A stretch of DNA of 64,000 nucleotides from Georgenia sp. TF02-10 (GTDB lineage: Bacteria; Actinomycetota; Actinomycetes; Actinomycetales; Actinomycetaceae): NCBI RefSeq assembly GCF_022759505.1, contig NZ_CP094289.1:2356001-2420000 (forward strand), read 5' to 3'. How positions within the stretch are numbered: position 1 is the stretch's first letter; each line of letters opens with the position of its first letter. The position numbers and the translations under genes were made by a program. Below, in pieces: positions 1 through 64,000 of this stretch. A model generated the notes under the pieces. It saw only the letters and a list, made by a program, of their open reading frames with translations, made no database searches and was not told where the DNA came from.

Positions 1-1
1 G

Positions 2-814
2 GTGGGCCTCGACGTCGAGCGGGCGCACCACGAGGTCGGCACCGCGGGCCAGCAGGAGATCAACTACCGGTTCAGCACGCTGCGCGGCGCCGCCGACGAC
101 CTGATGAAGTTCAAGTACGTCGTCAAGAACGTCGCCTGGCAGGCCGGGAAGTCGGCCACGTTCATGCCCAAGCCGCTCTTCGGGGACAACGGCTCGGGTA
201 TGCACTCCCACCAGTCGCTGTGGAAGGACGGCAAGCCGCTGTTCTTCGACGAGCGCGGCTACGGGGGGCTGTCGGACATCGCCCGCTGGTACATCGGCGG
301 CCTGCTCACCCACGCCCCCGCCCTGCTGGCCTTCACCAACCCGTCGGTGAACTCCTACCACCGGCTCGTGCCGGGCTTCGAGGCGCCGGTCAACCTGGTC
401 TACTCCGCCCGCAACCGCTCCGCCTGCATCCGCATCCCGGTGACCGGCTCCTCCCCCAAGGCCAAGCGGATCGAGTTCCGGGTGCCGGACCCCTCGTCGA
501 ACCCGTACCTGGCCTTCTCGGCCATGCTCCTGGCCGGCATCGACGGCATCCGCAACCGGATCGAGCCGCCGGAGCCGATCGACAAGGACCTCTACGAGCT
601 CCCGCCCGAGGAGCACGCCCAGATCGCCCAGGTGCCCGACTCCCTGCCCAAGGTCCTCGAGGCCCTCGAGGCCGACCACGACTTCCTCACCGAGGGCGAC
701 GTGTTCAGCCGGGACCTCATCGAGACCTGGGTGGACTACAAGCGCACCAACGAGATCGACCCGCTGCGCCTGCGCCCGCACCCGCACGAGTTCGAGATGT
801 ACTACGACCTGTGA
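2..814 (+). CDS. glnA: Glutamine synthetase type I, C-terminal part (5' end outside window)
   Basis: Makes glutamine from glutamate, ammonia and ATP in the cytoplasm. About 270 residues of the usual ~470 are present, so the N-terminal third lies before the window. Visible family motifs are [19 protein letters not shown] (ATP/glutamate site) and NRSACIRIP. The segment [11 protein letters not shown] contains the tyrosine (nt 593-595) that corresponds to the adenylylation site of bacterial GlnA, so this is the regulated GSI-beta type. The adenylyltransferase gene glnE lies 5 kb downstream, as expected for a GlnE substrate. The apparent GTG at base 2 is internal, not the true start. Confidence 0.97.
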
Positions 815-970
815 CCATGTCAGGCCGCTGACCTGGGAGAACGCCCGGCAGGGCGGCTGCTGGTCCCCAGCGAGTCCGCACGATCGGCCGGCGCAATCGC
901 GCCCGCCGTGCGTGCGGGCTCGTCTGCGCTCGGGGCCAGGTGACCGGGCACGTCCGGCCGTCCACCCGTA

Positions 971-1020
971 CGACGGCGGCCGAGCTCGTCGGTCACGACG
1001 GCGGCCGAGCTCGTCGGTGA
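971..1020. repeat. 25-bp tandem duplication in a gene-free stretch
   Basis: Two adjacent 25-bp copies, 971-995 and 996-1020, differ at one base. They begin CGACGGCGGCCGAGCTCGTC. They lie in the 815-1183 interval between glnA and the epimerase gene. I see no supported gene or clear terminator in that interval. Confidence 0.85.
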
Positions 1021-1183
1021 CGATGTCCCGTGCCCCTCCCCTGCGGTGTCCTGACCCGCAGGCCGTGCGGCGCCCGGCCTCCACCGCCACACTGGGCCGC
1101 GCGCCGCGTGGACGGCGGTCAGCAGTTGGCGGAGCGTGAGCGGACGGAGGCACCAGGTGGCGGGTCCGGCGGGCGGAGGTCAG

Positions 1184-1987
1184 ATGGCGGAGCACGAGCG
1201 ACGGACCGTCGTCGTGAGCGGGGCAGGCGGCCGGATCGGCGGATACCTGCGCCGTGCCGACGGCGGCCTGGCCGCCCGGGGGTGGCGGCTGCACCTGCTC
1301 GACGCCGCCGCCCCGGCCGACCTCGGCGCGGACGAGCCGTTCACCCAGGCCGACATCTCGGTGGAGGAGTCGACGGAGGTCCTGGCCGCGGCGATGGCCG
1401 GCGCGGACGCCGTCGTCCACCTCGCCGGCATCCCGAGCGAGGACGCCTGGACCCGGATCCGACGTACGAACATCGACGGCACCTACCGGGTGCTCGAGGC
1501 CGCCCGCCGGACCGGGGTGCGGCGGGTGGTGCTGGCCAGCTCCAACCACGCGGTCGGGTTCTACCCCACCGGCGAGGTGGCCCGCACCGACCGGCCGGTC
1601 CGCCCGGACTCCTACTACGGCGTCTCCAAGGCCGCTATGGAGGCGCTCGGCAGCCTCTACGCCGACCGGTACGGGCTCGAGGTCGTCTCGCTGCGGATCG
1701 GGCTGTGCGCGGACCGCCCCGCCACCACCTTCGACCTGGGGATCTGGCTCAGCCCCGGCGACGCGGTGCGGCTGGTCGACGCCGCCCTGCGCGGGCCGGT
1801 CGACGGGCCGGTGGTCGCCTACGGCATCTCCGCCAACACCCGCGCCTGGTGGGACCTGAGCACCGCCCGGGCCCTCGGCTACGCCCCGGAGGACGACGCC
1901 GAGCGGCTTGCCGACGAGGTCGAGGAGTACGCCGGCCCCGACGGCGTCCTCGGCCACACCATGGTCGCGCAGGAGCCGACCCCGTAG
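1184..1987 (+). CDS. NAD(P)-dependent epimerase/dehydratase, short-chain dehydrogenase-like
   Basis: A 267-residue Rossmann-fold sugar-nucleotide or uronate dehydrogenase-like enzyme. The N-terminus carries the nucleotide-binding motif SGAGGRIGGYL, followed by the DAVVHLAG strand. The catalytic Tyr and Lys are in SYYGVSKAAMEAL, with an upstream serine in LASSNHAVG. The spacing resembles uronate dehydrogenase-type members, but substrate cannot be read from sequence. ATG 1184 is chosen because GGAGG lies 5-9 nt upstream; an ATG 48 nt further upstream lacks this. It stands alone between noncoding stretches. Confidence 0.85.
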   Translation: MAEHERRTVVVSGAGGRIGGYLRRADGGLAARGWRLHLLDAAAPADLGADEPFTQADISVEESTEVLAAAMAGADAVVHLAGIPSEDAWTRIRRTNIDGTYRVLEAARRTGVRRVVLASSNHAVGFYPTGEVARTDRPVRPDSYYGVSKAAMEALGSLYADRYGLEVVSLRIGLCADRPATTFDLGIWLSPGDAVRLVDAALRGPVDGPVVAYGISANTRAWWDLSTARALGYAPEDDAERLADEVEEYAGPDGVLGHTMVAQEPTP

Positions 1988-2000
1988 CGCCGGGGTGCGA

Positions 2001-2096
2001 AGCGTCATGCAGGCCAGACCGCCCAGCGTCATGCAGCGCAGACCGCCCAGCGTCATGCCGGCCAGACCGAACAGCGTCATGCGGGCCAGGCTGCCG
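2001..2096. repeat. Four tandem 24-bp repeats
   Basis: Four head-to-tail copies of a 24-bp unit starting AGCGTCATGC at 2001, 2025, 2049 and 2073, followed by variants of CAGACCGCCC. They sit directly after the epimerase stop codon and before a perfect hairpin. No ribosome site suggests that they are translated. Confidence 0.85.
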
Positions 2097-2104
2097 CCCG
2101 TCCC

Positions 2105-2155
2105 TGTGGTACTTGTGGCGGTCGCAGGCGCCGTGGGACCGCCACAAGTACCACA
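2105..2155. promoter_or_regulatory. Perfect 19-bp inverted repeat, hairpin or operator
   Basis: Arms TGTGGTACTTGTGGCGGTC (2105-2123) and its exact complement (2137-2155) flank a 13-nt loop. No T-run follows, so it is not a classical terminator. It may end the epimerase transcript, insulate the transporter operon or bind a dimeric regulator. Confidence 0.7.
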
Positions 2156-2251
2156 CGGACGCGAGCCTGCCGACGGTGCGGCGAGCCTGCTCCGAACCGC
2201 TCGTCAGCAGCGACGAGCCTGGCCCGAGCCGCACGTCAGCACCGGCCTGCC

Positions 2252-2281
2252 CATGCATAGTCATGCACCCGTACGTATACA
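2252..2281 (+). promoter_or_regulatory. Likely promoter/operator of the amino-acid ABC transporter operon
   Basis: A locally AT-richer segment about 110 nt before the binding-protein start. CATGCATAGTCATGCA (2252-2267) is a near-dyad, and TATACA (2276-2281) resembles a -10 box. The TGCAT pairs could be a regulator site. The regulator is not identified. Confidence 0.4.
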
Positions 2282-2387
2282 CTGGTGCGCGTCCCGCGGC
2301 GGACCGCCCGCCCCGGAGCACCCTGGCGCCCCGCCGGGAAGCGCCACCGTCCCGCCCGGCACCGCCGGCCCGCCCGAAAGGCCCACC

Positions 2388-3344
2388 ATGCGCCCCAGGC
2401 CCACCACGCGCCGCCTGACCCTGCTGCCCCTGCTCGCCGCCGCCGGGGCGCTGACCCTGGCCAGCTGCACCAACGCCGCCGAGACCGGCGGCGGCGGCGA
2501 CGGCGGCGGCGACGGCACCGACAGCCCGGTCGCGGAGGAGACCGCCGAGGCCGTGCCGAGCTTCGACGCGTCCAGCGTGACCACCGTGGACGAGATCGCC
2601 GCGATGCTGCCCGCGGACTTCGACGGCACCCTCACCCAGGGCGTGAACCTCGCCTACGCGCCGGCGGAGTTCCGTGACGAGAACCAGGACCCGGTCGGCT
2701 ACGACGTCGACCTCGCCCGGGCGCTCGCCAACGTCCTGGGCGCCGAGCTCGAGGTCTCCCACGCCGAGTTCGCCTCGATCATCCCCGGCATCGGCACCCA
2801 GTACGACATGGGCCTGTCCTCCTTCTCGGTCACTCCCGAGCGGCTGGAGCAGGTCAACATGATCACCTACCTCGAGGCCGGCTCGACCTTCTCCGTCCAG
2901 GCCGGCAACCCGCAGGACCTGGACCCGGAGAACCTCTGCGGGGCCACCATGGGGGTGCAGACCGGGACCATCCAGGACGAGCAGTCCGCGGAGATGGCCG
3001 CCCAGTGCGAGGCCGACGGGGAGGAGCCGCTGGAGGTGCTGCGGTACAACTCCCAGGCGGACGTGACCACCAACCTCGTCGGCGGCAAGATCGACGTCAT
3101 GTACGCCGACTCCCCGGTGGGCCAGTACGCCGCGCTGCAGACCGACGGCCAGGTCGAGCAGCTCGGCGAGGTGACCGACGCCGCCCCGCAGGGCATCGTC
3201 GTCGCCAAGGACGACGCCGAGCTCACCGCCGCGCTCCAGGCGGCGATGCAGCACCTGATGGACGAGGGCACCTGGGCGGAGATCCTGGACGCCTGGGGCA
3301 TCACTGGCGCGCTGAGCACCGCCGAGCTCAACCCGGCGCTCTGA
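2388..3344 (+). CDS. Amino-acid ABC transporter substrate-binding lipoprotein (family 3)
   Basis: 318 residues. The N-terminus is a lipoprotein signal peptide with basic residues (RPRPTTRR), a hydrophobic core and a lipobox ALTLASC with Cys27 as the lipidated residue. A Gly/Asp/Glu linker follows, then a type 3 periplasmic-binding fold with [27 protein letters not shown] and [19 protein letters not shown], typical of polar amino-acid binders. It captures substrate outside the membrane for the permease encoded immediately downstream. Its TGA overlaps the permease ATG (TGATG), indicating coupled translation. Specificity (glutamine, glutamate or other) is not decidable here. Confidence 0.93.
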
Positions 3345-4324
3345 TGGACCGCCGGCAGGCCCGGGGCACGGACGACGGCGGCGCGCCCGAGCTCATCCGC
3401 GCCCACCGCGTCCGCCGCCCGGGCCGGCTGGTCTCCGCCGTCGTCGTCGTGGTGCTGGCGGCGATGGCGGCCAACGCGCTGATCACCAACCCCAACTTCC
3501 GGTGGGACGTCGTCTGGCTCTACCTCCGCGACGTCACCGTCGTGCGCGGGGTGGGCTGGACGCTCCTGCTCACCGCCGGCGCGATGGTCATCGCCATCGT
3601 CCTGGCGGTGGCGCTGGCCATCATGCGCCGCTCGGACAACCCGGTGATGCGCTGGGTGGCGTGGGTGTACATCTGGTTCTTCCGCGGCACCCCGATCTAC
3701 ACCCAGCTGGTGTTCTGGGGCCTGATCGGGGTGCTCTACCCGCGGCTGAGCCTGGGCATCCCGTTCGGGCCGGAGTTCGTCACCTTCACCACCCGCGACG
3801 TCTTCTCGGCGTTCTACGCCGCCCTGCTGGGCCTGGCCCTGAACGAGGCGGCCTACCTCTCCGAGATCGTCCGCTCCGGGCTGAACAGCGTGGACGTCGG
3901 CCAGTCCGAGGCGGCGCGCGCGCTCGGCATGACCGAGCCGACCATCCTGCGGCGGATCGTCATCCCGCAGGCGATGCGGGTGATCGTGCCGCCCACCGGC
4001 AACGAGACGATCTCCATGCTCAAGACCACCTCGCTGGTCCTGGCGGTCCCGTTCACCCTGGACCTGACGTTCGTCACCAACGCCGTCGGCAACCGGCTGT
4101 TCCTGCCCGTCCCGCTGCTCATGGTCGCGGCGCTGTGGTACCTCGCGATCACCTCGATCCTGATGGTCGGCCAGCACTACCTCGAGCGGTACTACGGCCG
4201 CGGCTTCGCCGGCGCCGGGGGCCACGGGGGGCGCGGCGGCCGCCGGACGATGGGCCGCAAGCAGCAGGCCATCCTGGCCGCCGGCACCACCAAGGAGGAC
4301 CCGTTCGTGGAGTTCACCCCGTGA
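3344..4324 (+). CDS. Amino-acid ABC transporter permease (HisM/GlnP family)
   Basis: 326 residues, integral membrane. The ~35-residue cytoplasmic N-terminus is followed by several hydrophobic segments. The ATPase-contacting EAA loop reads [20 protein letters not shown], and the motif [11 protein letters not shown] is typical of polar amino-acid permeases. The start ATG overlaps the binding-protein stop, and its own stop overlaps the GTG of the ATPase, so the three genes form one tightly coupled operon. A single permease gene suggests a homodimeric channel. A basic Gly/Arg-rich C-terminal tail (GHGGRGGRR) is unusually long. Confidence 0.95.
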
Positions 4325-5187
4325 CCGCCGGGCCCGACGGCGCCCGCGCCGGTTCGGCGTCGGCCGCCACCGCCCCGGCCGCCCGCCCCGGCCAGCAGGC
4401 CACCGGCCCGGACGCCGAGCCGATGGTCCGGGTGGCCGGCGTGCACAAGTTCTTCGGCGAGCTGCACGTCCTGCGCGGGGTGGACCTGACCGTCCCGCGC
4501 GGCTCGGTCTGCGTCATCCTCGGCCCGTCCGGGTCGGGCAAGTCCACCCTGCTGCGCTGCGTCAACGTGCTGGAGGAGATCGGCGCCGGCCGCATCTACG
4601 TCGCCGGCCAGCTCATGGGCTACCGCGAGGAGACCCGCCGCGGCCGCCGCGAGCTCTACCAGCTCCACCCCCGGGCCGTCGCCCGGCAGCGCGCGCGGGT
4701 GGGGATGGTGTTCCAGCGCTTCAACCTCTTCCCGCACATGACCGCGCTGGAGAACGTCATGGAGGCCCCGGTCCGGGTCAAGCACGCCGACCGGGCCGCC
4801 GCCCGGGACCGGGCCCGGGAGCTGCTCGACCGGGTCGGGCTGGCGGAGCGGGTGGACCACTACCCGGCCCAGCTCTCCGGCGGGCAGCAGCAGCGGGTCG
4901 CGATCGCCCGGGCCCTGGCGATGGACCCCGAGCTCATGCTCTTCGACGAGCCCACCTCGGCGCTGGACCCCGAGCTCGTCGGGGAGGTCCTCGGCGTCAT
5001 GCAGGACCTGGCCGCCTCGGGGATGACGATGATCGTGGTGACCCACGAGATCGGCTTCGCCCGGGAGGTCGGGGACCACGTGGTGTTCATGGACGACGGG
5101 GTCATCGTCGAGCAGGGGCCGCCCGCGGCGGTCCTGGACCACCCCCGGCACGAGCGGACGCGGGCGTTCCTGTCCAAGGTCCTCTGA
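4321..5187 (+). CDS. Amino-acid ABC transporter ATP-binding protein (GlnQ/HisP family)
   Basis: 288 residues from GTG 4321, which overlaps the permease stop (GTGA). Walker A is GPSGSGKST, the signature is LSGGQQQR and Walker B is [13 protein letters not shown], with the switch histidine in [12 protein letters not shown]. The first ~34 residues are an Ala/Pro/Gly extension not found in most homologues, so an ATG at 4423 ([11 protein letters not shown]) is an alternative start. The insertion between Walker A and the Q-loop ([15 protein letters not shown]) is typical of polar amino-acid importers. It ends 9 bp from the convergent phosphatase gene. Confidence 0.95.
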
Positions 5188-5196
5188 GCGGGCGGG

Positions 5197-5859
5197 TCAG
5201 CGGAGCACGACGGCGTCCCCGGCCGTGCCGTCCGCCTCCGGGTGGTCCACCGCCGGGCCGCCGAGGGCGTGGCCCTCCCAGTCCTCCACCGTCCACCCGG
5301 TCGGGGCGGACGCGACGACGACCGCGCCGGTGTTGGTGATCGGCCGCCGGGCGGCGTACTCGGCGGTGACGTTGTCCGCGCGCATGGCCACCCAGGCGCG
5401 GATCACCGCGCCGTGGCTGACCAGCGCGGCGGTGGCGACCCCGCTGGCGCGCACCTCGGCCACCACCTCGTCGAACCGGGCCAGCACCTCCGCCCCGGTC
5501 TCCCCGCCGGGCAGCCCGGTGCCCAGCCCGCGGTCGGGCCAGGTGAAGATGGTCATCACGTACCGGCGCAGGGAGTCCGGGTCGTTGGCCATCTCCAGCT
5601 CCCCGGCGGCCACCTCCCGCAGCCCCGGCCGCACCTGGACGGCGAGCCCGAGCGCCTCGGCCAGCGGGGCGGCGGTCTGCCGGGCGCGGGCCAGGTCCGA
5701 GGCGTAGACCGCCTCGATGCCCGTCCCGGCCAGCGCCGCGGGCAGCGCGGCCGCCTGCTGGCGGCCCAGCTCGGTCAGGTCCGCCCCCGGCGGGGCGGTG
5801 TCGAGGTGGTTGCCGACGTTGGAGGTGGTCTGCCCGTGCCGGAGGAGGATGAGCCGCAT
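5197..5859 (-). CDS. Histidine phosphatase family protein (phosphoglycerate mutase-like)
   Basis: 220 residues. The family motif LLRHGQTTSN carries the phosphorylated histidine, the second Arg is in ASDLARARQTA, and the later His is in ALVSHGAVIRAW. The catalytic core is therefore complete. The substrate is unknown; relatives include small-molecule phosphatases. It follows glnE on the same strand. An upstream ATG at 5877 overlaps the glnE stop (ATGA) and would add six residues; ATG 5859 is preferred because GAGGA lies about 9 nt before it. Either way it is probably cotranscribed with glnE. Confidence 0.9.
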   Translation of the reverse strand: MRLILLRHGQTTSNVGNHLDTAPPGADLTELGRQQAAALPAALAGTGIEAVYASDLARARQTAAPLAEALGLAVQVRPGLREVAAGELEMANDPDSLRRYVMTIFTWPDRGLGTGLPGGETGAEVLARFDEVVAEVRASGVATAALVSHGAVIRAWVAMRADNVTAEYAARRPITNTGAVVVASAPTGWTVEDWEGHALGGPAVDHPEADGTAGDAVVLR

Positions 5860-5876
5860 GGGCCCATCCTCGCCCA

Positions 5877-8800
5877 TCACCCGTAGAACAGGTCGTCCAC
5901 CACCGCCCGGGCCCGGCGGGCGGCGCGCAGGTAGTCCTCCTCCAGGTCCAGCCGGCCGCCGGGCGGGTAGCCGAGCAGCCGGGCCACCGGCTCGAGGTCG
6001 GCCGGGGCGTGCGGCAGGACGTCCGTCCGCTGCCCGGTGGTGCGCCCGGTGGCCAGCACGACGGCGTCCCGGACCCGGGCGGCCAGCGTCCAGGCCGCCG
6101 CGAGCCGCTCGGCCTCGGCGGCGGTGACCAGCCCGGCCTCGCGCAGCGCGGCCAGCGCGGCGGTGGTCGACGTCGTGCGCAGCGCGGGCACCGCCCCGGC
6201 GTGCCGGAGCTGGAGGAGCTGGACGGTCCACTCCACGTCGGCCAGCCCGCCCCGGCCGAGCTTCAGGTGCCGGGTGGGCGGCACCCCGCGGGGCAGCCGC
6301 TCGGCCTCCACCCGGGCCTTGACCCGCCGCAGCTCGCGCAGGTCGGCGGGCGCCAGCCCGCTGGCGGGGTAGCGCACCGGGTCCACCAGGGCGGCGAACC
6401 GCTCCCCCAGCCCGGCGTCCCCGGCCACCGGCCGGGCCCGGAGCAGCGCCTGGCGCTCCCACGGCTCGACCCACCGGTCGTAGTACTCGGCGTACGCGGC
6501 CAGCGTGCGGGTCAGCGGCCCGGACCGGCCCTCCGGCCGGAGGTCGGCGTCCACGGCCAGGGACGGCTCGGGGCCGGTGCCGCCGAGCAGGCCGAGCACC
6601 CGGGTGGCCACGGCGACGGCGACCCGGGTGGCGGTCTCCGGGTCCGCGCCGGGCACCGGGTCGTGCACGAAGAGCACGTCGGCGTCGGAGGCGTAGCCCA
6701 TCTCGGCGCCGCCGAGCCGGCCCATGGCCACCACCAGGTACCGGGACGGGGGCTCGGCCAGGCCGGCGTCGGCCGTCGCGTCGGCGACCGCCACCCGCAG
6801 GGCGCCGGCGACGGCGACCTCGGCGCCGGCGGTGACCAGCGGCGTGCCGGTCCCCACCCCGTGGAGGACGTCCGCCAGCGCCGCCCGGGTGAGCTCGCGG
6901 CGGCGCAGGTACCGGGTGGCCTGCGCTCCGCCGGTCGGCTCGTCCCGGCGGGCCAGCAGCGCCGCCAGCTCGGCGTCCAGCGCCGGGCGGGCCGGGCCGG
7001 CGAGCTCGCCGTCGTCGTCCAGCCAGGCCACGGCCTCGGGCAGCCGGGCGAGCGCGTCGGCGGCGTAGCGGGAGGCGGCGAGCACGTGCGCCAGCCGCTC
7101 GGCGGCGACGCCGGAGTCGCGGAGCAGCTTCAGGTACCAGTGGGTGGTGCCCATGGTCTCGGAGAGCCGGCGGAAGCTGAGCAGCGCCGCGTCGGGCTGG
7201 GCGCCGTCGGCGAACCAGCCGAGCATGACCGGCAGCAGGTGCCGCTGGATCGCCGCGCGGCGGGAGACCCCCTCGGTCAGGGCGGCGATGTGCCGCAGCG
7301 CCCCGGCCGGGTCGCGGTAGCCGATGGCGGCCAGCCGGGCCCGGGCGGCGTCGGGGGCGAGGGAGACGTCGGCGGCGGAGAGCCGGGCGGTCAGCGGCAG
7401 CAGCGGGCGGTAGAAGATCTCCTCGTGCAGGTCGCGGACCTCCCGGCGCACCTGCCGCCAGCGCTCCTCCAGCGCGGCCGCGCCGTCCACCCCGTCGGCG
7501 TGCAGGCCCCGGCCGAGCCGGCGCAGGTCCTCCTCGGCGGTGGGCACCAGGTGGGAGCGGCGCAGCCGGTAGAGCTGGATCCGGTGCTCGAGCAGCCGGA
7601 GGAAGCGGTAGTGGTGGCCCAGGGCGTCGGCGTCGTCGCGGGCGACGTACCCGCCGGCGGCGAGCTCGGCCAGGGCGTCGAGGGTGGCGGCGGAGCGGAC
7701 GGTGGGCTCGGTGCGGCCGTGCACGAGCTGGAGGAGCTGGACGGTGAACTCCACGTCCCGCAGGCCGCCGCGGCCGAGCTTGAGCTGGCGCTCGGCGTCG
7801 GCGGCGGGCAGGTGCGCCTCCACCCGGCGGCGCATCGCCTGGGCGTCCTCGACGAAGTGCTCCCGCTCCACCGCCGTCCACACCAGCGGCGCCAGCTGGT
7901 CGCGGTAGGCCGCGCCCAGGGCCAGGTCCCCGGCGACCGGGCGGGCCTTGAGCAGGGCCTGGAACTCCCAGGTCTTGGCCCACCGCCGGTAGTAGGCCAG
8001 GTGCGAGGCGAGCGTGCGGACGAGCGGGCCGTCCTTGCCCTCCGGGCGCAGGTTGGCGTCCAGCGGCCACAGCGCCGGCTCCGGGCCGGGGGCGGAGCAG
8101 ACCTTCGCCAGCGCGGCGGCGAGCCGGGTGCCGGTGGCCAGCGCCTGCGCCTCGGCGGCGCCCGGGGCGGGCTCGGCGACGTAGACGACGTCGACGTCGG
8201 AGATGTAGTTGAGCTCGCGCCCGCCGGTCTTGCCCATGGCCAGCACCGCCAGGCGCACCTCCTCGGCGCCGCCCAGGTCGGCACGGGCGACGGCGAGGGC
8301 GGCGTCGAGCGCGGCGGCGACGATGTCGGCGAGGGCGGCGGCCACCAGGGGCAGGTCGGCCAGCGGGTCCGGGCTGGTCAGGTCCGCGGCGGCGATCTCC
8401 AGCAGCCGGTCGCGGTAGGTGCGGCGCACCGCGGCGGTGCCCTCGGCGCCGGCCAGCCCGGCGACCGGGACGTCCGCCGCGGGGTCGGCGCCGACGGCGC
8501 GCAGCGCCCGGTCCCGCTCGTCCGCCTCGGTCAGGTCCAGCACGGCGGGCTCGCCCGGGCGGTCGGCGAGCAGCGCCACCGCCGCGGGGCGGGCGACGAG
8601 CAGGTCCCCCAGCGCCGTGCTGGCGCCGAGGACGGCGAGCAGGCGCCGGCGGTGCGGGCCGTCCGCGGCAAGGACCGCCGCCAGGCCCGGGCCCTGCCCG
8701 GCGGCCTGGGCGGACTCGGCGAGGCGGAGCAGGGCGAGCAGGGCCAGGTCCGGGTCGGCGGTGGCGCCGAGCGCCTCGGCCAGCGGGGCGCCGGCCGCGT

Positions 8801-8915
8801 CGGCCGCCGCCCGGACCCCGGCCAGCGCACCGTCGTCGAGGAGGTCCGCCGCCCGCTCGGCCCGGACGAACCCGAGCCGGCGCAGCCGGGCGGCCGGGGA
8901 GACCTCACGCGCCAT
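5877..8915 (-). CDS. glnE: Bifunctional glutamine synthetase adenylyltransferase/deadenylylase
   Basis: 1012 residues, the usual length. It contains two nucleotidyltransferase halves. The first has AMGKTGGRELNYISDVDVVYV and the second has AMGRLGGAEMGYASDADVLFV, each with the Gly-(Gly/Ser) and Asp-x-Asp metal site. Each half is followed by the helical GlnD-uridylyltransferase-associated region, with KLGRGGLRDVEFTVQLLQL and KLGRGGLADVEWTVQLLQL. It adds or removes AMP on the GlnA tyrosine in response to nitrogen status. Placement between glnA1 and glnA2 is conserved in actinobacteria. ATG 8915 has GGGAG just upstream. Confidence 0.97.
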   Translation of the reverse strand: MAREVSPAARLRRLGFVRAERAADLLDDGALAGVRAAADAAGAPLAEALGATADPDLALLALLRLAESAQAAGQGPGLAAVLAADGPHRRRLLAVLGASTALGDLLVARPAAVALLADRPGEPAVLDLTEADERDRALRAVGADPAADVPVAGLAGAEGTAAVRRTYRDRLLEIAAADLTSPDPLADLPLVAAALADIVAAALDAALAVARADLGGAEEVRLAVLAMGKTGGRELNYISDVDVVYVAEPAPGAAEAQALATGTRLAAALAKVCSAPGPEPALWPLDANLRPEGKDGPLVRTLASHLAYYRRWAKTWEFQALLKARPVAGDLALGAAYRDQLAPLVWTAVEREHFVEDAQAMRRRVEAHLPAADAERQLKLGRGGLRDVEFTVQLLQLVHGRTEPTVRSAATLDALAELAAGGYVARDDADALGHHYRFLRLLEHRIQLYRLRRSHLVPTAEEDLRRLGRGLHADGVDGAAALEERWRQVRREVRDLHEEIFYRPLLPLTARLSAADVSLAPDAARARLAAIGYRDPAGALRHIAALTEGVSRRAAIQRHLLPVMLGWFADGAQPDAALLSFRRLSETMGTTHWYLKLLRDSGVAAERLAHVLAASRYAADALARLPEAVAWLDDDGELAGPARPALDAELAALLARRDEPTGGAQATRYLRRRELTRAALADVLHGVGTGTPLVTAGAEVAVAGALRVAVADATADAGLAEPPSRYLVVAMGRLGGAEMGYASDADVLFVHDPVPGADPETATRVAVAVATRVLGLLGGTGPEPSLAVDADLRPEGRSGPLTRTLAAYAEYYDRWVEPWERQALLRARPVAGDAGLGERFAALVDPVRYPASGLAPADLRELRRVKARVEAERLPRGVPPTRHLKLGRGGLADVEWTVQLLQLRHAGAVPALRTTSTTAALAALREAGLVTAAEAERLAAAWTLAARVRDAVVLATGRTTGQRTDVLPHAPADLEPVARLLGYPPGGRLDLEEDYLRAARRARAVVDDLFYG

Positions 8916-9056
8916 GGCGCTCCCGCACCGTCCCGGCCGTGCGCACGATCCCGGCCCCGCCCGCCGCGGCGGCCCGGCCGGACGCCGTCGCCGGGCGCAC
9001 CGTTCCGGCCCCGCGGTCCGTCACCGTCGCGCCCACGGACCCGGCCGCGCGCGCCA

Positions 9057-10388
9057 TCACAGCCCCGGGATGAACCGCTGGAGCTCGAAGGCGGTGACCT
9101 GGTTGCGGTACTCCTGCCACTCCTCGTGCTTGTTGCGCACGAAGTAGTCGAAGGCGTCCTCCCCCAGGGTCTCGGCGAGCAGCTCGGAGGACTCCATGAG
9201 CTCCACGGCCTCGCGCAGGGACGCGGGCAGCTCCTGGATGCCCAGCGCCCGCCGCTCCGCCCGGGTCATCGCGCACACGTCGTCGTCGGCGCCCTCGGGC
9301 AGCTCGTACCCCTCCTGGATGCCCTTGAGCCCCGCGCTCAGCAGCACCGCGAAGGCCAGGTAGGGGTTGGCGGCGGAGTCCAGCGCCCGGTACTCCACCC
9401 GCACCGAGTTGGCCTTGTCCGGCTTGTACATCGGCACCCGGACCAGGGCCGAGCGGTTGTTGTGCCCCCAGCACACGTAGCTCGGGGCCTCGCCGCCGCC
9501 CCACAGCCGCTTGTAGGAGTTGACGTACTGGTTGCAGACCGCGGAGATCTCCCCGGCGTGGTGCAGCAGCCCGGCGATGAAGGCCCGGGCGGTGGCGGAG
9601 AGCTGGTACTGCCCGGCCGGGTCGTAGAAGGCGTTGCGGTCGCCCTCGAAGAGGGAGAGGTGGGTGTGCATCCCCGAGCCGGGCGCGTCCACCAGCGGCT
9701 TGGGCATGAAGGTGGCGAAGACGCCCTGCTGCAGGGCGACCTCCTTGACCACCGTGCGGAAGGTCTGGATGTTGTCCGCCATGGACAGCGCGTCGGCGTA
9801 GCGCAGGTCGATCTCGTTCTGCCCGGGCCCGGCCTCGTGGTGGGAGAACTCCACCGAGATGCCCATCGCCTCCAGCGTGGTGATGGCGTCGCGGCGGAAG
9901 TCGTGGGCGGTGCCCCGGGCCACGTGGTCGAAGTAGCCGGCGCGGTCGATGGGCTCGAGGTTGAGCGGGTCGGCGTCCTTGAAGAGGTAGAACTCGATCT
10001 CGGGGTGGGTGTAGAAGGTGAAGCCGGCCTCGGCGGCCCGGGCCAGCGCCCGCTTGAGCACCCCCCGCGGGTCGGACCGGGCGGGCTCGCCGTCGGGCGT
10101 GAGGATGTCGCAGAACATCCGGGCGACGCCGTTGTGCTCCCCCCGCCACGGCAGCACCTGGAAGGTGGCCGGGTCGGGCTTGGCGAGCATGTCGGCCTCG
10201 TAGACCCGGGTCAGCCCCTCGATAGCCGAGCCGTCGAAGCCGATGCCCTCGGCGAAGGCGCCCTCGAGCTCGGCCGGGGCGACCGCGACGGACTTGAGCA
10301 CCCCGAGGACGTCGGTGAACCACAGCCGGATGAACCGGATGTCCCGTTCCTCGATCGACCTCAGGACGTACTCCTGCTGCCTGTCCAT
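9057..10388 (-). CDS. glnA2: Glutamine synthetase, GlnA2 type
   Basis: 443 residues. A complete type I glutamine synthetase fold: FTDVLGVLKSVAV near the N-terminus, [52 protein letters not shown], and NRSALVRVP. The segment matching the adenylylation site lacks the LYELPPEE tyrosine motif seen in glnA, as in GlnA2/alpha-type enzymes. It is therefore probably not a GlnE target, despite adjacency to glnE. Some actinobacterial GlnA2 homologues act on polyamines; that cannot be decided here. Start ATG 10388 has GGAGG seven bases upstream. Confidence 0.93.
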   Translation of the reverse strand: MDRQQEYVLRSIEERDIRFIRLWFTDVLGVLKSVAVAPAELEGAFAEGIGFDGSAIEGLTRVYEADMLAKPDPATFQVLPWRGEHNGVARMFCDILTPDGEPARSDPRGVLKRALARAAEAGFTFYTHPEIEFYLFKDADPLNLEPIDRAGYFDHVARGTAHDFRRDAITTLEAMGISVEFSHHEAGPGQNEIDLRYADALSMADNIQTFRTVVKEVALQQGVFATFMPKPLVDAPGSGMHTHLSLFEGDRNAFYDPAGQYQLSATARAFIAGLLHHAGEISAVCNQYVNSYKRLWGGGEAPSYVCWGHNNRSALVRVPMYKPDKANSVRVEYRALDSAANPYLAFAVLLSAGLKGIQEGYELPEGADDDVCAMTRAERRALGIQELPASLREAVELMESSELLAETLGEDAFDYFVRNKHEEWQEYRNQVTAFELQRFIPGL

Positions 10389-10653
10389 CGCTGCCCTCCG
10401 GTGTCGGCGCCCCCGCCGCGGCGGGGACGGCGCGGCCGGTGCGCCGCACGCCCCCATCATGGCGCACCCGGGGTCGCGGTCTGCAGCGGCGCCACCGGGG
10501 CGGGACGGGCCGACGGCGGGGTGGCCGGTCCGGTGGTCGCGGCGGCGCCGGCCGACGGCGGTGGCCGGTCCCGGCCCCGCCGTCAGCCGGTCTCGTCCTC
10601 GCCCCAGCCACCCTCGGGCTGCGTCGGCCGGGGTCCGCAATAGGGTGACGTCC
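10389..10653. other. Divergent intergenic region between glnA2 and nadE
   Basis: 265 bp with no gene. It contains two imperfect copies of GCCGACGGCGG...TGGCCGGTCC near 10510 and 10553, and the nadE promoter at its right end. I see no clear nitrogen-regulator site. Confidence 0.6.
10641..10646 (+). promoter_or_regulatory. -10 box TAGGGT of a probable leaderless nadE transcript
   Basis: TAGGGT ends 7 nt before the nadE ATG, which places the expected transcription start at or next to the start codon. No Shine-Dalgarno sequence is visible. Confidence 0.5.
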
Positions 10654-12465
10654 ATGAAGATCCGGATCGCGCTCGGCCAGCTGAACCCACGCGTCGGGGA
10701 CCTGGACGGCAACGCCGAGATCGTCCGCGGCGCCGTCGCCGCGGCGGTCGCCCGCGGCGCCGACGTCGTCCTGCTGCCCGAGATGGTGCTCACCGGGTAC
10801 CCGGTGGAGGACCTCGCGCTGCGCGGGTCCTTCCGCGACGCCGCCGCCGAGCGGCTCGAGCGGCTGGCCGGCGAGCTCGCCGCGGACGGCCACGGCGCCG
10901 CCCACGTCGTCCTCGGCTGCCTGGGCACCGCCGCCGACGGGCGCCCCACGAACGTCGCCGCCCACGTCACCGGCGGCGCCGTCGCCGACGTCTACACCAA
11001 GCACCACCTGCCCAACTACGGCGTGTTCGACGAGCACCGCATCTTCGCCCCGGGCACCGGCGCCGTCGTGCTGGAGGTGGGCGGGCAGCGGCTGGGCGTG
11101 GTCATCTGCGAGGACATCTGGGTCGACGGCGGCCCGCTGGCCGAGCTGGCCGGGCAGGGCCTGGACGCCCTCCTCGTCCTCAACGGCTCCCCCTACGAGC
11201 ACGGCAAGGGGAAGGTGCGCCAGCGCCTCGCCGCCGACCGGGCCGCCGAGCTGGGCTGCCCGGTCGCCTACGTCAACATGGTCGGCGGGCAGGACGACCT
11301 GGTCTTCGACGGGCACAGCTTCGTGCTGGACGCCGACGGCGCCCTGGTGGCCGCCGCGCGGGGGTTCGGCACCGACCTGCTCGTGCTCGACCTGCCGGGC
11401 GGCGGGGCGCCGCCGCGGGCCCTGCCCGCCGAGGGGGCGGCGGCGGGCGAGAGCGCGTCCGACCGTCCGGAGCTCGGGGCACCGGCGTTCGCCGACCGCG
11501 CCGCGGCCGCCGACGCCGCCCCAGGCACCGCCCCGCGGCTGCCCGGCGCCGGGCTGCCCGCCGACGCCGACGACACCGGCCAGATGTACCACGCCATCAC
11601 GCTCGGGCTGGCCGACTACGTGCGCAAGAACGGCTTCACCTCGGTGGTGCTCGGCCTCTCCGGCGGGATCGACTCCGCCCTGGTGGCCGCCGTCGCCGCG
11701 GACGCGCTCGGCGGCGACCGCGTCATCGGGGTCTCGCTGCCCTCGGCCTACTCCTCGACGCACTCGCGGGACGACGCCGCCGACCTCGCCGACCGCCTCG
11801 GCCTGGACTACCGGGTCCAGCCCATCGCCCCGATGGTGGACGCCTTCACCGGCCAGCTCGCGCTCACCGGCCTGGCCGAGGAGAACCTGCAGGCCCGGCT
11901 GCGCGCCGTCGTCCTGATGGCGATCTCCAACAGCGAGGGCCCGCTCCTGCTGGCCACCGGGAACAAGAGCGAGCTCGCGGTGGGGTACTCGACCATCTAC
12001 GGCGACGCCGCCGGCGGGTTCGCCCCGCTCAAGGACGTCCTGAAGACCAAGGTGTGGGAGCTGGCCCGGTGGCGCAACGCCGTCGCCGAGGCGGCCGGCG
12101 AGCGCCCGCCGATCCCGCCGAGCTCGATCGAGAAGCCGCCGTCGGCCGAGCTGCGGCCGGGCCAGCAGGACAGCGACTCCCTGCCCGAGTACCACCTGCT
12201 CGACGGCGTGCTGGCCGGGTACGTCGACCGCAGCATGGGCCGGGCCGAGCTGCTGGCCGCCGGCTTCGACGCCGAGACGGTGGAGCGGGTGGTCACCCTG
12301 GTCGACCGCGCCGAGTGGAAGCGCAGGCAGTACCCGCTCGGCCCGAAGGTCACCGCGGTGGCCTTCGGCCGGGACCGCCGCCTGCCGGTGACCAACGGCT
12401 GGCGCGAGCAGCCCGCCGCCGAGGTCCCGGTGAACGCCGAGCCCGCCCGCGAGCCGGCCGGCTGA
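10654..12465 (+). CDS. nadE: Glutamine-dependent NAD+ synthetase
   Basis: 603 residues. The N-terminal nitrilase-type glutaminase domain (about 1-260) has the catalytic triad context: Glu in LLPEMVLTGYP, Lys in YTKHHLPNYGVFDE and Cys in VVICEDIWVDGGP. A low-complexity Ala/Pro/Asp linker (about 255-305) leads to the ATP-pyrophosphatase synthetase domain with the P-loop LGLSGGIDSALVA and NKSELAVGYSTIYGD. It converts nicotinate adenine dinucleotide to NAD using glutamine as nitrogen donor, which fits its position beside the glutamine synthetase genes. Confidence 0.96.
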   Translation: MKIRIALGQLNPRVGDLDGNAEIVRGAVAAAVARGADVVLLPEMVLTGYPVEDLALRGSFRDAAAERLERLAGELAADGHGAAHVVLGCLGTAADGRPTNVAAHVTGGAVADVYTKHHLPNYGVFDEHRIFAPGTGAVVLEVGGQRLGVVICEDIWVDGGPLAELAGQGLDALLVLNGSPYEHGKGKVRQRLAADRAAELGCPVAYVNMVGGQDDLVFDGHSFVLDADGALVAAARGFGTDLLVLDLPGGGAPPRALPAEGAAAGESASDRPELGAPAFADRAAAADAAPGTAPRLPGAGLPADADDTGQMYHAITLGLADYVRKNGFTSVVLGLSGGIDSALVAAVAADALGGDRVIGVSLPSAYSSTHSRDDAADLADRLGLDYRVQPIAPMVDAFTGQLALTGLAEENLQARLRAVVLMAISNSEGPLLLATGNKSELAVGYSTIYGDAAGGFAPLKDVLKTKVWELARWRNAVAEAAGERPPIPPSSIEKPPSAELRPGQQDSDSLPEYHLLDGVLAGYVDRSMGRAELLAAGFDAETVERVVTLVDRAEWKRRQYPLGPKVTAVAFGRDRRLPVTNGWREQPAAEVPVNAEPAREPAG

Positions 12466-12651
12466 CCCGGCCGGCCGCCGGCCAGCGCCGTCCGGCGTGG
12501 CCCGGGCCGCCGTCGTCCTGGCGAGCCGTCGGACGAAGCTCCGGCCGCCCGGCTCCCGCCGGCCCAGCCAGCCCCAAACCCTCCGCCGGAGCCCCAGCCG
12601 CCGATCTGCCCCGTCCGACCGTCCCAGCCGCCCGTCCCAGGAGCCAGCCCC

Positions 12652-13608
12652 ATGCCGAACCCCGACGCCGCCGGCGTCCCGGCCGCCGACCGCACCAACC
12701 CGTCTGCCGGAGCCCCCGGTCAGGGTGGCCCCGTCGCCCAGGGCCAGGCGGGCCACGCCGCCCAGGGCCAGGCGGGCCACGCCGCCCAGGGCCAGGGCGT
12801 GCCCGTGCCCAAGCGGGTCCGGGTCCAGCACCTGCGCCAGGCCAAGGAGCGCGGGGAGCCGCTGACCATGCTGACCGCCTACGACGGCGTCACCGCCCGC
12901 ATCTTCGACGAGGCCGGGATCGACCTGCTGCTCGTCGGGGACTCCATCGGCAACACGATGCTCGGCTACGACACCACCCTGCCGGTGACCGTGGACCAGA
13001 TGGTCGTGGCGGTGCGGTCGGTCGCCCGCGCCACCCGCCGGGCGATGGTCGTCGCCGACCTGCCGTTCGGCTCCTACGAGGCCTCCCCGGCGCAGTGCCA
13101 CGCCACCGCGGTGCGGATGCTGAAGGAGGGCGGCGCGCACGCGGTGAAGTTCGAGGGCGGCGCGCACCTCGCCGAGCACGTCCGGCTGCTGTCCCGTTCC
13201 GGCATCCCGGTCGTCGGGCACCTCGGCTTCACCCCGCAGTCCGAGAACATCCTCGGCGGCAAGCGGGTGCAGGCCCGGGACAACGACGCCGCCGAGCGGC
13301 TGGTCAGCGACGCCCTCGCCCTGGCCGGGGCGGGCGCCGTCGCCGTCGTGCTGGAGATGGTGCCCGGGCCGGTGGCGGCCCGGGTGACCGAGGTGCTGCC
13401 GGTCCCCACCATCGGGATCGGGGCCGGGCTGGAGGTGGACGGCCAGGTGCTGGTGTGGACGGACATGGCCGGGATGACGTCGTGGTCGCCGCGGTTCGCG
13501 CAGCGGTTCGGCGAGGTCGGCGCCGAGCTGTACGGCGCCGCCCGGCGCTACGCCCGGGAGGTGCGGGAGCGGACGTTCCCCGGCCCGGAGCACACCTTCA
13601 GCCAGTAG
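12652..13608 (+). CDS. panB: 3-methyl-2-oxobutanoate hydroxymethyltransferase
   Basis: 318 residues. Catalyses the first committed step of pantothenate synthesis, from 2-oxoisovalerate and methylene-tetrahydrofolate. The TIM-barrel core begins near residue 55, with MLTAYDGVTARIFDEAGID, LVGDSIGNTMLGYDTTLPV, VKFEGG and GHLGFTPQS. The first ~50 residues are a non-conserved Gly/Gln/Ala extension that contains an 8-residue tandem repeat (AQGQAGHA) encoded by a 24-bp DNA repeat at about 12735-12800. ATG 12652 has AGGAG nine bases upstream. Starts nearer the core are possible, but no better ribosome site is visible. Confidence 0.95.
   Translation: MPNPDAAGVPAADRTNPSAGAPGQGGPVAQGQAGHAAQGQAGHAAQGQGVPVPKRVRVQHLRQAKERGEPLTMLTAYDGVTARIFDEAGIDLLLVGDSIGNTMLGYDTTLPVTVDQMVVAVRSVARATRRAMVVADLPFGSYEASPAQCHATAVRMLKEGGAHAVKFEGGAHLAEHVRLLSRSGIPVVGHLGFTPQSENILGGKRVQARDNDAAERLVSDALALAGAGAVAVVLEMVPGPVAARVTEVLPVPTIGIGAGLEVDGQVLVWTDMAGMTSWSPRFAQRFGEVGAELYGAARRYAREVRERTFPGPEHTFSQ
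12735..12800 (+). repeat. 24-bp tandem repeat inside the panB 5' region
   Basis: Units beginning CCCAGGGCCAGGC at 12737, 12761 and 12785 encode AQGQAGHA repeats in frame. The 24-bp period keeps the frame open. Confidence 0.8.
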
Positions 13609-13728
13609 CCCGGCCGGAGCCGGGAGGCGAGCCGGGGCGAGGCGCCCGCCGCAGTGCCGGCCCGAGCACGCCGGGCCGCAGCTTGGCGCCCGGCCGCAGC
13701 ATGGCGGCCGCCCGGATGCGGCGCGGCG

Positions 13729-13929
13729 TCACCGGCCCCGCCCCTGCTCCTCCCGCCAGGCGGCGTCCTCGGCGTCCCACTGCTCGTTGCGGGCCCGGGC
13801 GCGGGCCATCGCCTCCCGGGCCGCCTCGGCGGTGGGGTAGGGGCCCATCCGCCGGGTCCAGCCGGACACCTTGCCCCGCTCCACCTGCCCGGTGGCGAGG
13901 TCGTAGTAGTACTCGTCCTGCTCGCTCAC
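13729..13929 (-). CDS. Small conserved actinobacterial protein (SPOR-like)
   Basis: 66 residues from GTG 13929, with GGGAGG five bases upstream. The sequence starts [20 protein letters not shown] and continues with [21 protein letters not shown]. This resembles short actinobacterial proteins that read Y(Y/W)Y-x-TG-x-VE(x)G...MGPY-T-EEA and are often named SPOR-domain-like. It is soluble and charged with no signal peptide. Longer upstream starts lack a ribosome site. The function is unknown. Confidence 0.75.
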
Positions 13930-13982
13930 GCCGGCCTCCCGCCCGGCCCCGACCCGGGGCCCTCCGACCTGTCCGTCCTCAA

Positions 13983-13995
13983 TACACTGGCACTC
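13983..13995 (+). promoter_or_regulatory. -10 box TACACT before map
   Basis: TACACT (13983-13988) is followed by 7 nt and then an ATG at 13996. This is the leaderless spacing, but that ATG is out of frame with the map coding sequence. Confidence 0.45.
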
Positions 13996-13999
13996 ATGC

Positions 14000-14878
14000 T
14001 TGCGCCCATGCTCGCCGACCGCGCCCCGCGGCACCCTGACCAAGGGCAGGGTCTCCCCCCGCCGCCCGGTCCCGGCCGGGATCGGCCGGCCCGAGTACGT
14101 CGGGCGCACCGGGCCGGAGCGGATCACCGCCCCGGACGTGAAGCCCCCGGAGACGGTCGAGCGGATCCGTCAGGCCTCCCGCATCGCCGCCCAGGCCATG
14201 GTGGAGGTGGGCCGGCACGTCGCGGCCGGGGTCACCACCGACGAGCTGGACCGGGTGGGCCACGAGTTCCTGGTCGACCACGGCGCCTACCCCTCCACCC
14301 TGGAGTACCAGGGCTTCCCCAAGTCGTTGTGCACCTCGGTCAACGAGGTCATCTGCCACGGCATCCCGGACTCCACGGTGCTGGCCGACGGCGACATCCT
14401 CAACGTGGACATCACCGCCTTCGTCGACGGCGTCCACGGCGACCTGAGCGCGATGTTCGAGGTCGGCACGGTGGACGAGGAGTCCCACCTGCTCGTCGAG
14501 CGGACGCGGACCGCGATGGAGCGCGGGATCAAGGCCGTCCGCCCGGGCCGCGAGGTCAACGTCATCGGCCGGGTCATCGAGTCCTACGCCCGCCGGTTCC
14601 AGTACGGCGTCGTCCGGGACTTCACCGGGCACGGCGTCGGGGAGGCGTTCCACTCCGGGCTGGTCATCCCGCACTACGACTCCGCTCCCCGCCACGACAC
14701 GGTCATGGAGCCGGGGATGGTGTTCACGATCGAGCCGATGCTCACCCTCGGCGACATCGACTGGGAGATGTGGGAGGACGGGTGGACGGTGGTCACCAAG
14801 GACCGTTCCCGCACCGCGCAGTGGGAGCACACCCTCGTCGTCACCGACGACGGCGCCGAGGTCCTCACCCTGCCCTGA
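14000..14878 (+). CDS. map: Methionine aminopeptidase type I, with N-terminal SH3-binding-like extension
   Basis: Removes the initiator methionine from nascent proteins. About 292 residues. The five metal ligands are visible: Asp in LNVDITAF, Asp in [10 protein letters not shown], His in [10 protein letters not shown], Glu in TIEPMLTL and Glu in QWEHTLVVT. The N-terminal Pro-rich segment [17 protein letters not shown] matches the extension of mycobacterial MetAP1c. The only in-frame start near the promoter is TTG 14000. An ATG at 13996 sits at the ideal leaderless distance but in another frame, so a 1-base indel in the C-run near 14027 is possible. The start is uncertain; the enzyme is not. 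Confidence 0.93.
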
Positions 14879-15098
14879 CCGGGCCGACCGGGCGGCGCAC
14901 CGCACCCCGGCCCCGCCCGAAGCCCCACCGCCTACGCCCGCCTGCCACGTCCGCCTCCCCCCGCCCGCGTCCGCACCCCGTCCCCTCTGCCCGGCTCTGC
15001 ACCTCGTCTCCCCCGCCCCGGCACTCCCCCGCCCGTCCCGCCTTCGAACCGAACCTCCCCGCCGTGGCCCCGCCGCGACCACCACACCAAGGAGCGTC

Positions 15099-15854
15099 AT
15101 GACCCCCTCCCTCGGCTTCGGCATCGACATCGGCGGCTCGGGCGTCAAGGGCGCCCCGGTGGACCTCACCACCGGTGCGCTCACCGCCGAGCGGCTGCGC
15201 CTGCCCACCCCCAGCCCGTCCAAGCCGCAGCCGGTGGCGGAGACCGTCGCCGAGCTGGTCGCCGCCTTCGACCTGCCCGCCGACCTGCCGCTCGGGCTGA
15301 CCTTCCCGGCGCCGATCAAGCACAACGTGGTGGGGTTCATCGCCAACCTGCACAAGTCCTGGAAGGGCGTCGACGTCGACGAGCTCTTCACCGAGGCGAT
15401 CGGCCGGGACGTGGTGGCGGTCAACGACGCCGACGCCGCCGGCGTCGCCGAGGCCGCGTTCGGGGCGGCCCGGGGCGTGCCCGGCGTCGTCATCGTCACC
15501 ACCCTCGGCACGGGCATCGGCTCCGCCCTCCTCGTCGACGGCACCCTGGTGCCCAACACCGAGCTCGGGCACCTGGAGATCGACGGCCACGACGCCGAGC
15601 GCCGCGCCTCCTCGGGAGTGCGGGAGGCGGAGGACCTGAGCTGGCGGGAGTGGGCGGACCGGCTGCAGCGGTTCTACGAGACCGTCGAGATGCTGTTCTC
15701 TCCCGACCTGCTCGTCGTCGGCGGCGGGGTGAGCCGCAAGCACGAGAAGTTCCTGCCGCTGCTGCGCACGAAGGCCCCGATCGTGCCGGCCGAGCTGCGG
15801 AACTCGGCCGGGATCGTCGGGGCGGCGTACCTGGCGGCACAGACGGACGGCTGA
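15099..15854 (+). CDS. ppgK: Polyphosphate glucokinase (ROK family)
   Basis: 251 residues. Phosphorylates glucose using polyphosphate (and ATP), a hallmark glycolytic entry enzyme of actinobacteria. The phosphate-binding motif [17 protein letters not shown] is at the N-terminus, the catalytic Asp is in [11 protein letters not shown], and [14 protein letters not shown] and [11 protein letters not shown] follow; [27 protein letters not shown] completes the fold. AAGGAG lies six bases before ATG 15099. The 220-bp gap after map is pyrimidine-rich and holds nothing recognisable. Confidence 0.96.
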
Positions 15855-15890
15855 GGCGGGGGCCGGCGGCCGAGCCCGGGGGCCGGGAAC

Positions 15891-15940
15891 TGAGCCCGGC
15901 GCGAGCAGTTGAGCCAGGCGCGAGCAGCTGAGCCCGGCGG
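15891..15940. repeat. 19-bp tandem repeat, about 2.6 copies
   Basis: Units starting TGAGCC at 15891, 15910 and 15929, with the core GGCGCGAGCAG, lie in the gap after ppgK. No function is visible. Confidence 0.7.
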
Positions 15941-16099
15941 CCGACGACGGCCGGTACCGCTGGTCGTGCGCACCCGCGGCCCGGGTCGGGACCCGAGTCA
16001 GGGACCGGTCAGGGTCAGCCCCCGATGCGACCGGCGGGCCGCTGGGTCAGGCTAGAGGTCAGCGGCTAGCCGCCAGACGACCGCTAGAGAGAGGCGACA

Positions 16100-16312
16100 A
16101 TGTCCGACATCAAGAGTGCGTTCCGCCGCCAGGGACTCGTCCGTCCGGTCCAGGGCCGCGTCCTCGGCGGGGTCTGCGCCGGGCTGGGGCAGCGGTTCGG
16201 GCTCGCGCCCTGGCCGACCCGGTTCCTGTTCCTGGTCCTGCTGTTCCTGCTCCCGGGCAGCCCGTTCATCATCTACCCGGTGCTGTGGGTGCTCATGCCG
16301 AGCGAGTACTGA
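16100..16312 (+). CDS. PspC domain membrane protein
   Basis: 70 residues. The N-terminal region RPVQGRVLGGVCAGLGQRFGL is the PspC family signature. It is followed by one strongly hydrophobic segment (FLFLVLLFLLPGSPFIIYPVLWVLMP) that likely forms a membrane hairpin or helix. PspC proteins act in envelope-stress sensing; this is a stand-alone small version. GAGAGAGG upstream of ATG 16100 is the ribosome site. It appears monocistronic. Confidence 0.88.
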   Translation: MSDIKSAFRRQGLVRPVQGRVLGGVCAGLGQRFGLAPWPTRFLFLVLLFLLPGSPFIIYPVLWVLMPSEY

Positions 16313-16378
16313 CCCGCCCGGTCTCCGGCGACGGCCGACGGGGCCCGCTCCGGAGCGGCGCGTCTTGCCTCCCGACAC

Positions 16379-16392
16379 GCGACACGTGTCGC
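16379..16392. promoter_or_regulatory. 14-bp perfect palindrome GCGACACGTGTCGC
   Basis: It lies about 75 bp before the 16466 gene and upstream of a possible -10 box TATCAT (16424-16429). It is a candidate operator. Confidence 0.4.
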
Positions 16393-16465
16393 TGGTTCCC
16401 CTGCGGACCGGCCGTCACACTCGTATCATTCGTAACAGTTGTCGGGTCGGCGGGCGGAGGGGGAC

Positions 16466-16897
16466 ATGAAGGCGGGACGCTGGATCGCCGTTGGTGCCGT
16501 GGCGGCTGCCGGGCTGGCGGTCGCGACGACGGCCGCCACCTCCGTCGCGCGCAGCGGCGCGGACGTGGACGTGACCGTCGTCGTCTCCGACGCCGCCACC
16601 TCCGGCCGGTCGGACTGCCCGCCCGAGCGCTACGAACGGACCTTCTTCGACGGCGCCGCTGTCGAGCTGGCGGACGACGCCGGAGACGTCCTGGGCGCGC
16701 AGGACCTCGAGGGCGCCCCGACCGCCTCGGAGCGGGGCTGCGCCTGGTCCGCCACCTTCACCGAGGTCCCGCAGTCCCCGGCGTACACCGTCACGCTGAC
16801 GACCACCGACGTCCCGGCCCGCACACACACCTTCGAGGTGGACCGGGAGCGGCTGGCGGGCGACGACTGGACGTTCTGGGTGAGCGCGGTCAGCTGA
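16466..16897 (+). CDS. Putative secreted or membrane-anchored protein of unknown function
   Basis: 143 residues. An N-terminal signal-anchor ([27 protein letters not shown]) is followed by an extracytoplasmic domain with two cysteines, in SDCPPERYER and ERGCAWSATF, that could form a disulfide. The rest is beta-rich and Thr/Val-rich (YTVTLTTTDVPARTHTFEV). I do not recognise the family. ATG 16466 has GGAGGGG six bases upstream. Convergent with the RNase P RNA gene. Confidence 0.7.
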   Translation: MKAGRWIAVGAVAAAGLAVATTAATSVARSGADVDVTVVVSDAATSGRSDCPPERYERTFFDGAAVELADDAGDVLGAQDLEGAPTASERGCAWSATFTEVPQSPAYTVTLTTTDVPARTHTFEVDRERLAGDDWTFWVSAVS

Positions 16898-16964
16898 CCC
16901 CCGGCTGGCGGCGGCTCCGGTGACGAGCCCGGCACGGCGGTTGGGGCTGTGACTGTGGATGGGC

Positions 16965-17349
16965 GGATGAGTCAGCCGGTACGCCGGGTTCTGTCCCGGG
17001 GCGCCGTCGCCAGCGCCCCGGTGGCGGCCATCCATCTACGGCGTGCGTTGCCGCACGCCTCCAGCGACCTACCCGCAGACTCGGGCGGGCAGCCCTGATC
17101 ACGTCTGCTGTCTGGTCTTGCTCCGGGTGGGGTTTGCCGAGCCACGACGGTCACCCGCCGTGCTGGTGGTCTCTTGCACCACCCTTTCACCCTTACCGGC
17201 GGGCCGGAGCCCGCCGGCGGTCTGCTTTCTGTGGCACTTTCCCGCGGGTCACCCCGGGTGGGCGTTACCCACCACCCTGCCCTGCGGAGCCCGGACGTTC
17301 CTCGGCACCGGTTGGTTACCGGTGACGCGGCCGCCTGGCTGACTCATCC
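16965..17349 (-). ncRNA. rnpB: RNase P RNA, bacterial class A
   Basis: On the minus strand the conserved pieces occur in order: 5' P1 strand GGATGAGTCAGC (17349-17338), the P4 segment GAGGAACGTCCGGGCTCC, CACAGAAAGCAGACCGCC, and the 3' P1 strand GCTGACTCATCC (16976-16965) after GAACCCGGCGTACCG. The P1 strands are exactly complementary. The RNA is the catalytic subunit that matures tRNA 5' ends. The exact termini may extend a few bases. Confidence 0.95.
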
Positions 17350-17381
17350 GCGCCGACCATGATACCGGGGCGGCCCAGGTC

Positions 17382-17465
17382 CCGGCCTCACCCAGATCCG
17401 GCCTCACCCAGATCCGGCCTCACCCAGATCCGGCCTCACCCAGGTCCGGCCTCATCCAGGTCCCG
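17382..17465. repeat. 16-bp tandem repeat, five copies, upstream of rnpB and yaaA
   Basis: Copies of CCGGCCTCACCCAGAT start at 17382, 17398, 17414, 17430 and 17446; the last copies are slightly changed. They lie between the divergent rnpB and yaaA genes, upstream of both. Confidence 0.8.
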
Positions 17466-17566
17466 GCCTGGCCCTTGTGCCGGCGCTGCCCGCCCCCGTG
17501 CCGGTGCCGTGCCACCTCTGGCCGGCCCGCGGCCAGGGGCTGGATCGGGGGCGGTGGCGCGCTGGC

Positions 17567-17572
17567 TAGGAT
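17567..17572 (+). promoter_or_regulatory. -10 box TAGGAT of a probable leaderless yaaA transcript
   Basis: TAGGAT ends 6 nt before the GTG start of yaaA, and no ribosome site is visible. Confidence 0.45.
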
Positions 17573-17578
17573 CGCCCG

Positions 17579-18376
17579 GTGCTCGTGCTCCTCCCGCCCT
17601 CGGAGGCCAAGACCCCGCCCCGCTCCGGCCCGCCGGTGGACCTGTCGACCCTGTCGGCGCCGTCGCTGGCCGGCCCCCGGGAACGGCTGCTCGACGCCGT
17701 GGCCGGGCTCGCGGCCCGGCCGGACGCGGGCGAGGTCCTCGGGGTGGGACCCGGCGCCGCGGCCGACGTCGCCCGCAACGCCGCGCTGCGGACGGCACCG
17801 GCCGCGCCGGCCGCCCGGCTCTACACCGGGGTGCTCTACGCCGCGGCCGGGCTGCCGGGTCTGACCGGTGCCGCCCGCGCCCGGGCGGCCCGCGTGGTGC
17901 GGATCTTCTCGGGCCTGTGGGGCGTCCTCACGCCCGCGGACCGGATCCCCGCCTACCGCCTGGCCATGGGGGTGGACCTGCCCGGCGTCGGGCGCCTGGC
18001 CAGCTACTGGCGCCACCACCTGCCGGCGGTGCTGGCCGAGCAGGCCGCCGGGCGGGTGGTGGTGGACTGCCGCTCGGCCGCCTACGCCGCGGCCTGGCGG
18101 CCGCCGGCGAGCGCCACCCACCTGCTGGTCCAGGTGGTCCGGGAGCGGGACGGCCACCGGCGCGTCGTCTCCCACCACGCCAAGCACGCCCGCGGCCTGC
18201 TCACCCACCACCTCCTGACCCGGCCGGGCCGGCTCCCCCGCTCGGCCGAGGAGGTCGCCTCGGCCGCGGCGGAGATGCCGACGACGGCGGCCGGGACGGC
18301 GGGCGGGCTGCACGCCGTCGAGCTCGGCGACCCGGTGCGGGGGCGGCGCACGCTCACCCTGGTCACGCACGGCTGA
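17579..18376 (+). CDS. yaaA: Peroxide stress protein YaaA family (DUF328)
   Basis: 265 residues from GTG 17579. The family hallmark LLPPSEAKTPP is at the N-terminus, followed by RIFSGLWGVLTPADRIPAYRLAMG and VVDCRSAAYAAAWRP, the conserved YaaA core. YaaA proteins limit free-iron damage during peroxide stress and bind DNA; the biochemical activity is incompletely known. The gene is preceded by a leaderless-type -10 box and stands alone. Confidence 0.9.
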   Translation: MLVLLPPSEAKTPPRSGPPVDLSTLSAPSLAGPRERLLDAVAGLAARPDAGEVLGVGPGAAADVARNAALRTAPAAPAARLYTGVLYAAAGLPGLTGAARARAARVVRIFSGLWGVLTPADRIPAYRLAMGVDLPGVGRLASYWRHHLPAVLAEQAAGRVVVDCRSAAYAAAWRPPASATHLLVQVVRERDGHRRVVSHHAKHARGLLTHHLLTRPGRLPRSAEEVASAAAEMPTTAAGTAGGLHAVELGDPVRGRRTLTLVTHG

Positions 18377-18540
18377 GCGGGCGGCCTTCGCGCAGCACGT
18401 CGGGCTGCCGGCGTGGCTGCCGTTGGGCTGCCGGCGTGGCCGGACGGCTGCCGGCCGGGCGACGGCGGGCGGCCAGCGCGTCTAGCCACGGGCTACCGGG
18501 GTGGCGTGCGGGCTGCCGACCGAGGCCGACGGCGGCTACG

Positions 18541-19803
18541 TCACCCCTCCCCCGTCGTCCACCTCGGCAGGTCCTCGACGTCGCGGTGGTGCCGGAGGGC
18601 GGTCCACACCGGCAGCGGTGCCAGCACCACGAGGATCCCGCACACCCACAACGTGGCGCGGACCCCGACGAGCTCGCCGAGGACGCCGCCGAGGAGCGCG
18701 CCGAGCGGGAAGGAGCCCATGATGACGAACCGCACGGTCGCGCTCACCCGGCCGAGCAGCCGCGGCGGGCACAGCCGCTGCCGGAGGCTGACGCTGGTGA
18801 CGGCGTAGACGATCTGGCCGAGCTCCCCGGCGCCCAGGCCGAGGACCAGGAGGGCCACCCACCAGCCGCTGCCGGGCTGGGCGAGCGGGGTGAGCAGCGT
18901 GCCGGGGCCCGTGATCACCAGCGCGAGCCAGACGATGCGCGCGGTCCCCACCCGGGCGGCGAGCCGGGACGTCAGCGCGGCGCCGAGCAGGACCGTCACC
19001 GAGCCCGCCGCGACGACCGCGCCGACCGCCGTCGCCGGCAGCCCCAGCGTCCTGGACAGGAAGATGAAGGTGACCGCGGAGGCCAGCGCGAAGGAGAAGT
19101 TGCACGCCGCGCTGGTCAGGGCCATGGCCCGCAGCACCCGGGTGCGGGCGACGAAGGCGAGGCCCTCGCCGATCTCCCGGCGCAGCCGGGGTCGGCCCGC
19201 CGGCGCCGGGCGCGGCTCGCCGGCCCGGATGGCGAGCAGGGAGGCGGCCGACACCACGAAGGTCAGCGCCTGGACGAGGACGACGTTGGCGGCGCCGACC
19301 AGCGTGACCAGCCAGCCGCCCAGGCCCGGGCCGACCACCTGCCCGGTCGCCCGGACGGTCTCCACCGCGGAGTTACCCGCCAGCACCCGGTCGGTGCCGA
19401 TCACCGAGGGCAGGTAGCTCTGGTAGCCGACGTCGAAGAAGACCCGGGCGACCCCGGTCAGCAGGGAGACGATCACGAGGTGGGAGACCGTCAGGACGTC
19501 GGTGGCGGCGGCGACCGGGACGGTGGCCAGCAGCACGGCCCGGACCAGGTCGCTGGCGACCAGGATGGGCCGCCGGCGGAACCGGTCCAGCCACGCCCCG
19601 GCGGGCAGGCCGACGAGCGCGAAGGCGGCGGCGCCCGAGGCGCTGAGGACGCCGACCTCGAGCGGGCTCGCCTGCAGGGTCAGGACGGCCAGCAGGGGGA
19701 TCGCCACCCCGCTGACCTGCGTGCCGAGCTGGCTCGCGGCCTGGCCCAGGAGGAGGAGTCGGAAGTCGTGACGGGAAGGGAAGCTGAGGGAGCCGCTGGA
19801 CAC
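18541..19803 (-). CDS. MFS transporter (enterobactin-exporter-like, 12 TM)
   Basis: 420 residues from GTG 19803, which has GAGAGG six bases upstream; GTG 19839 would add 12 residues but has no ribosome site. About twelve hydrophobic segments are visible, with the inner loop GLPAGAWLDRFRRRPILVASDLVRA typical of the MFS_3/EntS-like exporter subfamily. Substrate unknown; relatives export siderophores, macrolides or other drugs. The intact insertion sequence starts only 60 bp before this start codon, so the native promoter has probably been displaced. Confidence 0.88.
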   Translation of the reverse strand: MSSGSLSFPSRHDFRLLLLGQAASQLGTQVSGVAIPLLAVLTLQASPLEVGVLSASGAAAFALVGLPAGAWLDRFRRRPILVASDLVRAVLLATVPVAAATDVLTVSHLVIVSLLTGVARVFFDVGYQSYLPSVIGTDRVLAGNSAVETVRATGQVVGPGLGGWLVTLVGAANVVLVQALTFVVSAASLLAIRAGEPRPAPAGRPRLRREIGEGLAFVARTRVLRAMALTSAACNFSFALASAVTFIFLSRTLGLPATAVGAVVAAGSVTVLLGAALTSRLAARVGTARIVWLALVITGPGTLLTPLAQPGSGWWVALLVLGLGAGELGQIVYAVTSVSLRQRLCPPRLLGRVSATVRFVIMGSFPLGALLGGVLGELVGVRATLWVCGILVVLAPLPVWTALRHHRDVEDLPRWTTGEG

Positions 19804-19870
19804 GAGGTGCCTCTCGTCGTTCTGGTGGGGGAACCCCACCGGATCGACGCGGGCGTCTCTCAGCTTGCGT

Positions 19871-20242
19871 TTAAACCTGTGAGGTCTGCTGGTCCTTGGC
19901 GTCGTTGAGGATGAGTGCGGTGGCCTTGGCGGCTACCTGGCGCATCTGGGCGACGATGTGGCGGAGCTGGCGGTCGTTGTCGATCCACTCCTGGTAGAGG
20001 CCCGCCTCGGTCGGGGTGAGCCGTCGGGTGACGGTCTTGCCGTCGACCTTGGCGGTCCACTGCCAGTAGGGCCCGTGCATCTGTGGCGGGTCGGCCCGGC
20101 AGCGGCAGCCCGGGGTGGCGCACCTGGTGTAGCGGCGGGTGATGCTGCCCGCGCTGATCAGGCCGAGGTCGGCGATGCGGGCGGCGAGCTCGCGGTAGCG
20201 GTCTTGGTGGGCAGCGAGCTCCTGGGCTGTCGATGAGTTCAT
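19871..20242 (-). CDS. DUF6788-type accessory protein of the insertion sequence
   Basis: 123 residues. A short helical N-terminus (AHQDRYRELAARIADLG) is followed by RYTRCATPGCRCRADPP, a cysteine cluster (C-x4-C-x-C) suggesting a small zinc-binding unit, then GPYWQWTAKVDGKTVTRRLTP, the segment common to DUF6788 proteins carried by actinobacterial insertion sequences. It is divergent from the transposase and its stop codon lies inside the left inverted repeat, so it belongs to the element. The role is unknown; DNA binding or transposition control is possible. AGGA lies eight bases before ATG 20242. Confidence 0.85.
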   Translation of the reverse strand: MNSSTAQELAAHQDRYRELAARIADLGLISAGSITRRYTRCATPGCRCRADPPQMHGPYWQWTAKVDGKTVTRRLTPTEAGLYQEWIDNDRQLRHIVAQMRQVAAKATALILNDAKDQQTSQV

Positions 20243-20282
20243 CGTGGTTCCTCCGGCGTGTCGGACGAGGTCTCCATCCTCT

Positions 20283-20308
20283 GCCAGACAGTATGGCTAC
20301 TGTCTGGC
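20283..20308. promoter_or_regulatory. Perfect 11-bp inverted repeat in the insertion-sequence control region
   Basis: GCCAGACAGTA (20283-20293), TGGC, then TACTGTCTGGC (20298-20308). It lies 12 bp before the transposase start and 40 bp from the divergent gene start. It is a candidate operator or 5' hairpin that limits transposase expression. Confidence 0.65.
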
Positions 20309-20320
20309 GAAGGAGGCAGC

Positions 20321-21685
20321 ATGGTCCACGACGACAGATCGCTCAGCGTCCCGGGCGGGGCCGGGCTGGTCGGTTTCCGGGAGGGCTTCTACCAGGCCTG
20401 GACCGGCTGGGCGGACGCCGCCTTCGAGCTGACCGAGGCGGTGCTGTGCACGCCCGGCCCGGTGACCTCGGTGCCGGCGCTGTCCCTGGAGCCGGTGTTC
20501 CGCCGCTCGCACGGCAGCCTGTACAAGGCCCTGGCCCGGGGGCGGGTCGACGCCGGCGCGGTGCGTGACCTGCTCGCGGCCCACCGTCCCGGCGGCTGGC
20601 CGCTGGTCTTCGCGATGGACGCCACGACCTGGCCGCGGTGCGATGCCGAGACCAGCCCGGGGCGCGGGTTCTACTACTCCGCCTCCACCCACTCCGCCGG
20701 GCAGCCCATCGTGGCCGGCTGGTCCTACCAGCACCTGGTCCAGCTCAGCTGGGCCAAGGACTCCTGGACCGCGCCGGTGGACGTGGTCCGCCTGGACCCC
20801 ACCGCCGATGCCACCACCGTCACCGCCGCCCAGGTCACCGGCCTGGTCGCCCGGCTGGGGGCCACCGAGCAGGTCCCGGTCGTGGCCTTCGACGCCGGCT
20901 ACGACGCCCCCGGCCTGACCCACGCCCTGGCCGGGGTCCGCGCCGGGATCGTGGTCCGGATCCGGGACGACCGGGTGTTCTACGCCGACCCCGAGCCGGC
21001 CCCGGCCGGGCGGGCCGGGCGGCCCCGCCGGCACGGGGCCCGCCGCGCCCTGCGCGAGGTCGCCTCCTGGCCCACCCCCGACCACAGCATCACCGCCACC
21101 GACGACCGGTACGGCACCGTGCGGGTGGACGCCTGGCACGACCTGCACCCCAAGCTCGGCCGCCGCGGCCCCTGGAAGGACAGCGACGTCGTCCCGATCG
21201 TGCGCGGGACGATCATGCGGGTGGACGTCGAGCACCTGCCCAAGCCCACAAGCCGCACCAAGAAGGTCCTGTGGCTGTGGGTCACAGGCCCCCACGGCAC
21301 CGACCTGGACGTCTGCTGGCGGGCCTACCTGCGCCGCTTCGACATCGAGCACACCTTCCGCTTCTACAAGAACACCCTGGGCTGGACCGCGCCCTCGCTG
21401 CGCACCCCCGAGCAGGCCGACCGGTGGACCTGGATCATCACCGCCGCCTACACCCAGCTCCGCCTGGCCCGCACCCTCGTCGAGGACTGCCGCCGCCCCT
21501 GGGAACGACCCCGACCACGCCCCAAGCTCTCCCCGGCCCGGGTCCGGCGAGGATTTCGCCAGCTCCAGCCCCACCTACCCCCCATGGCCAGGGCACCGAA
21601 ATCCCGCACCCCCGGACCCGGACGACCCCCCGGCACCCGAACCGGCCCACGAACCCGACACCCAGCCATCAAGAAGGCCGCGTAG
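20321..21685 (+). CDS. DDE transposase (IS4/IS701-like)
   Basis: 454 residues from ATG 20321, with AAGGAGG seven bases upstream. The three catalytic acids are readable: Asp in FAMDATTWPR, Asp in VVAFDAGYDAPG and Glu in FDIEHTFRFYKNTLGWT (a Y-x-R/K type IS4 box). The C-terminus is Pro/Arg-rich and the stop codon is 15 bp from the right end. It cuts and joins the element ends in the cytoplasm. The reading frame is intact, unlike many resident transposases. Confidence 0.93.
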   Translation: MVHDDRSLSVPGGAGLVGFREGFYQAWTGWADAAFELTEAVLCTPGPVTSVPALSLEPVFRRSHGSLYKALARGRVDAGAVRDLLAAHRPGGWPLVFAMDATTWPRCDAETSPGRGFYYSASTHSAGQPIVAGWSYQHLVQLSWAKDSWTAPVDVVRLDPTADATTVTAAQVTGLVARLGATEQVPVVAFDAGYDAPGLTHALAGVRAGIVVRIRDDRVFYADPEPAPAGRAGRPRRHGARRALREVASWPTPDHSITATDDRYGTVRVDAWHDLHPKLGRRGPWKDSDVVPIVRGTIMRVDVEHLPKPTSRTKKVLWLWVTGPHGTDLDVCWRAYLRRFDIEHTFRFYKNTLGWTAPSLRTPEQADRWTWIITAAYTQLRLARTLVEDCRRPWERPRPRPKLSPARVRRGFRQLQPHLPPMARAPKSRTPGPGRPPGTRTGPRTRHPAIKKAA

Positions 21686-21862
21686 AGGTTAAAACGCAAG
21701 CTCAGGGCGAGCAGAACGTACCGGGCGCTGGCGGCGCGTGTCCAGGCCCGCGGGGCCTGTCCGGCGGCGCGGGCCCAGGCCCGCGGCGCGTGCCCGGGCC
21801 GGCGGCGTGCAGCGGGCCGGCGATCGGCAGCAGGGCCCGGCCCTACCTGGCCGGGTCCGGCC

Positions 21863-22600
21863 CTACCCGGCCGGGTCCAGCCGCACCAGCACGTACCCGT
21901 GGTCCTCCGAGATCAGGACCTCCTCCGGGTTGGCGGCGTCGATGGCCGCCAGCTCGCTGAGGGTGAACTCCACCTGTACCCCGTCCGTGCGGTGCCCGCG
22001 CAGGGCCACCGCGCCGAGGCCGCCGGTGCGGGCCCGGGCGTGCTCGTACAGCGCCACCAGCTCGGCGTCCAGGTCGGCCGCCAGTGCGTCCCGGGCCTGC
22101 CGCACCTGCGCGAGCTCGGCGTCCAGCCGGCTCAGCTCCGCGTCGCGGACCGCGGTGTGGTGGGCGACGTCGGCGGTGATCGACCGCTCCTGCTCGGCCA
22201 GCGCCGCCTCCCGGGCCTCCAGCCCCTCCACACGCTCCATCACCTCCAGCTGGGCCTCCTCCAGCACCGCCTGGCGGTCGGCGAGCTGGGCGAGCTCCTT
22301 CTGCAGGGCGACGAGCTCGCGGGACAGGCCGGTGCCGGCGTCGAGCTGGGCGCGGTGCCGAGCCGCACGGTTGCGGACCTGCTCGACGTCGGCCTCCGCC
22401 CGCGCCAGCTCCCGGCGGGCGTCGCCGGCCTCCGTGCGCGCCTCGACCTGGGCGCGGTGCAGGTCCGCGGCGCGGCCCTCGAGCTCGGCCAGCGTGGCCA
22501 GCACCGGCAGGGACCGCCGCTCGTGCGCGAGCCGGGCGGCCCGGGTGTCGAGGGCCTGCAGGTCGAGCAGCCGGCGCTGGTCCTGCACGGGGGCTTTCAC
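21863..22600 (-). CDS. Coiled-coil CdsZ/CT398-like protein with degenerate zinc ribbon
   Basis: 245 residues, mostly a long coiled coil (about 10-180, rich in Ala/Glu/Arg/Leu), followed by a C-terminal domain. In the family this domain is a C4 zinc ribbon. Here the matching stretch reads GHRTDGVQVEFTLSELAAID and ISEDHGYVLVR, with Thr, Val, Ser and His where four Cys are expected, so metal binding is probably lost. GTG 22600 overlaps the Nif3 stop (GTGA), so the two genes are translationally coupled; this pairing is common in actinobacteria. The function is not established. Confidence 0.85.
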   Translation of the reverse strand: MKAPVQDQRRLLDLQALDTRAARLAHERRSLPVLATLAELEGRAADLHRAQVEARTEAGDARRELARAEADVEQVRNRAARHRAQLDAGTGLSRELVALQKELAQLADRQAVLEEAQLEVMERVEGLEAREAALAEQERSITADVAHHTAVRDAELSRLDAELAQVRQARDALAADLDAELVALYEHARARTGGLGAVALRGHRTDGVQVEFTLSELAAIDAANPEEVLISEDHGYVLVRLDPAG

Positions 22601-23751
22601 GGGCGGGCTCCTTCGGTGGGGGCGGTCAGCTGCAGGTCCCACGGGTCGGTGACCAGGGTGGAGACGTGCGTGACCAACGTAGCGCCGCGCTCGACGGCGC
22701 CGGCCCGCAGGACGGCCGCGGCCCGGGGCAGCCACGGCCACTCGCTGGCCCAGTGGGTGGTGTCGACGAGGTAGGGCCGGCCGCCGGCGAGGTGCTCGCT
22801 GGCGGGGTGGTGCCGCAGGTCGGCGGTGACGTAGACGTCCGCGCCGGCCCCGCGGGCCGCGGCCAGCAGGGAGTCCCCGGCGCCGCCGCAGACGGCGACG
22901 GTCGCCACCTCGCCGTCGAGGTCACCGCCGACGCGGACGCCCGCCGGGGTGGCCGGCAGCGCCGCGGCGACGCGCTCGGCGAAGGTCCGCAGCGTCGTCG
23001 GCCTGGGCAGCCGGCCGACCCGGCCGGTGCCGGTCGGGCCGCCGGTGTCCGGCTGGGCGATGAGGGTGAAGGCCGGCTCCTCGTAGGGGTGCGCCGCGCG
23101 GAGGGCGGCGAGGACCGCGGCGCGGCGCTCGCGGGGCAGGACCATCTCCACCCGGTCCTCGGCGACGGTCTCGGTCAGCCCCACCCCGCCGACGGCGGGC
23201 CGGGCGCCGGGCAGCGGCCGGAACGTCCCGGTGCCCGGGGAGGTGAACGCGGCCCGCTCGTAGGCGCCGAGGCGGCCGGCGCCCGCGGCGGCGAGGGCGT
23301 CGAGCAGGTCCTGGGTGCGGTCGGCCGGGACGAAGGTGACCAGCGTGTCCAGCGCGGTGGGCAGCGGCTGCAGCGGCCGGCACCCGGTCAGGCCGAGCGC
23401 GTCGGCCAGGGCCGCGGCGACGCCGTCCGCCGCGGCGTCGGCGTTGGTGTGCGCGGCGTACAGGGCGCACCCATCGCGCAGCAGCCGGTGCACCACCCGG
23501 CCCTTGGGGTTGTCCGCGGCCACCGTGGAGGTGCCGCGCAGGTACAGCGGGTGGTGGGTCAGGAGCAGGTCCGCGCCGCGGGCGAGGGCCTCCTCGGCGA
23601 CGGCCTCGGTCGGGTCCACGGCGAGCAGGACGGTGCGGACCTCGGCCGCCGGGTCCCCCGCCACCAGTCCGACGGCGTCCCACGGCTCGGCGGTCCCCGG
23701 CGGGTAGCGGTCCTCGAGGATGCCGACGACGTCGGCCACGGTCAGCGGCAT
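22597..23751 (-). CDS. Nif3-like dinuclear metal-centre hexameric protein (YbgI/YqfO family)
   Basis: 384 residues, the longer version with the inserted PII-like middle domain (about 130-250, with HPYEEPAF). Metal-ligand motifs are LLLTHHPLYLRGT (two His), AAHTNADAA and, near the C-terminus, DLRHHPASE plus VDTTHWASEWPWLP. Family members bind two metal ions in a toroid; a GTP cyclohydrolase-like role has been proposed but is unsettled. A TAGGGT box lies 6 nt before ATG 23751, suggesting a leaderless start. It leads the operon with the coiled-coil gene. Confidence 0.92.
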   Translation of the reverse strand: MPLTVADVVGILEDRYPPGTAEPWDAVGLVAGDPAAEVRTVLLAVDPTEAVAEEALARGADLLLTHHPLYLRGTSTVAADNPKGRVVHRLLRDGCALYAAHTNADAAADGVAAALADALGLTGCRPLQPLPTALDTLVTFVPADRTQDLLDALAAAGAGRLGAYERAAFTSPGTGTFRPLPGARPAVGGVGLTETVAEDRVEMVLPRERRAAVLAALRAAHPYEEPAFTLIAQPDTGGPTGTGRVGRLPRPTTLRTFAERVAAALPATPAGVRVGGDLDGEVATVAVCGGAGDSLLAAARGAGADVYVTADLRHHPASEHLAGGRPYLVDTTHWASEWPWLPRAAAVLRAGAVERGATLVTHVSTLVTDPWDLQLTAPTEGARP

Positions 23752-23963
23752 GCCTCGACCCTACCGAGGGCGACCGGGCCTGCCGCCCCGGGGCGGCCGC
23801 CGTCGCACGCCGCTCAGGAGGGTGCCGTCGCGAGCCGGGCCGCCGGGCGTCGTCGCACGCCGCGCGAGGTGCCATCGCAAGCCGCGCGAGGCGCCATCGC
23901 AAGCCGCGCGGGACGGGCGCCGTCGTGCCCCACGCCGCCGGCCGCCGTCGCGAACCGCCCGGG

Positions 23964-24395
23964 TCAGAGCCGGCCGGCCGTACGGCGCAGCCAGCGGCGC
24001 TGCCACGGGGTCTCCGCCGCGCGCGGGTGGTAGTGCGCGCGCACCCACGGGACGGCCTCGTCGACCGGGACGCCGGCCATCACCGCCAGCAGGGCCAGCG
24101 CCGTCCCGGTACGTCCGACGCCGCCGGCGCACGCGACCTCCACGCGCTCGTCGGCCGCCCGCGCGTAGGCCTCGCGCAGCGCGGCGACCGCCTGGGGAGT
24201 GGAGGCGGGCAGGCCGAAGTCCGGCCACCGCACCCAGCGACTCTCCCAGCCCACCCGCTCCGGCGGGCGGCCCAGCAGGTACACCCCGAAGTCCGCCGCG
24301 GCGACGCCGTCCGCCTGCTGGCGCAGGCCCCGGCCGCGCACCCGCCGGCCGTCCGGCAGCTCCACCACGCCCGGTCCGCGGGCCCACGTGGTCAC
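23964..24395 (-). CDS. Protein-tyrosine/dual-specificity phosphatase family protein
   Basis: 143 residues from GTG 24395. The C-x5-R active-site loop is VACAGGVGRTGTALALLAVMAG, with a general-acid Asp candidate in WPDFGLPAST. The preceding DFGVYLLGRPPE and WPDFG are typical of small cyanobacterial/actinobacterial phosphatases. TACGGT (24408-24403) lies 7 nt before this GTG, indicating a leaderless transcript; a GTG at 24404 overlaps that box and is less likely. Substrate unknown. Confidence 0.85.
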   Translation of the reverse strand: MTTWARGPGVVELPDGRRVRGRGLRQQADGVAAADFGVYLLGRPPERVGWESRWVRWPDFGLPASTPQAVAALREAYARAADERVEVACAGGVGRTGTALALLAVMAGVPVDEAVPWVRAHYHPRAAETPWQRRWLRRTAGRL

Positions 24396-24671
24396 GCGGC
24401 ACACCGTAGCCCGGTGGGGGCGCCGGCCGGAGGGGTCGGCCCGTCGGCACGGGTCGCGCGCCGCGCCGTTGCCCTCGACCGACGCCCCTCGCTAGCCTTC
24501 GTGCGGCGCCACGTCGCGCCGGACCTCCACGTCGGCACTCGCGCTGCCGGCTTCGCCCGAGGGCGAGGAGGCAAAGGGGACCTCGAGTGCTCGACGGAAG
24601 TTCCGGACGACGTGCACCGGTGCGGCGGGCGGGCGCGAGCCGTCGGCCTGTGCCGAAGACACGGAGTCCCG

Positions 24672-25349
24672 ATGACCACGCAAGAGTCCTTCAAGCGCCG
24701 CATCCGCAGCCGGATGGCCAAGACGCACGAGCGGTACAACGCCGCGCGCCGGGCCCTCCTCGCGCAGGCGACCCGTCCGCCGGCCGCCGGGCGCGGGTGG
24801 GTCGCCGCCCCGCAGCTGAGCGACGAGGCGGTCCGGGCCGGCACCGACCGCTCGTGGGAAGAGTGGGTCGACCTCATCGACGCCGGACCCGGGCGCGCCG
24901 CCGGTCACACCGCGATCGCGACGTGGCTGCGGGAGGCGCACGCGGTGGACGGCTGGTGGGCGCAGGGCGTGACGGTCGGGTACGAGCGGATCACCGGCAT
25001 CCGCCTCCCCGGTCAGATGCCCGACGGCACGTTCACCGTCAGCCGCAGCCGCACCCTGCCCGGCGACCTCGACGCGCTGCGGGCCGTCCTGCTCGACGAC
25101 GACGCCCGCGCGTCGCTCTTCCCCGGCCTGAGGACCAGCCTCCGGTCCTCGCCGACCGCCAAGCAGCTGCGCTTCGACGTCTGGGACGCTGGCAGCGGTG
25201 AGCCGGCGGGGGTGCTCGCGGTGTCGGTCGACCGGGCCAGGGCCGGCATCAAGCTCGTCGTGACGCACGAGAAGCTGGCGTCCGTGCAGGCCGCCGACGT
25301 GTGGAAGGCCTTCTGGGGCGACTGGATCTCGTCGCTCGACCCCACCTGA
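24672..25349 (+). CDS. DUF4287-like plus SRPBCC (AHSA1-type) domain protein
   Basis: 225 residues. The middle stretch SWEEWVDLIDAGPG, HTAIATWLREAHAVDGWWAQGVTVGYERI is a pattern seen in proteins that join a short N-terminal helical region to an activator-of-Hsp90-type SRPBCC domain. The C-terminal half contains LRFDVWDAGS and KLVVTHEKLASVQAADVWKAFW, the usual end of that fold. It may bind a hydrophobic ligand; the function is unknown. The gap before it (24396-24671) shows no gene. Confidence 0.75.
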   Translation: MTTQESFKRRIRSRMAKTHERYNAARRALLAQATRPPAAGRGWVAAPQLSDEAVRAGTDRSWEEWVDLIDAGPGRAAGHTAIATWLREAHAVDGWWAQGVTVGYERITGIRLPGQMPDGTFTVSRSRTLPGDLDALRAVLLDDDARASLFPGLRTSLRSSPTAKQLRFDVWDAGSGEPAGVLAVSVDRARAGIKLVVTHEKLASVQAADVWKAFWGDWISSLDPT

Positions 25350-25521
25350 CCCGGCAGTGGCCGTGCCGGTCGTTCGGATGGCCGGCGGCCGGCACGGCGC
25401 CCTCTCCCCACGGTCAGACGCAGATCTCTGCCGACCGACGGGCGCGCACCTGGCAGGGCCGGTGGTTCGGTGGATTCATGGCACGTTCAGCACCGGCCGC
25501 GGCCGTCACGACGGATGCCGC

Positions 25522-26346
25522 ATGACCAGCGCCGCCGCCGTCACACCGCCCGCCGTAGCACAGCTGCAGTACCTGCACCTGGAGAAGCTCTACGGCTACC
25601 TGCCCGGCCTCACCGGCGCGCTCCCGGCGATCTTCGGGTTGAGCCCGGAGGAGTACGCCGGCATCCGCGACCGGTTCGACGCCGAGGCCCGCCACGCCGC
25701 CGAGGACCTGCTGGCCGACGCCGACCTCGCCGGTCGCGTCGCGCGGCTCCCGTTCCCGCCCGGCGCCCGCATCCTCGCCGTCGGCGACTCCATCACCGAC
25801 GACCTGCGGTCCTGGGCGGAGATCCTCCGGCACCTCCTCGCCACCGCGAGACCCGCGGACCACCTCGTCGTCGCGAACGCCGGGCTCTCCGCGCACACCA
25901 CCGCGATGGTCCTGCGCCGCTGGCCCTCCCTCCTCGACCCGCCGCCGGACTGGATCCTCTGCCTGCTCGGCGGCAACGACGTCACCCGCGTCGCCGGCGG
26001 CAAGCCCCAGGTCTCGCTCGCCGAGAGCGTCGCAAACCTCCGCGAGCTGCGCCGCATCGCGGGCGAGCGGACCCGGGCGCGCTGGGTCTGGCTCACCCCG
26101 GTGCCGGTCGACGAGGAACGCGCGGACGGTAGCCCGGCCTTCCGGTACGGGGCCAGCAGCTGGCGCAACGGCGACATCACCGCGCTCGCCGACGCCGTCC
26201 GGGGCTTCGACGACCCGGTCGTCGACCTCGTCGACGTGTTCGGCGTCCCCGCCGCCCCGGAGCTGCAGGGCCCGGACGGCGTGCACCCCTCCCTCGCCGG
26301 TCAGCAACGGATCGTCAGGGCGCTCGTCCAGTCCCTGACGGCGTGA
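25522..26346 (+). CDS. SGNH/GDSL family hydrolase
   Basis: 274 residues. Block I is ILAVGDSITDDLRSW (nucleophile Ser), block II has Gly in VVANAGLSAHTT, block III is LLGGNDVTRVAG (Asn) and block V is GPDGVHPSLAGQQ (Asp and His), so the catalytic set is complete. There is no signal peptide, so it is probably cytoplasmic. These enzymes hydrolyse esters or acyl groups; the substrate cannot be inferred. The ribosome site before ATG 25522 is weak. Confidence 0.88.
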   Translation: MTSAAAVTPPAVAQLQYLHLEKLYGYLPGLTGALPAIFGLSPEEYAGIRDRFDAEARHAAEDLLADADLAGRVARLPFPPGARILAVGDSITDDLRSWAEILRHLLATARPADHLVVANAGLSAHTTAMVLRRWPSLLDPPPDWILCLLGGNDVTRVAGGKPQVSLAESVANLRELRRIAGERTRARWVWLTPVPVDEERADGSPAFRYGASSWRNGDITALADAVRGFDDPVVDLVDVFGVPAAPELQGPDGVHPSLAGQQRIVRALVQSLTA

Positions 26347-26403
26347 GCGAGGACGACGCAGCGGTACTCCCCGATCCGCACCGCGGACGCTAACCTGTAC
26401 ACC

Positions 26404-26418
26404 ACTGTTCAAGACAGT
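26404..26418. promoter_or_regulatory. Short inverted repeat ACTGT-N5-ACAGT upstream of a DHFR-family gene
   Basis: ACTGTTCAAGACAGT lies 20 bp before the GTG start, next to a TACACC box; a possible operator. Confidence 0.35.
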
Positions 26419-26437
26419 CGCAGAAGGAGAAGGCACC

Positions 26438-27025
26438 GTGGCCGAACTGATGATCGACTTCATCACCTCGCTCGACGGGTACGCCGCGGCGGAGGGCTGG
26501 CCGGGCTGGTGGGGCCTGGACGGCCCGGAGTACCTCGCCTGGCTGGAGCAGGACTCCGCCGCGGACCGCACCCTCCTGATGGGCGCGAACACCTACCGGC
26601 TGATGCACGGCTTCGCGTCGGCGGGGGCCGGGGGCGAGGAGCGGGAGGCGACCGACAGCCTCGGCGCCGCCCGCAAGGTGGTCTTCTCCTCCACCCTCCG
26701 CGAGCCGCTGGAGTGGAGCAACACGCGGCTGGTCTCCGGCGACGCGGTGCAGGCGGTGCGCGCGTTGAAGGAGGAGAGCGAGCACCCGCTGTCCACCCTG
26801 GGCAGCCTGTCGCTGTGCCGGTCGCTGCTCGCGGCCGGGGTGGTGGACCGGTTCCGCGTGGTCGTCTTCCCGGTGATCACCGGGAAGACGGGCAGCGAGC
26901 GCATCTACGACGGCTACCCGGACGTCGCCCTCGAGCTCGTCGAGTCCCAGGTCTTCGACGGCCGCACCCAGCTTCTGGACTACGTCCCGCGGCTGCTCGA
27001 CCGCCCCATCGGCACCACCGGCTGA
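26438..27025 (+). CDS. Dihydrofolate reductase family protein (RibD C-terminal type), copy 1
   Basis: 195 residues. The N-terminal strand LMIDFITSLDGYAA, the LLMGANTYRLM helix, SLGAARKVVFSSTL, the nucleotide-binding TLGSLSLCRSLLAAGVVDRFRVVVFPVITG and the C-terminal FDGRTQLLDYVP define the RibD-C/DHFR-like fold, which binds NADPH. The actual reduced substrate is unknown. It starts at GTG 26438 after GAAGGAGAAGG. It is the first of five related genes or remnants in this locus. Confidence 0.88.
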   Translation: MAELMIDFITSLDGYAAAEGWPGWWGLDGPEYLAWLEQDSAADRTLLMGANTYRLMHGFASAGAGGEEREATDSLGAARKVVFSSTLREPLEWSNTRLVSGDAVQAVRALKEESEHPLSTLGSLSLCRSLLAAGVVDRFRVVVFPVITGKTGSERIYDGYPDVALELVESQVFDGRTQLLDYVPRLLDRPIGTTG

Positions 27026-27035
27026 CAGGACCAGC

Positions 27036-27719
27036 ATGAACAAGGTCATCGCCCACCAGAGCATCACCGCCGACGGCCACGCGGCCGGCACCAACCAGAC
27101 CGAGGCCCGCCCGTTCGGAGCCGACGGAGGCGATGGATGGGGCAACAGGCTGCACGCCTGGATGTTCGACGACGCCGACGAGAACCGGGCCGAGATCGAC
27201 CAGATGGCGGGAGCGGCGGCCCACATCATGGGGCGAAACATGTTCGGCCCGGTGCGCGGCGAGTGGGACCGTGGCTGGAACGGCTGGTGGGGCGACGATC
27301 CCCCGTTCCACGGTCCAGTGTTCGTGCTCACCCATCACCCGCGCTCCCCGCAGCCGATGAAGGGCGGCACGACCTTCCATTTCGTCACCGGTGGGATCGG
27401 TTCGGCGCTGACCCGGGCACGCGACGCCGCCGGGGACGGCGACATCTCGGTCCAGGGCGGCGGGAGCACCATCAATCAGTTCCTCGCCGCGGGCCTGGTC
27501 GACGAGCTGCGGCTGCACATCGTGCCCTTCACGCTCGGCGCCGGCGTCCGCCTGTTCGACGACGTCCCTCCGCTGGACCTGGAGCAGGTCTACGCCCGGG
27601 CGTCGAGCTCGGTCGTGCACGTGACCTACCGCGTGCTCCACCGCGAGACGCAGCTCCCGCGAGCGCTGACGCCGTCGACATCGTTCCGGCCGCCCGCAGG
27701 AGTCCGAGGTGCCAAGTGA
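27036..27719 (+). CDS. Dihydrofolate reductase family protein, copy 2
   Basis: 227 residues. KVIAHQSITADGHAAG at the N-terminus, AAHIMGRNMFGPVRGEW, GPVFVLTHHPR and ISVQGGGSTINQFLAAGLVDELRLHIVPFTLGAGVRLFDD match the RibD-C-type DHFR family, a subfamily different from copy 1. About 30 C-terminal residues extend beyond the fold. It starts 10 bp after copy 1, so the two are likely cotranscribed. Substrate unknown. Confidence 0.88.
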   Translation: MNKVIAHQSITADGHAAGTNQTEARPFGADGGDGWGNRLHAWMFDDADENRAEIDQMAGAAAHIMGRNMFGPVRGEWDRGWNGWWGDDPPFHGPVFVLTHHPRSPQPMKGGTTFHFVTGGIGSALTRARDAAGDGDISVQGGGSTINQFLAAGLVDELRLHIVPFTLGAGVRLFDDVPPLDLEQVYARASSSVVHVTYRVLHRETQLPRALTPSTSFRPPAGVRGAK

Positions 27720-27899
27720 CAGTCCCCGTCTCGCGCCGTTCCCCCGGCTGCCGGGCCGCCGGCCAAGCGATCGGGGCGTCGAGGACGGCCAGCAGCGTCC
27801 ATATTCCCTGCTCCACCGTCGTCCACCAATATCGCTTGACCGCCGAAATCCTGGGGCGCTTCGGTTGATGACGTCATCGCTCGACCGTGAAGGACCAAG

Positions 27900-28732
27900 A
27901 TGAGCACACCACCCACTCTCGACAACGGCAGCCTCCCGGAGAACGGATTCCGGACGTTCCTGCAGGTGCTCGGCAACACCCTGGTCGCGAACGTCACCAC
28001 CAGCTTCCTGTGGTTCGCCCTGATCTTCTGGATCTACGCCGAGACGCGCAACGTCATCGCGACGGGTGTGGTCGGCGCCTCCTACATGCTGTTCATCTCG
28101 CTGTTCAGCATGTTCTTCGGAACGGTCGTCGACCGCTTCCGGAAGAAGGCGGTCATGGTCCGGGCGACCCTCGCCGCCCTGGCTGTCTTCGTGCTGGACG
28201 CCGCCTTCTTCTTCATCGTCGGCGAGGATCAGATCGTGAACCTGGGCGGCCCGTGGTTCTGGATCTTCGCGGTCGTGCTGCTGGCCGGCGCCGTCGTGGA
28301 GCAGCTGCGCTCCATCGCGCTCTCGACGACCGTGACCCTGCTCGTGCCCGACGAGCGGCACGCGAACGCGAACGGCCTCGTCGGCACGGTGCAAGGGGTC
28401 GGGATACTCGTCACGAGCGTGTTCAGCGGCCTGTCGGTAGGGCTTCTCGGCATGGGCTGGACCCTGCTCATCGGCATCACCGCGCTCACGCTCACCCTGG
28501 TCCACCTGGCCGCCCTCGACATTCCCGAGCGGGAGATCGTCCGCACCGACCAGCAGGTGCGGTGGGTCGACATCCGCGGCGGCTGGCTGGCCGTGCTGGC
28601 AGCGCCCGGCCTGCTCGCGCTGGTGCTGTTCACCACGCTCAACAACCTGTTTAGCGGCGTCGCCATGACGCTCATGGACCCCTACGGCATCGACCTGTTT
28701 GGCGTGCAGGCCTGGGGCATATGGTTCGCCGT
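27900..28732 (+). pseudogene. MFS transporter, 5' part, interrupted by the integrated element
   Basis: The first ~277 codons of an MFS transporter, starting ATG 27900 with AAGGA seven bases upstream. Transmembrane segments and the loop FGTVVDRFRKKAVMVRATLAAL are clear. The frame runs through GIWFAV and then enters element DNA, stopping at 28745. Joined at TTCGCCGT to 40688-41264 it gives one 469-residue MFS protein without frameshift, so the interruption is the integration event itself and not decay. Confidence 0.93.
28725..28732 (+). other. attL core TTCGCCGT
   Basis: An 8-bp direct repeat identical to 40680-40687. The left flank (ATATGG) is MFS sequence; the right side is element DNA. Confidence 0.8.
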
Positions 28733-28745
28733 TCTACCTCGCTAG

Positions 28746-28792
28746 GCGCTGTGCAGATCGGCGTTCCCCCAGGTGGCCATACGAGCGCTGTG
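28746..28792. other. Two GCGCTGTG motifs near attL (possible integrase arm sites)
   Basis: GCGCTGTG occurs at 28746-28753 and 28785-28792, and once near the right end at 40583-40590. Their position close to both ends suggests integrase arm sites, but this is inference. Confidence 0.35.
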
Positions 28793-28822
28793 GTGCGAAA
28801 TATCCTTCACTAGGAGCGCACC

Positions 28823-29068
28823 ATGCACCGCCTCACCGAACGCCACCAGCCCGCCCTCTTCGGCGGCGAGGTCGTCACCGGCCTCGTCCGCCAGCCCGGC
28901 CCCGCCGACGTCGCCATGACCATGGCCGTGGTGGAGGTCGGCTCGGAAGCCGAGTACCTCACCGCCGACCAGGTGCGCCGCCTCGGCAGGCACCTCCTCT
29001 ACCTGGCCGACATGCTGGACGGGGAGGGGCCGACCATGTACGAGCGTTGGTTGGGGCCTCGCCCATAG
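28823..29068 (+). CDS. Small protein of unknown function at the element's left end
   Basis: 81 residues from ATG 28823, with AGGAG six bases upstream. The sequence MHRLTERHQPALFGGE, then AVVEVGSEAEYLTADQVRRLGRHLLYLADML, contains an amphipathic C-terminal helix and no recognised motif. It is the only element gene on the plus strand. Its end-proximal position would suit an excision factor, but it does not look like a winged-helix excisionase. Confidence 0.6.
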   Translation: MHRLTERHQPALFGGEVVTGLVRQPGPADVAMTMAVVEVGSEAEYLTADQVRRLGRHLLYLADMLDGEGPTMYERWLGPRP

Positions 29069-29981
29069 GTTCAGCGCGGCCGTCGCCGGTCGTCACCGCG
29101 GCGGGCCACCACGGGGTCGTCGTCGCCTCGCCCGGCCTCACAGGCAGCGTGGCCATGGTCGCCGCTGTGGCCGGCGGGTAGTGCGCCCGCCCGGCCGCGC
29201 GGCTCGGGTCCAGCGGTCGCCATCATGGCCTCGGGTCCGGTCGTCGCAGTGGCGGGCCACCACGGGCATCGTCGCCTCACCGGCAGTATGGCTCCCCGTC
29301 GCCGTCCCGGGTCCAGCGGTCGCCGTCGTGGCCGGCGGGCAGTGCGGCCCCTGGCCGTCCTCGGGACCAGCGTGGCCACCGCGGGCGTCGTCGTCCCACC
29401 GGTATAGCGCGGCCCTCGTCGTCGCCGGCAATGGCCGGTCACAGCGCGGGGCATCGTCGCCTCGCCCACCGGCAACGTGGCCGGCAGCGTGGCCGGGCCA
29501 CAGCGCGGTCACCTCGTGGTCATCGGGCCAGTGTGCCGGCCGGTTGGCACGCCGGCTCCTAGGTCATCCTGGCGCCCGCGCCTAGCATCGGAGGTAGGTC
29601 CCGGCCGGGACGTGAGACCAGCCACCGTCCCGGTCGGGGCTCATGCTTTGCGGTCAGTGTGGCCGGTGCCACCCTCGCCCCGGCCGGGACCTCGCCGCTC
29701 CTCGCCGGATCACCGCCACCGTGTGGCCGACCGGCAGCGTTGCCTCTTGGAGATCGCGGGCACGCCCGGGGAGGATGGGGCACGACAGCGGCCCGCTCTC
29801 CACTGTCGCACGCGATGCCCGAACCGCGGCGTCGTAGCCCTGGCCAGGGCTAACCCACCAGTCATCCTTGGCCAGGGCTCTTCCCTTGCTACCCGTGGCC
29901 ACCCACTGTGGTGGGCCACCATGCCCAGCCCCTGCTGTCCTGGCCCAGCCCTGCCCTACCTGGCCAGCCTCTGCTGGTCCC

Positions 29982-30057
29982 GCTGTCCTGGCCCCGCCCT
30001 GCTGTCCTGGCCCCGCCCTGCTGTCCTGGCCCCGCCCTGCTGTCCTGGCCTGGCCCT
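29982..30057. repeat. 19-bp tandem repeat, four copies
   Basis: GCTGTCCTGGCCCCGCCCT repeats at 29982, 30001, 30020 and 30039 with almost no change, next to the iteron array. Confidence 0.85.
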
Positions 30058-30089
30058 GCTCCACTGCTGGTCCTGCTCCACCTGCTCAG

Positions 30090-30236
30090 TCATCGAGCGC
30101 GGGCTCGGGTCATCGAGGTTGGCTCAGTCATCGAGGTTGGGCTCAGTCATCGAGCCATGCATGTTGGTCATCGAGCCGCGGCCCATTGGTCATCGAGGGC
30201 ATCGAGGGCATCGAGGAGGCATCGAGGGGCACCGAG
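30090..30236. repeat. TCATCGAG iteron array, about ten units
   Basis: TCATCGAG starts at 30090, 30110, 30128, 30147, 30168 and 30190 (spacing 18-22 bp, about two helical turns). Then come CATCGAG at 30200, 30209 and 30220 and CACCGAG at 30230 (about one turn). Phased repeats like this are typical of initiator or partition protein binding sites. Confidence 0.8.
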
Positions 30237-30299
30237 CCGCCCTCGGTCAGCGACGGCGAGGCGCACCCAGCCGGCAGGGACAGCGGGGCAAGCAATGGT

Positions 30300-30327
30300 C
30301 AAGGTAAGGCAGCCTCGCTTTACCTTG
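30300..30327. promoter_or_regulatory. Dyad CAAGGTAA-N12-TTACCTTG
   Basis: Perfect 8-bp arms at 30300-30307 and 30320-30327. The inner AAGGTAAGGCAGCCT resembles an IdeR/DtxR iron box with one base missing. CGCTTTACCTTGT of the right arm recurs exactly at 38108-38120. Confidence 0.45.
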
Positions 30328-30677
30328 TGCGCATGGTTATACGGTCCAGCGGATAGGCGAGCATCGCCTCGCCGTCCTCGCGGCCCACCACTACCCCTGG
30401 GGGTAGACCCCCTCGCCTGCCGTTCGCCCCCGTACCGTAACGCTATGCATGGCCGAGCGGGAGCGATCTCAAAGGCTCCTAGGATTCGGGCCGATCTGAC
30501 GGGAGGACGCCCATCCGTCAGCATCCCAGGCGCCTCACAGTGCATGGTCGTGCATTACTCACGCTTGACCTTGCGCCTCATCGACGCCGCGACGGCGGGG
30601 CCACCTCGGCACCGGGCTCCACCTCGACACCCATGGCGCCGGGGCTCCACCTCGCCAACCGCGCCTCACGGACAGAC

Positions 30678-31757
30678 TCAGCCCGCAGCCCGGCGGCGAG
30701 CCGTGAGCCTGGCGAACAGCTCCTCGGCGGACGGGCCGTCAGGGTCACCGGCAGCGATCCGCTCGGCGGACTCGCGCAGCATCTCCTCGACCGTGGGCAC
30801 TTCGACGGGCTCGGTCACCGGCACGACGACAGGCTCGGCGGCGATCTCCTCAGCGGTGCGACGGATACCGTGGCGGGCCTCAGCGGCGGCGACGATCTCA
30901 GCCACGGTGGCCCGCGCCCGGGCCTTGATCTCCTCGTCACTCACGCGCGGGGGTACCACGACGGCAGCGGCCAGACGATCGTGGTAGGCCGCCTCGCGGG
31001 CCGCTCGCCGCTCCTCCCGCTCCGCCTCGCGCTTCTCCCGCTGCCGGTCCAGCGTCGGGCGCACCCGGGCGATCCCATCAGCCATCGCGGCGGACCACTC
31101 GGGGTCCCGGCCGGCGAGGCGGTCCTCGCGGACACGGCGGCGACGCTCGGCGTCACGCTCCGCAGCACGGGCACGGTCGCGGGCGCCCTGCTGGCGCTGC
31201 CGAGCCTGCTCACGGCGCTTCCGCTCGGCGTCGTTGCGCTGCTGCCGGCGTCGCACCTGCTGCTCCTTCTTCCGGCGCTCCTCGCGCTGCTCGCGTGCCC
31301 GGTCAGCCGTAGCGGCCTTGCTCACCTTCTCCTCGACCACCGGGCCGATCATCCGCGGCTCGACTATGAGCTCTTGATCTCCGATCATGCCCAGGATCGC
31401 GGCGGGCTCTATCTCGGCGCGGTAGAGCCGCGTATCTCCCCGCCCGAACGCAGCGGCCGTGGCTCGGTTCGGGCTCCAGCTCATGCCGCGCTCACCACCT
31501 GGCCCCGCCGCCCGCCATGCCGTCACCGGCTCCCGTGGCGTATCGAGCGGGCGTCCGCACCACTGCCAGAGCCGGACCCAATCTTCCTCGGGCAGTACGC
31601 CCGCTGGCGCGCCGACGTTCACCCATACCGCCGGCACGTGCTCGCGCGCCGATTCACGCGACAACTGGCCGGCCTTGCGTAGGTCGCGCAACAGGTGCGC
31701 CTGCTCGCGGGCGGAAAGTCCTTCGAGCGCCTCGGTAACTTCCTGGGGGTCCTTCAC
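30678..31757 (-). CDS. ART-like domain and charged coiled-coil protein
   Basis: 359 residues from GTG 31757, overlapping the stop of the preceding 50-codon gene (GTGA). The N-terminal ~135 residues contain TAWRAAG, GMSWSPNRATAAAFGRGD, LYRAEIEPAAILGMI and DQELIVEPRMI. This resembles the R...S-x-S...(x)E order of ADP-ribosyltransferase-type folds seen in phage-encoded proteins. Residues about 140-300 are an extreme Arg/Glu/Ala coiled coil (EQREERRKKEQQVRRRQQRN). It is the last gene of the element's left operon. The function is unproven; a host- or helper-modifying role is speculation. Confidence 0.7.
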   Translation of the reverse strand: MKDPQEVTEALEGLSAREQAHLLRDLRKAGQLSRESAREHVPAVWVNVGAPAGVLPEEDWVRLWQWCGRPLDTPREPVTAWRAAGPGGERGMSWSPNRATAAAFGRGDTRLYRAEIEPAAILGMIGDQELIVEPRMIGPVVEEKVSKAATADRAREQREERRKKEQQVRRRQQRNDAERKRREQARQRQQGARDRARAAERDAERRRRVREDRLAGRDPEWSAAMADGIARVRPTLDRQREKREAEREERRAAREAAYHDRLAAAVVVPPRVSDEEIKARARATVAEIVAAAEARHGIRRTAEEIAAEPVVVPVTEPVEVPTVEEMLRESAERIAAGDPDGPSAEELFARLTARRRAAG

Positions 31758-31906
31758 CTGCCTTCTCCCTTTCGTTGACCAGTCTCACTCACAGCGGGGT
31801 CGGTAAGGCAGCCGGGCCGCAAGGCCGCGCACGGAACGCCGCGGAAGCCCGCGACGTGCGGGCGTCCTCGATAGCGGCGAGGTTCCGGACCTCCCTCGTC
31901 GGTCAC
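31754..31906 (-). CDS. Tiny 50-codon gene coupled by overlaps on both sides
   Basis: GTG 31906 overlaps the upstream gene's stop (GTGA), and its own TGA overlaps the GTG of the next gene (GTGA). The product is VTDEGGPEPRRYRGRPHVAG, then RGVPCAALRPGCLTDP, with two Cys and many Arg/Pro. No homologue is recognised. The double overlap is the main support that it is translated; it may serve only to carry ribosomes through. Confidence 0.5.
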   Translation of the reverse strand: MTDEGGPEPRRYRGRPHVAGFRGVPCAALRPGCLTDPAVSETGQRKGEGR

Positions 31907-32142
31907 CACGTGTGGCCCTCCAAGGTCATGAGGTTCTCGGCGGTCGCCAGAGCGCCGCTGGCGTCGTCCAGGCCGGCTTCGACCTCGGCAACGGCGACAT
32001 GGGCCGCGATCTCCGGTGGCGAGCCGGGCTCGTGGTCCTCCACCCACTGCCAGAGCACGTCCAGCCGCTCCACCTCATCGAGACCGGCGAGATCCGGGAA
32101 CGGCAACAGGGAAGCCTGCTGGGCAGGACGTCGCCGCCGCAC
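31903..32142 (-). CDS. Small acidic protein of unknown function (79 residues)
   Basis: GTG 32142 directly follows the stop of the terminase-small-subunit-like gene. The product has a basic start (VRRRRPAQQASLLPFPDL) and then an acidic helical body (EVERLDVLWQWVEDHEPGSPPEIAAHVAVAEVEAGL). No family recognised. Its position between terS and the ART-like gene places it in the same transcript. Confidence 0.65.
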   Translation of the reverse strand: MRRRRPAQQASLLPFPDLAGLDEVERLDVLWQWVEDHEPGSPPEIAAHVAVAEVEAGLDDASGALATAENLMTLEGHTW

Positions 32143-32520
32143 CTAGACCACCGCAGACAGGCCGCGCGGCTGGTAGGCGCCTCTTGGGGCGCCACGACGT
32201 TGCGGGCGGTGCTCGCCAGCGTCGTCGTCAGGCAGCCGCAGCGCAGCGAGCAACCGGGCCAGCACGATCTGCTGCTGCCTGGCCTCGACCAGGTACGGCG
32301 AGGCGACGACGTCGCCCCTGGCGTTGGTCGTCGTGAGCGCCGCGCCGGCCTGGGCCTCTGCCAGCGCATCGAGCCGGTCGGCCACCCGGCACGCCTCGAT
32401 CAGCACCAGGAGCTCGTGCTGCTGCAACTCCCATTCATCAGCCACCGAACGAAACAACTTCCGACCCGCCGGTCCTAGTCCCTTCGGCGTGCGAACCTTC
32501 TTCTCGTCATTCGTGCTCAT
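32143..32520 (-). CDS. Phage terminase small subunit-like protein
   Basis: 125 residues from ATG 32520, with GAGGAGG seven bases upstream. The body GLGPAGRKLFRSVADEWELQ, EACRVADRLDALAEAQAGA, SPYLVEARQQQIVLARLLAALRLPDD follows the pattern of actinophage small terminase subunits: an N-terminal DNA-binding helix region, then VEARxQ...LARLL and a basic Arg-rich tail. TerS recognises the packaging site and loads the large subunit. No large subunit is present, so this protein would have to work with a helper phage enzyme, as in terS-carrying satellites. Confidence 0.75.
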   Translation of the reverse strand: MSTNDEKKVRTPKGLGPAGRKLFRSVADEWELQQHELLVLIEACRVADRLDALAEAQAGAALTTTNARGDVVASPYLVEARQQQIVLARLLAALRLPDDDAGEHRPQRRGAPRGAYQPRGLSAVV

Positions 32521-32582
32521 GGTGGGCCTCCTCGAATCAGGGCGGGGTGGGCGACGGCGGATACCGCCGCCCACCTCGCGGA

Positions 32583-33476
32583 TCAGAAGTAGCGGGCAGC
32601 CGCCTTGATCTCGGCGGATTCCACGCTCTCCTTCACGGTGCGCTGCTCCTCGCTAGTCTCAGCGGCGCCGTAGGCCAGGCCGGACGGCCCCACCTCGGAG
32701 ATATGGCGGTACCCGCGGGTGAACGCGGTGCGGGTGAAGTCCTCGGCTCGTTCGATCCGGTTGAGCTCTTCGAGATACTTCGGGTTCCCGGCCATCAGCT
32801 TTCGGGTCCGGTAGTCGGGGTCCATGGCGCCCTTGATCACCGGGTCGATGAACTGCTCCTCGCGGTCGGCCAACCACTTGTCGGCGGCATCGAGATGACC
32901 CATGCCGTCCACCGCGGAGCCGGGCATCGGGCGAGAATGCGTGTACGGGTCAGCCGCGGTCAGGCGCTCGACAGCGACCTCGTGCGCAGTGGTCAGCCGG
33001 GACAGCGCCGACCGCGCCGCCGCGATGGCGTCCACCGCAGCGGTGTAGAGCTCGGGAAGCTGGGCAGCGTCCCGCTCACCCGCAGCGCCGACGTCCGCAG
33101 CCACCTGGGCGTCCAGGCGGCGCCGGGCGTCCTGGGCCTGGCCGAGAAGAACCTCGGAGCGGATACGCGCCGCCTTTCTCAAGCCGTCCCAGTCCTGGCC
33201 CTTCACCGGCTTGGGCTCGCGACCCTCGGCGGCGGCCGCCTCGGCTTCCTGGCGCACCTTGGCGTTGTGGCTGGCCTCGGCGTCGTCAATGGCTCGGAGG
33301 TCTTCGACCGCGGCGACGTACTGGCCCGCGGCCTCCTCGACCGCGGCGATCTCGGCGGCGACCGCCTCCGTTTCCGGCAGCTCACCGGCGAATCGGAGAA
33401 GTCGCTGGGCCGGCGTTGCCAACGGGTCGTTGAGCCAGTCCGAGGGAACGCGGGTCAGCTTCGGGTTGGTAAACAT
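32583..33476 (-). CDS. Unknown alpha-helical protein of the element (297 residues)
   Basis: Starts MFTNPKLTRVPSDWLNDPLA, with AGGAG seven bases before ATG 33476. Residues about 30-160 are strongly helical and Ala/Glu-rich (VAAEIAAVEEAAGQYVAAVEDL), compatible with a coiled coil. The C-terminal third is more globular (DAADKWLADREEQFIDPVIK, YRTRKLMAGNPKYLEELNRI). It has no motif I can name. Its place before terS and its helical composition would suit a virion-assembly or scaffold-like factor, but this is a guess. Confidence 0.75.
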   Translation of the reverse strand: MFTNPKLTRVPSDWLNDPLATPAQRLLRFAGELPETEAVAAEIAAVEEAAGQYVAAVEDLRAIDDAEASHNAKVRQEAEAAAAEGREPKPVKGQDWDGLRKAARIRSEVLLGQAQDARRRLDAQVAADVGAAGERDAAQLPELYTAAVDAIAAARSALSRLTTAHEVAVERLTAADPYTHSRPMPGSAVDGMGHLDAADKWLADREEQFIDPVIKGAMDPDYRTRKLMAGNPKYLEELNRIERAEDFTRTAFTRGYRHISEVGPSGLAYGAAETSEEQRTVKESVESAEIKAAARYF

Positions 33477-33493
33477 TTCGTGCTCCTATCTGG

Positions 33494-34138
33494 TCAGCCC
33501 CGCGCGGGCGCGCTGGGCAGCTTCGGTGTGGACCCGTCAACCACGATCGTGGCTCGGTCCCACGGGTAGTCCAAAAGCGCGGGAAGGTTTCCCAAGCCGC
33601 CTGGGATTCTCTTGTAATGCACAGTCCCGCGCGACCCATGGCGCTTGCATGGCACCCCGATCAGGACAGCCCGGGGGTAGCTGGGCGACGGGTCCCGCGC
33701 GATCCACGCGGCCCGCACCAGCGGCGGGACCTCCACCGACGACGACGGCGCCGCGGAGACCTCCCCGCCCGTCGTGTACGCCCCGGGAACCTCGACCGAC
33801 GACGCCACAGGCTCGACCGCCGGCTCAACCGGACCCGCAGGCGCCACGCTCGCGACCTGGGAAGCCGCCGGGCGTGCCGGGCTACCCTCGACCGCCGAAC
33901 GGCCGGGAGCGGAGGAGCGGGACCCCTTCCCGGTGGCCGTCTCGGGCGGGGACAGCGCCGCTCGTGCCTTGGCCCACCAGGCCGGCTCGGTCGCGGAGTA
34001 CTTCTCCATGACGTCCAGGCGGACCCGCAGCGGCACCGCGTCCAGCGCCCGCCACAGCTCCTCGTACGACCGGGGCGCGGGGGAGAGCTGGAGCGTCTCC
34101 GCGAACAGGGCGAGGTAGAGCTCGTCGGTCTCGGTCAC
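33494..34138 (-). CDS. Unknown protein of the element (214 residues)
   Basis: GTG 34138 overlaps the stop of the upstream gene (GTGA). The N-terminus TETDELYLALFAETLQLSPA, then YEELWRALDAVPLRVRLDVMEKY, is helical. A low-complexity Pro/Val/Ser/Ala linker (about 65-140) leads to a C-terminal domain ending VLIGVPCKRHGSRGTVHYKRIPG, LLDYPWDRATIVVDG. Not recognised. Confidence 0.7.
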   Translation of the reverse strand: MTETDELYLALFAETLQLSPAPRSYEELWRALDAVPLRVRLDVMEKYSATEPAWWAKARAALSPPETATGKGSRSSAPGRSAVEGSPARPAASQVASVAPAGPVEPAVEPVASSVEVPGAYTTGGEVSAAPSSSVEVPPLVRAAWIARDPSPSYPRAVLIGVPCKRHGSRGTVHYKRIPGGLGNLPALLDYPWDRATIVVDGSTPKLPSAPARG

Positions 34139-34623
34139 CGGGTCACCTCCGAATCTTCCGCGCCCATATGGTGGCACCGGGGCACGCTGGCGTCGGGCAC
34201 GTCGGTCCAGACGACGTCGCCGGCCGGCGGCTTGGGCAGCAGACGGGCGATGATGCCGTCGACCTCGGTTCCCGCCACCGTGATGATGACCAGGGCCGAG
34301 CGGATCTTCGACGGCGCGACGTAGACGTTCAGCCGGGCGACGGCGGCGAACCCCCGGACGTACTCCTGGGCGTTCTCGCGGACCCAGGACAGCGACTCGT
34401 ACACGTCCGCCATGAGCCACTTGCTGCCCAGCACGCTGTAGACGCGGGCGTGGTCGCGGACGTCGCGGAAGTTCCCGCAGTAGGGGTCGTAGTCGCCGGT
34501 GCGGTGCGGGCCGACCAGCGGGTGCGCACACGTCCCGCTGACCTTGCGCGACACCTTCACCAGCTGTGCGATCTCCGCAGCGGCCCGGGGGTCCGCCGGG
34601 GCCATGTCGGTCTTGCTTGCCAT
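34135..34623 (-). CDS. Unknown protein of the element (162 residues)
   Basis: ATG 34623 has GGAGAG about seven bases upstream. The sequence has a helical start (ADPRAAAEIAQLVKVSRKVSG), a Cys/His-containing middle (GTCAHPLVGPHRTGDYDPYC), YSVLGSKWLMADVYESLSWVRENAQEYVRGFAAVARLNVYV and a C-terminal CHHM. The Cys/His pairs could bind a metal. No family identified. Confidence 0.7.
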   Translation of the reverse strand: MASKTDMAPADPRAAAEIAQLVKVSRKVSGTCAHPLVGPHRTGDYDPYCGNFRDVRDHARVYSVLGSKWLMADVYESLSWVRENAQEYVRGFAAVARLNVYVAPSKIRSALVIITVAGTEVDGIIARLLPKPPAGDVVWTDVPDASVPRCHHMGAEDSEVTR

Positions 34624-34635
34624 GATCGTCTCTCC

Positions 34636-35058
34636 TCAGTGCTCGGGGTGGAACGTGCCGACGTAGAGCTCAGACCACGACGGCAACCAGTCGACCCCAT
34701 GGGCTCCATGGCTCGGTCCGTCGACCGCCGGGCGGCGGTCGGTGTTGGCGAACACGGTCCGTGTCGGGTACGGCTCGAACGGCTTTCGGTCGACGTCGTG
34801 GCGCTCTTGCGTCAGGACCGCCGGGCAGGGCTCGGCGTGCACGGCTCCGTCCTCGCACTCGTACACGTTCACCCACCCATCGGGCAGCGGCGTCGTGGCG
34901 ACCGTCACCCAGTCGGGGCCACGGTCGGGCATCTGGCCCATGCGGCGCTCGGGCATCTTCTTCGTGGCCCCGTTGGGGCCTGCCACGTTGTAGTCGGCCA
35001 TCTTCTTCTTCTCCTTCTTCGTGGCCTTCTCGGGACCTGCCACGTTGTAGTCGCTCAT
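34636..35058 (-). CDS. Unknown protein with duplicated N-terminal motif (140 residues)
   Basis: First gene of the left operon; ATG 35058 follows GAGGAGG. The N-terminus contains DYNVAGPEKATKK and, 19 residues later, DYNVAGPNGATKK, a recent 57-bp duplication joined by a Lys/Glu-rich stretch. The remainder (WVTVATTPLPDGWVNVYECE, PCPAVLTQERHDVDRKP) looks like a small globular domain. The second copy has its own Met (MADYNV), so a shorter start is possible. Function unknown. Confidence 0.7.
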   Translation of the reverse strand: MSDYNVAGPEKATKKEKKKMADYNVAGPNGATKKMPERRMGQMPDRGPDWVTVATTPLPDGWVNVYECEDGAVHAEPCPAVLTQERHDVDRKPFEPYPTRTVFANTDRRPAVDGPSHGAHGVDWLPSWSELYVGTFHPEH

Positions 35059-35073
35059 TGCTCCTCCTCGATC

Positions 35074-35270
35074 TTGCGGGTATGCGGGTATGTGCGGGGT
35101 CTCCACTGTCAGCACTGGAGATTTTTCCTATTAGGATCTAGTGGGTTCTGACACGGTATGTGTGTTTGCTACGGTATGTGTGGCGGTTCTGACACGGTAT
35201 GTGTGGTGAGCCTCGGGAAAAAGTGTGGGCCAGCGATCTGGCGAACCCCGCGATACCCGCATACCCGCAA
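35074..35270. promoter_or_regulatory. Inverted-repeat-bounded control region of the element
   Basis: TTGCGGGTATGCGGGTAT (35074-35091) and its exact complement (35253-35270) enclose about 160 bp. Each arm is itself two GCGGGTAT units. Inside are two direct repeats with the core GTTCTGACACGGTATGTGTG (starting 35145 and 35186), a half copy TACGGTATGTGTGG between them, an A/T stretch and the palindrome TCCTATTAGGA (35126-35136). It separates the primase gene from the operon starting at 35058 and is the best candidate for a promoter/operator or an origin. Confidence 0.7.
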
Positions 35271-35272
35271 CC

Positions 35273-37882
35273 TCACTCCACCTCCTCACCGGCGACGACG
35301 ACGCGCCAGAGGACGACCTTGGAGTGGGCGTCACGGCCGGCCCGGCGGATGGAGTACTGGCCGGCCCACCGCCCCTCGCGCTTGGCGATCCACTGGCCGA
35401 ACGCTCGGCTCGCCATCCCCTTGGACATGAGGACGGCGACCTCTTCGGGGACGACGTCCATCGGGATCTTGTCCAGGACGTTGCCCTCGACCTGGGCGAT
35501 CTCGGCGTAGACCTGGCCGGCCCGCCACGGCTTCGACCCCATCGCCCGGTAGATCGCCTCGTAGAACTCCTCGGCGCTGTCGCTGTCCAGACCGGCGTCC
35601 TCCGGCGCGGCCTCGTCGCTGTCGAACCGCCCCTCGAACCCGGCATGGCGGACGACGCCCTCGACCGACCGTTTCCAGGTGGAGAAGTCATCCGTGGTGC
35701 GCAGCGGCCCCATCGGCCGGCCGGCGACCACCCATGCCCGCGTGAGCGTCAGCAGCGCCCACAGGAGATCGCCGCGGTGCTCCTCGACCCACGCCAACAG
35801 GTTGTTGATCTTGAACCCGACGCGGCGCTCAGGGTGCGGCATCCCCGGGTCGATCGTGACGAACACGGCACGCCGGGAGATGTCCCCGCCGGTCCGCACG
35901 TTGTTGCCCGTCACCGTCCAGAGGCGGTCGTTGGGCCGGGAGATGTTCTCGGAGTTCCCCAGCCGGCGAGAGCTGTAGACGTTGACGGTCAGCAGCGCGG
36001 CCAGCGTGGGCGACCGTACGACGCTCTCGACGTTGTCGAACACCACGACCGGCGCCGTGGTCGTGTCCAGCGTCGCCATGATGCTCTTGTCCATCTCGGC
36101 TTCGCCCGCGGGCAGCGTGGCCCGTGTGGTCGAACCGTGCAGGATGCCGAGGATCTTCGCTAACAACCCCTTGCCCGAACCGGGCTGGGGAGCGTTCAAG
36201 ACGCACAGCTTGTACGGCGGCGGCACCAGCAGCCGCAGCAGCGGCGTCAGCAAGAACCCGATGTAGCTGGCACGGTGGTCGGCCGACACGAAAGGGAAGT
36301 CGGCCAGCATGTCCTCGACCAGCCCGCGGGCCTTCTGCCGGTCCGCCTCGCTCGGTACCGCAGGCACCTTCGGCACCGTCAGCGTGTCGGGCGGCAGGTA
36401 CAGGAACCCGCTGGCGTCGTCGTACCCGGGCTCGTCCAGCACCGTCCCGTCCGCCCGGACGATGGGCGAGTGCGTCACTCCCCGCAGCGGGCGGACGCCG
36501 GCCAGCAGGTCCGGCGCCTTGACGGCTTGCTGGGCCGCGACCTGGGGAAACAACATCGGCTTCTTCTTCTCGTCCACCACCCGGTAGCAGCTGTAGGTGC
36601 CATTGAGCCGGGCGGTGAGGTCCATCGTGTCCAGGCGGTGCACCTGGGCCGGTCCGTCGTCGTCCTCGCCCTTCGCCGGCACGTAGCCGTCCTCGCCCAC
36701 CCGGGGCGTGTAGACCAGCTCGCGCAGCCGCCGGAAGATGCCCGCCGTTGGCCCGGTCCCCAGGTTCGCTCGCAGGTAGGAGAGCGTCACGGCGGCGTTC
36801 GACGTGTTGAGCTCGGGACGCTCCCCGGCGGACGTCTTGCTCGTGCCCGCCTTGGCCGGGCTCGCGGGCTCGGCGTCGAACATCCCCTCGTCGTGGTCCG
36901 GCCCGTAGTCCCGGGCCTTGTCGCCTACCTTCGCGTGCGCGCTCTTGAGCTTCTCGTGCACGTCCTCGTCGGTAAACCCGGCGTCTCGCGGCGCCTCCGC
37001 GAGGATCAGCCGGTCGGCCTCGCCGGGGTCCAGGAGACCGGCGTTCTCGTGCTCGATCAGGGTGCACGCGACCGCGAACGTGGTGGCGTCCCAGGGTGGG
37101 CCGGTGTAGCCCTTGCCGTCCGGCGTGGCTAGGCGCCGGCACTCCCGCAGCCGCTCCAGCTCCGGTTCCACCGCCGACCGCAGCAACCCCGCCTTGCGGG
37201 CCGGGGACAGCGGGCGCGCGTTGGCCTTCGTGGTCGTGGTGGTAGTGGTCGGCACCTTCCGCGAGGCGCGGACCATCTCAGTGATGGCCGCTCCGCTGTC
37301 GTCGTCGGCGCCCTCGGCGGCAAGGCGCGTGAGGTCGGGGACCATGGTCCAGCGGTACGGCCGGACCTTACCGTCCGCCTTCGACGCGCGCTCGGTCGGG
37401 GCCAGGAACAGGATGCCGCGCCCCTTGTCACCGGCGCCGCCCTTGTAGTCCAGGCCGGGCCGTAGACCGTCCTTCGACCGCTCGCCCAGCGGCGCGATGA
37501 GGCCATGAATCCCGCCGGACGGCGTGGTCTGCCGGCCGTAGACCGTGGGCAGCATCCCGGCCGCTCGCAGCGCCTCGAACGTCGCACGACCGCCATTGCG
37601 GGGGTCAAAGTCCAGGCCGTCCACCGCCTGCCCCATGAGGGCGCACACCGCCATGCCGGGCGTCCACCGGTCCAGGACGGCGGGGTCGGGCTTCGTCATC
37701 TCCCACCCGGCCGGCAGCCAGTACCCACAGCCGTTGTGCCCACCCTTCGGGTCCCACTTCCCGCTGCCGTCCACCGCGCGCCGCGCCAGGAAGATCGGCA
37801 CACCAGCGGCGGCGAGGTCGCGCGCAACGTCCAGCGCGGCGGCGGTCTCGTCGGTCGTCGTCGGGGTCGCAGTCGCAGTCAC
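35273..37882 (-). CDS. Bifunctional primase-polymerase with C-terminal helicase-like ATPase
   Basis: 869 residues from GTG 37882, overlapping the upstream stop (GTGA). The N-terminal prim-pol domain (about 10-205) has the Asp pair in AVDGLDFDPRNGG and the TPSGGIHGLIAP histidine motif, with LDYKGGAGDKGRGILFLAP. A linker (about 210-450) leads to an ATPase domain with Walker A LNAPQPGSGKGLL and Walker B APVVVFDNVES, and the sensor-like DRLWTVTGNNV. Such proteins prime and unwind DNA for autonomous replication of plasmids, integrative plasmids and satellites. This strongly implies that the element replicates after excision. Confidence 0.88.
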   Translation of the reverse strand: MTATATPTTTDETAAALDVARDLAAAGVPIFLARRAVDGSGKWDPKGGHNGCGYWLPAGWEMTKPDPAVLDRWTPGMAVCALMGQAVDGLDFDPRNGGRATFEALRAAGMLPTVYGRQTTPSGGIHGLIAPLGERSKDGLRPGLDYKGGAGDKGRGILFLAPTERASKADGKVRPYRWTMVPDLTRLAAEGADDDSGAAITEMVRASRKVPTTTTTTTKANARPLSPARKAGLLRSAVEPELERLRECRRLATPDGKGYTGPPWDATTFAVACTLIEHENAGLLDPGEADRLILAEAPRDAGFTDEDVHEKLKSAHAKVGDKARDYGPDHDEGMFDAEPASPAKAGTSKTSAGERPELNTSNAAVTLSYLRANLGTGPTAGIFRRLRELVYTPRVGEDGYVPAKGEDDDGPAQVHRLDTMDLTARLNGTYSCYRVVDEKKKPMLFPQVAAQQAVKAPDLLAGVRPLRGVTHSPIVRADGTVLDEPGYDDASGFLYLPPDTLTVPKVPAVPSEADRQKARGLVEDMLADFPFVSADHRASYIGFLLTPLLRLLVPPPYKLCVLNAPQPGSGKGLLAKILGILHGSTTRATLPAGEAEMDKSIMATLDTTTAPVVVFDNVESVVRSPTLAALLTVNVYSSRRLGNSENISRPNDRLWTVTGNNVRTGGDISRRAVFVTIDPGMPHPERRVGFKINNLLAWVEEHRGDLLWALLTLTRAWVVAGRPMGPLRTTDDFSTWKRSVEGVVRHAGFEGRFDSDEAAPEDAGLDSDSAEEFYEAIYRAMGSKPWRAGQVYAEIAQVEGNVLDKIPMDVVPEEVAVLMSKGMASRAFGQWIAKREGRWAGQYSIRRAGRDAHSKVVLWRVVVAGEEVE

Positions 37883-38166
37883 CGAGCACCACCGCCCGCG
37901 CACTCAGTGCAGAGGTTCTCCACAGCCACGACGCGCCGCCCGATCCGCTCGAACCGCAGCCGCACGGCCGGGTCGTCGCCGCACCGCTCGCAGACGTCGG
38001 CCGGGGTCGTCGGGGCGCAGTCCAGGCACACCAGGCGATCAGGCGCCGCGGCACACAGGAACAGGACGGTAGAGCGGCGCCGTGCATGTGGGCACGCGGC
38101 GTTTACACGCTTTACCTTGTCGGCCAGCGTGTCGGGTTCGGTGCGGGGGTTAGTTGTTGCTACCAT
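37879..38166 (-). CDS. Zinc-ribbon-like small protein
   Basis: 95 residues from ATG 38166. It has cysteine pairs in VCLDC, VCERC and LCTEC plus CPH and FLC further upstream, a dense arrangement for two zinc sites. It directly precedes the primase gene with a GTGA overlap, suggesting a role in replication or its control. No specific family is recognised. A longer start at 38283 lacks a ribosome site. Confidence 0.75.
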   Translation of the reverse strand: MVATTNPRTEPDTLADKVKRVNAACPHARRRSTVLFLCAAAPDRLVCLDCAPTTPADVCERCGDDPAVRLRFERIGRRVVAVENLCTECAGGGAR

Positions 38167-38279
38167 GGTTCTCGTCGTTCCTTTGGTGATCCTCGTCCGG
38201 TCATCAGCGCGGGCGCTCGGGTTGGTCCCCGGGCGCCCGCTCTTCTTTACGGGCGCCCGGGCCTGCCGGGCGGGGCGGA

Positions 38280-38744
38280 TCACGAGGTCTCTCCCGTGAG
38301 GTTGGCGACGGCAGCGTGAAGCGCGGCCTCAGCGGCCAACGTCGGCAGGCCGGCGTGCGCGGCCGTGGCGTAGGCGCTCATGGCGTCCAGCACCGCCGCC
38401 CCGGCCGGCGAGCGGTCGGCGTGGGCGGCCAGCACGGCATCCTTCTCAGCCTCGGTCAGGTCTAGCCGCGCCCATGCGTCCCACGGGCTCATCGGCGGCC
38501 AGGCGGCACCGCGCTCGGCGCGCCAGGTCTGCCACTCCTCGGGCGTGAAGTCCAGCTTCTCGGCGTTGCAGCGCTTGCAGGCCGCAACCAGGTTGTCCCG
38601 GTCGTACGTGCCGCCCCGGGACAGCGGCACCACGTGGTCAACCTCGGTTGCGAATGGGTGGCCGCAGTAGGCGCACACGTCATCGAGGATCTCGCGGCGC
38701 AGCGACGCCGGGATGCGCTCTCGGAGCTCGGACGTGGCGCTCAT
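38280..38744 (-). CDS. HNH endonuclease
   Basis: 154 residues. The HNH core is CAYCGHPFATEVDHVVPLSR, then GGTYDRDNLVAACKRCNAEK, with two CxxC zinc pairs and the catalytic His in VDHV. ATG 38744 overlaps the upstream stop (ATGA). The C-terminal ~70 residues are an Ala-rich helical extension. In many phages an HNH nuclease works with the terminase in DNA packaging; in this element that role is possible but unproven. Confidence 0.9.
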   Translation of the reverse strand: MSATSELRERIPASLRREILDDVCAYCGHPFATEVDHVVPLSRGGTYDRDNLVAACKRCNAEKLDFTPEEWQTWRAERGAAWPPMSPWDAWARLDLTEAEKDAVLAAHADRSPAGAAVLDAMSAYATAAHAGLPTLAAEAALHAAVANLTGETS

Positions 38745-39049
38745 GCGTCACCGCCCGCGAGCTCAGCCTCGGCGGCCTGGGCCTTCGCCATGTACTCCGC
38801 AGCCAGCCGGCGGTTACGGGCAGACTTCAAGGCCAGCCGTTGGAAGTAGGCGCTCTTCGCGTGCTCAGCGCGGCGGGCGCGCTCCTCCGGCGGCAAGGTG
38901 CCCTCGGGGTCGACCTGGCGCTCGAACCTGGCCAGCATGGCCGCGCGGGCCGGCGCGGTGCGCGCGGCGCGGTCGGGCGTTCCGGCCCAGGACTCGTGCG
39001 CCGCGATCTGCGCCGCGAGGCGGCGTTCGGATGGGCTTACAGAAGGCAT
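38741..39049 (-). CDS. Small conserved actinobacterial mobile-element protein (102 residues)
   Basis: The sequence ERRLAAQIAAHESWAGTPDR, then ARTAPARAAMLARFERQVDP, ERARRAEHAKSAYFQRLALKSARNRR resembles a short helical protein widespread in actinobacterial genomes and plasmids, usually annotated as hypothetical. AAGGGGAG lies eight bases before ATG 39049. It opens the operon that continues with HNH, zinc ribbon and primase. The role is unknown; its basic character would suit nucleic-acid binding. Confidence 0.75.
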   Translation of the reverse strand: MPSVSPSERRLAAQIAAHESWAGTPDRAARTAPARAAMLARFERQVDPEGTLPPEERARRAEHAKSAYFQRLALKSARNRRLAAEYMAKAQAAEAELAGGDA

Positions 39050-39142
39050 GGCAGGTGCTCCCCTTTACGGGTCACACCGGCTGCCTATCTTCCGGTTCCG
39101 CGGTTCCACCGCAGGCGATGTGCGCTCAGCGTATCACACACT

Positions 39143-39157
39143 GAACCTAATAGGTTC
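39143..39157. promoter_or_regulatory. 15-bp palindrome GAACCTAATAGGTTC, candidate operator
   Basis: Perfect palindrome about 95 bp before the 39049 start, in the only sizeable gap on the right side of the element. Its centre CCTAATAGG is the complement of CCTATTAGG found at 35127-35135 before the left operon. Confidence 0.55.
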
Positions 39158-39195
39158 GACGGCCGCTGTCGGCGTGTCGCCAGGAATGCCGGCGT

Positions 39196-39657
39196 TTACA
39201 CGCTATTAGCGTGGCCTACTATCGGGCCCGGTCCCACCAGGAAGTCGGCGGGGTCGGCCTCCACCACGACGACACCGCGGCGCCGGCGCACGTCGCCTTC
39301 TACGTCCTCGGCGGGCAGCCCGCCGTCGTAGTGCTGGCAGCGGGCCGGCAGCCGGCCACCGCCGCCGCTCGCGGCCCGCAGCGTGGCCAGCCAGCCCGCA
39401 GCCGGCGGCGCGACCGCCGGCAGGCCGTCGTGCGCCGCTTGCTCCGGTGAGCGCTCCACCCTCGGCGTGGCCCACAGGATGCCGTCCGGCGTAGCCCAGG
39501 CTTCGAGCATGGTGCACCCGCCACGGCCACCCTTACCGCCGGCCGGGCACAGGTAGCGCACGCTCGCCTTCCGGCCCGTGCTGTGCAGCGCCCGCACCAG
39601 GGCCAGGGCTTCCGGGCGCTCCTCGGCGGCTCGGCGCCGCGCCTTCGTCACGTCCAC
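39196..39657 (-). CDS. Unknown protein coupled to the integrase (153 residues)
   Basis: GTG 39657 shares a base with the integrase stop (TAGTG), so it is cotranslated with the integrase. The sequence contains ARRRAAEERPEALALVRALH, RYLCPAGGKGGRGGCTMLEA (two Cys), TPDGILWATPRVERSPEQAA and a C-terminal VVVVEADPADFLVGPGP. No motif is recognised. Position suggests a recombination-related helper. A 15-bp palindrome CACGCTATTAGCGTG (39199-39213) covers its last codons. Confidence 0.65.
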   Translation of the reverse strand: MDVTKARRRAAEERPEALALVRALHSTGRKASVRYLCPAGGKGGRGGCTMLEAWATPDGILWATPRVERSPEQAAHDGLPAVAPPAAGWLATLRAASGGGGRLPARCQHYDGGLPAEDVEGDVRRRRGVVVVEADPADFLVGPGPIVGHANSV

Positions 39658-40550
39658 TACAGGTCCCCAAGGTTCAAGGTCCGAGCCTCCACAGCGGCGC
39701 GCTCGGATGCGCGGGCTCTCGTGTACCTCATCAGCATGTCGGGTTGCGACCAGCCGGCTACGGCCATCAGCCCCTGCTCCGAACCACCGGCGGCGAGCCA
39801 CCGATGGGCGGCGGTGTGACGCAGCCGGTGCGGGTGAAAGCCGGCGATCCCCGCCAGTCTCGCCCGATAGGTGAGGGCCTTGTAGAGGGCGGTGTAGCCA
39901 AACCCGCTGCCCCGTTCGCCCAGCCACAGCGGCGGCGTGGCGGCGAGCCGGTGGCCGGCCCGCAGTCTCTTGTACCGGTCGATGGCCCGCGCGGTCTGCG
40001 GACCGAACGGGACCACGCGGCCCTTGCCGCCCTTGCCCCGGCGCACGACGGCGGTTCCGGCGGTCAGGTCGACGTCAGCCACCGCCATGCCGACCACCTC
40101 GCCGGCCCGTGCTCCCGTCTCCACCATGAGCCGGACGATTGCCTCGTCCCGGCGGTCGCGCAGGCTCTTGCCCTGGCAGGCCCTGATCAGCGCGCGAATC
40201 TGGTCGTCGGTCAGCGGTACGACGACCTTGGAATCGAGCTTCGGGGCCTTGACGCCGACCAGCGGGTCGGCGGCGATCTCGCCCTCGTCTGCCAGCCACG
40301 CGGCGAACTGCCGGACAGCCTGCACGCGGACCTTCACGGTAGTGGCCTCGCGGCCCAGGTCATCGAGCATGTGGGCAGCCCACGCGTTGACCGTCGCCCG
40401 GTCCAGCGCCGCCGCCGTCCCGGTCTCCTCGCACCAGGCGATGTACTGGCGCACGCCTTCCGAGTAGGACTGCACCGTCCGAGGGCTCAGGCGCTCGGCG
40501 CGCAGGGCCAGGACCCACGATTCGAGCAGCAGCGGGAGGTCAACCGTCAT
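39657..40550 (-). CDS. int: Tyrosine recombinase (integrase) of the element
   Basis: 297 residues. The N-terminal SAM-like core-binding domain (about 5-90) has the helix LSPRTVQSYSEGVRQYIAWC. Catalytic residues are Arg in ETGARAGEVVGM, Lys in RGKGGKGRVVPF, His-x-x-Arg in HPHRLRHTAAHRWLAAGG, the later Trp in VAGWSQPDMLMRYTRA and the nucleophile Tyr in MRYTR. There is no N-terminal arm-binding domain of the lambda kind, so it resembles XerC/D in size. It lies 130 bp from the right attachment core, as expected for the enzyme that inserts and excises the element. Confidence 0.93.
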   Translation of the reverse strand: MTVDLPLLLESWVLALRAERLSPRTVQSYSEGVRQYIAWCEETGTAAALDRATVNAWAAHMLDDLGREATTVKVRVQAVRQFAAWLADEGEIAADPLVGVKAPKLDSKVVVPLTDDQIRALIRACQGKSLRDRRDEAIVRLMVETGARAGEVVGMAVADVDLTAGTAVVRRGKGGKGRVVPFGPQTARAIDRYKRLRAGHRLAATPPLWLGERGSGFGYTALYKALTYRARLAGIAGFHPHRLRHTAAHRWLAAGGSEQGLMAVAGWSQPDMLMRYTRARASERAAVEARTLNLGDL

Positions 40551-40679
40551 GGCTCGCAGCGTACCAGATATCTAGACCAGCAGCGCTGTGCCGTGCTACG
40601 CTCGGCGGGTCAGGCACCACAGATCGTTGGTATCCCGCGGGAAACGGGCAGCCATGGACAGCGTGCTCAGGGAAGATAC

Positions 40680-40687
40680 TTCGCCGT
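40680..40687 (+). other. attR core TTCGCCGT
   Basis: Identical to the core at 28725-28732; downstream sequence continues the MFS gene in the same frame (Phe-Ala-Val-Ile). Confidence 0.8.
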
Positions 40688-41264
40688 CATCTCGACCGGC
40701 TTCATCGCCGGCGGCGCGGTCGTCGCCGCGAGAGGCCTCGGCCGCAACCCGATCCGCACCATCCTGCTCGCCGCCGCGGCGATCGGGGTGTTCGGCGCGT
40801 TGTCCACCATCCGCGAGTGGGGCTGGCTCTACATCGCCGGGGTCTGGCTGTTCATGGCACTCATCCCCGCCGCCGAGGCGGCCGAGCAGACGGTCATCCA
40901 GCGCGTCGTGCCCTACGAGAAGCAGGGGCGGGTGTTCGGCTTCGCGATGACCTTCGAGGCCGCCTCCGCCCCGATCACCGCGCTGCTGATCGCCCCGCTC
41001 GCCGAGCTGTGGATCATCCCCTACCTGCGCACCGACTCCGGCCAGCGGCAGTGGGAATGGCTGCTGGGCACCGGGGACTCCCGCGGCATCGCCCTCATCC
41101 TCCTGGTCGCCGGGGTGGCGTGCGCGCTCTTCGCCCTGGCCGCCTCCCTCACCCCGCAGTACCGGCTGCTGTCCACCCAGTACCGGACCGCCGAGCCGAC
41201 CACCGACAGCGACGACGGGCAGCTCATCACCGAACCGAGCTCAGGCGGCGGCGCCACCACCTGA
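40688..41264 (+). pseudogene. MFS transporter, 3' part, separated by the integrated element
   Basis: About 192 codons continuing the MFS gene: ISTGFIAGGAVVAARGLGRN, AAEAAEQTVIQRVVPYEKQG, RVFGFAMTFEAASAPITALL. It has no start or ribosome site of its own. It is silent unless the element excises or read-through occurs. The protein family is a drug-efflux-type MFS. The codon pattern is intact with no internal stops, arguing for a recent insertion. Confidence 0.92.
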
Positions 41265-41346
41265 CCTGTTCGCCTGACCTGGTCGCCGGACACAGGGCGC
41301 AGTGCGCGATGCACCGCCGCCGCACCACGAGAGAGAGCAACCATTC

Positions 41347-41770
41347 ATGAAGCTGATGACCAATACGCAGGTCTCCGTCGACGGAGTGTTTCAGGCGAAT
41401 GGCGGCCGGCACCCGCTCCTTGCACTCGCGGCCCAAGTACGTCGCATCCACCACGCTCACGAACCCGACGTGGGCGGGAACGACGGTGCTCTCCGGAGAC
41501 CTCGCCGCGGCCATCCGTGAGCTGAAGGCGAAGCCCGGAGGCGAGCTGCAGGTGCACGGCAGCGGCACCTTGACCCGGTGGCTGCTCGAGAACGACCTCG
41601 TCGACGAGCTCACCCTGCTCGTCTGCCCCGTGATCGTCGGCCAGGGCAGGCGGCTGTTCCCCGACGACGGCCCGGACCTGGCGCTCGACCTGGTGAAATC
41701 GCGCCCCTTCCCGAAGGGCATCACGCTCCGGACGTACCGGCCCGCCGGCCGACCGCAGTACGCAACCTGA
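41347..41770 (+). pseudogene. DHFR-family gene remnant, copy 3 (internal deletion and frameshift)
   Basis: Begins as a normal family member (MKLMTNTQVSVDGVFQANGG). At about 41405 it joins, in another frame, to RPKYVASTTLTNPTWAGTTV and LQVHGSGTLTRWLLENDLVD, which is the C-terminal half. Roughly 60 codons of the middle are missing. The C-terminal half ends properly at 41770 with YRPAGRPQYAT. Not functional as a full enzyme. Confidence 0.85.
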
Positions 41771-41796
41771 CCGAATCAGCAACGGAGGAGCACCTC

Positions 41797-42390
41797 ATGA
41801 CCACTACCTATACCTTCGACGTCTTCTGCAGCCTCGACGGCTTCGGCTCTTACGGGCCCGACGGCGATTGGGGCGGGTACTGGGGCAAGCAAGGATCCGA
41901 GTTCCTGGACCACCGCGCCGCCCAGTACGGCGAGGACCTACGGCTGGTCCTCGGCGCGAACACCTTCCGGCAGTTCCTGGAGTACCTGGGCCCGATCACC
42001 CGGGAGTCCGAGGCGAGCGACCCGGTGAACACCAGGATGAAGTACCTGCCGACCACTGTGATCTCGACGAGCCTCGACGGACCCCTCGACTGGCCGGACG
42101 CCACGCTCGAGCGCGGCGACGCCGTCGACGTCGTCGCCCGGCTCAAGGCGGAGTCCGCGGTGCCGTTGCGCTCGCACGGCAGCCTGTTGCTAAACCGGGC
42201 GCTGATGGCCGCCGGCCTGGTCGACCGGGTCCAGGTGACCATCTTCCCCGTCATCACCGGCCAGACCGGGACCGACCCGATCTTCCGCGGTGCGGCCGAC
42301 TTCGACCTCGACCTGATCGAGACCCGGACGTTCGACGGCCGCACCCAGGAACTGACCTACCGACCGAGCCTGCACCGACGAGCCGACTGA
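41797..42390 (+). CDS. Dihydrofolate reductase family protein, copy 4
   Basis: 197 residues from ATG 41797, with GGAGGAG upstream. TFDVFCSLDGFGSYGPDGDW, LRLVLGANTFRQFLEYLGPI, YLPTTVISTSLDGPLDWPDA, SHGSLLLNRALMAAGLVDRV and FDGRTQELTYRP match the RibD-C-like DHFR family and resemble copy 1. Intact. Substrate unknown. Confidence 0.88.
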   Translation: MTTTYTFDVFCSLDGFGSYGPDGDWGGYWGKQGSEFLDHRAAQYGEDLRLVLGANTFRQFLEYLGPITRESEASDPVNTRMKYLPTTVISTSLDGPLDWPDATLERGDAVDVVARLKAESAVPLRSHGSLLLNRALMAAGLVDRVQVTIFPVITGQTGTDPIFRGAADFDLDLIETRTFDGRTQELTYRPSLHRRAD

Positions 42391-42402
42391 GGAGCAGCGA
42401 TC

Positions 42403-42893
42403 ATGGGCACGACCTACCTGCACGCGGTGGCCTCGCTCGACGGGTACATCGCCGACGAGCACGACGACGTCCGCTCGCTGCACGACTGGTACTTCAGCGG
42501 CGACCATCCGATCGCCGTCGACGATCATCCCGACGACCACGGTGGCGCCCCGTTCCGGGTGTCGGCCGCCTCCGCGGAGTACGTGCGCGGCATGTGGGAA
42601 CGGCAGACGGTGCTGGTCATCGGCCGGCACCAGTTCGACCTGACCAACGGGTGGGAAGGCCACCCGCCGGCGAGCGACCACGTCGTGGTCATCTCGCACC
42701 GCCCAGCTTGACCCTCATGCACTCCCTGCTGGACGCCGGCCTCGTCGACGAGGTCCGGCTGCTGGTGTGCCCGGCGGCGCGCGGCACGGGAACCCGCATC
42801 TTCGAGGACCGGCACGACCTGGGCCTGGTCGAGGCCACCGGGTTCGACAACGGCGTGGCACTCCTGCGCTACGACATCAAGAACAGGAGCTGA
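42403..42893 (+). pseudogene. DHFR-family gene remnant, copy 5 (internal deletion)
   Basis: The first ~100 codons (TYLHAVASLDGYIADEHDDV, HVVVISHRPA) end at a TGA at 42711. The C-terminal part then continues in a different frame (LMHSLLDAGLVDEVRLLVCP, GFDNGVALLRYDIKN). The central nucleotide-binding segment is missing, so the gene is broken in the same manner as copy 3. Confidence 0.82.
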
Positions 42894-42898
42894 TGGCA

Positions 42899-43333
42899 AT
42901 GACCACCCGGATGGACCACGTCGGAGTCGTGGTCGAAGACCTCCGTGCTGCTGTCGCGTTCTTCGGCGAGCTCGGCCTGGAGCTGGAGGGCGAGGCGGTC
43001 GTCGGGGGTGCGTGGGCGGACCAGCTCCTCGGGCTGGACGGCGTCGAGGCGGACATCGCGATGATGCGGACCCCGGACGGCAGCGGCCGGGTCGAGCTGT
43101 CGACGTTCCGCACCCCGCCGAGCCCCGCAGCGCCGCCGTCGGCGCCGGTGAACACCCCGGGCATCCCGCGCCTCACCTTCGTCGTCGACGCGCTCGACGG
43201 CGCCCTGGACCGCCTGCGCAGGCACCGTGCAGAGCTCGTCGGCGAGGTCGCGCAGTACGAGGACGTCTACCGGTACTGCTACGTCCGTGGGCCTGCCGGG
43301 ACGCTCATCGGGCTGGTGGAGGAGCTGCGATGA
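42899..43333 (+). CDS. VOC family protein (glyoxalase/bleomycin-resistance fold)
   Basis: 144 residues. RMDHVGVVVEDLRAAVAFFGELGLELEGEA at the N-terminus carries the first metal-ligand His. RLTFVVDALDGALDRLR and the C-terminal YVRGPAGTLIGLVEEL complete the paired beta-alpha-beta-beta-beta modules, including the Glu. It may be a metal-dependent lyase or dioxygenase, or a ligand binder. ATG 42899 is chosen for its 9-base distance from AGGAG; ATG 42893, overlapping the previous stop, is the alternative. Confidence 0.85.
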   Translation: MTTRMDHVGVVVEDLRAAVAFFGELGLELEGEAVVGGAWADQLLGLDGVEADIAMMRTPDGSGRVELSTFRTPPSPAAPPSAPVNTPGIPRLTFVVDALDGALDRLRRHRAELVGEVAQYEDVYRYCYVRGPAGTLIGLVEELR

Positions 43334-43336
43334 CCG

Positions 43337-44020
43337 TCAGCCTCGCCGGTCGTGGGGGTCGCCCGGCCGCACCAGCCCGTGGTCGAAGGCGAAGACCACG
43401 GCCCCGGCCCGGTCGCGGAGGCCGAGCTTGGTGAAGATGTGCCCGATGTGCGTCTTGACGGTGCCCTCGCCCAGGAAGAGGTGGGCCGCGATCTCGGCGT
43501 TGGACAGGCCCGCGCCGACGAGGGCCAGGACGTCCTTCTCGCGCGGGGTGAGCAGGCCGACCTGGGCGCCGGGCCGGACCGGCGGCGCCCCTTCTCGGTA
43601 GGTGCTCAGCACCCGGCCGGTGATGGTGGGGTCGAGCCAGGCGCCGCCGTCGGCGAGGGTACGGACGGCGCGCTGCAGGTCCTCGGCGGGCGCCCCCTTG
43701 AGCAGGAACCCGGACGCTCCCGCCCGGATCGAGCCGGCGAGGATCTCCTCCTCGTCGAAGGTGGTCAGCACGAGCACCGGCGGGGCGTCCTCGGCGCGGG
43801 TGAGGGCGCGGGTGGCGGTCACCCCGTCCATGCCGGGCATCCGCACGTCCATCACGACGACGTCGGGCCGCACCCGGGCGGCGACGTCGAGGACGTCGGT
43901 GCCGTCGGCGAGCTCGCCGACGACGGCGAAGCCGTAGCGCTCGCGCAGGATGCCGCGCAGCCCGGTGCGGACCAGCTCCTGGTCGTCGACGACGAGCACG
44001 CGGACGAGCCGGCCGGTCAT
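43337..44020 (-). CDS. LuxR/NarL-type response regulator
   Basis: 227 residues. The receiver domain has the acidic pair VVDDQELVRTG, the phosphoacceptor Asp in VVMDVRMPGMDG, Thr in LVLTTFDE and Lys in FLLKGAPAED. The C-terminal helix-turn-helix is LTPREKDVLALVGAGLSNAE and GTVKTHIGHIFTKLGLRDR. ATG 44020 overlaps the kinase stop (ATGA). With the adjacent kinase it probably controls the ABC-2 exporter encoded in the same operon. Confidence 0.95.
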   Translation of the reverse strand: MTGRLVRVLVVDDQELVRTGLRGILRERYGFAVVGELADGTDVLDVAARVRPDVVVMDVRMPGMDGVTATRALTRAEDAPPVLVLTTFDEEEILAGSIRAGASGFLLKGAPAEDLQRAVRTLADGGAWLDPTITGRVLSTYREGAPPVRPGAQVGLLTPREKDVLALVGAGLSNAEIAAHLFLGEGTVKTHIGHIFTKLGLRDRAGAVVFAFDHGLVRPGDPHDRRG

Positions 44021-45114
44021 CCCGGGATCACCGCCTCGACCAGCCAGCCGCCGTCGTCCGGGCCGGCGGTGAGGTGCCCGCCGAGCGCACCGGCGCGTTC
44101 GCGCATCGCCACGACGCCCGTGCCGGGGACGCGGTGCGGACGTGCCGGGGCCGCGTTCCGGACGGTGATCCGGGCGCGGCCGCCGGCGACGTCGACGCGC
44201 ACGCCGATCGGGCTCCCGTCCCCGTGCCGGACGGCGTTGGTGAGGGACTCCTGGACGATGCGGTACGCGGCGAGGCTCCGGTTCGGGCTGAGCGTGCCCA
44301 GGTCGCCGCGGACGTCGAGCTCGACCCGCGCCCCGGCCCGGCGGTACCGCTCGACGAGGGCGGCGATGTCGGTGGCGGTGGGCGCCGGGAGCGCGGCCGG
44401 CGGGCCGGCGGCGCGCATCAGGCCGACGGCGGCGCGGACGTCGTCCAGGCTGTCCCGGGCCGCGCGCTCGGCCTCGGTGAGGGAGGCCCGGGCGGCGTCG
44501 CGGTCGTCGTCGAGGGCGAGGCGGGCGCTGCCCAGGTGCAGCAGGGTCACGGTCAGGCTGTGCCCGACGAGGTCGTGCATCTCCCGGGCGATCCGGTGCC
44601 GCTCGTCGGTGCGGGCGCGCTGCGCGAGCTCGCTGTGCGCGGCGTGCAGCCGCTCGACGAGATCGCGCTGGCGGCGGGCGAAGGCGCAGGCGCCGACGGT
44701 GAACGTGGTCCCGGCGATCCAGGTCAGCCACCCCGGCTCCCGGCTCACCGTGACCAGCTGGACCACGAACACGGCCGCCGTCGCCGCGCCGGCGAGCACG
44801 GCCGGGCGCGGCGGGGCCGCCAGCGCCGCCCACCCGACGACCACGCAGACGCCGAACCAGCCGAGGTTGCGCGGATCGCCCCAGCAGGCGGCGGCGACGC
44901 CGGCGGCCGGCACCGTCAGCGCGACCACCACCGGCCACCCGGCGGCCCGGCGCCGGGCGAGCACGGCGCTCGTCGCGAGCACCGCGACCCCGAGCCCGAG
45001 CGCGACGGGCAGCGACCGGCCGGCCTGGACCGCGCCGACGCCGGTGAGCACCGCCAGCGCGGCGGGCGCGGTGGGCCAGGGGACGCCGTCGCCGTCGGCC
45101 TCGGGACGGTTCAC
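44017..45114 (-). CDS. Sensor histidine kinase (HisKA_3 family)
   Basis: 365 residues from GTG 45114, overlapping the permease stop (GTGA). Five or six N-terminal hydrophobic segments (about 15-155) are followed by the dimerisation box RIAREMHDLVGHSLTVTLLH with the phosphorylated His, and the ATPase region with YRIVQESLTNAVRH (N-box) and GTGVVAMRERAGALGGHL (G-boxes). There is no large extracellular sensor domain, as in kinases that sense envelope stress or cell-wall antibiotics and are paired with an ABC transporter. Confidence 0.93.
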   Translation of the reverse strand: MNRPEADGDGVPWPTAPAALAVLTGVGAVQAGRSLPVALGLGVAVLATSAVLARRRAAGWPVVVALTVPAAGVAAACWGDPRNLGWFGVCVVVGWAALAAPPRPAVLAGAATAAVFVVQLVTVSREPGWLTWIAGTTFTVGACAFARRQRDLVERLHAAHSELAQRARTDERHRIAREMHDLVGHSLTVTLLHLGSARLALDDDRDAARASLTEAERAARDSLDDVRAAVGLMRAAGPPAALPAPTATDIAALVERYRRAGARVELDVRGDLGTLSPNRSLAAYRIVQESLTNAVRHGDGSPIGVRVDVAGGRARITVRNAAPARPHRVPGTGVVAMRERAGALGGHLTAGPDDGGWLVEAVIPG

Positions 45115-45893
45115 AGGCTGCTCCGGCGGACCGCGAGGACGGTGGCGACGACGGCGACGGCGGTGACGATCGCCAGCGGCACGGTCCCCTCCCCCAGCCC
45201 GAGCCACGGGTCGCGGATCGCCTGGTTGACCAGCGCGAGCGGGAGGTGCTCGGCCACTGCGCGCAGCCCGGGCGGCATGACGAAGGTCGGCGGGCCGCCG
45301 ACGCCGAGCAGCAGCGACGGGAAGTACAGCAGCAGCCCGATCGCCTGCGCGGCCCGCGCGGAGGGCAGCAGGGTGCCCAGCAGCACCCCGATGCTCACGA
45401 AGGCGACGGCCCCGACGACCATCCCCGCCGCGACCCGGACCGGGTCCTGCACCGCCGGCACGCCGTAGACCGGGGCGGCGACGACCAGCAGGGCGAGCCC
45501 GGCGATCGCGATGGCGATCAGGCCGAGCGCCAGTTCGGCCAGCGCGAAGGACCAGCGCGGGAACCCGGCCGCGGCGAACCGGCGGAGCACCCCGCGCTCC
45601 CGGTAGGAGGCGATGTGCACGGGCAGCAGGACGAGCCCGGTGGCGCCGATCATCACCGTGAAGTAGGAGGCGATGTACCAGTGGGACGGGTTGAGCGGGA
45701 ACCCGTGCGCGGGCTCGCTGCCGAACGCGCCGCCGACGACCAGCATCGCCACGATCGGGAACGCGAGGGTGAAGGCGAGCGTGAACGGGTCACGGGCGAC
45801 CAGGCGGAGCTCGTGGGTGAGCAGCCGGCGCGTCACCGACCGGGCCCGCCCGGGCCGGTGGTCGCGCGCGGCGGACGTCGTGGCGGCGGTCAT
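45111..45893 (-). CDS. ABC-2 type transporter permease
   Basis: 260 residues with six predicted transmembrane segments. It starts with RRLLTHELRLVARDPFTLAFTLAFPIV and has IASYRERGVLRRFAAAGFPRW, the connecting-helix motif of DrrB-like drug exporters, and PPGLRAVAEHLPLALVNQAIR near the end. ATG 45893 overlaps the stop of the ATPase gene (ATGA). Together they form a DrrAB-like exporter; the substrate is unknown. Confidence 0.93.
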   Translation of the reverse strand: MTAATTSAARDHRPGRARSVTRRLLTHELRLVARDPFTLAFTLAFPIVAMLVVGGAFGSEPAHGFPLNPSHWYIASYFTVMIGATGLVLLPVHIASYRERGVLRRFAAAGFPRWSFALAELALGLIAIAIAGLALLVVAAPVYGVPAVQDPVRVAAGMVVGAVAFVSIGVLLGTLLPSARAAQAIGLLLYFPSLLLGVGGPPTFVMPPGLRAVAEHLPLALVNQAIRDPWLGLGEGTVPLAIVTAVAVVATVLAVRRSSL

Positions 45894-46921
45894 GGTGCTG
45901 CTCCTGTCGCTGGTCCTGCTGCCGCTCCCGTCGCCTCGTCCGGGCGGGTGAGGAGGGTCAGCAGGGCCGCCTCGAGGTCGGGGAGGTCGACGTCGAGGTC
46001 GGGCGGGACCGGGCCCGGCCGGGCGGCCAGCCATCCGCCAACGTGGGCGATGATGGCGCGGCCGCCGCGCACGGTGACGGTGCCGGCGGCGCGGGTCACC
46101 GACCGCACCTCGGGCAGCCGGTTCAGCTGCTGCAGGGCCTCGGCAGTCGCGGCGTCGTCGGCCCCCGGGAGGGTGAACCGGACGATCGCCTCGCCGGCGT
46201 GCCGGGCGACGAGCTCGGCGGGCGTCCCCTGGTCGAGCACCCGCCCGGCGCGCATCGCGACCACCCGGTCGCACAGCGCCTCGGCCTCGGCGAGCTCGTG
46301 GGTGACCAGCAGCACGGTGGTCCCGCTCCGGCGGAGCTGATCCACCGCCGCCCACACGCCGCGCCGGTCGGCCGGGTCCAGGCCCTGGGTCAGCTCGTCC
46401 AGGATGACCAGCCGCGGCCGGTTCAGCAGCGCGAGGACGAGGAACAGCCGCTGCCGCTCGCCGCCGCTGAGCACGGCGAACGGGGTCCGGGCGCGGTGGG
46501 CGATCCCGAACTGCTCCAGCAGCGCGGCCGGGTCGGCGGCGTCCGGGCCGGCGAACAGGTCGACCGCCTCGCGCACGCGCAGGCGGTCCGGCAGGCCGGA
46601 GTCCTGCAGCTGGCTGCCGACCTGCCGCCGCAGCCGCTCCGGCTCGTGCGCGGGGTCGAGGCCGAGCACGCGGATGCGGCCGGTGTCCGGGTGCCGGAGG
46701 CCCTGCAGGCACTCGACGGCGGTGGTCTTGCCGGCGCCGTTGGCGCCGATCAGCCCGACCACCTCCCCGGCCCGGACCTCCAGGTCGAGGCGGTCGACCA
46801 CGCGCCGGCCGCCGTAGGCCTTCGACAGGCCGCGGACGCTCACTACGGGCTCGCCGGTCGGTGCCCGGGGGCCGGGCGCCGTCGCCGGCTCCGTCCGAGG
46901 CGGTGGTGCTGCTGCGTTCAT
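45890..46921 (-). CDS. ABC transporter ATP-binding protein (DrrA-like)
   Basis: 343 residues. Walker A is LIGANGAGKTT, the signature LSGGERQRL, Walker B RLVILDELTQGLDP and the switch VTHELAEAEAL. The C-terminal ~100 residues match the extension of drug-exporter ATPases. First gene of a four-gene coupled operon (ATPase, permease, kinase, regulator). The ribosome site before ATG 46921 is weak (GAG only). The N-terminal ~25 residues are Pro/Ala-rich. Confidence 0.94.
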   Translation of the reverse strand: MNAAAPPPRTEPATAPGPRAPTGEPVVSVRGLSKAYGGRRVVDRLDLEVRAGEVVGLIGANGAGKTTAVECLQGLRHPDTGRIRVLGLDPAHEPERLRRQVGSQLQDSGLPDRLRVREAVDLFAGPDAADPAALLEQFGIAHRARTPFAVLSGGERQRLFLVLALLNRPRLVILDELTQGLDPADRRGVWAAVDQLRRSGTTVLLVTHELAEAEALCDRVVAMRAGRVLDQGTPAELVARHAGEAIVRFTLPGADDAATAEALQQLNRLPEVRSVTRAAGTVTVRGGRAIIAHVGGWLAARPGPVPPDLDVDLPDLEAALLTLLTRPDEATGAAAGPATGAAP

Positions 46922-46982
46922 GGTGCTCAGCGAACCGGTCCCAGCCGCCGCGGCGCGTCTGCGCGCGGGCGGAGATTCCTCT

Positions 46983-47008
46983 CTCCCCGGGGCCAGAGGC
47001 CCGGGGAG
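46983..47008 (-). terminator. GC-rich hairpin after the DHA2 transporter gene
   Basis: CTCCCCGGGGCC (46983-46994), AGA loop, GGCCCGGGGAG (46998-47008); 11 pairs with one bulged base. It is placed 65 bp after the transporter stop on the minus strand; no T-run. Confidence 0.5.
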
Positions 47009-47072
47009 GAGGGCCAGGTGCGCGGGGCGAACTCGGGTGGCGCCCCCGCCCCGCCGTGCGAGCCCGGCGGCA

Positions 47073-48455
47073 TCAGCGGGTCCCTCGCAGCGGGGCCAGG
47101 GAGGCCAGACCGGCGACCAGGGCGACGGCGGCGGCGAACCAGTAGCCCGGGGCGAAGGCGGCGAAGCCAGGGTCGAGCAGCGCCGCGGCGGCGACGCTGG
47201 AGACCGCCGAGACCCCGGTGGCCGCGCCGAACTCGTGGAACGTGCTGAGCGCACCGGAGCCGACGCCCGCCTCCTGCGGCTGGACCGCGGAGAACAGGCT
47301 CCCGGCGGCCGCGACGAACGCCGCGCCGATGCCGAACCCGGCCACGCTCGTGGCCAGGACAAGCACGGTCATGGAGAAGATCCCCGCGGCTGCCGCCAGG
47401 CCCGCCGCGGCCACCAGCAGGCCGGCGACCGAGACGGTGCGCACGCCCCAGCGCGGCAGGACCCGCCCGGCCAGGCTCGAGCCGAGGATGGTGCCGACGG
47501 CGACCGGCAGGAACGACAGCCCGGTCTCCAGGGCGGTGAACCCGTGCAGCTGCTGCAGGACGAAGGAGCCGAGGAAGAACACCGAGATCATCAGCGCCGT
47601 GGCCACGAAGATCAGGCCCAGGCCGCGCAGCACCGGGCGCCGTCGGAGCAGCGCCGGATCGACCAGCGGCGCGGCGGCGGCACGGATCCGCACCGCGAAC
47701 AGGACGTAGCCGACCAGCCCGACGACGACGGCGACCAGGGTGTCCGCGCTGAGCCACCCGTGGTCGCCCGCCGCGACCAGGCCGTAGACCACCGCGCCGG
47801 TCGCGAGGGTGACCAGCGCGGCGCCGGGCACGTCGAGCCGGCCGCCCGAGCCCGGCAGCGGCCGCACCGACCGGATCAGCCCAATCAGCAGAACCGCGCC
47901 GACGGGGACGTTGACGTAGAACACCCACGGCCAGCCCGGGCCGGAGGTGAGCACGCCGCCGAGGAGCACCCCGACGGCGGCACCGGCGCCGCCGAGCGCC
48001 GACCAGACCCCGAGCGCGCGGCTCAGCTCGGCGCCGGTGAACGTCCGCGCGATCACCGACAGCGCCGCCGGGGACATCGCCGCCGCGCCCACGCCCTGCA
48101 GCGCCCGGGCGAGGAGCAGCATCGCGGCGCCCGTTGTCGCCAGCCCGGCCAGCAGCGAGGCCGCGACGAACACGGTGAGCCCGGCCAGCACCACCCGGCG
48201 GGGGCCGAGGATGTCCGCCGTCTTGCCGCCCAGCAGCATCAGCCCGCCGAACACCAGTGCGTAGCTGCTCGCCACCCAGGTGAGGCCGGCGCGGTCGAGG
48301 CCGAGGTCGGCGCCCATGTCGGGCAGCGCGATGGCGACCACCGTGACGTCGACGATCAGCATCAGCTGCGCCACGCCCAGCAGCGCCAGGGTGCGCCAGC
48401 GACGGGGGTCGGGTGCCGCGGCCGCCTCCGCGGCGGCCTGGTCGGGAGCGTGCAT
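47073..48455 (-). CDS. MFS transporter, DHA2 family (14 TM drug efflux)
   Basis: 460 residues from ATG 48455, which has GAGAGG nine bases upstream; ATG 48464 is too close to it. Motifs include LMLIVDVTVVAIALPDMGAD (TM1), GGLMLLGGKTADILGPRRV (motif A) and LLARALQGVGAAAMSPAALS (motif B/C region), with about 14 hydrophobic segments. Typical proton-driven multidrug exporter. The promoter is overlapped by two operator-like direct repeats and a TetR gene lies just upstream, so it is probably drug-inducible. Confidence 0.93.
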   Translation of the reverse strand: MHAPDQAAAEAAAAPDPRRWRTLALLGVAQLMLIVDVTVVAIALPDMGADLGLDRAGLTWVASSYALVFGGLMLLGGKTADILGPRRVVLAGLTVFVAASLLAGLATTGAAMLLLARALQGVGAAAMSPAALSVIARTFTGAELSRALGVWSALGGAGAAVGVLLGGVLTSGPGWPWVFYVNVPVGAVLLIGLIRSVRPLPGSGGRLDVPGAALVTLATGAVVYGLVAAGDHGWLSADTLVAVVVGLVGYVLFAVRIRAAAAPLVDPALLRRRPVLRGLGLIFVATALMISVFFLGSFVLQQLHGFTALETGLSFLPVAVGTILGSSLAGRVLPRWGVRTVSVAGLLVAAAGLAAAAGIFSMTVLVLATSVAGFGIGAAFVAAAGSLFSAVQPQEAGVGSGALSTFHEFGAATGVSAVSSVAAAALLDPGFAAFAPGYWFAAAVALVAGLASLAPLRGTR

Positions 48456-48478
48456 CGCAACCATCCTCTCGTCAACCT

Positions 48479-48527
48479 GAACAGCGATGTACGACAAAGT
48501 AAGCCGAACACGGATGTACGACAAGAG
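48479..48527 (-). promoter_or_regulatory. DHA2 transporter promoter with two direct operator repeats
   Basis: On the minus strand -35 TTGTCG (48524-48519) and -10 TACTTT (48501-48496) are 17 bp apart. Two copies of a roughly 20-bp repeat with the core GATGTACGACAA cover these boxes (48479-48499 and 48506-48527, period 27 bp). They are probably sites for the neighbouring TetR regulator. Confidence 0.65.
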
Positions 48528-48695
48528 GTTTTCGAGGGGAGGATGCCCGCTCCTGGGGGCGGAAGCCCCAGCGAGGTGGGCCGAGCGCGCACGGGCACTT
48601 CAGGTGGGTCGAGTGCGTACGGGCGGGTCAGGTCGGCCGAGCGCGCCCAGGCCCGTCAGGGAGAGGGCGCGGCGGCCCGCCCAGAGGTCGTCGGG

Positions 48696-49313
48696 TCAGG
48701 CGGCCAGCGCGGCGAGCACGGTGTCGCGGACGAGCGACGGCGCGTCGTCGGCGGTGATCTCGCCCCGGTGCACCGCTGCCGACGCGCCGTGCAGGATCGC
48801 CTGGATCACGCTGATCTGCCAGTCGATCGGCACGTCGGCCCGGAGCTCCCCGGCCTCGCGGCCGCGCTCGAGGAGGGCCCGGACGCGGGCGGCTGGCTCG
48901 TCGTGGGCACGGCGCATCTGCTCGGGCGGCAGGGCCTGCGAAGCGGCGACGACGACGGCCCCGAATCGGTGGGTCAGGTGCCAGGTGGCCTCCAGCAGGC
49001 GACCGAGCACCTCGCGCGGGTCGCCGTCGAGGTCCAGCTGCCCCAGCGCCTCGTCGGTCCGCGCGATGGCCCGATCGACGACCGCGCGGACGAGCGTCGC
49101 CCGGGAGTCGAAGTGGCCATAGAGCGTCACCCTGCCGACGTCCGCGGCCTTGGCGATCTCGTTGATGCTCGCGTCGGGGTCGACGGCGAGCAGCCGGGTG
49201 GCGGCGTCGATGATCGCCTCGATGTTGCGGCGGGCGTCGGCACGCTTCGCCCGGACGGGAGAGGCGGCTCCCCCGCGAGCACCCGCTTCGGTCTCGGTCT
49301 CGGTCGCGACCAT
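48696..49313 (-). CDS. TetR family transcriptional regulator
   Basis: 205 residues from ATG 49313, with GGAGG seven bases upstream. The N-terminal helix-turn-helix is ADARRNIEAIIDAATRLLAV, then DASINEIAKAADVGRVTLYGHFDSRATLV. The C-terminal ligand domain is helical, ending ILHGASAAVHRGEITADDAP. It lies upstream of the DHA2 exporter in the same direction and most likely represses it. Confidence 0.92.
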   Translation of the reverse strand: MVATETETEAGARGGAASPVRAKRADARRNIEAIIDAATRLLAVDPDASINEIAKAADVGRVTLYGHFDSRATLVRAVVDRAIARTDEALGQLDLDGDPREVLGRLLEATWHLTHRFGAVVVAASQALPPEQMRRAHDEPAARVRALLERGREAGELRADVPIDWQISVIQAILHGASAAVHRGEITADDAPSLVRDTVLAALAA

Positions 49314-49381
49314 CGGACACCTCCAAGGACAAACAGTCATGTTCATGTTAGCCGGCGCACCTCGCCCCGGCGGCGCGCCGG

Positions 49382-49915
49382 CTACCGGCGAGGGCTGACG
49401 AACCGGTGACAGTCGACCGCCACCGACCCGCCGGGGACGGGCGCCTGGTGGACGAAGGGGCCGTCGTCGACCCAGCCCTGCCGCGCGTAGAACCGGCGGG
49501 CACCGGTGTTCCCGGTCGCCACCGCGAGCCAGGCGCGCCGGTGCCCCGCCGCGATCACGGTCCGCTCCGCCGCGTCGAGCAGCGCCGCCCCGATGCCCCC
49601 GCCGCGGGCGGCGCGGTCCAGGTACAGATGGTCCACCTGGTCCTCGTCGAGCATCACGAACCCGACGACGGCGCCATGCCGTTCCGCGACGATCGTGTCG
49701 ACCACGCGGTCGCGGGCCCGCTCGGCGAACGAGGTCGGGGTCCGCGCAGCGACCAGTGCGGCGGGGACGTGACCGAGGTGGGCGTCGACCCACCCCTCCC
49801 CCCAGATGCGGGCGACGGCGGCGACGTCGCCCGGGCGTGCCGGGCGGAGGACGGCAGCCTCGGCCGGTGGCGAGGGAGCGTGCCCGCCCGCCGGCTCGTG
49901 CGGTGACGTTGGCAT
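49382..49915 (-). CDS. GNAT family N-acetyltransferase
   Basis: 177 residues from ATG 49915 (GAGGAAGG eight bases upstream; GTGs at 49924 and 49921 are alternatives). LRPARPGDVAAVARIWGEGW starts the fold, VVGFVMLDEDQVDHLYLDRA and ARGGGIGAALLDAAE form the acetyl-CoA pyrophosphate loop, and LAVATGNTGARRFYARQGW is the conserved motif B. Substrate unknown. Confidence 0.9.
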   Translation of the reverse strand: MPTSPHEPAGGHAPSPPAEAAVLRPARPGDVAAVARIWGEGWVDAHLGHVPAALVAARTPTSFAERARDRVVDTIVAERHGAVVGFVMLDEDQVDHLYLDRAARGGGIGAALLDAAERTVIAAGHRRAWLAVATGNTGARRFYARQGWVDDGPFVHQAPVPGGSVAVDCHRFVSPRR

Positions 49916-49996
49916 CTGCACCACCTTCCTCTAACTCGTACACCGCAGTACAGTATCAGGAAGCCGAACATGCAGGTTCGAGAAGAAGGGGCCGAG

Positions 49997-50597
49997 ATGG
50001 ACGTCCTGACGCAGGACCAGCGCAACGGCCGGGCCCAGCCGGGCCGCGTCGGCCCGGTGCGGCGGCGGGAGTGGCGACGCGCGTGGCCGGCAGCGCTCGG
50101 GGTGGTCGTCGCGGCCGGCACCGCCTACGGCCTGACCGATGGACGGGACATCGCGCCCGTCGTCGCGGCATCCGGCCTGGTGTACCTGGCAGCAGCGGCC
50201 ACCGGCCGACGGCGGGCGGCATGGGTCGCGTTCGCCGTCACCTTCGCCCTGATCACGCTGGACAAGTTCGCCGGCCTCGACGCCACGCCGTGGCTGCTCG
50301 CGATCGCCGTGGTGCTGCTGGCGGTCGGGCTTGCTGGTCGCCGGACCGGGCCCTGGTGGTCGTTGCCGCTGCAGGCTTCCGCGATGCTCGTGCTCGGTGC
50401 GACCGCGCTGCTCGCCGTCCGCCTGGACGCGACCGCCGGCGGCCTGCTGGTCGCCGGGGGCACTCCTCGGCCATGCCGCCTGGGACGTCCACCACCACCG
50501 CACGGGACGCGTCGTGGACCGCTCGCTCGCGGAGTTCTGCTCGGTGCTCGACGTCCTCGTCGCGGCCTTCGTCGCCGTCGTCGCTCTCGCCTCCTGA
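49997..50597 (+). pseudogene. Membrane protein with a frameshift in a G-run
   Basis: ATG 49997 follows AAGGGG. The first ~155 codons give five or six hydrophobic segments ([53 protein letters not shown]). At the run GGGGG near 50456 the frame changes. With four G residues the protein would continue VAGALLGHAAWDVHHHRTGR and end SVLDVLVAAFVAVVALAS at 50597. So it is either a single-base slip in the genome or a sequencing error. Divergent from the acetyltransferase gene. Confidence 0.75.
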
Positions 50598-50617
50598 CCG
50601 TCGCCGCGGCGCAAGCG

Positions 50618-51028
50618 TCACGGCGGCCAGGCCCGGAAGGATCGAGGACACACGTCGTAGACCACGAGTCGTCGGTCCACCCCGCTGGCGACCTGCTCGA
50701 TATGGGTCCGGTTCGAGGTGGCGACGGCATCGTTGCGGCGTAGCGCTCCCTCGGCAACAGCAAGGTCAACGGTGTCCGCCAGGCCCGACCGGGCAGCGAG
50801 CACTCCAACCGCTCGCGCTCGAGTTTCGGTCAGCGGTTCTATGACGCAGCCCTTGAGCAGTCGGGAGAGTTGCGGTTGGGGGCCGCCACGCCACGCCTCG
50901 CCAAGAGCCCCGGCGGGGACAGTTGGCGGCAGACCTCGTGCTAGCGCGGCGCGATGCAGCGACCACAGCAGGCGGTCGCTGCGTTCGGCGGCGATCAACG
51001 CGCCAGTCTCGTACGTCAGCCCAGCCAT
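50618..51028 (-). CDS. PIN-domain toxin (VapC-like)
   Basis: 136 residues. The N-terminus LTYETGALIAAERSDR matches the PIN start, where the usual first Asp (L-D-T-G-A) is replaced by Glu. Later acids are in LADTVDLAVAEGALRRNDAV, followed by ATSNRTHIEQ, so the metal site is otherwise present. ATG 51028 shares its A with the antitoxin stop (TGATG). PIN toxins cleave RNA; activity here depends on whether Glu substitutes for Asp. Confidence 0.85.
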   Translation of the reverse strand: MAGLTYETGALIAAERSDRLLWSLHRAALARGLPPTVPAGALGEAWRGGPQPQLSRLLKGCVIEPLTETRARAVGVLAARSGLADTVDLAVAEGALRRNDAVATSNRTHIEQVASGVDRRLVVYDVCPRSFRAWPP

Positions 51029-51285
51029 CAGCCGGGCAACGTCTCGCTCGGGCCGGACAGCAGCCGGTCCAGCAGGAGCTCACCAGCGGCACGCTCCTCT
51101 GCTGTCAGCGGTCCGGCCTCGGCCTCCCACTCGGCCACGCCGCGCAGACCCTCACGCAGCAGCAGCTGACGCTCGGCCGCGAGCGACAGCCACGCGGAGA
51201 AGGAGATCCCGTCCTCACGGGCGGCGTGGTCGACTCGCTCGGCCACCTGGTCGTCGAGCGAGACGGATCGCTTCGTGACCCTCAT
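51028..51285 (-). CDS. Ribbon-helix-helix antitoxin (CopG-like)
   Basis: 85 residues. MRVTKRSVSLDDQVAERVDH is the beta strand and first helix; GISFSAWLSLAAERQLLLRE is the second helix. The acidic C-terminal tail (GPLTAEERAAGELLLDRLL) would bind the toxin. Gene order and 1-bp overlap are those of a VapBC-type operon. The palindrome TGGTAATACCA (51293-51303) just upstream is the likely autoregulatory operator. Confidence 0.88.
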   Translation of the reverse strand: MRVTKRSVSLDDQVAERVDHAAREDGISFSAWLSLAAERQLLLREGLRGVAEWEAEAGPLTAEERAAGELLLDRLLSGPSETLPG

Positions 51286-51292
51286 CCCCTGA

Positions 51293-51303
51293 TGGTAATA
51301 CCA
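51293..51303. promoter_or_regulatory. Antitoxin operator palindrome TGGTAATACCA
   Basis: An 11-bp perfect palindrome 7 bp before the antitoxin start, placed as expected for ribbon-helix-helix autoregulation. Confidence 0.55.
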
Positions 51304-51590
51304 CCGGTGCTACCCCGGCTGCCTCGCGGGTCGGCCTTCTCGCCGGGCACAATCGGCGCGCTGTCTCGAGGACATGCAGCGTGAGCACGACGGGGGGTAG
51401 TCCTCGGCCTCGACGACGACCGAGAGGCCCTGCGCAGGACGTACGCATGACTGCCTCCGCCCGTCCGTCGGACGTCGTCGCGCGCTCGCCGCCTCGGGGG
51501 CTCGGTCACTCCGCCACTCCGCCCGGTAGCTGCCGTCCGCGGCTCGCACAGCGCCGACCGCGGCTCGGCCGCGATGTCGGTGGCCGGTCC

Positions 51591-51768
51591 TATCGTCGAT
51601 GACATGGACGGGCAGGACCAGCACGACGCCGCCGACGGCGGCAGTGCGGCGGCGATGTCAGTGGTCGGTCCTACCGTCGGGGACATGGACGGGCAGCCCC
51701 AGCACAACGACACCGCCGCCGACGGCGGCCGGGCGGCGATGTCAGTGGTCGGTCCTACCGTCGGGGGT
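51591..51768 (+). promoter_or_regulatory. Triplicated leaderless promoter/start of the HNH-DUF222 gene
   Basis: Three tandem copies (spacing 81 and 84 bp) of a block reading GGTCCTA(T/C)CGTCG...ATGGACG. Each has a -10 box (TATCGT 51591, TACCGT 51672, TACCGT 51756) exactly 7 nt before an in-frame ATG (51604, 51685, 51769). The interval 51304-51590 before it holds no gene that I can support. Confidence 0.7.
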
Positions 51769-53583
51769 ATGGACGGTGAGGGCGCGGAGGTGACCGGGGA
51801 GGGTTCGCCGGTCTCGGTCCGGGTGGTCAACGACGCCGCCGTGGGCATGTTCGTGGCGGTGACGGTGCTGTGGTCCGCGGTCGCCACCGCCGAGGCCCGG
51901 CTGGCGATGGAGATGGCCGAGGAGGTCGGCGCCGCGCTCGCCGCTGCCGGCGTGGCCGACCCCGCGGAAGCGCAGATCACCGCTGCCCCCGCCGGCGATG
52001 AGGTTCCGGCTCCCGCCAGCGATCAGGTTCCGTCCCCCACCCCCACCGGTGATGACGTCCCGGCCCCCGCCTCCGCCGGCGACGAGGCCGGTGGGCGAGA
52101 GCCGGCGGTGCAGGCCGCCCAGGCCGGCGAGGGACAGTACGCCCATACCGCCGCGGGGAAGAGCGCGCCGGCCGCCGGGCAGGACGACGCAGACGCAAAC
52201 GCAAACGCCGACGGCGACGGCGCTGATGACGCTGACGGCGGCGACGGTGCTGGTGCCGGTGGTGCTGGGTCTTCGGTGCGGGGGGTGTTCTCGGCGGCGG
52301 CGGTGGCGTTGGAGCGGACCGTTCCCGGGCCTGGGCTGGCTCGGACGCTGGCCGGGGCGAGCCTGGCCGATGCGGATGACGCCACGGTGGTGGAGATGAT
52401 CGCCGGGTGGGAGCGGCTGGCCGCCTGGGTGACCTCCCAGCAGGCAAGGGCGGTGGCCGAGCTGCACGCCCGCCGCAACCGGGGCCGGCCGGGCAGCAGC
52501 ATCAGGCACCGGGGCGTGGTCTTCGAGGTGGAGGCCCGCCTGCACACCACCCAGTACGCCGCCGAGTCCAAGGTCGGCCTGGCCCTGACCCTGGAGAGCT
52601 TCCCGGCCGTGGCCGACGCCCTCACCCGCGGTGAGATCGACGCGCGCAAGGCCGAGGTGCTCTGCACCGCCGAGCCCGGCCTGCCCGACGCCGACCGCCG
52701 CCAGGTCCACCGCCGGGTGCTGCCCGGCGCCGGGGACATGACCGCCCCTCAGCTGCGTGAGGAGATCCGCCGGGCCGCGCTGGAGGCCGACGTCGCCGCC
52801 GCCGAGCGGCGGCACCAGGCGGCCTACGCCAAGCGCCGGGTGATGGTCGAGCCGGCCGATGACACCATGAGCTGGGTCAGCGCCTACCTGCGCGCGGACA
52901 ACGCCGAGGTGGTCCGGGTGGCCCTGGACGCCCTCGCCGCGGCCGCCAAGGCCCCCGGGGAGACTCGCACCCTGGACCAGCGCCGCGCCGACGCCCTCAC
53001 CGACGTCTTCACCGGCATTCTCAACACCGGCACCAGCCCCGCCGGCATCCCCCTGCCCACCCAGCACGGCCGCCGCCCACACCTGCAGGTCACCGTCGCC
53101 GCCGGCACCCTCCTCGGCCTGGACGACCAGGTCGCCGAGCTCGCCGGGTACGGGCCCATCCCGGCCGACCTGGCCCGGCAGATCGCCCAGGACGCCACCT
53201 GGCGGGCGCTGTTCACCGACGCCGCCACCGGGGAGTTCCTCGCCCTGGGCACCAAGACCTACCGGCCCGGGGCGGACCTGACCCGCACCATCATCGCCCG
53301 CGACGTGACCTGTACCTTCACCGGCTGCCGGATCCCGGCCGGGCGCTGCCAGATCGACCACATCATCGCCTTCAACCATGCGATGGCGGACCTGCTCGAG
53401 CAGACCACGAGGGAGAACCTCCACGCCGGTTGCACCGGCCACCACGAGGCCAAGACCTCCGGGGGGTGGTCCGTCTCCCGCGACCCCACCACCGGCGTCA
53501 TCACCTGGACCGCCCCCACCGGCCACCGCTACCCCCGCCAGCCCGTCCGGCCCCCCGGCCCCTGGCGCAACCAGCCTCACTAG
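51604..53583 (+). CDS. DUF222 and HNH endonuclease domain protein (13E12 family-like)
   Basis: 659 residues from ATG 51604; ATG 51685 and 51769 are equally well-placed starts (see the triplicated promoter). The region to about residue 210 is Ala/Asp/Pro-rich low complexity. DUF222 follows (about 220-450: MIAGWERLAAWVTSQQARAV, RGEIDARKAEVLCTAEPGLP). The C-terminal HNH domain has CTFTGCRIPAGRCQIDHIIA, FNHA and NLHAGCTGHHEAKTSGGWSV with the zinc cysteines and catalytic His. Members are abundant in actinobacteria; the biological role is unclear. Confidence 0.9.
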   Translation: MDGQDQHDAADGGSAAAMSVVGPTVGDMDGQPQHNDTAADGGRAAMSVVGPTVGGMDGEGAEVTGEGSPVSVRVVNDAAVGMFVAVTVLWSAVATAEARLAMEMAEEVGAALAAAGVADPAEAQITAAPAGDEVPAPASDQVPSPTPTGDDVPAPASAGDEAGGREPAVQAAQAGEGQYAHTAAGKSAPAAGQDDADANANADGDGADDADGGDGAGAGGAGSSVRGVFSAAAVALERTVPGPGLARTLAGASLADADDATVVEMIAGWERLAAWVTSQQARAVAELHARRNRGRPGSSIRHRGVVFEVEARLHTTQYAAESKVGLALTLESFPAVADALTRGEIDARKAEVLCTAEPGLPDADRRQVHRRVLPGAGDMTAPQLREEIRRAALEADVAAAERRHQAAYAKRRVMVEPADDTMSWVSAYLRADNAEVVRVALDALAAAAKAPGETRTLDQRRADALTDVFTGILNTGTSPAGIPLPTQHGRRPHLQVTVAAGTLLGLDDQVAELAGYGPIPADLARQIAQDATWRALFTDAATGEFLALGTKTYRPGADLTRTIIARDVTCTFTGCRIPAGRCQIDHIIAFNHAMADLLEQTTRENLHAGCTGHHEAKTSGGWSVSRDPTTGVITWTAPTGHRYPRQPVRPPGPWRNQPH

Positions 53584-53819
53584 CCCGACCAGGGCGGCCC
53601 CGACCCCTACGGCCCCGACCAACCCATCCCCTTCTGAGCCGCACCAGGCTGGCCGACCGTCGCGACTTCGGCCGCCCTGTAGCGCCGCCGGCACCGCTCG
53701 ACGGTCGATCGTGGACAGCCGTCCCCACGTCCGGCGAACCGGCACCCCCGAAGGGCCCACGATAGAACGGGTTGCGCCGCGGGCCTGGTCCCGCCGTGGG
53801 CCCTTCCGTCGGCTCCTGT

Positions 53820-54464
53820 TCACCCCGCTCCGGTCTCGGGGGTGACCGGTTGCCTGAGGATGGTGCGCCGTCTCTCGGGAGGAACCCGGCGAAAATCGCT
53901 GAGGTAGATCTCGTGGTGCTTGCCGACCATGCGCCACCCATGGCCGGGAATGAACTCCTGATGCAGCTTCGCGAGCAGGTTGGCTTCGTCGTCGAAGGAA
54001 CCGACGTGCAGCGCCTGCACACAACGGCCCTCGGACAGGGGCGCCAGGCGGACGTCATCGAGACGCGCTGGCCGGCGCTGCGTCCCGGTTTCCTCCACCG
54101 CGTCCGTGTACATGTCCCTGCCCAGCCAGCCCGGCACCATGAGCATCAGCGTCCAGTCCCACCGCGACTTGTCCCGCGCCGCCGTGAAGGAGTCCATGTC
54201 CTTCGCCCACCACAGGCCTTCCAGGGGCGGGACGACGTAGTCGCGCCCGAGCTCTCGCTTGCTGGCGAACTTGAGCGTGAAGGCAACCGGGTAGAGTGTC
54301 TCGACCGCCTCGGCGAAGGCCGGCGAGGTGTTGGGATCGCCGTGGCCGTCGATCATCAGGTACTGCATGTCGGGCACGTCCAGGACGCGGAACCGGTCCC
54401 GTTGCGCCTGGTAGGCATCGAGAGTCTTCTTGAAGTCGGTCTTGCCGGTCATCGGGCTGGTCAT
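53820..54464 (-). CDS. GyrI-like small-molecule-binding domain protein
   Basis: 214 residues. FKKTLDAYQAQRDRFRVLDV, PDMQYLMIDGHGDPN, AVETLYPVAFTLKFASKREL, DYVVPPLEGLWWAKDMDSF and CVQALHVGSFDDEANLLAKL, then KHHEIYLSDFRRVPPERRRT match stand-alone GyrI-like proteins. These bind or hydrolyse small cyclic compounds. AGGTG precedes ATG 54464; ATG 54452 is an alternative. Likely cytoplasmic. Confidence 0.88.
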   Translation of the reverse strand: MTSPMTGKTDFKKTLDAYQAQRDRFRVLDVPDMQYLMIDGHGDPNTSPAFAEAVETLYPVAFTLKFASKRELGRDYVVPPLEGLWWAKDMDSFTAARDKSRWDWTLMLMVPGWLGRDMYTDAVEETGTQRRPARLDDVRLAPLSEGRCVQALHVGSFDDEANLLAKLHQEFIPGHGWRMVGKHHEIYLSDFRRVPPERRRTILRQPVTPETGAG

Positions 54465-54770
54465 CGGGCACCTGGACTCGACTGGCGAGCAGACGGGGGA
54501 AGCGCCGACGCTAGGCCAGTCCCAGGGGTTCGGGCAAGGTCGACCGGCGAGCGCAGTCAGCCGCAGCCGGGGCAGGTAGGCAGCGCGGGCGCTGCGGCCA
54601 CTGCCCGGCGGTCCAGCAGGGCAGTGGCCGCGGGCGAGGGCACCGAAGCCGATCAAGGTCGGACACCCTCGGAGTCGGAGTCGGAGTCGGAGTCGGTGCA
54701 CTGCACCGTGGTCGCAGTGCCGGCGATGCACCGGTCGATCGACGGCGACCACGAGCCGCGTGAGCACCTC
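54465..54770. other. Gene-free stretch with hexamer repeat and palindrome
   Basis: 306 bp with no supported gene. It contains four GGAGTC hexamers (54671-54694) followed directly by the palindrome GGTGCACTGCACC (54695-54707), upstream of the GyrI-like gene. Confidence 0.6.
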
Positions 54771-55505
54771 TCACCGTTCAGACAGCGCAGGACGGTCCAG
54801 CTCGGTGGTCTGTCCTGCGGAACGACGAAGGCCCTCCTTGAGCCCGAACCAGCCCACGCAGACGACGAGCGCGACCTGCAACAGGTAGCTCGCGATCACC
54901 GCCCAGCGGCCGAGCGCGTCGACCGGAAGGCCGACGAACACGACGATGTAGACGACTCCGACGACCACGACCCACCGGGGCAGCGCTCGCGAGAGGAACG
55001 CGCACACGAGTGCGGCCAGCATCGCGACGGCGATGGCGAGCTGGGTGGCGATGATGGTCGGCACCAGTACGTGGATGCCCTCGTTCAGCATGTCGAACCG
55101 AGCGCGGGCGTCCGGTTCGGGGTCGGTCAGCGCGAGGGCGAACGGCAGGGCCTCGGCGGTGACCACGAGCGCGAACAGGATGCCGGCGGTGCCCGCGAGG
55201 AACCCAGCCGCGACGGTCACCGGGGCGGTCCGACCGCGCGCGAGCAGCACGAGGAAGATTGCGGTCGCGACCCACGACACCGCGTAGCCCGGTCCGTTCA
55301 GGTACAGGTTCAGCGGCCAGTAGGTCTCGCCGAGCAGCTGCACGTCGTCGTAGGAGAGCGAGCCGTCGAACGGCGGTTCGAGGGTCGTTGCGATCGTGCG
55401 TGCCGTCAGCGCGACGAGCAGGACGACGAACAGAGCGATCAGCGCAGCGCGCATCGCGTGGTGCGAGGTGCCGACCGCGACGCGGGCGGGGGCAAGGCGA
55501 GACAT
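54771..55505 (-). CDS. Integral membrane protein of unknown function
   Basis: 244 residues from ATG 55505, with GGAGG seven bases upstream. About six hydrophobic segments, for example ALIALFVVLLVALTARTIAT, SWVATAIFLVLLARG, AAGFLAGTAGILFALVVTAE and WVVVVGVVYIVVFVGLPVDA. An extracytoplasmic loop includes LEPPFDGSLSYDDVQLLGET. Family not recognised. It lies 104 bp downstream of the LuxR gene in the same direction and may be in its regulon. Confidence 0.75.
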   Translation of the reverse strand: MSRLAPARVAVGTSHHAMRAALIALFVVLLVALTARTIATTLEPPFDGSLSYDDVQLLGETYWPLNLYLNGPGYAVSWVATAIFLVLLARGRTAPVTVAAGFLAGTAGILFALVVTAEALPFALALTDPEPDARARFDMLNEGIHVLVPTIIATQLAIAVAMLAALVCAFLSRALPRWVVVVGVVYIVVFVGLPVDALGRWAVIASYLLQVALVVCVGWFGLKEGLRRSAGQTTELDRPALSER

Positions 55506-55609
55506 GGGTACCTCCGGGGATCCGTGGGTGCCACGTGGCACCGGAGGCCAACGTTTGCCCCGTCACCGTCCTCGCCGCATCGGTGTTTTCACCTATCTGG
55601 CGTCGCGGC

Positions 55610-57004
55610 TCACGTGCTGCGGGGTCCGTCGGCGACGGCGACACGGTCCAGCCAGATCCTGGCGGCGCGCACACGGCGATTGGCTGCCGAGTCACGCTCG
55701 AGCCCGAGCTTGGTGAAGATCGACCTCAGGTGCGCGTCGACCGTGCGCTCCGACACCACGAGCGCCGCCGCGATGCCCGCGTTGCTCGCTCCCTCGGCGA
55801 GCAGCGCCAGCACCTCGTTCTCCCGGGGGGTCAGCGCGGTCAGCGCGACCTCTGCGCGGTCCTTGTTGTTCCCTGAGGTCGGCGCAGCGGCGGGCGCCGG
55901 CCTGACAGGTACCTCGGACGGACCGCCGCCGGTATCCGTCTCCGCGTGGTCGACCACCGCTCGGTCGGTCACCAGCGCACGCCCGAGCGACCCGGCACCA
56001 ACCCACGCGGCGGCAGCCGCGGCGAGCGTCAGTGCGGCGATCAGGAGCGCGACCGCCGTCGGCGCGAGGTGGAGGGAGGGCGCCGCGATCAGCGTCCCCC
56101 CGGCGGCGACGACAAGCGCACCGGCCGCGAGCACGACCCCCCGGACGACGGCGGCCGTTCGCCGCGTGCTCACTGCGCCGCGCGCCGCGAGCACGGCGCA
56201 CGCCGAGGACATCGCGGTTCCCGCGCCCAGCGCGACGAGGAACGCGACGGAGCCGAGTGCCGGGTCCACCGCCCCCGGTTCGCGGGCGACGGCGAGCAGC
56301 AGGCAGAAGGCGATGACGAGCGGGGCTGCCGTCGCACCCGCCGCGGCGACGCCGAGGTGGGCGCGGGCGCTGCCGCGCGACGTCAGAGCGGCCCGCCACA
56401 GTGCGATGGGGATCAGCAGGGTCGCGCCCGCGCCGGCGATGGTCGCAGCATCCCCGAGCCCGGAGAGTCGCGTGCGCCAGGCCTCGGGGGCGATCGTGGG
56501 AAGGCCGGCGAACGGGTCACCAGGGACGCTGAGCAGGAGATTCGCCAGGGCACTGACGCACACCACGCTGACGAGCACGACGTGCGTCCAGGGCGTGCCC
56601 GGGCCACGCACCGCCGCCGAGGCCGTCAGCTGCATGAGCGCTACCGGGGGAATCCACGCGGTGTTCCAGACTGCTACGGCAGCTGTCGCGGCTGGACTCG
56701 CCGTCGCAGACAGGAGGACCGCCGCCACGGCGCAGGCGAGGTAGGCCACGAGCGACCACGCCAGCCAGCCGCTCGCTCTCGCCGCAACCGGCGAGAGGTC
56801 GGTGAGCCGGGCATGCGCGACGGCGGCGAGGATGGCGCCCGCCGCGAGCGCGCAGGCTCCCACCGGATCGGTCGCGAAGCCCTGGTCCCCCGCCATCGGC
56901 AGCCCGATGAGTACGACGGCGCAGGCCGTGCCCGCGACCGCGCCGACCTGCGGGCCCGACCACCGGGGCCGCGGCAGCGGCGCCCGCGTGGCCATTTCGT
57001 TCAC
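55610..57004 (-). CDS. Membrane-bound LuxR-type transcriptional regulator
   Basis: 464 residues from GTG 57004 (GCGGA upstream; ATG 56995 is an alternative). Residues about 20-365 form roughly ten transmembrane segments. A Pro/Ala linker follows, then a C-terminal LuxR helix-turn-helix LTALTPRENEVLALLAEGAS, VSERTVDAHLRSIFTKLGLE. There is no receiver or kinase domain, so it probably senses a membrane or extracellular signal directly. Typical length for this architecture in actinobacteria. Confidence 0.88.
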   Translation of the reverse strand: MNEMATRAPLPRPRWSGPQVGAVAGTACAVVLIGLPMAGDQGFATDPVGACALAAGAILAAVAHARLTDLSPVAARASGWLAWSLVAYLACAVAAVLLSATASPAATAAVAVWNTAWIPPVALMQLTASAAVRGPGTPWTHVVLVSVVCVSALANLLLSVPGDPFAGLPTIAPEAWRTRLSGLGDAATIAGAGATLLIPIALWRAALTSRGSARAHLGVAAAGATAAPLVIAFCLLLAVAREPGAVDPALGSVAFLVALGAGTAMSSACAVLAARGAVSTRRTAAVVRGVVLAAGALVVAAGGTLIAAPSLHLAPTAVALLIAALTLAAAAAAWVGAGSLGRALVTDRAVVDHAETDTGGGPSEVPVRPAPAAAPTSGNNKDRAEVALTALTPRENEVLALLAEGASNAGIAAALVVSERTVDAHLRSIFTKLGLERDSAANRRVRAARIWLDRVAVADGPRST

Positions 57005-57150
57005 GACAGTTCCGCCCGCTCGTGGGCTTGCACGACGTTCGACGTACCGTCGAATGATGGATCCGTGCCCCTGGGCTCCGCCACACGAGCATGCTGCGGA
57101 CGGCAGGACTCGAACCGGCGATGTCGCGGGCTTGGACAACGACCTCCTGG

Positions 57151-57224
57151 TGGGCCCGGCCGGTCTCGAACCGACGACCTCCGCGGTGTAAGCGCGGCGC
57201 TCTACCCAGCTGAGCTACAGGCCC
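57151..57224 (-). tRNA. tRNA-Val (anticodon TAC)
   Basis: 74 nt. The acceptor GGGCCTG pairs with CGGGCCC. The anticodon arm GCGCTTACACCGC gives anticodon TAC, and the T arm is TCGGTTCGAGACCGG-type. CCA is not fully encoded. All arms fold. Confidence 0.93.
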
Positions 57225-57513
57225 GTGCGCCGCGGCGCGCGGGACAGCCTAGTGCGTCGACGCTCGCGGCCGGCCGTCTGACGAGCAGGATCGCGCGGCG
57301 AGGCACCCGCACCGACGTCATCGCGGCGGCGAGGCACCGCATCGACGTCATCGCGCGCCGATGCATCGGCGACCAACGCCATCGCGCGGCGATGCACCCG
57401 CAACAACGCCGTCGCGGCGTTGCGACGGCGACCAGCATCGTCGGGACGGCGCCAGCCGCGACGAGCGGGCCGGATGGGGGCACCGGCGACGACGCCGCCG
57501 GCGCCGCCGGCCG
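57225..57513. other. Gene-free stretch with degenerate repeats
   Basis: About 290 bp containing imperfect repeats of CATCGCGCGGCGATGCACC with a period near 30 bp (57290-57430). No gene supported. Confidence 0.6.
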
Positions 57514-57933
57514 TCACCGCTGCCGGCTGCGGGCGGCGATCCGGATCCCGGACCACCCGGGGGCGGCGGCCACCACCGAGGTGGCGTGCATGCCGGCCGT
57601 GCGGGCGGCCTCCTCGATGTCGGCCGGGCGCACGTGCCCCGGCCGGCCCGGCTTGGGGGTCAGCACCCAGATCAGGCCGCCGTCGTCGAGGTTCGCCTGG
57701 GCGTCGACGAGGAGGTCGGTGAGGTCCTCCTCCGCCGCGTCGTCCTCCCGCCACCAGATGAGCGTGCCGTCGCAGACGTCGCCGTAGTCCTCGCCCACGA
57801 GCGGCGCGCCGGTGGCCTCGGCCACCGCTTCGCGCACCGCCGGGTCGACGTCGTCGTCGTACCCGAACTCCTGGATCACCTGGCCGGTGGTGAAGCCAAA
57901 ACCGCTCGCCACCGTGCCCGCGCTGCCTGCCAC
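57514..57933 (-). CDS. DUF3052 family protein
   Basis: 139 residues from GTG 57933, with CAGGAG four bases upstream. FGFTTGQVIQEFGYDDDVDP, TLIWWREDDAAEEDLTDLLV, GGLIWVLTPKPGRPGHVRPA and a C-terminal GWSGIRIAARS match actinobacterial DUF3052 proteins, which are commonly found divergent from aceE as here. The fold resembles a small methyltransferase-like domain. Function unknown. Confidence 0.9.
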   Translation of the reverse strand: MAGSAGTVASGFGFTTGQVIQEFGYDDDVDPAVREAVAEATGAPLVGEDYGDVCDGTLIWWREDDAAEEDLTDLLVDAQANLDDGGLIWVLTPKPGRPGHVRPADIEEAARTAGMHATSVVAAAPGWSGIRIAARSRQR

Positions 57934-58209
57934 GTCACTCCTGCCTCTCCTGGGGCACGCCCCGTCCGTGACCGGCCGGGGGCTCCCGGGTCCGGCACTG
58001 TGCGCTTACCCCACCGCACCGGCGCCCCCGGGTGCAAGCCCGGCCCCCTCGCCGTCGGTGGGCGGGTACGTTGTCGGGAGAGTCACAAGCCACCGGCCGG
58101 TCCGTGCTCGCGTCGGGGATGGTCAAGGGATGACAATGGTCCCGCCCGACGAAGGTACGGCACCGCCAGCGTCGTCACCGTCGACGCCTGATTGCGAGAA
58201 GAGGGAAGC

Positions 58210-60945
58210 GTGAGTTCACGAGACAGCTCCACGCCGCTGATCAACGGCCTGCTCAGCCAGGTCGGCGACATCGACGCCGAGGAGACCCAGGAGTGGCTGG
58301 ACTCCTTCGACGGGCTCATCGAGGAGCGGGGCGGCCCGCGGGCCCGGTACATCATGCTCAACCTGCTCAAGCGGGCCCGGGAGCGCAGCATCGCCATCCC
58401 CACCAGCCTGAACACGCCGTACGTGAACACGATCGGCGTGCACGAGGAGCCCTACTTCCCGGGTGACGAGGCCGCGGAGCGCAAGTACCGCGGCTGGATC
58501 CGGTGGAACGCCGCCGTGATGGTCACCCGGGCGCAGCGGCCCGGGGTCAGCGTCGGCGGCCACATCTCCACCTACGCCTCGGTGGCCACGCTGTACGAGG
58601 TGGGCATGAACCACTTCTTCCGGGGCAAGGACCACCCGGGCGGCGGGGACCAGGTGTTCTTCCAGGGCCACGCCGCGCCCGGCAACTACGCCCGCGCCTA
58701 CCTCGAGGGCCGCCTGAGCGAGGAGGACCTCGACGGCTTCCGCCAGGAGTACTCCTCCCCGCACGGCATTCCCTCCTACCCCCACCCCCGGCGCATGCCG
58801 GAGTTCTGGGAGTTCCCCACCGTCTCCATGGGCCTGGGCCCGGCGCAGGCGATCTACCAGGCCTGGGTGAACAAGTACCTGCACGAGCGGGGGATCAAGG
58901 ACACCTCCGAGCAGCACGTGTGGGCCTTCCTCGGCGACGGCGAGATGGACGAGCCGGAGTCGCGCGGGATGCTGCAGCACGCCGTGCAGCAGAACCTGGA
59001 CAACCTCACCTTCGTCGTCAACTGCAACCTGCAGCGGCTGGACGGCCCGGTGCGCGGCAACGGCAAGATCATCCAGGAGCTGGAGGCGTTCTTCCGGGGC
59101 GCCGGCTGGAACGTCATCAAGGTCATCTGGGGCCGGGAGTGGGACCCGCTGCTCAACGCGGACAAGGACCGCGCCCTGGTCAACCTGATGAACAACACCC
59201 CGGACGGGGACTACCAGACGTACAAGGCGAACGACGGCGCCTACGTGCGTGAGCACTTCTTCGGCCGCGACCCGCGGACCAAGGAGCTCGTCCGGAACAT
59301 GAGCGACGACGAGATCTGGGCGCTCAAGCGCGGCGGGCACGACTACCGCAAGCTCTACGCCGCCTACAAGGCGGCCCAGGAGCACACCGGCCAGCCGACG
59401 GTCGTGCTCGCGCACACCGTCAAGGGCTACGGCCTGGGCCCGAGCTTCGCGGGGCGCAACGCCACGCACCAGATGAAGAAGATGAAGACCACGGACCTGA
59501 AGATGCTGCGGGACTCCCTGCGCATCCCGATCCCGGACGAGCGGCTCGAGGACCCCTACAGCGCCCCGTACTACCGCCCCGACGACTCCGACGAGACGCT
59601 GCAGTACATGCTGGAGCGGCGCCGGGCCCTCGGCGGCTTCCTGCCCGAGCGGCGGGACCCGCACAAGACCCTGACCCTGCCGGACGACAAGCCGTACCAG
59701 ATCCTCGCCAAGGGCTCCGGGCACCAGGAGGTCGCCACCACCATGGCGTTCGTCCGGCTGCTCAAGGAGCTGATGAAGGACAAGGAGATCGGCCGGCGGA
59801 TCGTGCCGATCATCCCCGACGAGGCGCGCACGTTCGGCCTGGACGCCATCTTCCCCACCGCGAAGATCTTCAACGTCAAGGGCCAGAACTACACCTCGGT
59901 CGACCACGACCTGATGCTCAGCTACAAGGAGTCCGAGCAGGGGCAGATCCTGCACACCGGCATCAACGAGGCCGGCTCGGCGGCCGCGATGCAGGTCGTC
60001 GGCACGAGCTACGCCGTCCACGGCGAGCCGATGATCCCGGTCTACATCTTCTACTCGATGTTCGGGTTCCAGCGCACCGGCGACCAGCTCTGGGCCGCCG
60101 GCGACCAGCTCGCCCGCGGGTTCATCATCGGCGCCACGGCCGGGCGCACCACGCTGGCCGGGGAGGGCACTCAGCACATGGACGGGCACTCCCCCGTGCT
60201 CGCCTCCACCAACCCGGCGGTCGTGCACTACGACCCGGCCTACGCCTACGAGATCCGGCACATCGTCCGGGACGGCCTGCAGCGGATGTACGGGGAGGAC
60301 TCACGGGACCCCAACGTCATGTACTACCTCACGGTGTACAACGAGCCGATGCCGCAGCCGGCCGAGCCGGCCGACCTCGACGTCGACGGCGTCCTGCGGG
60401 GCATCTACCGCCTCGCCGCACCGGAGGGCGACGGGCCGCGGGCCCAGCTGCTCGCCTCGGGCGTCGGCGTGCCGTGGGCGCTGCACGCCCGGGAGCTGCT
60501 CGCCGAGGACTGGGGCGTTCGTGCCGGCGTCTGGTCGGTGACGAGCTGGTACGAGCTGCGCAAGGACGGCCTGGAGGCCGACCGGCACAACTTCCTCCAC
60601 CCCGAGCAGGAGCACCGCGAGGCGTACCTGACCACCAAGCTCCGGGACGCTGGCGGCCCGTTCGTGGCCACCAGCGACTACGAGCACCAGGTCCAGGACT
60701 CCATCCGGTCCTGGGTCCCGGGGGACTACTACACCCTCGGCGCGGACGGGTTCGGCTACTCCGACACCCGCGCCGCCGCGCGGCGCCAGCTGTTCATCGA
60801 CGCCCACTCCATGGTGGTCCGCACCCTCCAGGCGCTGGCCGACCGCGGCGAGATCGACGCGGACGTCCCGCGCCAGGCGATCGAGCGGTACGACCTGTTC
60901 AACGTCCTCGCCGGACAGTCCGGCACCGCCGGCGGCGAGTCCTGA
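58210..60945 (+). CDS. aceE: Pyruvate dehydrogenase E1 component, homodimeric type
   Basis: 911 residues, the usual length. Decarboxylates pyruvate with thiamine diphosphate in the pyruvate dehydrogenase complex. [39 protein letters not shown] (ThDP/Mg motif GDG...) , [19 protein letters not shown] and the C-terminal half [28 protein letters not shown] are all present. GTG 58210 follows GAGGGAAGC. It is monocistronic, ended by a strong terminator; E2 and E3 genes are elsewhere, as usual in actinobacteria. Confidence 0.97.
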
Positions 60946-60963
60946 CCCTCCTGCCGCTCGGGC

Positions 60964-61006
60964 AGCGCTGACGGGCCCCACCCGACGGGTGGGGCCCGTC
61001 AGCGCT
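60964..61006 (+). terminator. Perfect 20-bp hairpin after aceE
   Basis: AGCGCTGACGGGCCCCACCC (60964-60983), 3-nt loop GAC, exact complement (60987-61006). It begins 18 bp after the aceE stop. No T-run, as is frequent in high-GC actinobacteria. Confidence 0.85.
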
Positions 61007-61260
61007 TGTGGCCGCGACGTCGGGCGCCGTCAGGTCGCGCCGACGACGCGGACGTGTCGGCCACCACCTGCCGGGGCATGGCCGCGGCGGTAGGCGCGCG
61101 AACGAAGCGGAAGGGTCCGAAGGGAACGTCGCGGACGCCGGGGCAAGGCGTTGGCGGGCGGGCGCCCAGGGCCAGGTCCTCCGCGGGCAGTCCGCCCAGG
61201 GCCAGGTCCCCGGCGCGCAGTCAGCCAGGGGCCACTCTTCCGCGGACAGGTTCCGCGGGC
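61007..61260. other. Intergenic stretch between convergent genes
   Basis: About 250 bp between the aceE terminator and the TPR-like gene, with two copies of GCCCAGGGCCAGGTCC (about 61167 and 61195). No gene supported. Confidence 0.55.
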
Positions 61261-61944
61261 TCAGCCCTGCGGGTGCGCGGCCTCCGCCTCACCCACCACG
61301 CGCTCGAGCTCGACGGCGACGGCGGCCGCGCCGGCCTGGTCGCTGGACTGCCGGAGCTCCTCCAGGTGCCGGCGAGCCTCCAGCGGACGACCGGCCTCCA
61401 CGCACGCCAGGACGAGCTGCCTTCCGGCCTCGACCACGTGCTCCTTGGGGTTCCAGTGCCCCACCCCGAGGCCGATGGCCTCCCCCGGCTGCCCGGCCTC
61501 GCGCAGCATCCGGATGCTCTCGGCCACGGCCTGGCCGGTGCTGTCCCGCTCGCAGGCTCCGTTCAGGCGCCGCATCGCGCCGTCGTGGTCGTCCGCCAGG
61601 GACAGCCGGGCGAGCTCGATGAGGGCGTACCAGGCGCGGGGGTTGCCCGCGATCTCCTCGGCCAGGGCCCAGACGGCCAGGTTCTCCGCGCGCTCGCGGT
61701 CCGCCGGCTCCGGGTCACCCGTGAGCGGGTCCGCCGGCCCCACCCCGGCCGCGCGGCGGCGCACCACCTCGGCGAGCGCGCGGAAGGCCGCGATGTCGTT
61801 GGGATCGTCCACCAGCCGGCCGCGGAGGGCGTCCTCGCGCGGGGCGTCGGGAGTGCGCGGCACCGCTGAGGGTCGCCGCAGTCCCACCCGCGTTGCCGGT
61901 CGTCGGCGAGCGAGGAGGGAGCGCAGTCGGTCCAGCAGAGCCAT
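61261..61944 (-). CDS. TPR-like helical protein of unknown function
   Basis: 227 residues. Helical pairs such as DPNDIAAFRALAEVVRRRAA, ENLAVWALAEEIAGNPRAWYALIELARLSL and EAIGLGVGHWNPKEHVVEAGRQLVLACVEAGRPLEARRHLEELR resemble degenerate tetratricopeptide repeats. TACTGT (61957-61952) lies 7 nt before ATG 61944, so the transcript is probably leaderless. No signal peptide. Partner unknown. Confidence 0.75.
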   Translation of the reverse strand: MALLDRLRSLLARRRPATRVGLRRPSAVPRTPDAPREDALRGRLVDDPNDIAAFRALAEVVRRRAAGVGPADPLTGDPEPADRERAENLAVWALAEEIAGNPRAWYALIELARLSLADDHDGAMRRLNGACERDSTGQAVAESIRMLREAGQPGEAIGLGVGHWNPKEHVVEAGRQLVLACVEAGRPLEARRHLEELRQSSDQAGAAAVAVELERVVGEAEAAHPQG

Positions 61945-62266
61945 GACGATGACAGTAGCCGCAACCACCCCCAGCCGCCGGACTCTGGCTCCGCCGCAGC
62001 GCCAAGAACCGCACCACCACGCGGTTTTTCGCGTGTCCGACACGGGGCGCCAGGGGCTCGCTGGCCGTGGTCCCGCTGCCCGCGCAGGCCCGGCGGGCCG
62101 CGGTCCCGCAGCCCCCGCAGGCCGGCAGGCCACGGTCCCGCAGCCCCCGCAGGCCGGGTCAGCCGAAGGTGCCGTGCGGCAGGCGTGCGCCGGCCATCCC
62201 GGGGCCCGCACCCCACCGCGCCCACCCCCGGCCAGGCCACCCGCAGGCCGTCCTATGCTCCCCCTC
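61945..62266. other. Divergent intergenic region with direct repeats
   Basis: 322 bp between two leaderless-type promoters. It contains repeated CGGTCCCGCAGCCCCCGCAG (62100 and about 62133) and a third diverged copy near 62069. No gene supported. Confidence 0.6.
62254..62259 (+). promoter_or_regulatory. -10 box TATGCT of a probable leaderless transcript
   Basis: TATGCT ends 7 nt before ATG 62267; no Shine-Dalgarno sequence. Confidence 0.5.
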
Positions 62267-63463
62267 ATGGGAGCCGGTGAGCGGTCGGGGCGCAACGAGG
62301 GGAGCTCCGAGGTCGTCCGGCGGCTGCGCGGCGGCTCGGACATGCTCACCGCCGCGGCCCTGAAGCGTCTCGACGCCGAGGTGGACTGGTACCGGGACCT
62401 CGCGGCGGAGGACCGGTCCTGGATCGGGATGGTGGCCCAGGCCGGCATCGCCGCCTTCATCTCCTGGTACGAGCAGCCGTCCGCCGCCTCCTACAACGCC
62501 CAGGAGATCTTCCGGGCCGCCCCGCCCGAGCTCACCCGCTCGATCTCCCTCCAGCACACCCTCCAGCTCGTCCGCATCGTGGTGGAGGTGGTGGAGGACA
62601 ACGCCGTCCAGCTCGCCGAGCCCGGCCACCAGCGCGACCTGCGCGACGCCGTGCTGCTCTACTCCCGGGAGGTCGCCTTTTCCGCGGCGGAGGTCTACGC
62701 CCGGGCCGCGGAGACCCGCGGCGCCTGGGACGCGCGGCTGGAGGCCCTGGTGGTGGACTCCCTCGTCCGCGGCGTCGCCGACGAGTCCCTCCGCTCGCGG
62801 GTCTCCGCCCTGGGCTGGTCCGGGCGCGGCCGCACGCTCGTCGTCGCCGCCCAGGCCGCCTCGCCGATGGACGAGCGGCGTACCGCCGACCTGCGCCGCG
62901 CCTGCCGCCGCGCCGCCCTGGACGCGCTGGTGGGCATCCAGGGCGACCGGATCATCGCCGTCCTCGGCGGCGAGGGCGACCTGCGCGCGGCCGCCGAGGC
63001 CCTCCTCCCCCGGCTCGGTCCCGGGCCGGTGGTGCTCGGCCCCCAGGTGCACGGCATCGCCGACGCCGGCCGCTCGGCCCGCGCCGCCGTCGCCGCGCTC
63101 CTCGCCGTGCCGGCCTGGCCCCGGGCGCCCCGGCCGGTCCTCGCCGACGAGCTGCTGCCCGAGCGGATGCTCAACGGCGACCCCCTCGCCCGGCGGACCC
63201 TGGTGGAGGACCTCTACAAACCGCTCCTGGCCGGCGGCGCGCCGCTGGTGCAGACGCTCGAGGAGTACCTCGCCCAGGGCCGCTCCCTGGAGGGCGCCGC
63301 CCGCGCGCTGTACGTCCACCCCAACACCGTGCGGTACCGGCTCCGGCGGATCGGCCAGCTCGTCGGCTGGGACCCCACCGACCCCCGCGAGGGCTTCGTG
63401 CTGCAGGTCGCGCTCGCCGTCGGCCGGCTCGCCCAGACGGCCGCACCGCACACCGGCCTCTGA
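62267..63463 (+). CDS. PucR-type transcriptional regulator upstream of fabD (FasR-like)
   Basis: 398 residues from ATG 62267. The N-terminal half is helical (ALKRLDAEVDWYRDLAAEDR, WIGMVAQAGIAAFISWYEQP). The middle has a GGDEF-like remnant (LVGIQGDRIIAVLGGEGDL). The C-terminal PucR helix-turn-helix is LVQTLEEYLAQGRSLEGAAR, ALYVHPNTVRYRLRRIGQLVGWD. In Streptomyces a protein of this kind encoded just before fabD activates the fatty-acid synthase genes; the same order here supports that role. Confidence 0.9.
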   Translation: MGAGERSGRNEGSSEVVRRLRGGSDMLTAAALKRLDAEVDWYRDLAAEDRSWIGMVAQAGIAAFISWYEQPSAASYNAQEIFRAAPPELTRSISLQHTLQLVRIVVEVVEDNAVQLAEPGHQRDLRDAVLLYSREVAFSAAEVYARAAETRGAWDARLEALVVDSLVRGVADESLRSRVSALGWSGRGRTLVVAAQAASPMDERRTADLRRACRRAALDALVGIQGDRIIAVLGGEGDLRAAAEALLPRLGPGPVVLGPQVHGIADAGRSARAAVAALLAVPAWPRAPRPVLADELLPERMLNGDPLARRTLVEDLYKPLLAGGAPLVQTLEEYLAQGRSLEGAARALYVHPNTVRYRLRRIGQLVGWDPTDPREGFVLQVALAVGRLAQTAAPHTGL

Positions 63464-63746
63464 CCAACCGCACACCGGTCGCTAGCCAACCGTGCGGGAC
63501 CCGGTACGCCACCGCGCCGCCCGCTCCCGGCGGCCCGTCCGCCCGCCCCCGGCCGGCCTGGACGAGCGTCTGCCCGCTCCTCGGCGGCCTACGCGCGTCC
63601 GACCGCCCCGGCGCGCCCGGCCGAGCCGCCGGACGACCACAGAGGTGACCCACCTCACCGCTTTGTGAGGTCCGCACAACCGGACCCCCGCCGGTTGGTA
63701 GGCGTCGGAGGCGGGCCGGGACCGGCCTCCTTGGCAAGGTAGACGG
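63464..63746. other. fabD upstream region
   Basis: 283 bp without a gene. It contains the inverted repeat CCTCAC-N6-GTGAGG (63653-63670), about 75 bp before fabD, a candidate binding site for the adjacent regulator. Confidence 0.45.
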
Positions 63747-64000
63747 GTGCTCGCCGTCCTGTGCCCTGGTCAGGGTGCCCAGAAGCCCGGCATGCTCACC
63801 CCCTGGCTGGCCGACCCGGCGGCGCGGGACCGGCTGGACGGCTACGCCGAGACGGTCGGGCTGGACCTGGTCGCGCTGGGCACCACCGCCGACGCGGAGA
63901 CCATCCGGGACACCCGGGTCGCGCAGCCGCTGCTGGTGGCCGCGTCCCTGCTCAGCTTCCACGCCCTGGTCGACGGCGGGACCGCGGCCGGCGACGACGT
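63747..64000 (+). CDS. fabD: Malonyl-CoA:ACP transacylase, N-terminal part (runs off window)
   Basis: The first 84 codons are visible from GTG 63747 (AAGG eight bases upstream): VLAVLCPGQGAQKPGMLTPW, the canonical PGQGxQ motif of acyltransferases, then AETVGLDLVALGTTADAETI and RVAQPLLVAASLLSFHAL, matching the xxTxxxQP(A/L) region. The active-site GHSxG lies beyond the window. It loads malonate onto acyl carrier protein for fatty-acid synthesis. Confidence 0.9.
   Translation, partial: MLAVLCPGQGAQKPGMLTPWLADPAARDRLDGYAETVGLDLVALGTTADAETIRDTRVAQPLLVAASLLSFHALVDGGTAAGDD

Follow-up and report, generated by a model that had tools for sequence, protein, structure and literature searches.

PafBC-type damage promoters, earlier called RecA-NDp (PMC8223512; PMC6789036), have been described in mycobacteria and other Actinobacteria (PMC8151990; PMC6789036; PMC8223512), and the accessible part of one report gives the M. 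tuberculosis motif as TGTCGG or TGTCAG-N10-TA-N3-T (PMC8151990). Mycobacterial leaderless genes are a second point of reference. They carry TANNNT about one helical turn before the ATG and no Shine-Dalgarno sequence (PMC3898074; PMC4633059, as far as the accessible text goes); the -10 motifs of M. tuberculosis have their centres 7-12 bp upstream of starts (PMC3898074), and for leaderless translation mycobacteria need no more than a 5'-terminal ATG or GTG (PMC4633059). Moreover, a gene-internal promoter of Shigella virF yields a leaderless mRNA and from it an N-terminally shorter form of VirF, which acts as a negative autoregulator (PMC5101355, accessible part).

The locus considered here lies in a window of 64,000 nucleotides, the whole stretch of DNA that was analysed, from Georgenia sp. 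TF02-10 (contig NZ_CP094289.1, positions 2,356,001 to 2,420,000 of the forward strand), where a gene for a DUF222 protein contains three tandem promoter units at its beginning. DUF222 (PF02720) is a domain of unknown function in Pfam, and the genes that carry it are also known as 13E12-type HNH genes. The protein encoded here shares the DUF222 domain with that group and differs from it in lacking a Pfam HNH match and in having an N-terminus that is partly in-frame promoter DNA. Compared with the PafBC promoters, the units show the same motif and spacing, the same class of target genes, and a genome that likewise encodes PafC and a PafB-like protein; here, however, two to four copies follow one another, most of them inside the reading frame, and each has its own start codon, whereas the accessible portions of those reports make no mention of tandem copies (PMC8151990; PMC6789036; PMC8223512). 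Unlike the mycobacterial leaderless genes, a single gene here has several successive predicted leaderless starts. The shorter protein forms proposed below would arise as in VirF, although that case involves a single internal promoter, and neither a tandem repeat nor DNA-damage control is mentioned in the accessible text (PMC5101355). The explanation we favour, and hold to be probable, is that the locus is a tandem array of three PafBC-type damage promoters at the 5' end of the DUF222 gene, each with its own leaderless start, which adds promoter dose and nested N-termini.

Three promoter units at the 5' end of a DUF222 gene

The three units are arranged head to tail in window 51575-51771, with ATGs at 51604, 51685 and 51769, that is, 81 and 84 bp from ATG to ATG. 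The features are as follows.

51552..51776, + strand: whole tandem array (Tandem Repeats Finder: period 84, 2.7 copies, 81% matches, score 290)
51575..51606, + strand: copy 1, motif score 30.7 bits; ATG 51604-51606 is the predicted start of the 659-aa form
51656..51687, + strand: copy 2, motif score 33.6; ATG 51685-51687 is the predicted start of the 632-aa form
51740..51771, + strand: copy 3, motif score 33.6; ATG 51769-51771 is the predicted start of the 604-aa form
51604..53583, + strand: coding sequence, first of the predicted leaderless starts through the stop codon
52435..53304, + strand: DUF222 domain, Pfam PF02720 (1.9e-28)

Copy 1 consists of the -35-like element TGTCGGTG (51575-51582), N8, the -10 box TATCGT (51591-51596), 7 nt and the ATG at 51604; copy 2 of TGTCAGTG (51656-51663), N8, TACCGT (51672-51677), 7 nt and the ATG at 51685; and copy 3 of TGTCAGTG (51740-51747), N8, TACCGT (51756-51761), 7 nt and the ATG at 51769. 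The sequence itself, the motif scan and Tandem Repeats Finder thus confirm what the first-pass annotation had described, namely three tandem 81/84-bp copies in each of which exactly 7 nt separate a -10 box from an in-frame ATG. What was duplicated seems to be a unit of some 25 bp 5' of the -35 element, followed by the promoter, its ATG and roughly 30 bp of coding sequence.

The leaderless geometry proposed in that annotation is supported as well. The gap from TANNNT to ATG is 7 nt in all three copies, and none of the strings AGGAG, GGAGG, GAGGT, AGGA, GGAG and GAGG occurs in the 20-nt stretches that precede these ATGs; in copies 2 and 3 a run of G directly precedes the ATG. The gap, seen in the sequence alone, is consistent with the range given for M. 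tuberculosis in the accessible part of PMC3898074. A further ATG at 51574 also has none of the six Shine-Dalgarno-like strings in its preceding 20 nt, and translation from it is unlikely because it lies inside the -35 element and has no Shine-Dalgarno sequence. All three unit ATGs share the frame of the DUF222 ORF, a layout that agrees with the earlier suggestion of three N-terminal lengths, and the stretches between them, linkers and promoters alike, translate as MDGQDQHDAADGGSAAAMSVVGPTVGD and MDGQPQHNDTAADGGRAAMSVVGPTVGG.

The region of the protein ahead of DUF222 is long and of low complexity. No HNH domain was matched in Pfam up to E 5, and the C-terminus shows an HNH-like D-H...N...H-H pattern by eye only; NCBIfam returned no family for this protein at E 0.001. 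Upstream of the array, a divergent gene pair (window 50618-51285, - strand) is possibly a toxin-antitoxin pair, one member being a small ribbon-helix-helix-like protein (RHH_1, E 0.0017, below the cut-off) and the other a protein of 136 aa that has the look of a PIN-type toxin by eye and no Pfam match.

The motif and its genome-wide context

As to the identity of the promoter, the first-pass annotation was right about the -10 box but overlooked the TGTC(A/G)GTG element of the PafBC/RecA-NDp type. This element stands 8 nt 5' of the -10 box in each copy and marks the unit as a PafBC/RecA-NDp-type damage promoter; all three copies match the PafBC consensus, which is that of M. tuberculosis, exactly (PMC8151990, accessible part). 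The complete motif TGTC(A/G)GTG-N8-TANNNT has 28 exact sites in the 4.09-Mb genome against none for the reversed pattern, which is more than chance, and on these grounds we rejected the idea that the units are chance -10 boxes. An ATG or GTG follows 6-7 nt 3' of the -10 box at 24 of the 28 sites, the exceptions being recA, whose start lies 88 nt further on, a uvrD-type gene with its ATG 9 nt away, and two more sites, C1:426698 and C1:98720.

Single motif sites precede the repair genes for RecA, a UvrD helicase and a PDDEXK_1 nuclease (RecB-like), as well as those for a metallophosphoesterase with an SbcD-like look and an RNase_T exonuclease that also matches GIY-YIG, though below the cut-off. 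The other proteins among the nine scanned behind non-DUF222 sites were a DNA methylase, a patatin, a TfoX_N protein and one without a match. The genome encodes PafC (HTH_PafC, 129.9 bits; domains HTH_PafC+WYL+WCX), and the adjoining WYL+WCX protein, which matched no PafB-specific model, is putatively PafB-like, as assigned by position and domains. In the family, the motif, taken singly, occurs in 49 of 61 sampled genomes, often at few sites and sometimes at no more than the control; hence the high number of sites found here is not general to the family.

The activator itself deserves caution. For the same promoter motif, recognition by a ClgR/ClpR-like protein has been put forward (PMC5656591, accessible part), which makes PafBC the probable rather than the certain activator. 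Moreover, five putative HNH endonuclease genes of M. tuberculosis are induced by mitomycin in a RecA-dependent manner (PMC8151990, accessible part), which suggests LexA as the regulator of at least some genes of this kind.

Similar arrays in other DUF222 genes of the genome

The first-pass annotation saw the array in this gene but missed a like arrangement in eight more DUF222 genes of the same genome. The 24 DUF222 matches merge to 18 genes, nine of which carry 2-4 promoter+ATG units: eight when scored with a matrix built from the genome's own sites (score >= 6, ATG/GTG required 5-8 nt downstream), and a ninth (R) whose three units are split by an insertion; over all 18, the number of units per gene ranges from 0 to 4.

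This gene: 3 units, exact motif copies
C1:1395843 (sister gene P): 4 units, exact motif copies
C1:419568 (Q): 3 units, exact motif copies
C1:1222704 (R): 3 units with an insertion between units 2 and 3; units 1-2 exact
C1:2958597: 3 units, by matrix
C1:1837561: 3 units, one weak, by matrix
C1:3193265: 2 units, by matrix
C1:698246: 2 units, by matrix
C1:2770801: 2 units, by matrix

Four arrays are thus made of exact motifs (this gene, P, Q and units 1-2 of R), while the remaining five, found with the looser matrix only, have mismatches in the -35 element or CANNNT replacing TANNNT and, judged from these changes, may be decaying or inactive. The insertion in R (locus L079, C1:1218000-1230000) includes an IS110-family transposase (6215-7519 of that locus, + strand; PF01548 + PF02371). 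The element adjoins the -35 of unit 3, parting it from units 1-2, and this -35 reads CGTCAGTG instead of TGTC(A/G)GTG.

Arrays and tandem sites in other genomes

A search of genome contigs for related loci returned two. The locus of Georgenia sp. EYE_87 (48% identity) has one degenerate copy before the ATG (TGTCGGAC-N8-TACGGT), and no motif copy was found at the related locus of a Bifidobacteriaceae MAG.

For a wider comparison, the DUF222 genes of eight relatives were used, a non-random sample in that these genomes were chosen because most of them had many motif sites. Seven of these family genomes gave 86 rows, merged to 72 distinct DUF222 matches, and the eighth (G129) gave none; 67 of the 72 loci were scanned, five fragments near contig ends or short being left out, and five scanned loci (L088, L098, L099, L126 and L129) have little upstream sequence. 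When no ATG was required, two or more sites were present in 8/18 of the genome's own DUF222 genes vs 4/67 of those of the relatives at cut-offs 14 and 18 (Fisher p=0.00027), and in 6/18 vs 3/67 at cut-off 20 (p=0.0023). A matrix derived only from seven non-DUF222 sites gave p values of 0.00027, 0.0041 and 0.062 at cut-offs 14, 18 and 20, respectively. With the ATG required, at cut-off 10, two or more units occurred in none of the 67 relatives' genes vs eight own genes. Hence, tandem promoters alone are not unique to this genome, given that four of the 67 relatives' genes have tandem sites with no leaderless ATG.

The exact motif occurring twice was sought at three gap ranges in overlapping samples of genomes. 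With a gap of 50-80 it was found in 1/213 family genomes (the own genome only) and in 3/394 class genomes (own, G447 and G253); with a gap of 95-125, in 2/119 relatives (own and G139) and in 4/394 class genomes (own, G366, G386 and G351); and with a gap of 100-130, in 5/396 order genomes (own, G138, G139, G668 and G717).

Three other genera (g27, g207 and g126) have DUF222 genes with a tandem motif and a leader, the domain being assigned by HMM and the leaders by eye. Their spacings are 149, 143, 152, 100, 123, 132, 133 and 134, and two of these eight pairs (L102 and L107) have no TA in the -10 box. Leaderless pairs or triplets were found in genome G668, in two near-identical genes that are cut by contig ends, so that DUF222 is not checkable there. 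The spacings are 122 in one gene and 119 + 122 in the other, and in all three intervals the stop codon of an upstream ORF of 40-41 aa is a TGA sharing bases with the next ATG (ATGA).

Tandem copies also occur in other settings. In G351, DUF222 genes (L188, L190 and L192; HMM-confirmed for L188 and L190) stand behind two and three leadered tandem copies, L190 and L192 overlapping the same place, and the units further upstream look as though they contain a ribosome-binding site together with an ATG; these copies are probably an independent expansion. In genus g90 (G447, G253, G366 and G386), 2-4 tandem motif copies at L034, L035, L186, L187, L189, L193 and L195 sit in a different GC-rich repeat that often reads like GGTGGCCCACCCGGCCGGGAGGGGTGG. 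No DUF222 was found among ten ORFs scanned there (L034, L035, L186, L187, L189 and L193), and this is possibly a dispersed repeat carrying a damage promoter.

Reading frame, spacing and conservation of the units

In the arrays of this genome, 12 of the 14 scorable non-last ATGs are in frame with DUF222 (binomial vs 1/3, p=8e-5), R being left out of the scoring and both out-of-frame cases belonging to Q. The count is 10/12 at a matrix score of at least 14 (p=5e-4) and 5/7 for exact arrays only (p=0.045); these p-values overstate the significance, because intervals within gene families (paralogs) are not independent. The in-frame arrays show seven distinct start-to-start spacings (78, 81, 84, 87, 123, 132 and 153), all multiples of three, and spacing by threes is found in 2/8 of the leadered tandem copies elsewhere vs 12/14 here (Fisher p=0.008).

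In Q (array at C1:420933-421244, - strand; L009), neither of the two upstream ATGs is in frame; they open ORFs of 135 and 87 aa, which end past the third ATG and overlap the DUF222 start. Hence, upstream copies need not yield a longer protein, and the arrangement suggests that in Q it may be the presence of the promoter itself, through activator recruitment or transcription through the locus, that is kept.

Comparison of Q with R allows cores and linkers to be told apart. The 32-nt cores differ at 3 positions (Q1-R1), 1 (Q2-R2), 3 (Q1-Q2) and 1 (R1-R2), whereas the linkers differ, in gapped alignment, at 20/108, 36/112, 33/111 and 26/107 positions (19-32%). The upstream promoters thus seem to be conserved as promoters. 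In the third copies, where R unit 3 borders the insertion, the core differs at 3/32 positions and the following 113 coding nt have 3 differences, so the core is not better conserved there. Copies of this gene and of P differ at 0-5/34 positions in the core and at 1-11 of 44-50 in the linker, copies 1 and 2 of this gene having 5/34 core and 4/44 linker mismatches. These copies are too recent for conservation to tell, and in this gene they are so similar that divergence cannot show selection; no one-to-one pairing is seen between the inner copies of this gene and those of P, which suggests turnover after the two genes diverged.

These observations bear on the possibility that only the last copy (ATG 51769) matters and that the two upstream copies are leftovers of duplication, drifting in a tolerant N-terminus with little effect on expression. 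Such an origin would fit the recent, nearly identical copies of this gene, the low complexity of the stretch N-terminal to DUF222, the finding of 0 or 1 site in 63 of the 67 scanned DUF222 genes of the relatives, and the upstream copies of Q, which cannot make the protein in frame. It is, however, at odds with the presence of arrays in nine DUF222 genes of one genome, with upstream cores in Q and R that stay intact while their linkers diverge, and with indels between copies that come in threes (81 and 84 here; 84, 87 and 78 in the paralog). The TGA/ATG overlaps of G668 also argue against it, as another way to keep upstream transcripts translatable. We therefore regard it as unlikely, if still a serious competitor.

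Far less credible is a repeat selected as protein, for instance an N-terminal tag or degron, whose resemblance to a promoter would be incidental. The units of this gene are in frame and their linkers have a coding-like base composition (GC of 0.53-0.56 at position 2 and 0.94-1.0 at position 3), while the 150 nt upstream of the array show no codon periodicity in base composition. However, the same DNA motif is translated in two frames depending on the family, as MSVVGPTVGGM here and as DVGGGGYVRGM in Q and R, which indicates that the recurring thing is a DNA element, not a peptide. Upstream of leadered DUF222 genes and of recA the motif is untranslated, and the Q and R peptides between copies 1 and 2, with 16 nonsynonymous and 5 synonymous codon differences (ungapped), give no sign of purifying selection. 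On account of the differing frames and the untranslated occurrences, we reject this interpretation as highly improbable.

Discussion

Returning to the tandem array of damage promoters, we propose that transcription of the gene is probably switched on at three points and that three lengths of protein are made. Following DNA damage, PafBC would become active and bring RNA polymerase to all of the copies. Every transcript would start at its ATG, or right beside it, and its translation would need no ribosome-binding site. Transcripts from the upstream copies would pass the downstream promoters as protein-coding sequence, because the copies are spaced by multiples of three. The outcome would be more promoter dose together with nested forms of 659, 632 and 604 aa, which would differ solely in the low-complexity tail ahead of a common DUF222 body. 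Motif, regulon context, geometry, frame and recurrence are observed directly; from them we infer PafBC binding, the start at the ATG, the isoforms and the added dose as the benefit.

The first-pass annotation also held that copy number could vary by slippage, as a device of phase or dose control. Phase variation driven by slippage was not supported: copies 81-87 bp long that carry substitutions do not make up a short simple repeat. In its broader form, the idea is that slippage or recombination switches copy number, which would then act as a dial of phase or dose among cells or strains. The paralogs do have three vs four copies, the inner ones lacking one-to-one counterparts, and the DUF222 genes of this genome range from none to four units, a contrast seen solely between paralogs within one genome. 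However, given the length of the units and the substitutions in them, their turnover is probably slow, and we consider such a dial improbable.

A more general scheme can be put forward only tentatively, as possible but less likely than the array itself. Promoter and start codon might form one duplicable cassette that multiplies head to tail in DUF222 genes of this lineage and is kept translatable by spacing in threes (in this genome) or by ATGA overlap (in G668), so that promoter DNA would become coding and yet still promote, with stepwise heritable control of the dose of the damage response and of N-terminal length.

Each ingredient is known already: promoters of this type, leaderless expression, control of HNH-type genes by DNA damage, and leaderless starts inside a gene, as in VirF. 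What appears to be new, as read from the DNA, is that half of the DUF222 genes in one genome stack 2-4 predicted leaderless damage promoters, most of them in frame; tandem leaderless damage promoters were not found in the literature on PafBC, leaderless genes, DUF222/HNH and tandem promoters, among the matches listed. If the proposal is true, leaderless genes allow promoters to be stacked inside a reading frame, each cassette with its own start, and promoter dose and protein N-terminus change together as promoter DNA turns into protein sequence. This raises testable questions, namely how much each copy contributes, whether the nested forms exist, and why DUF222 genes collect damage promoters. 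Nine arrays in one genome also offer a natural series for distinguishing additive from cooperative activation.

Finally, several MFE-type DUF222 starts (e.g., L020, L021, L024 and L025) read ...ACATGTTCGA. This string resembles half of an actinobacterial SOS box, and joint control by LexA is possible.
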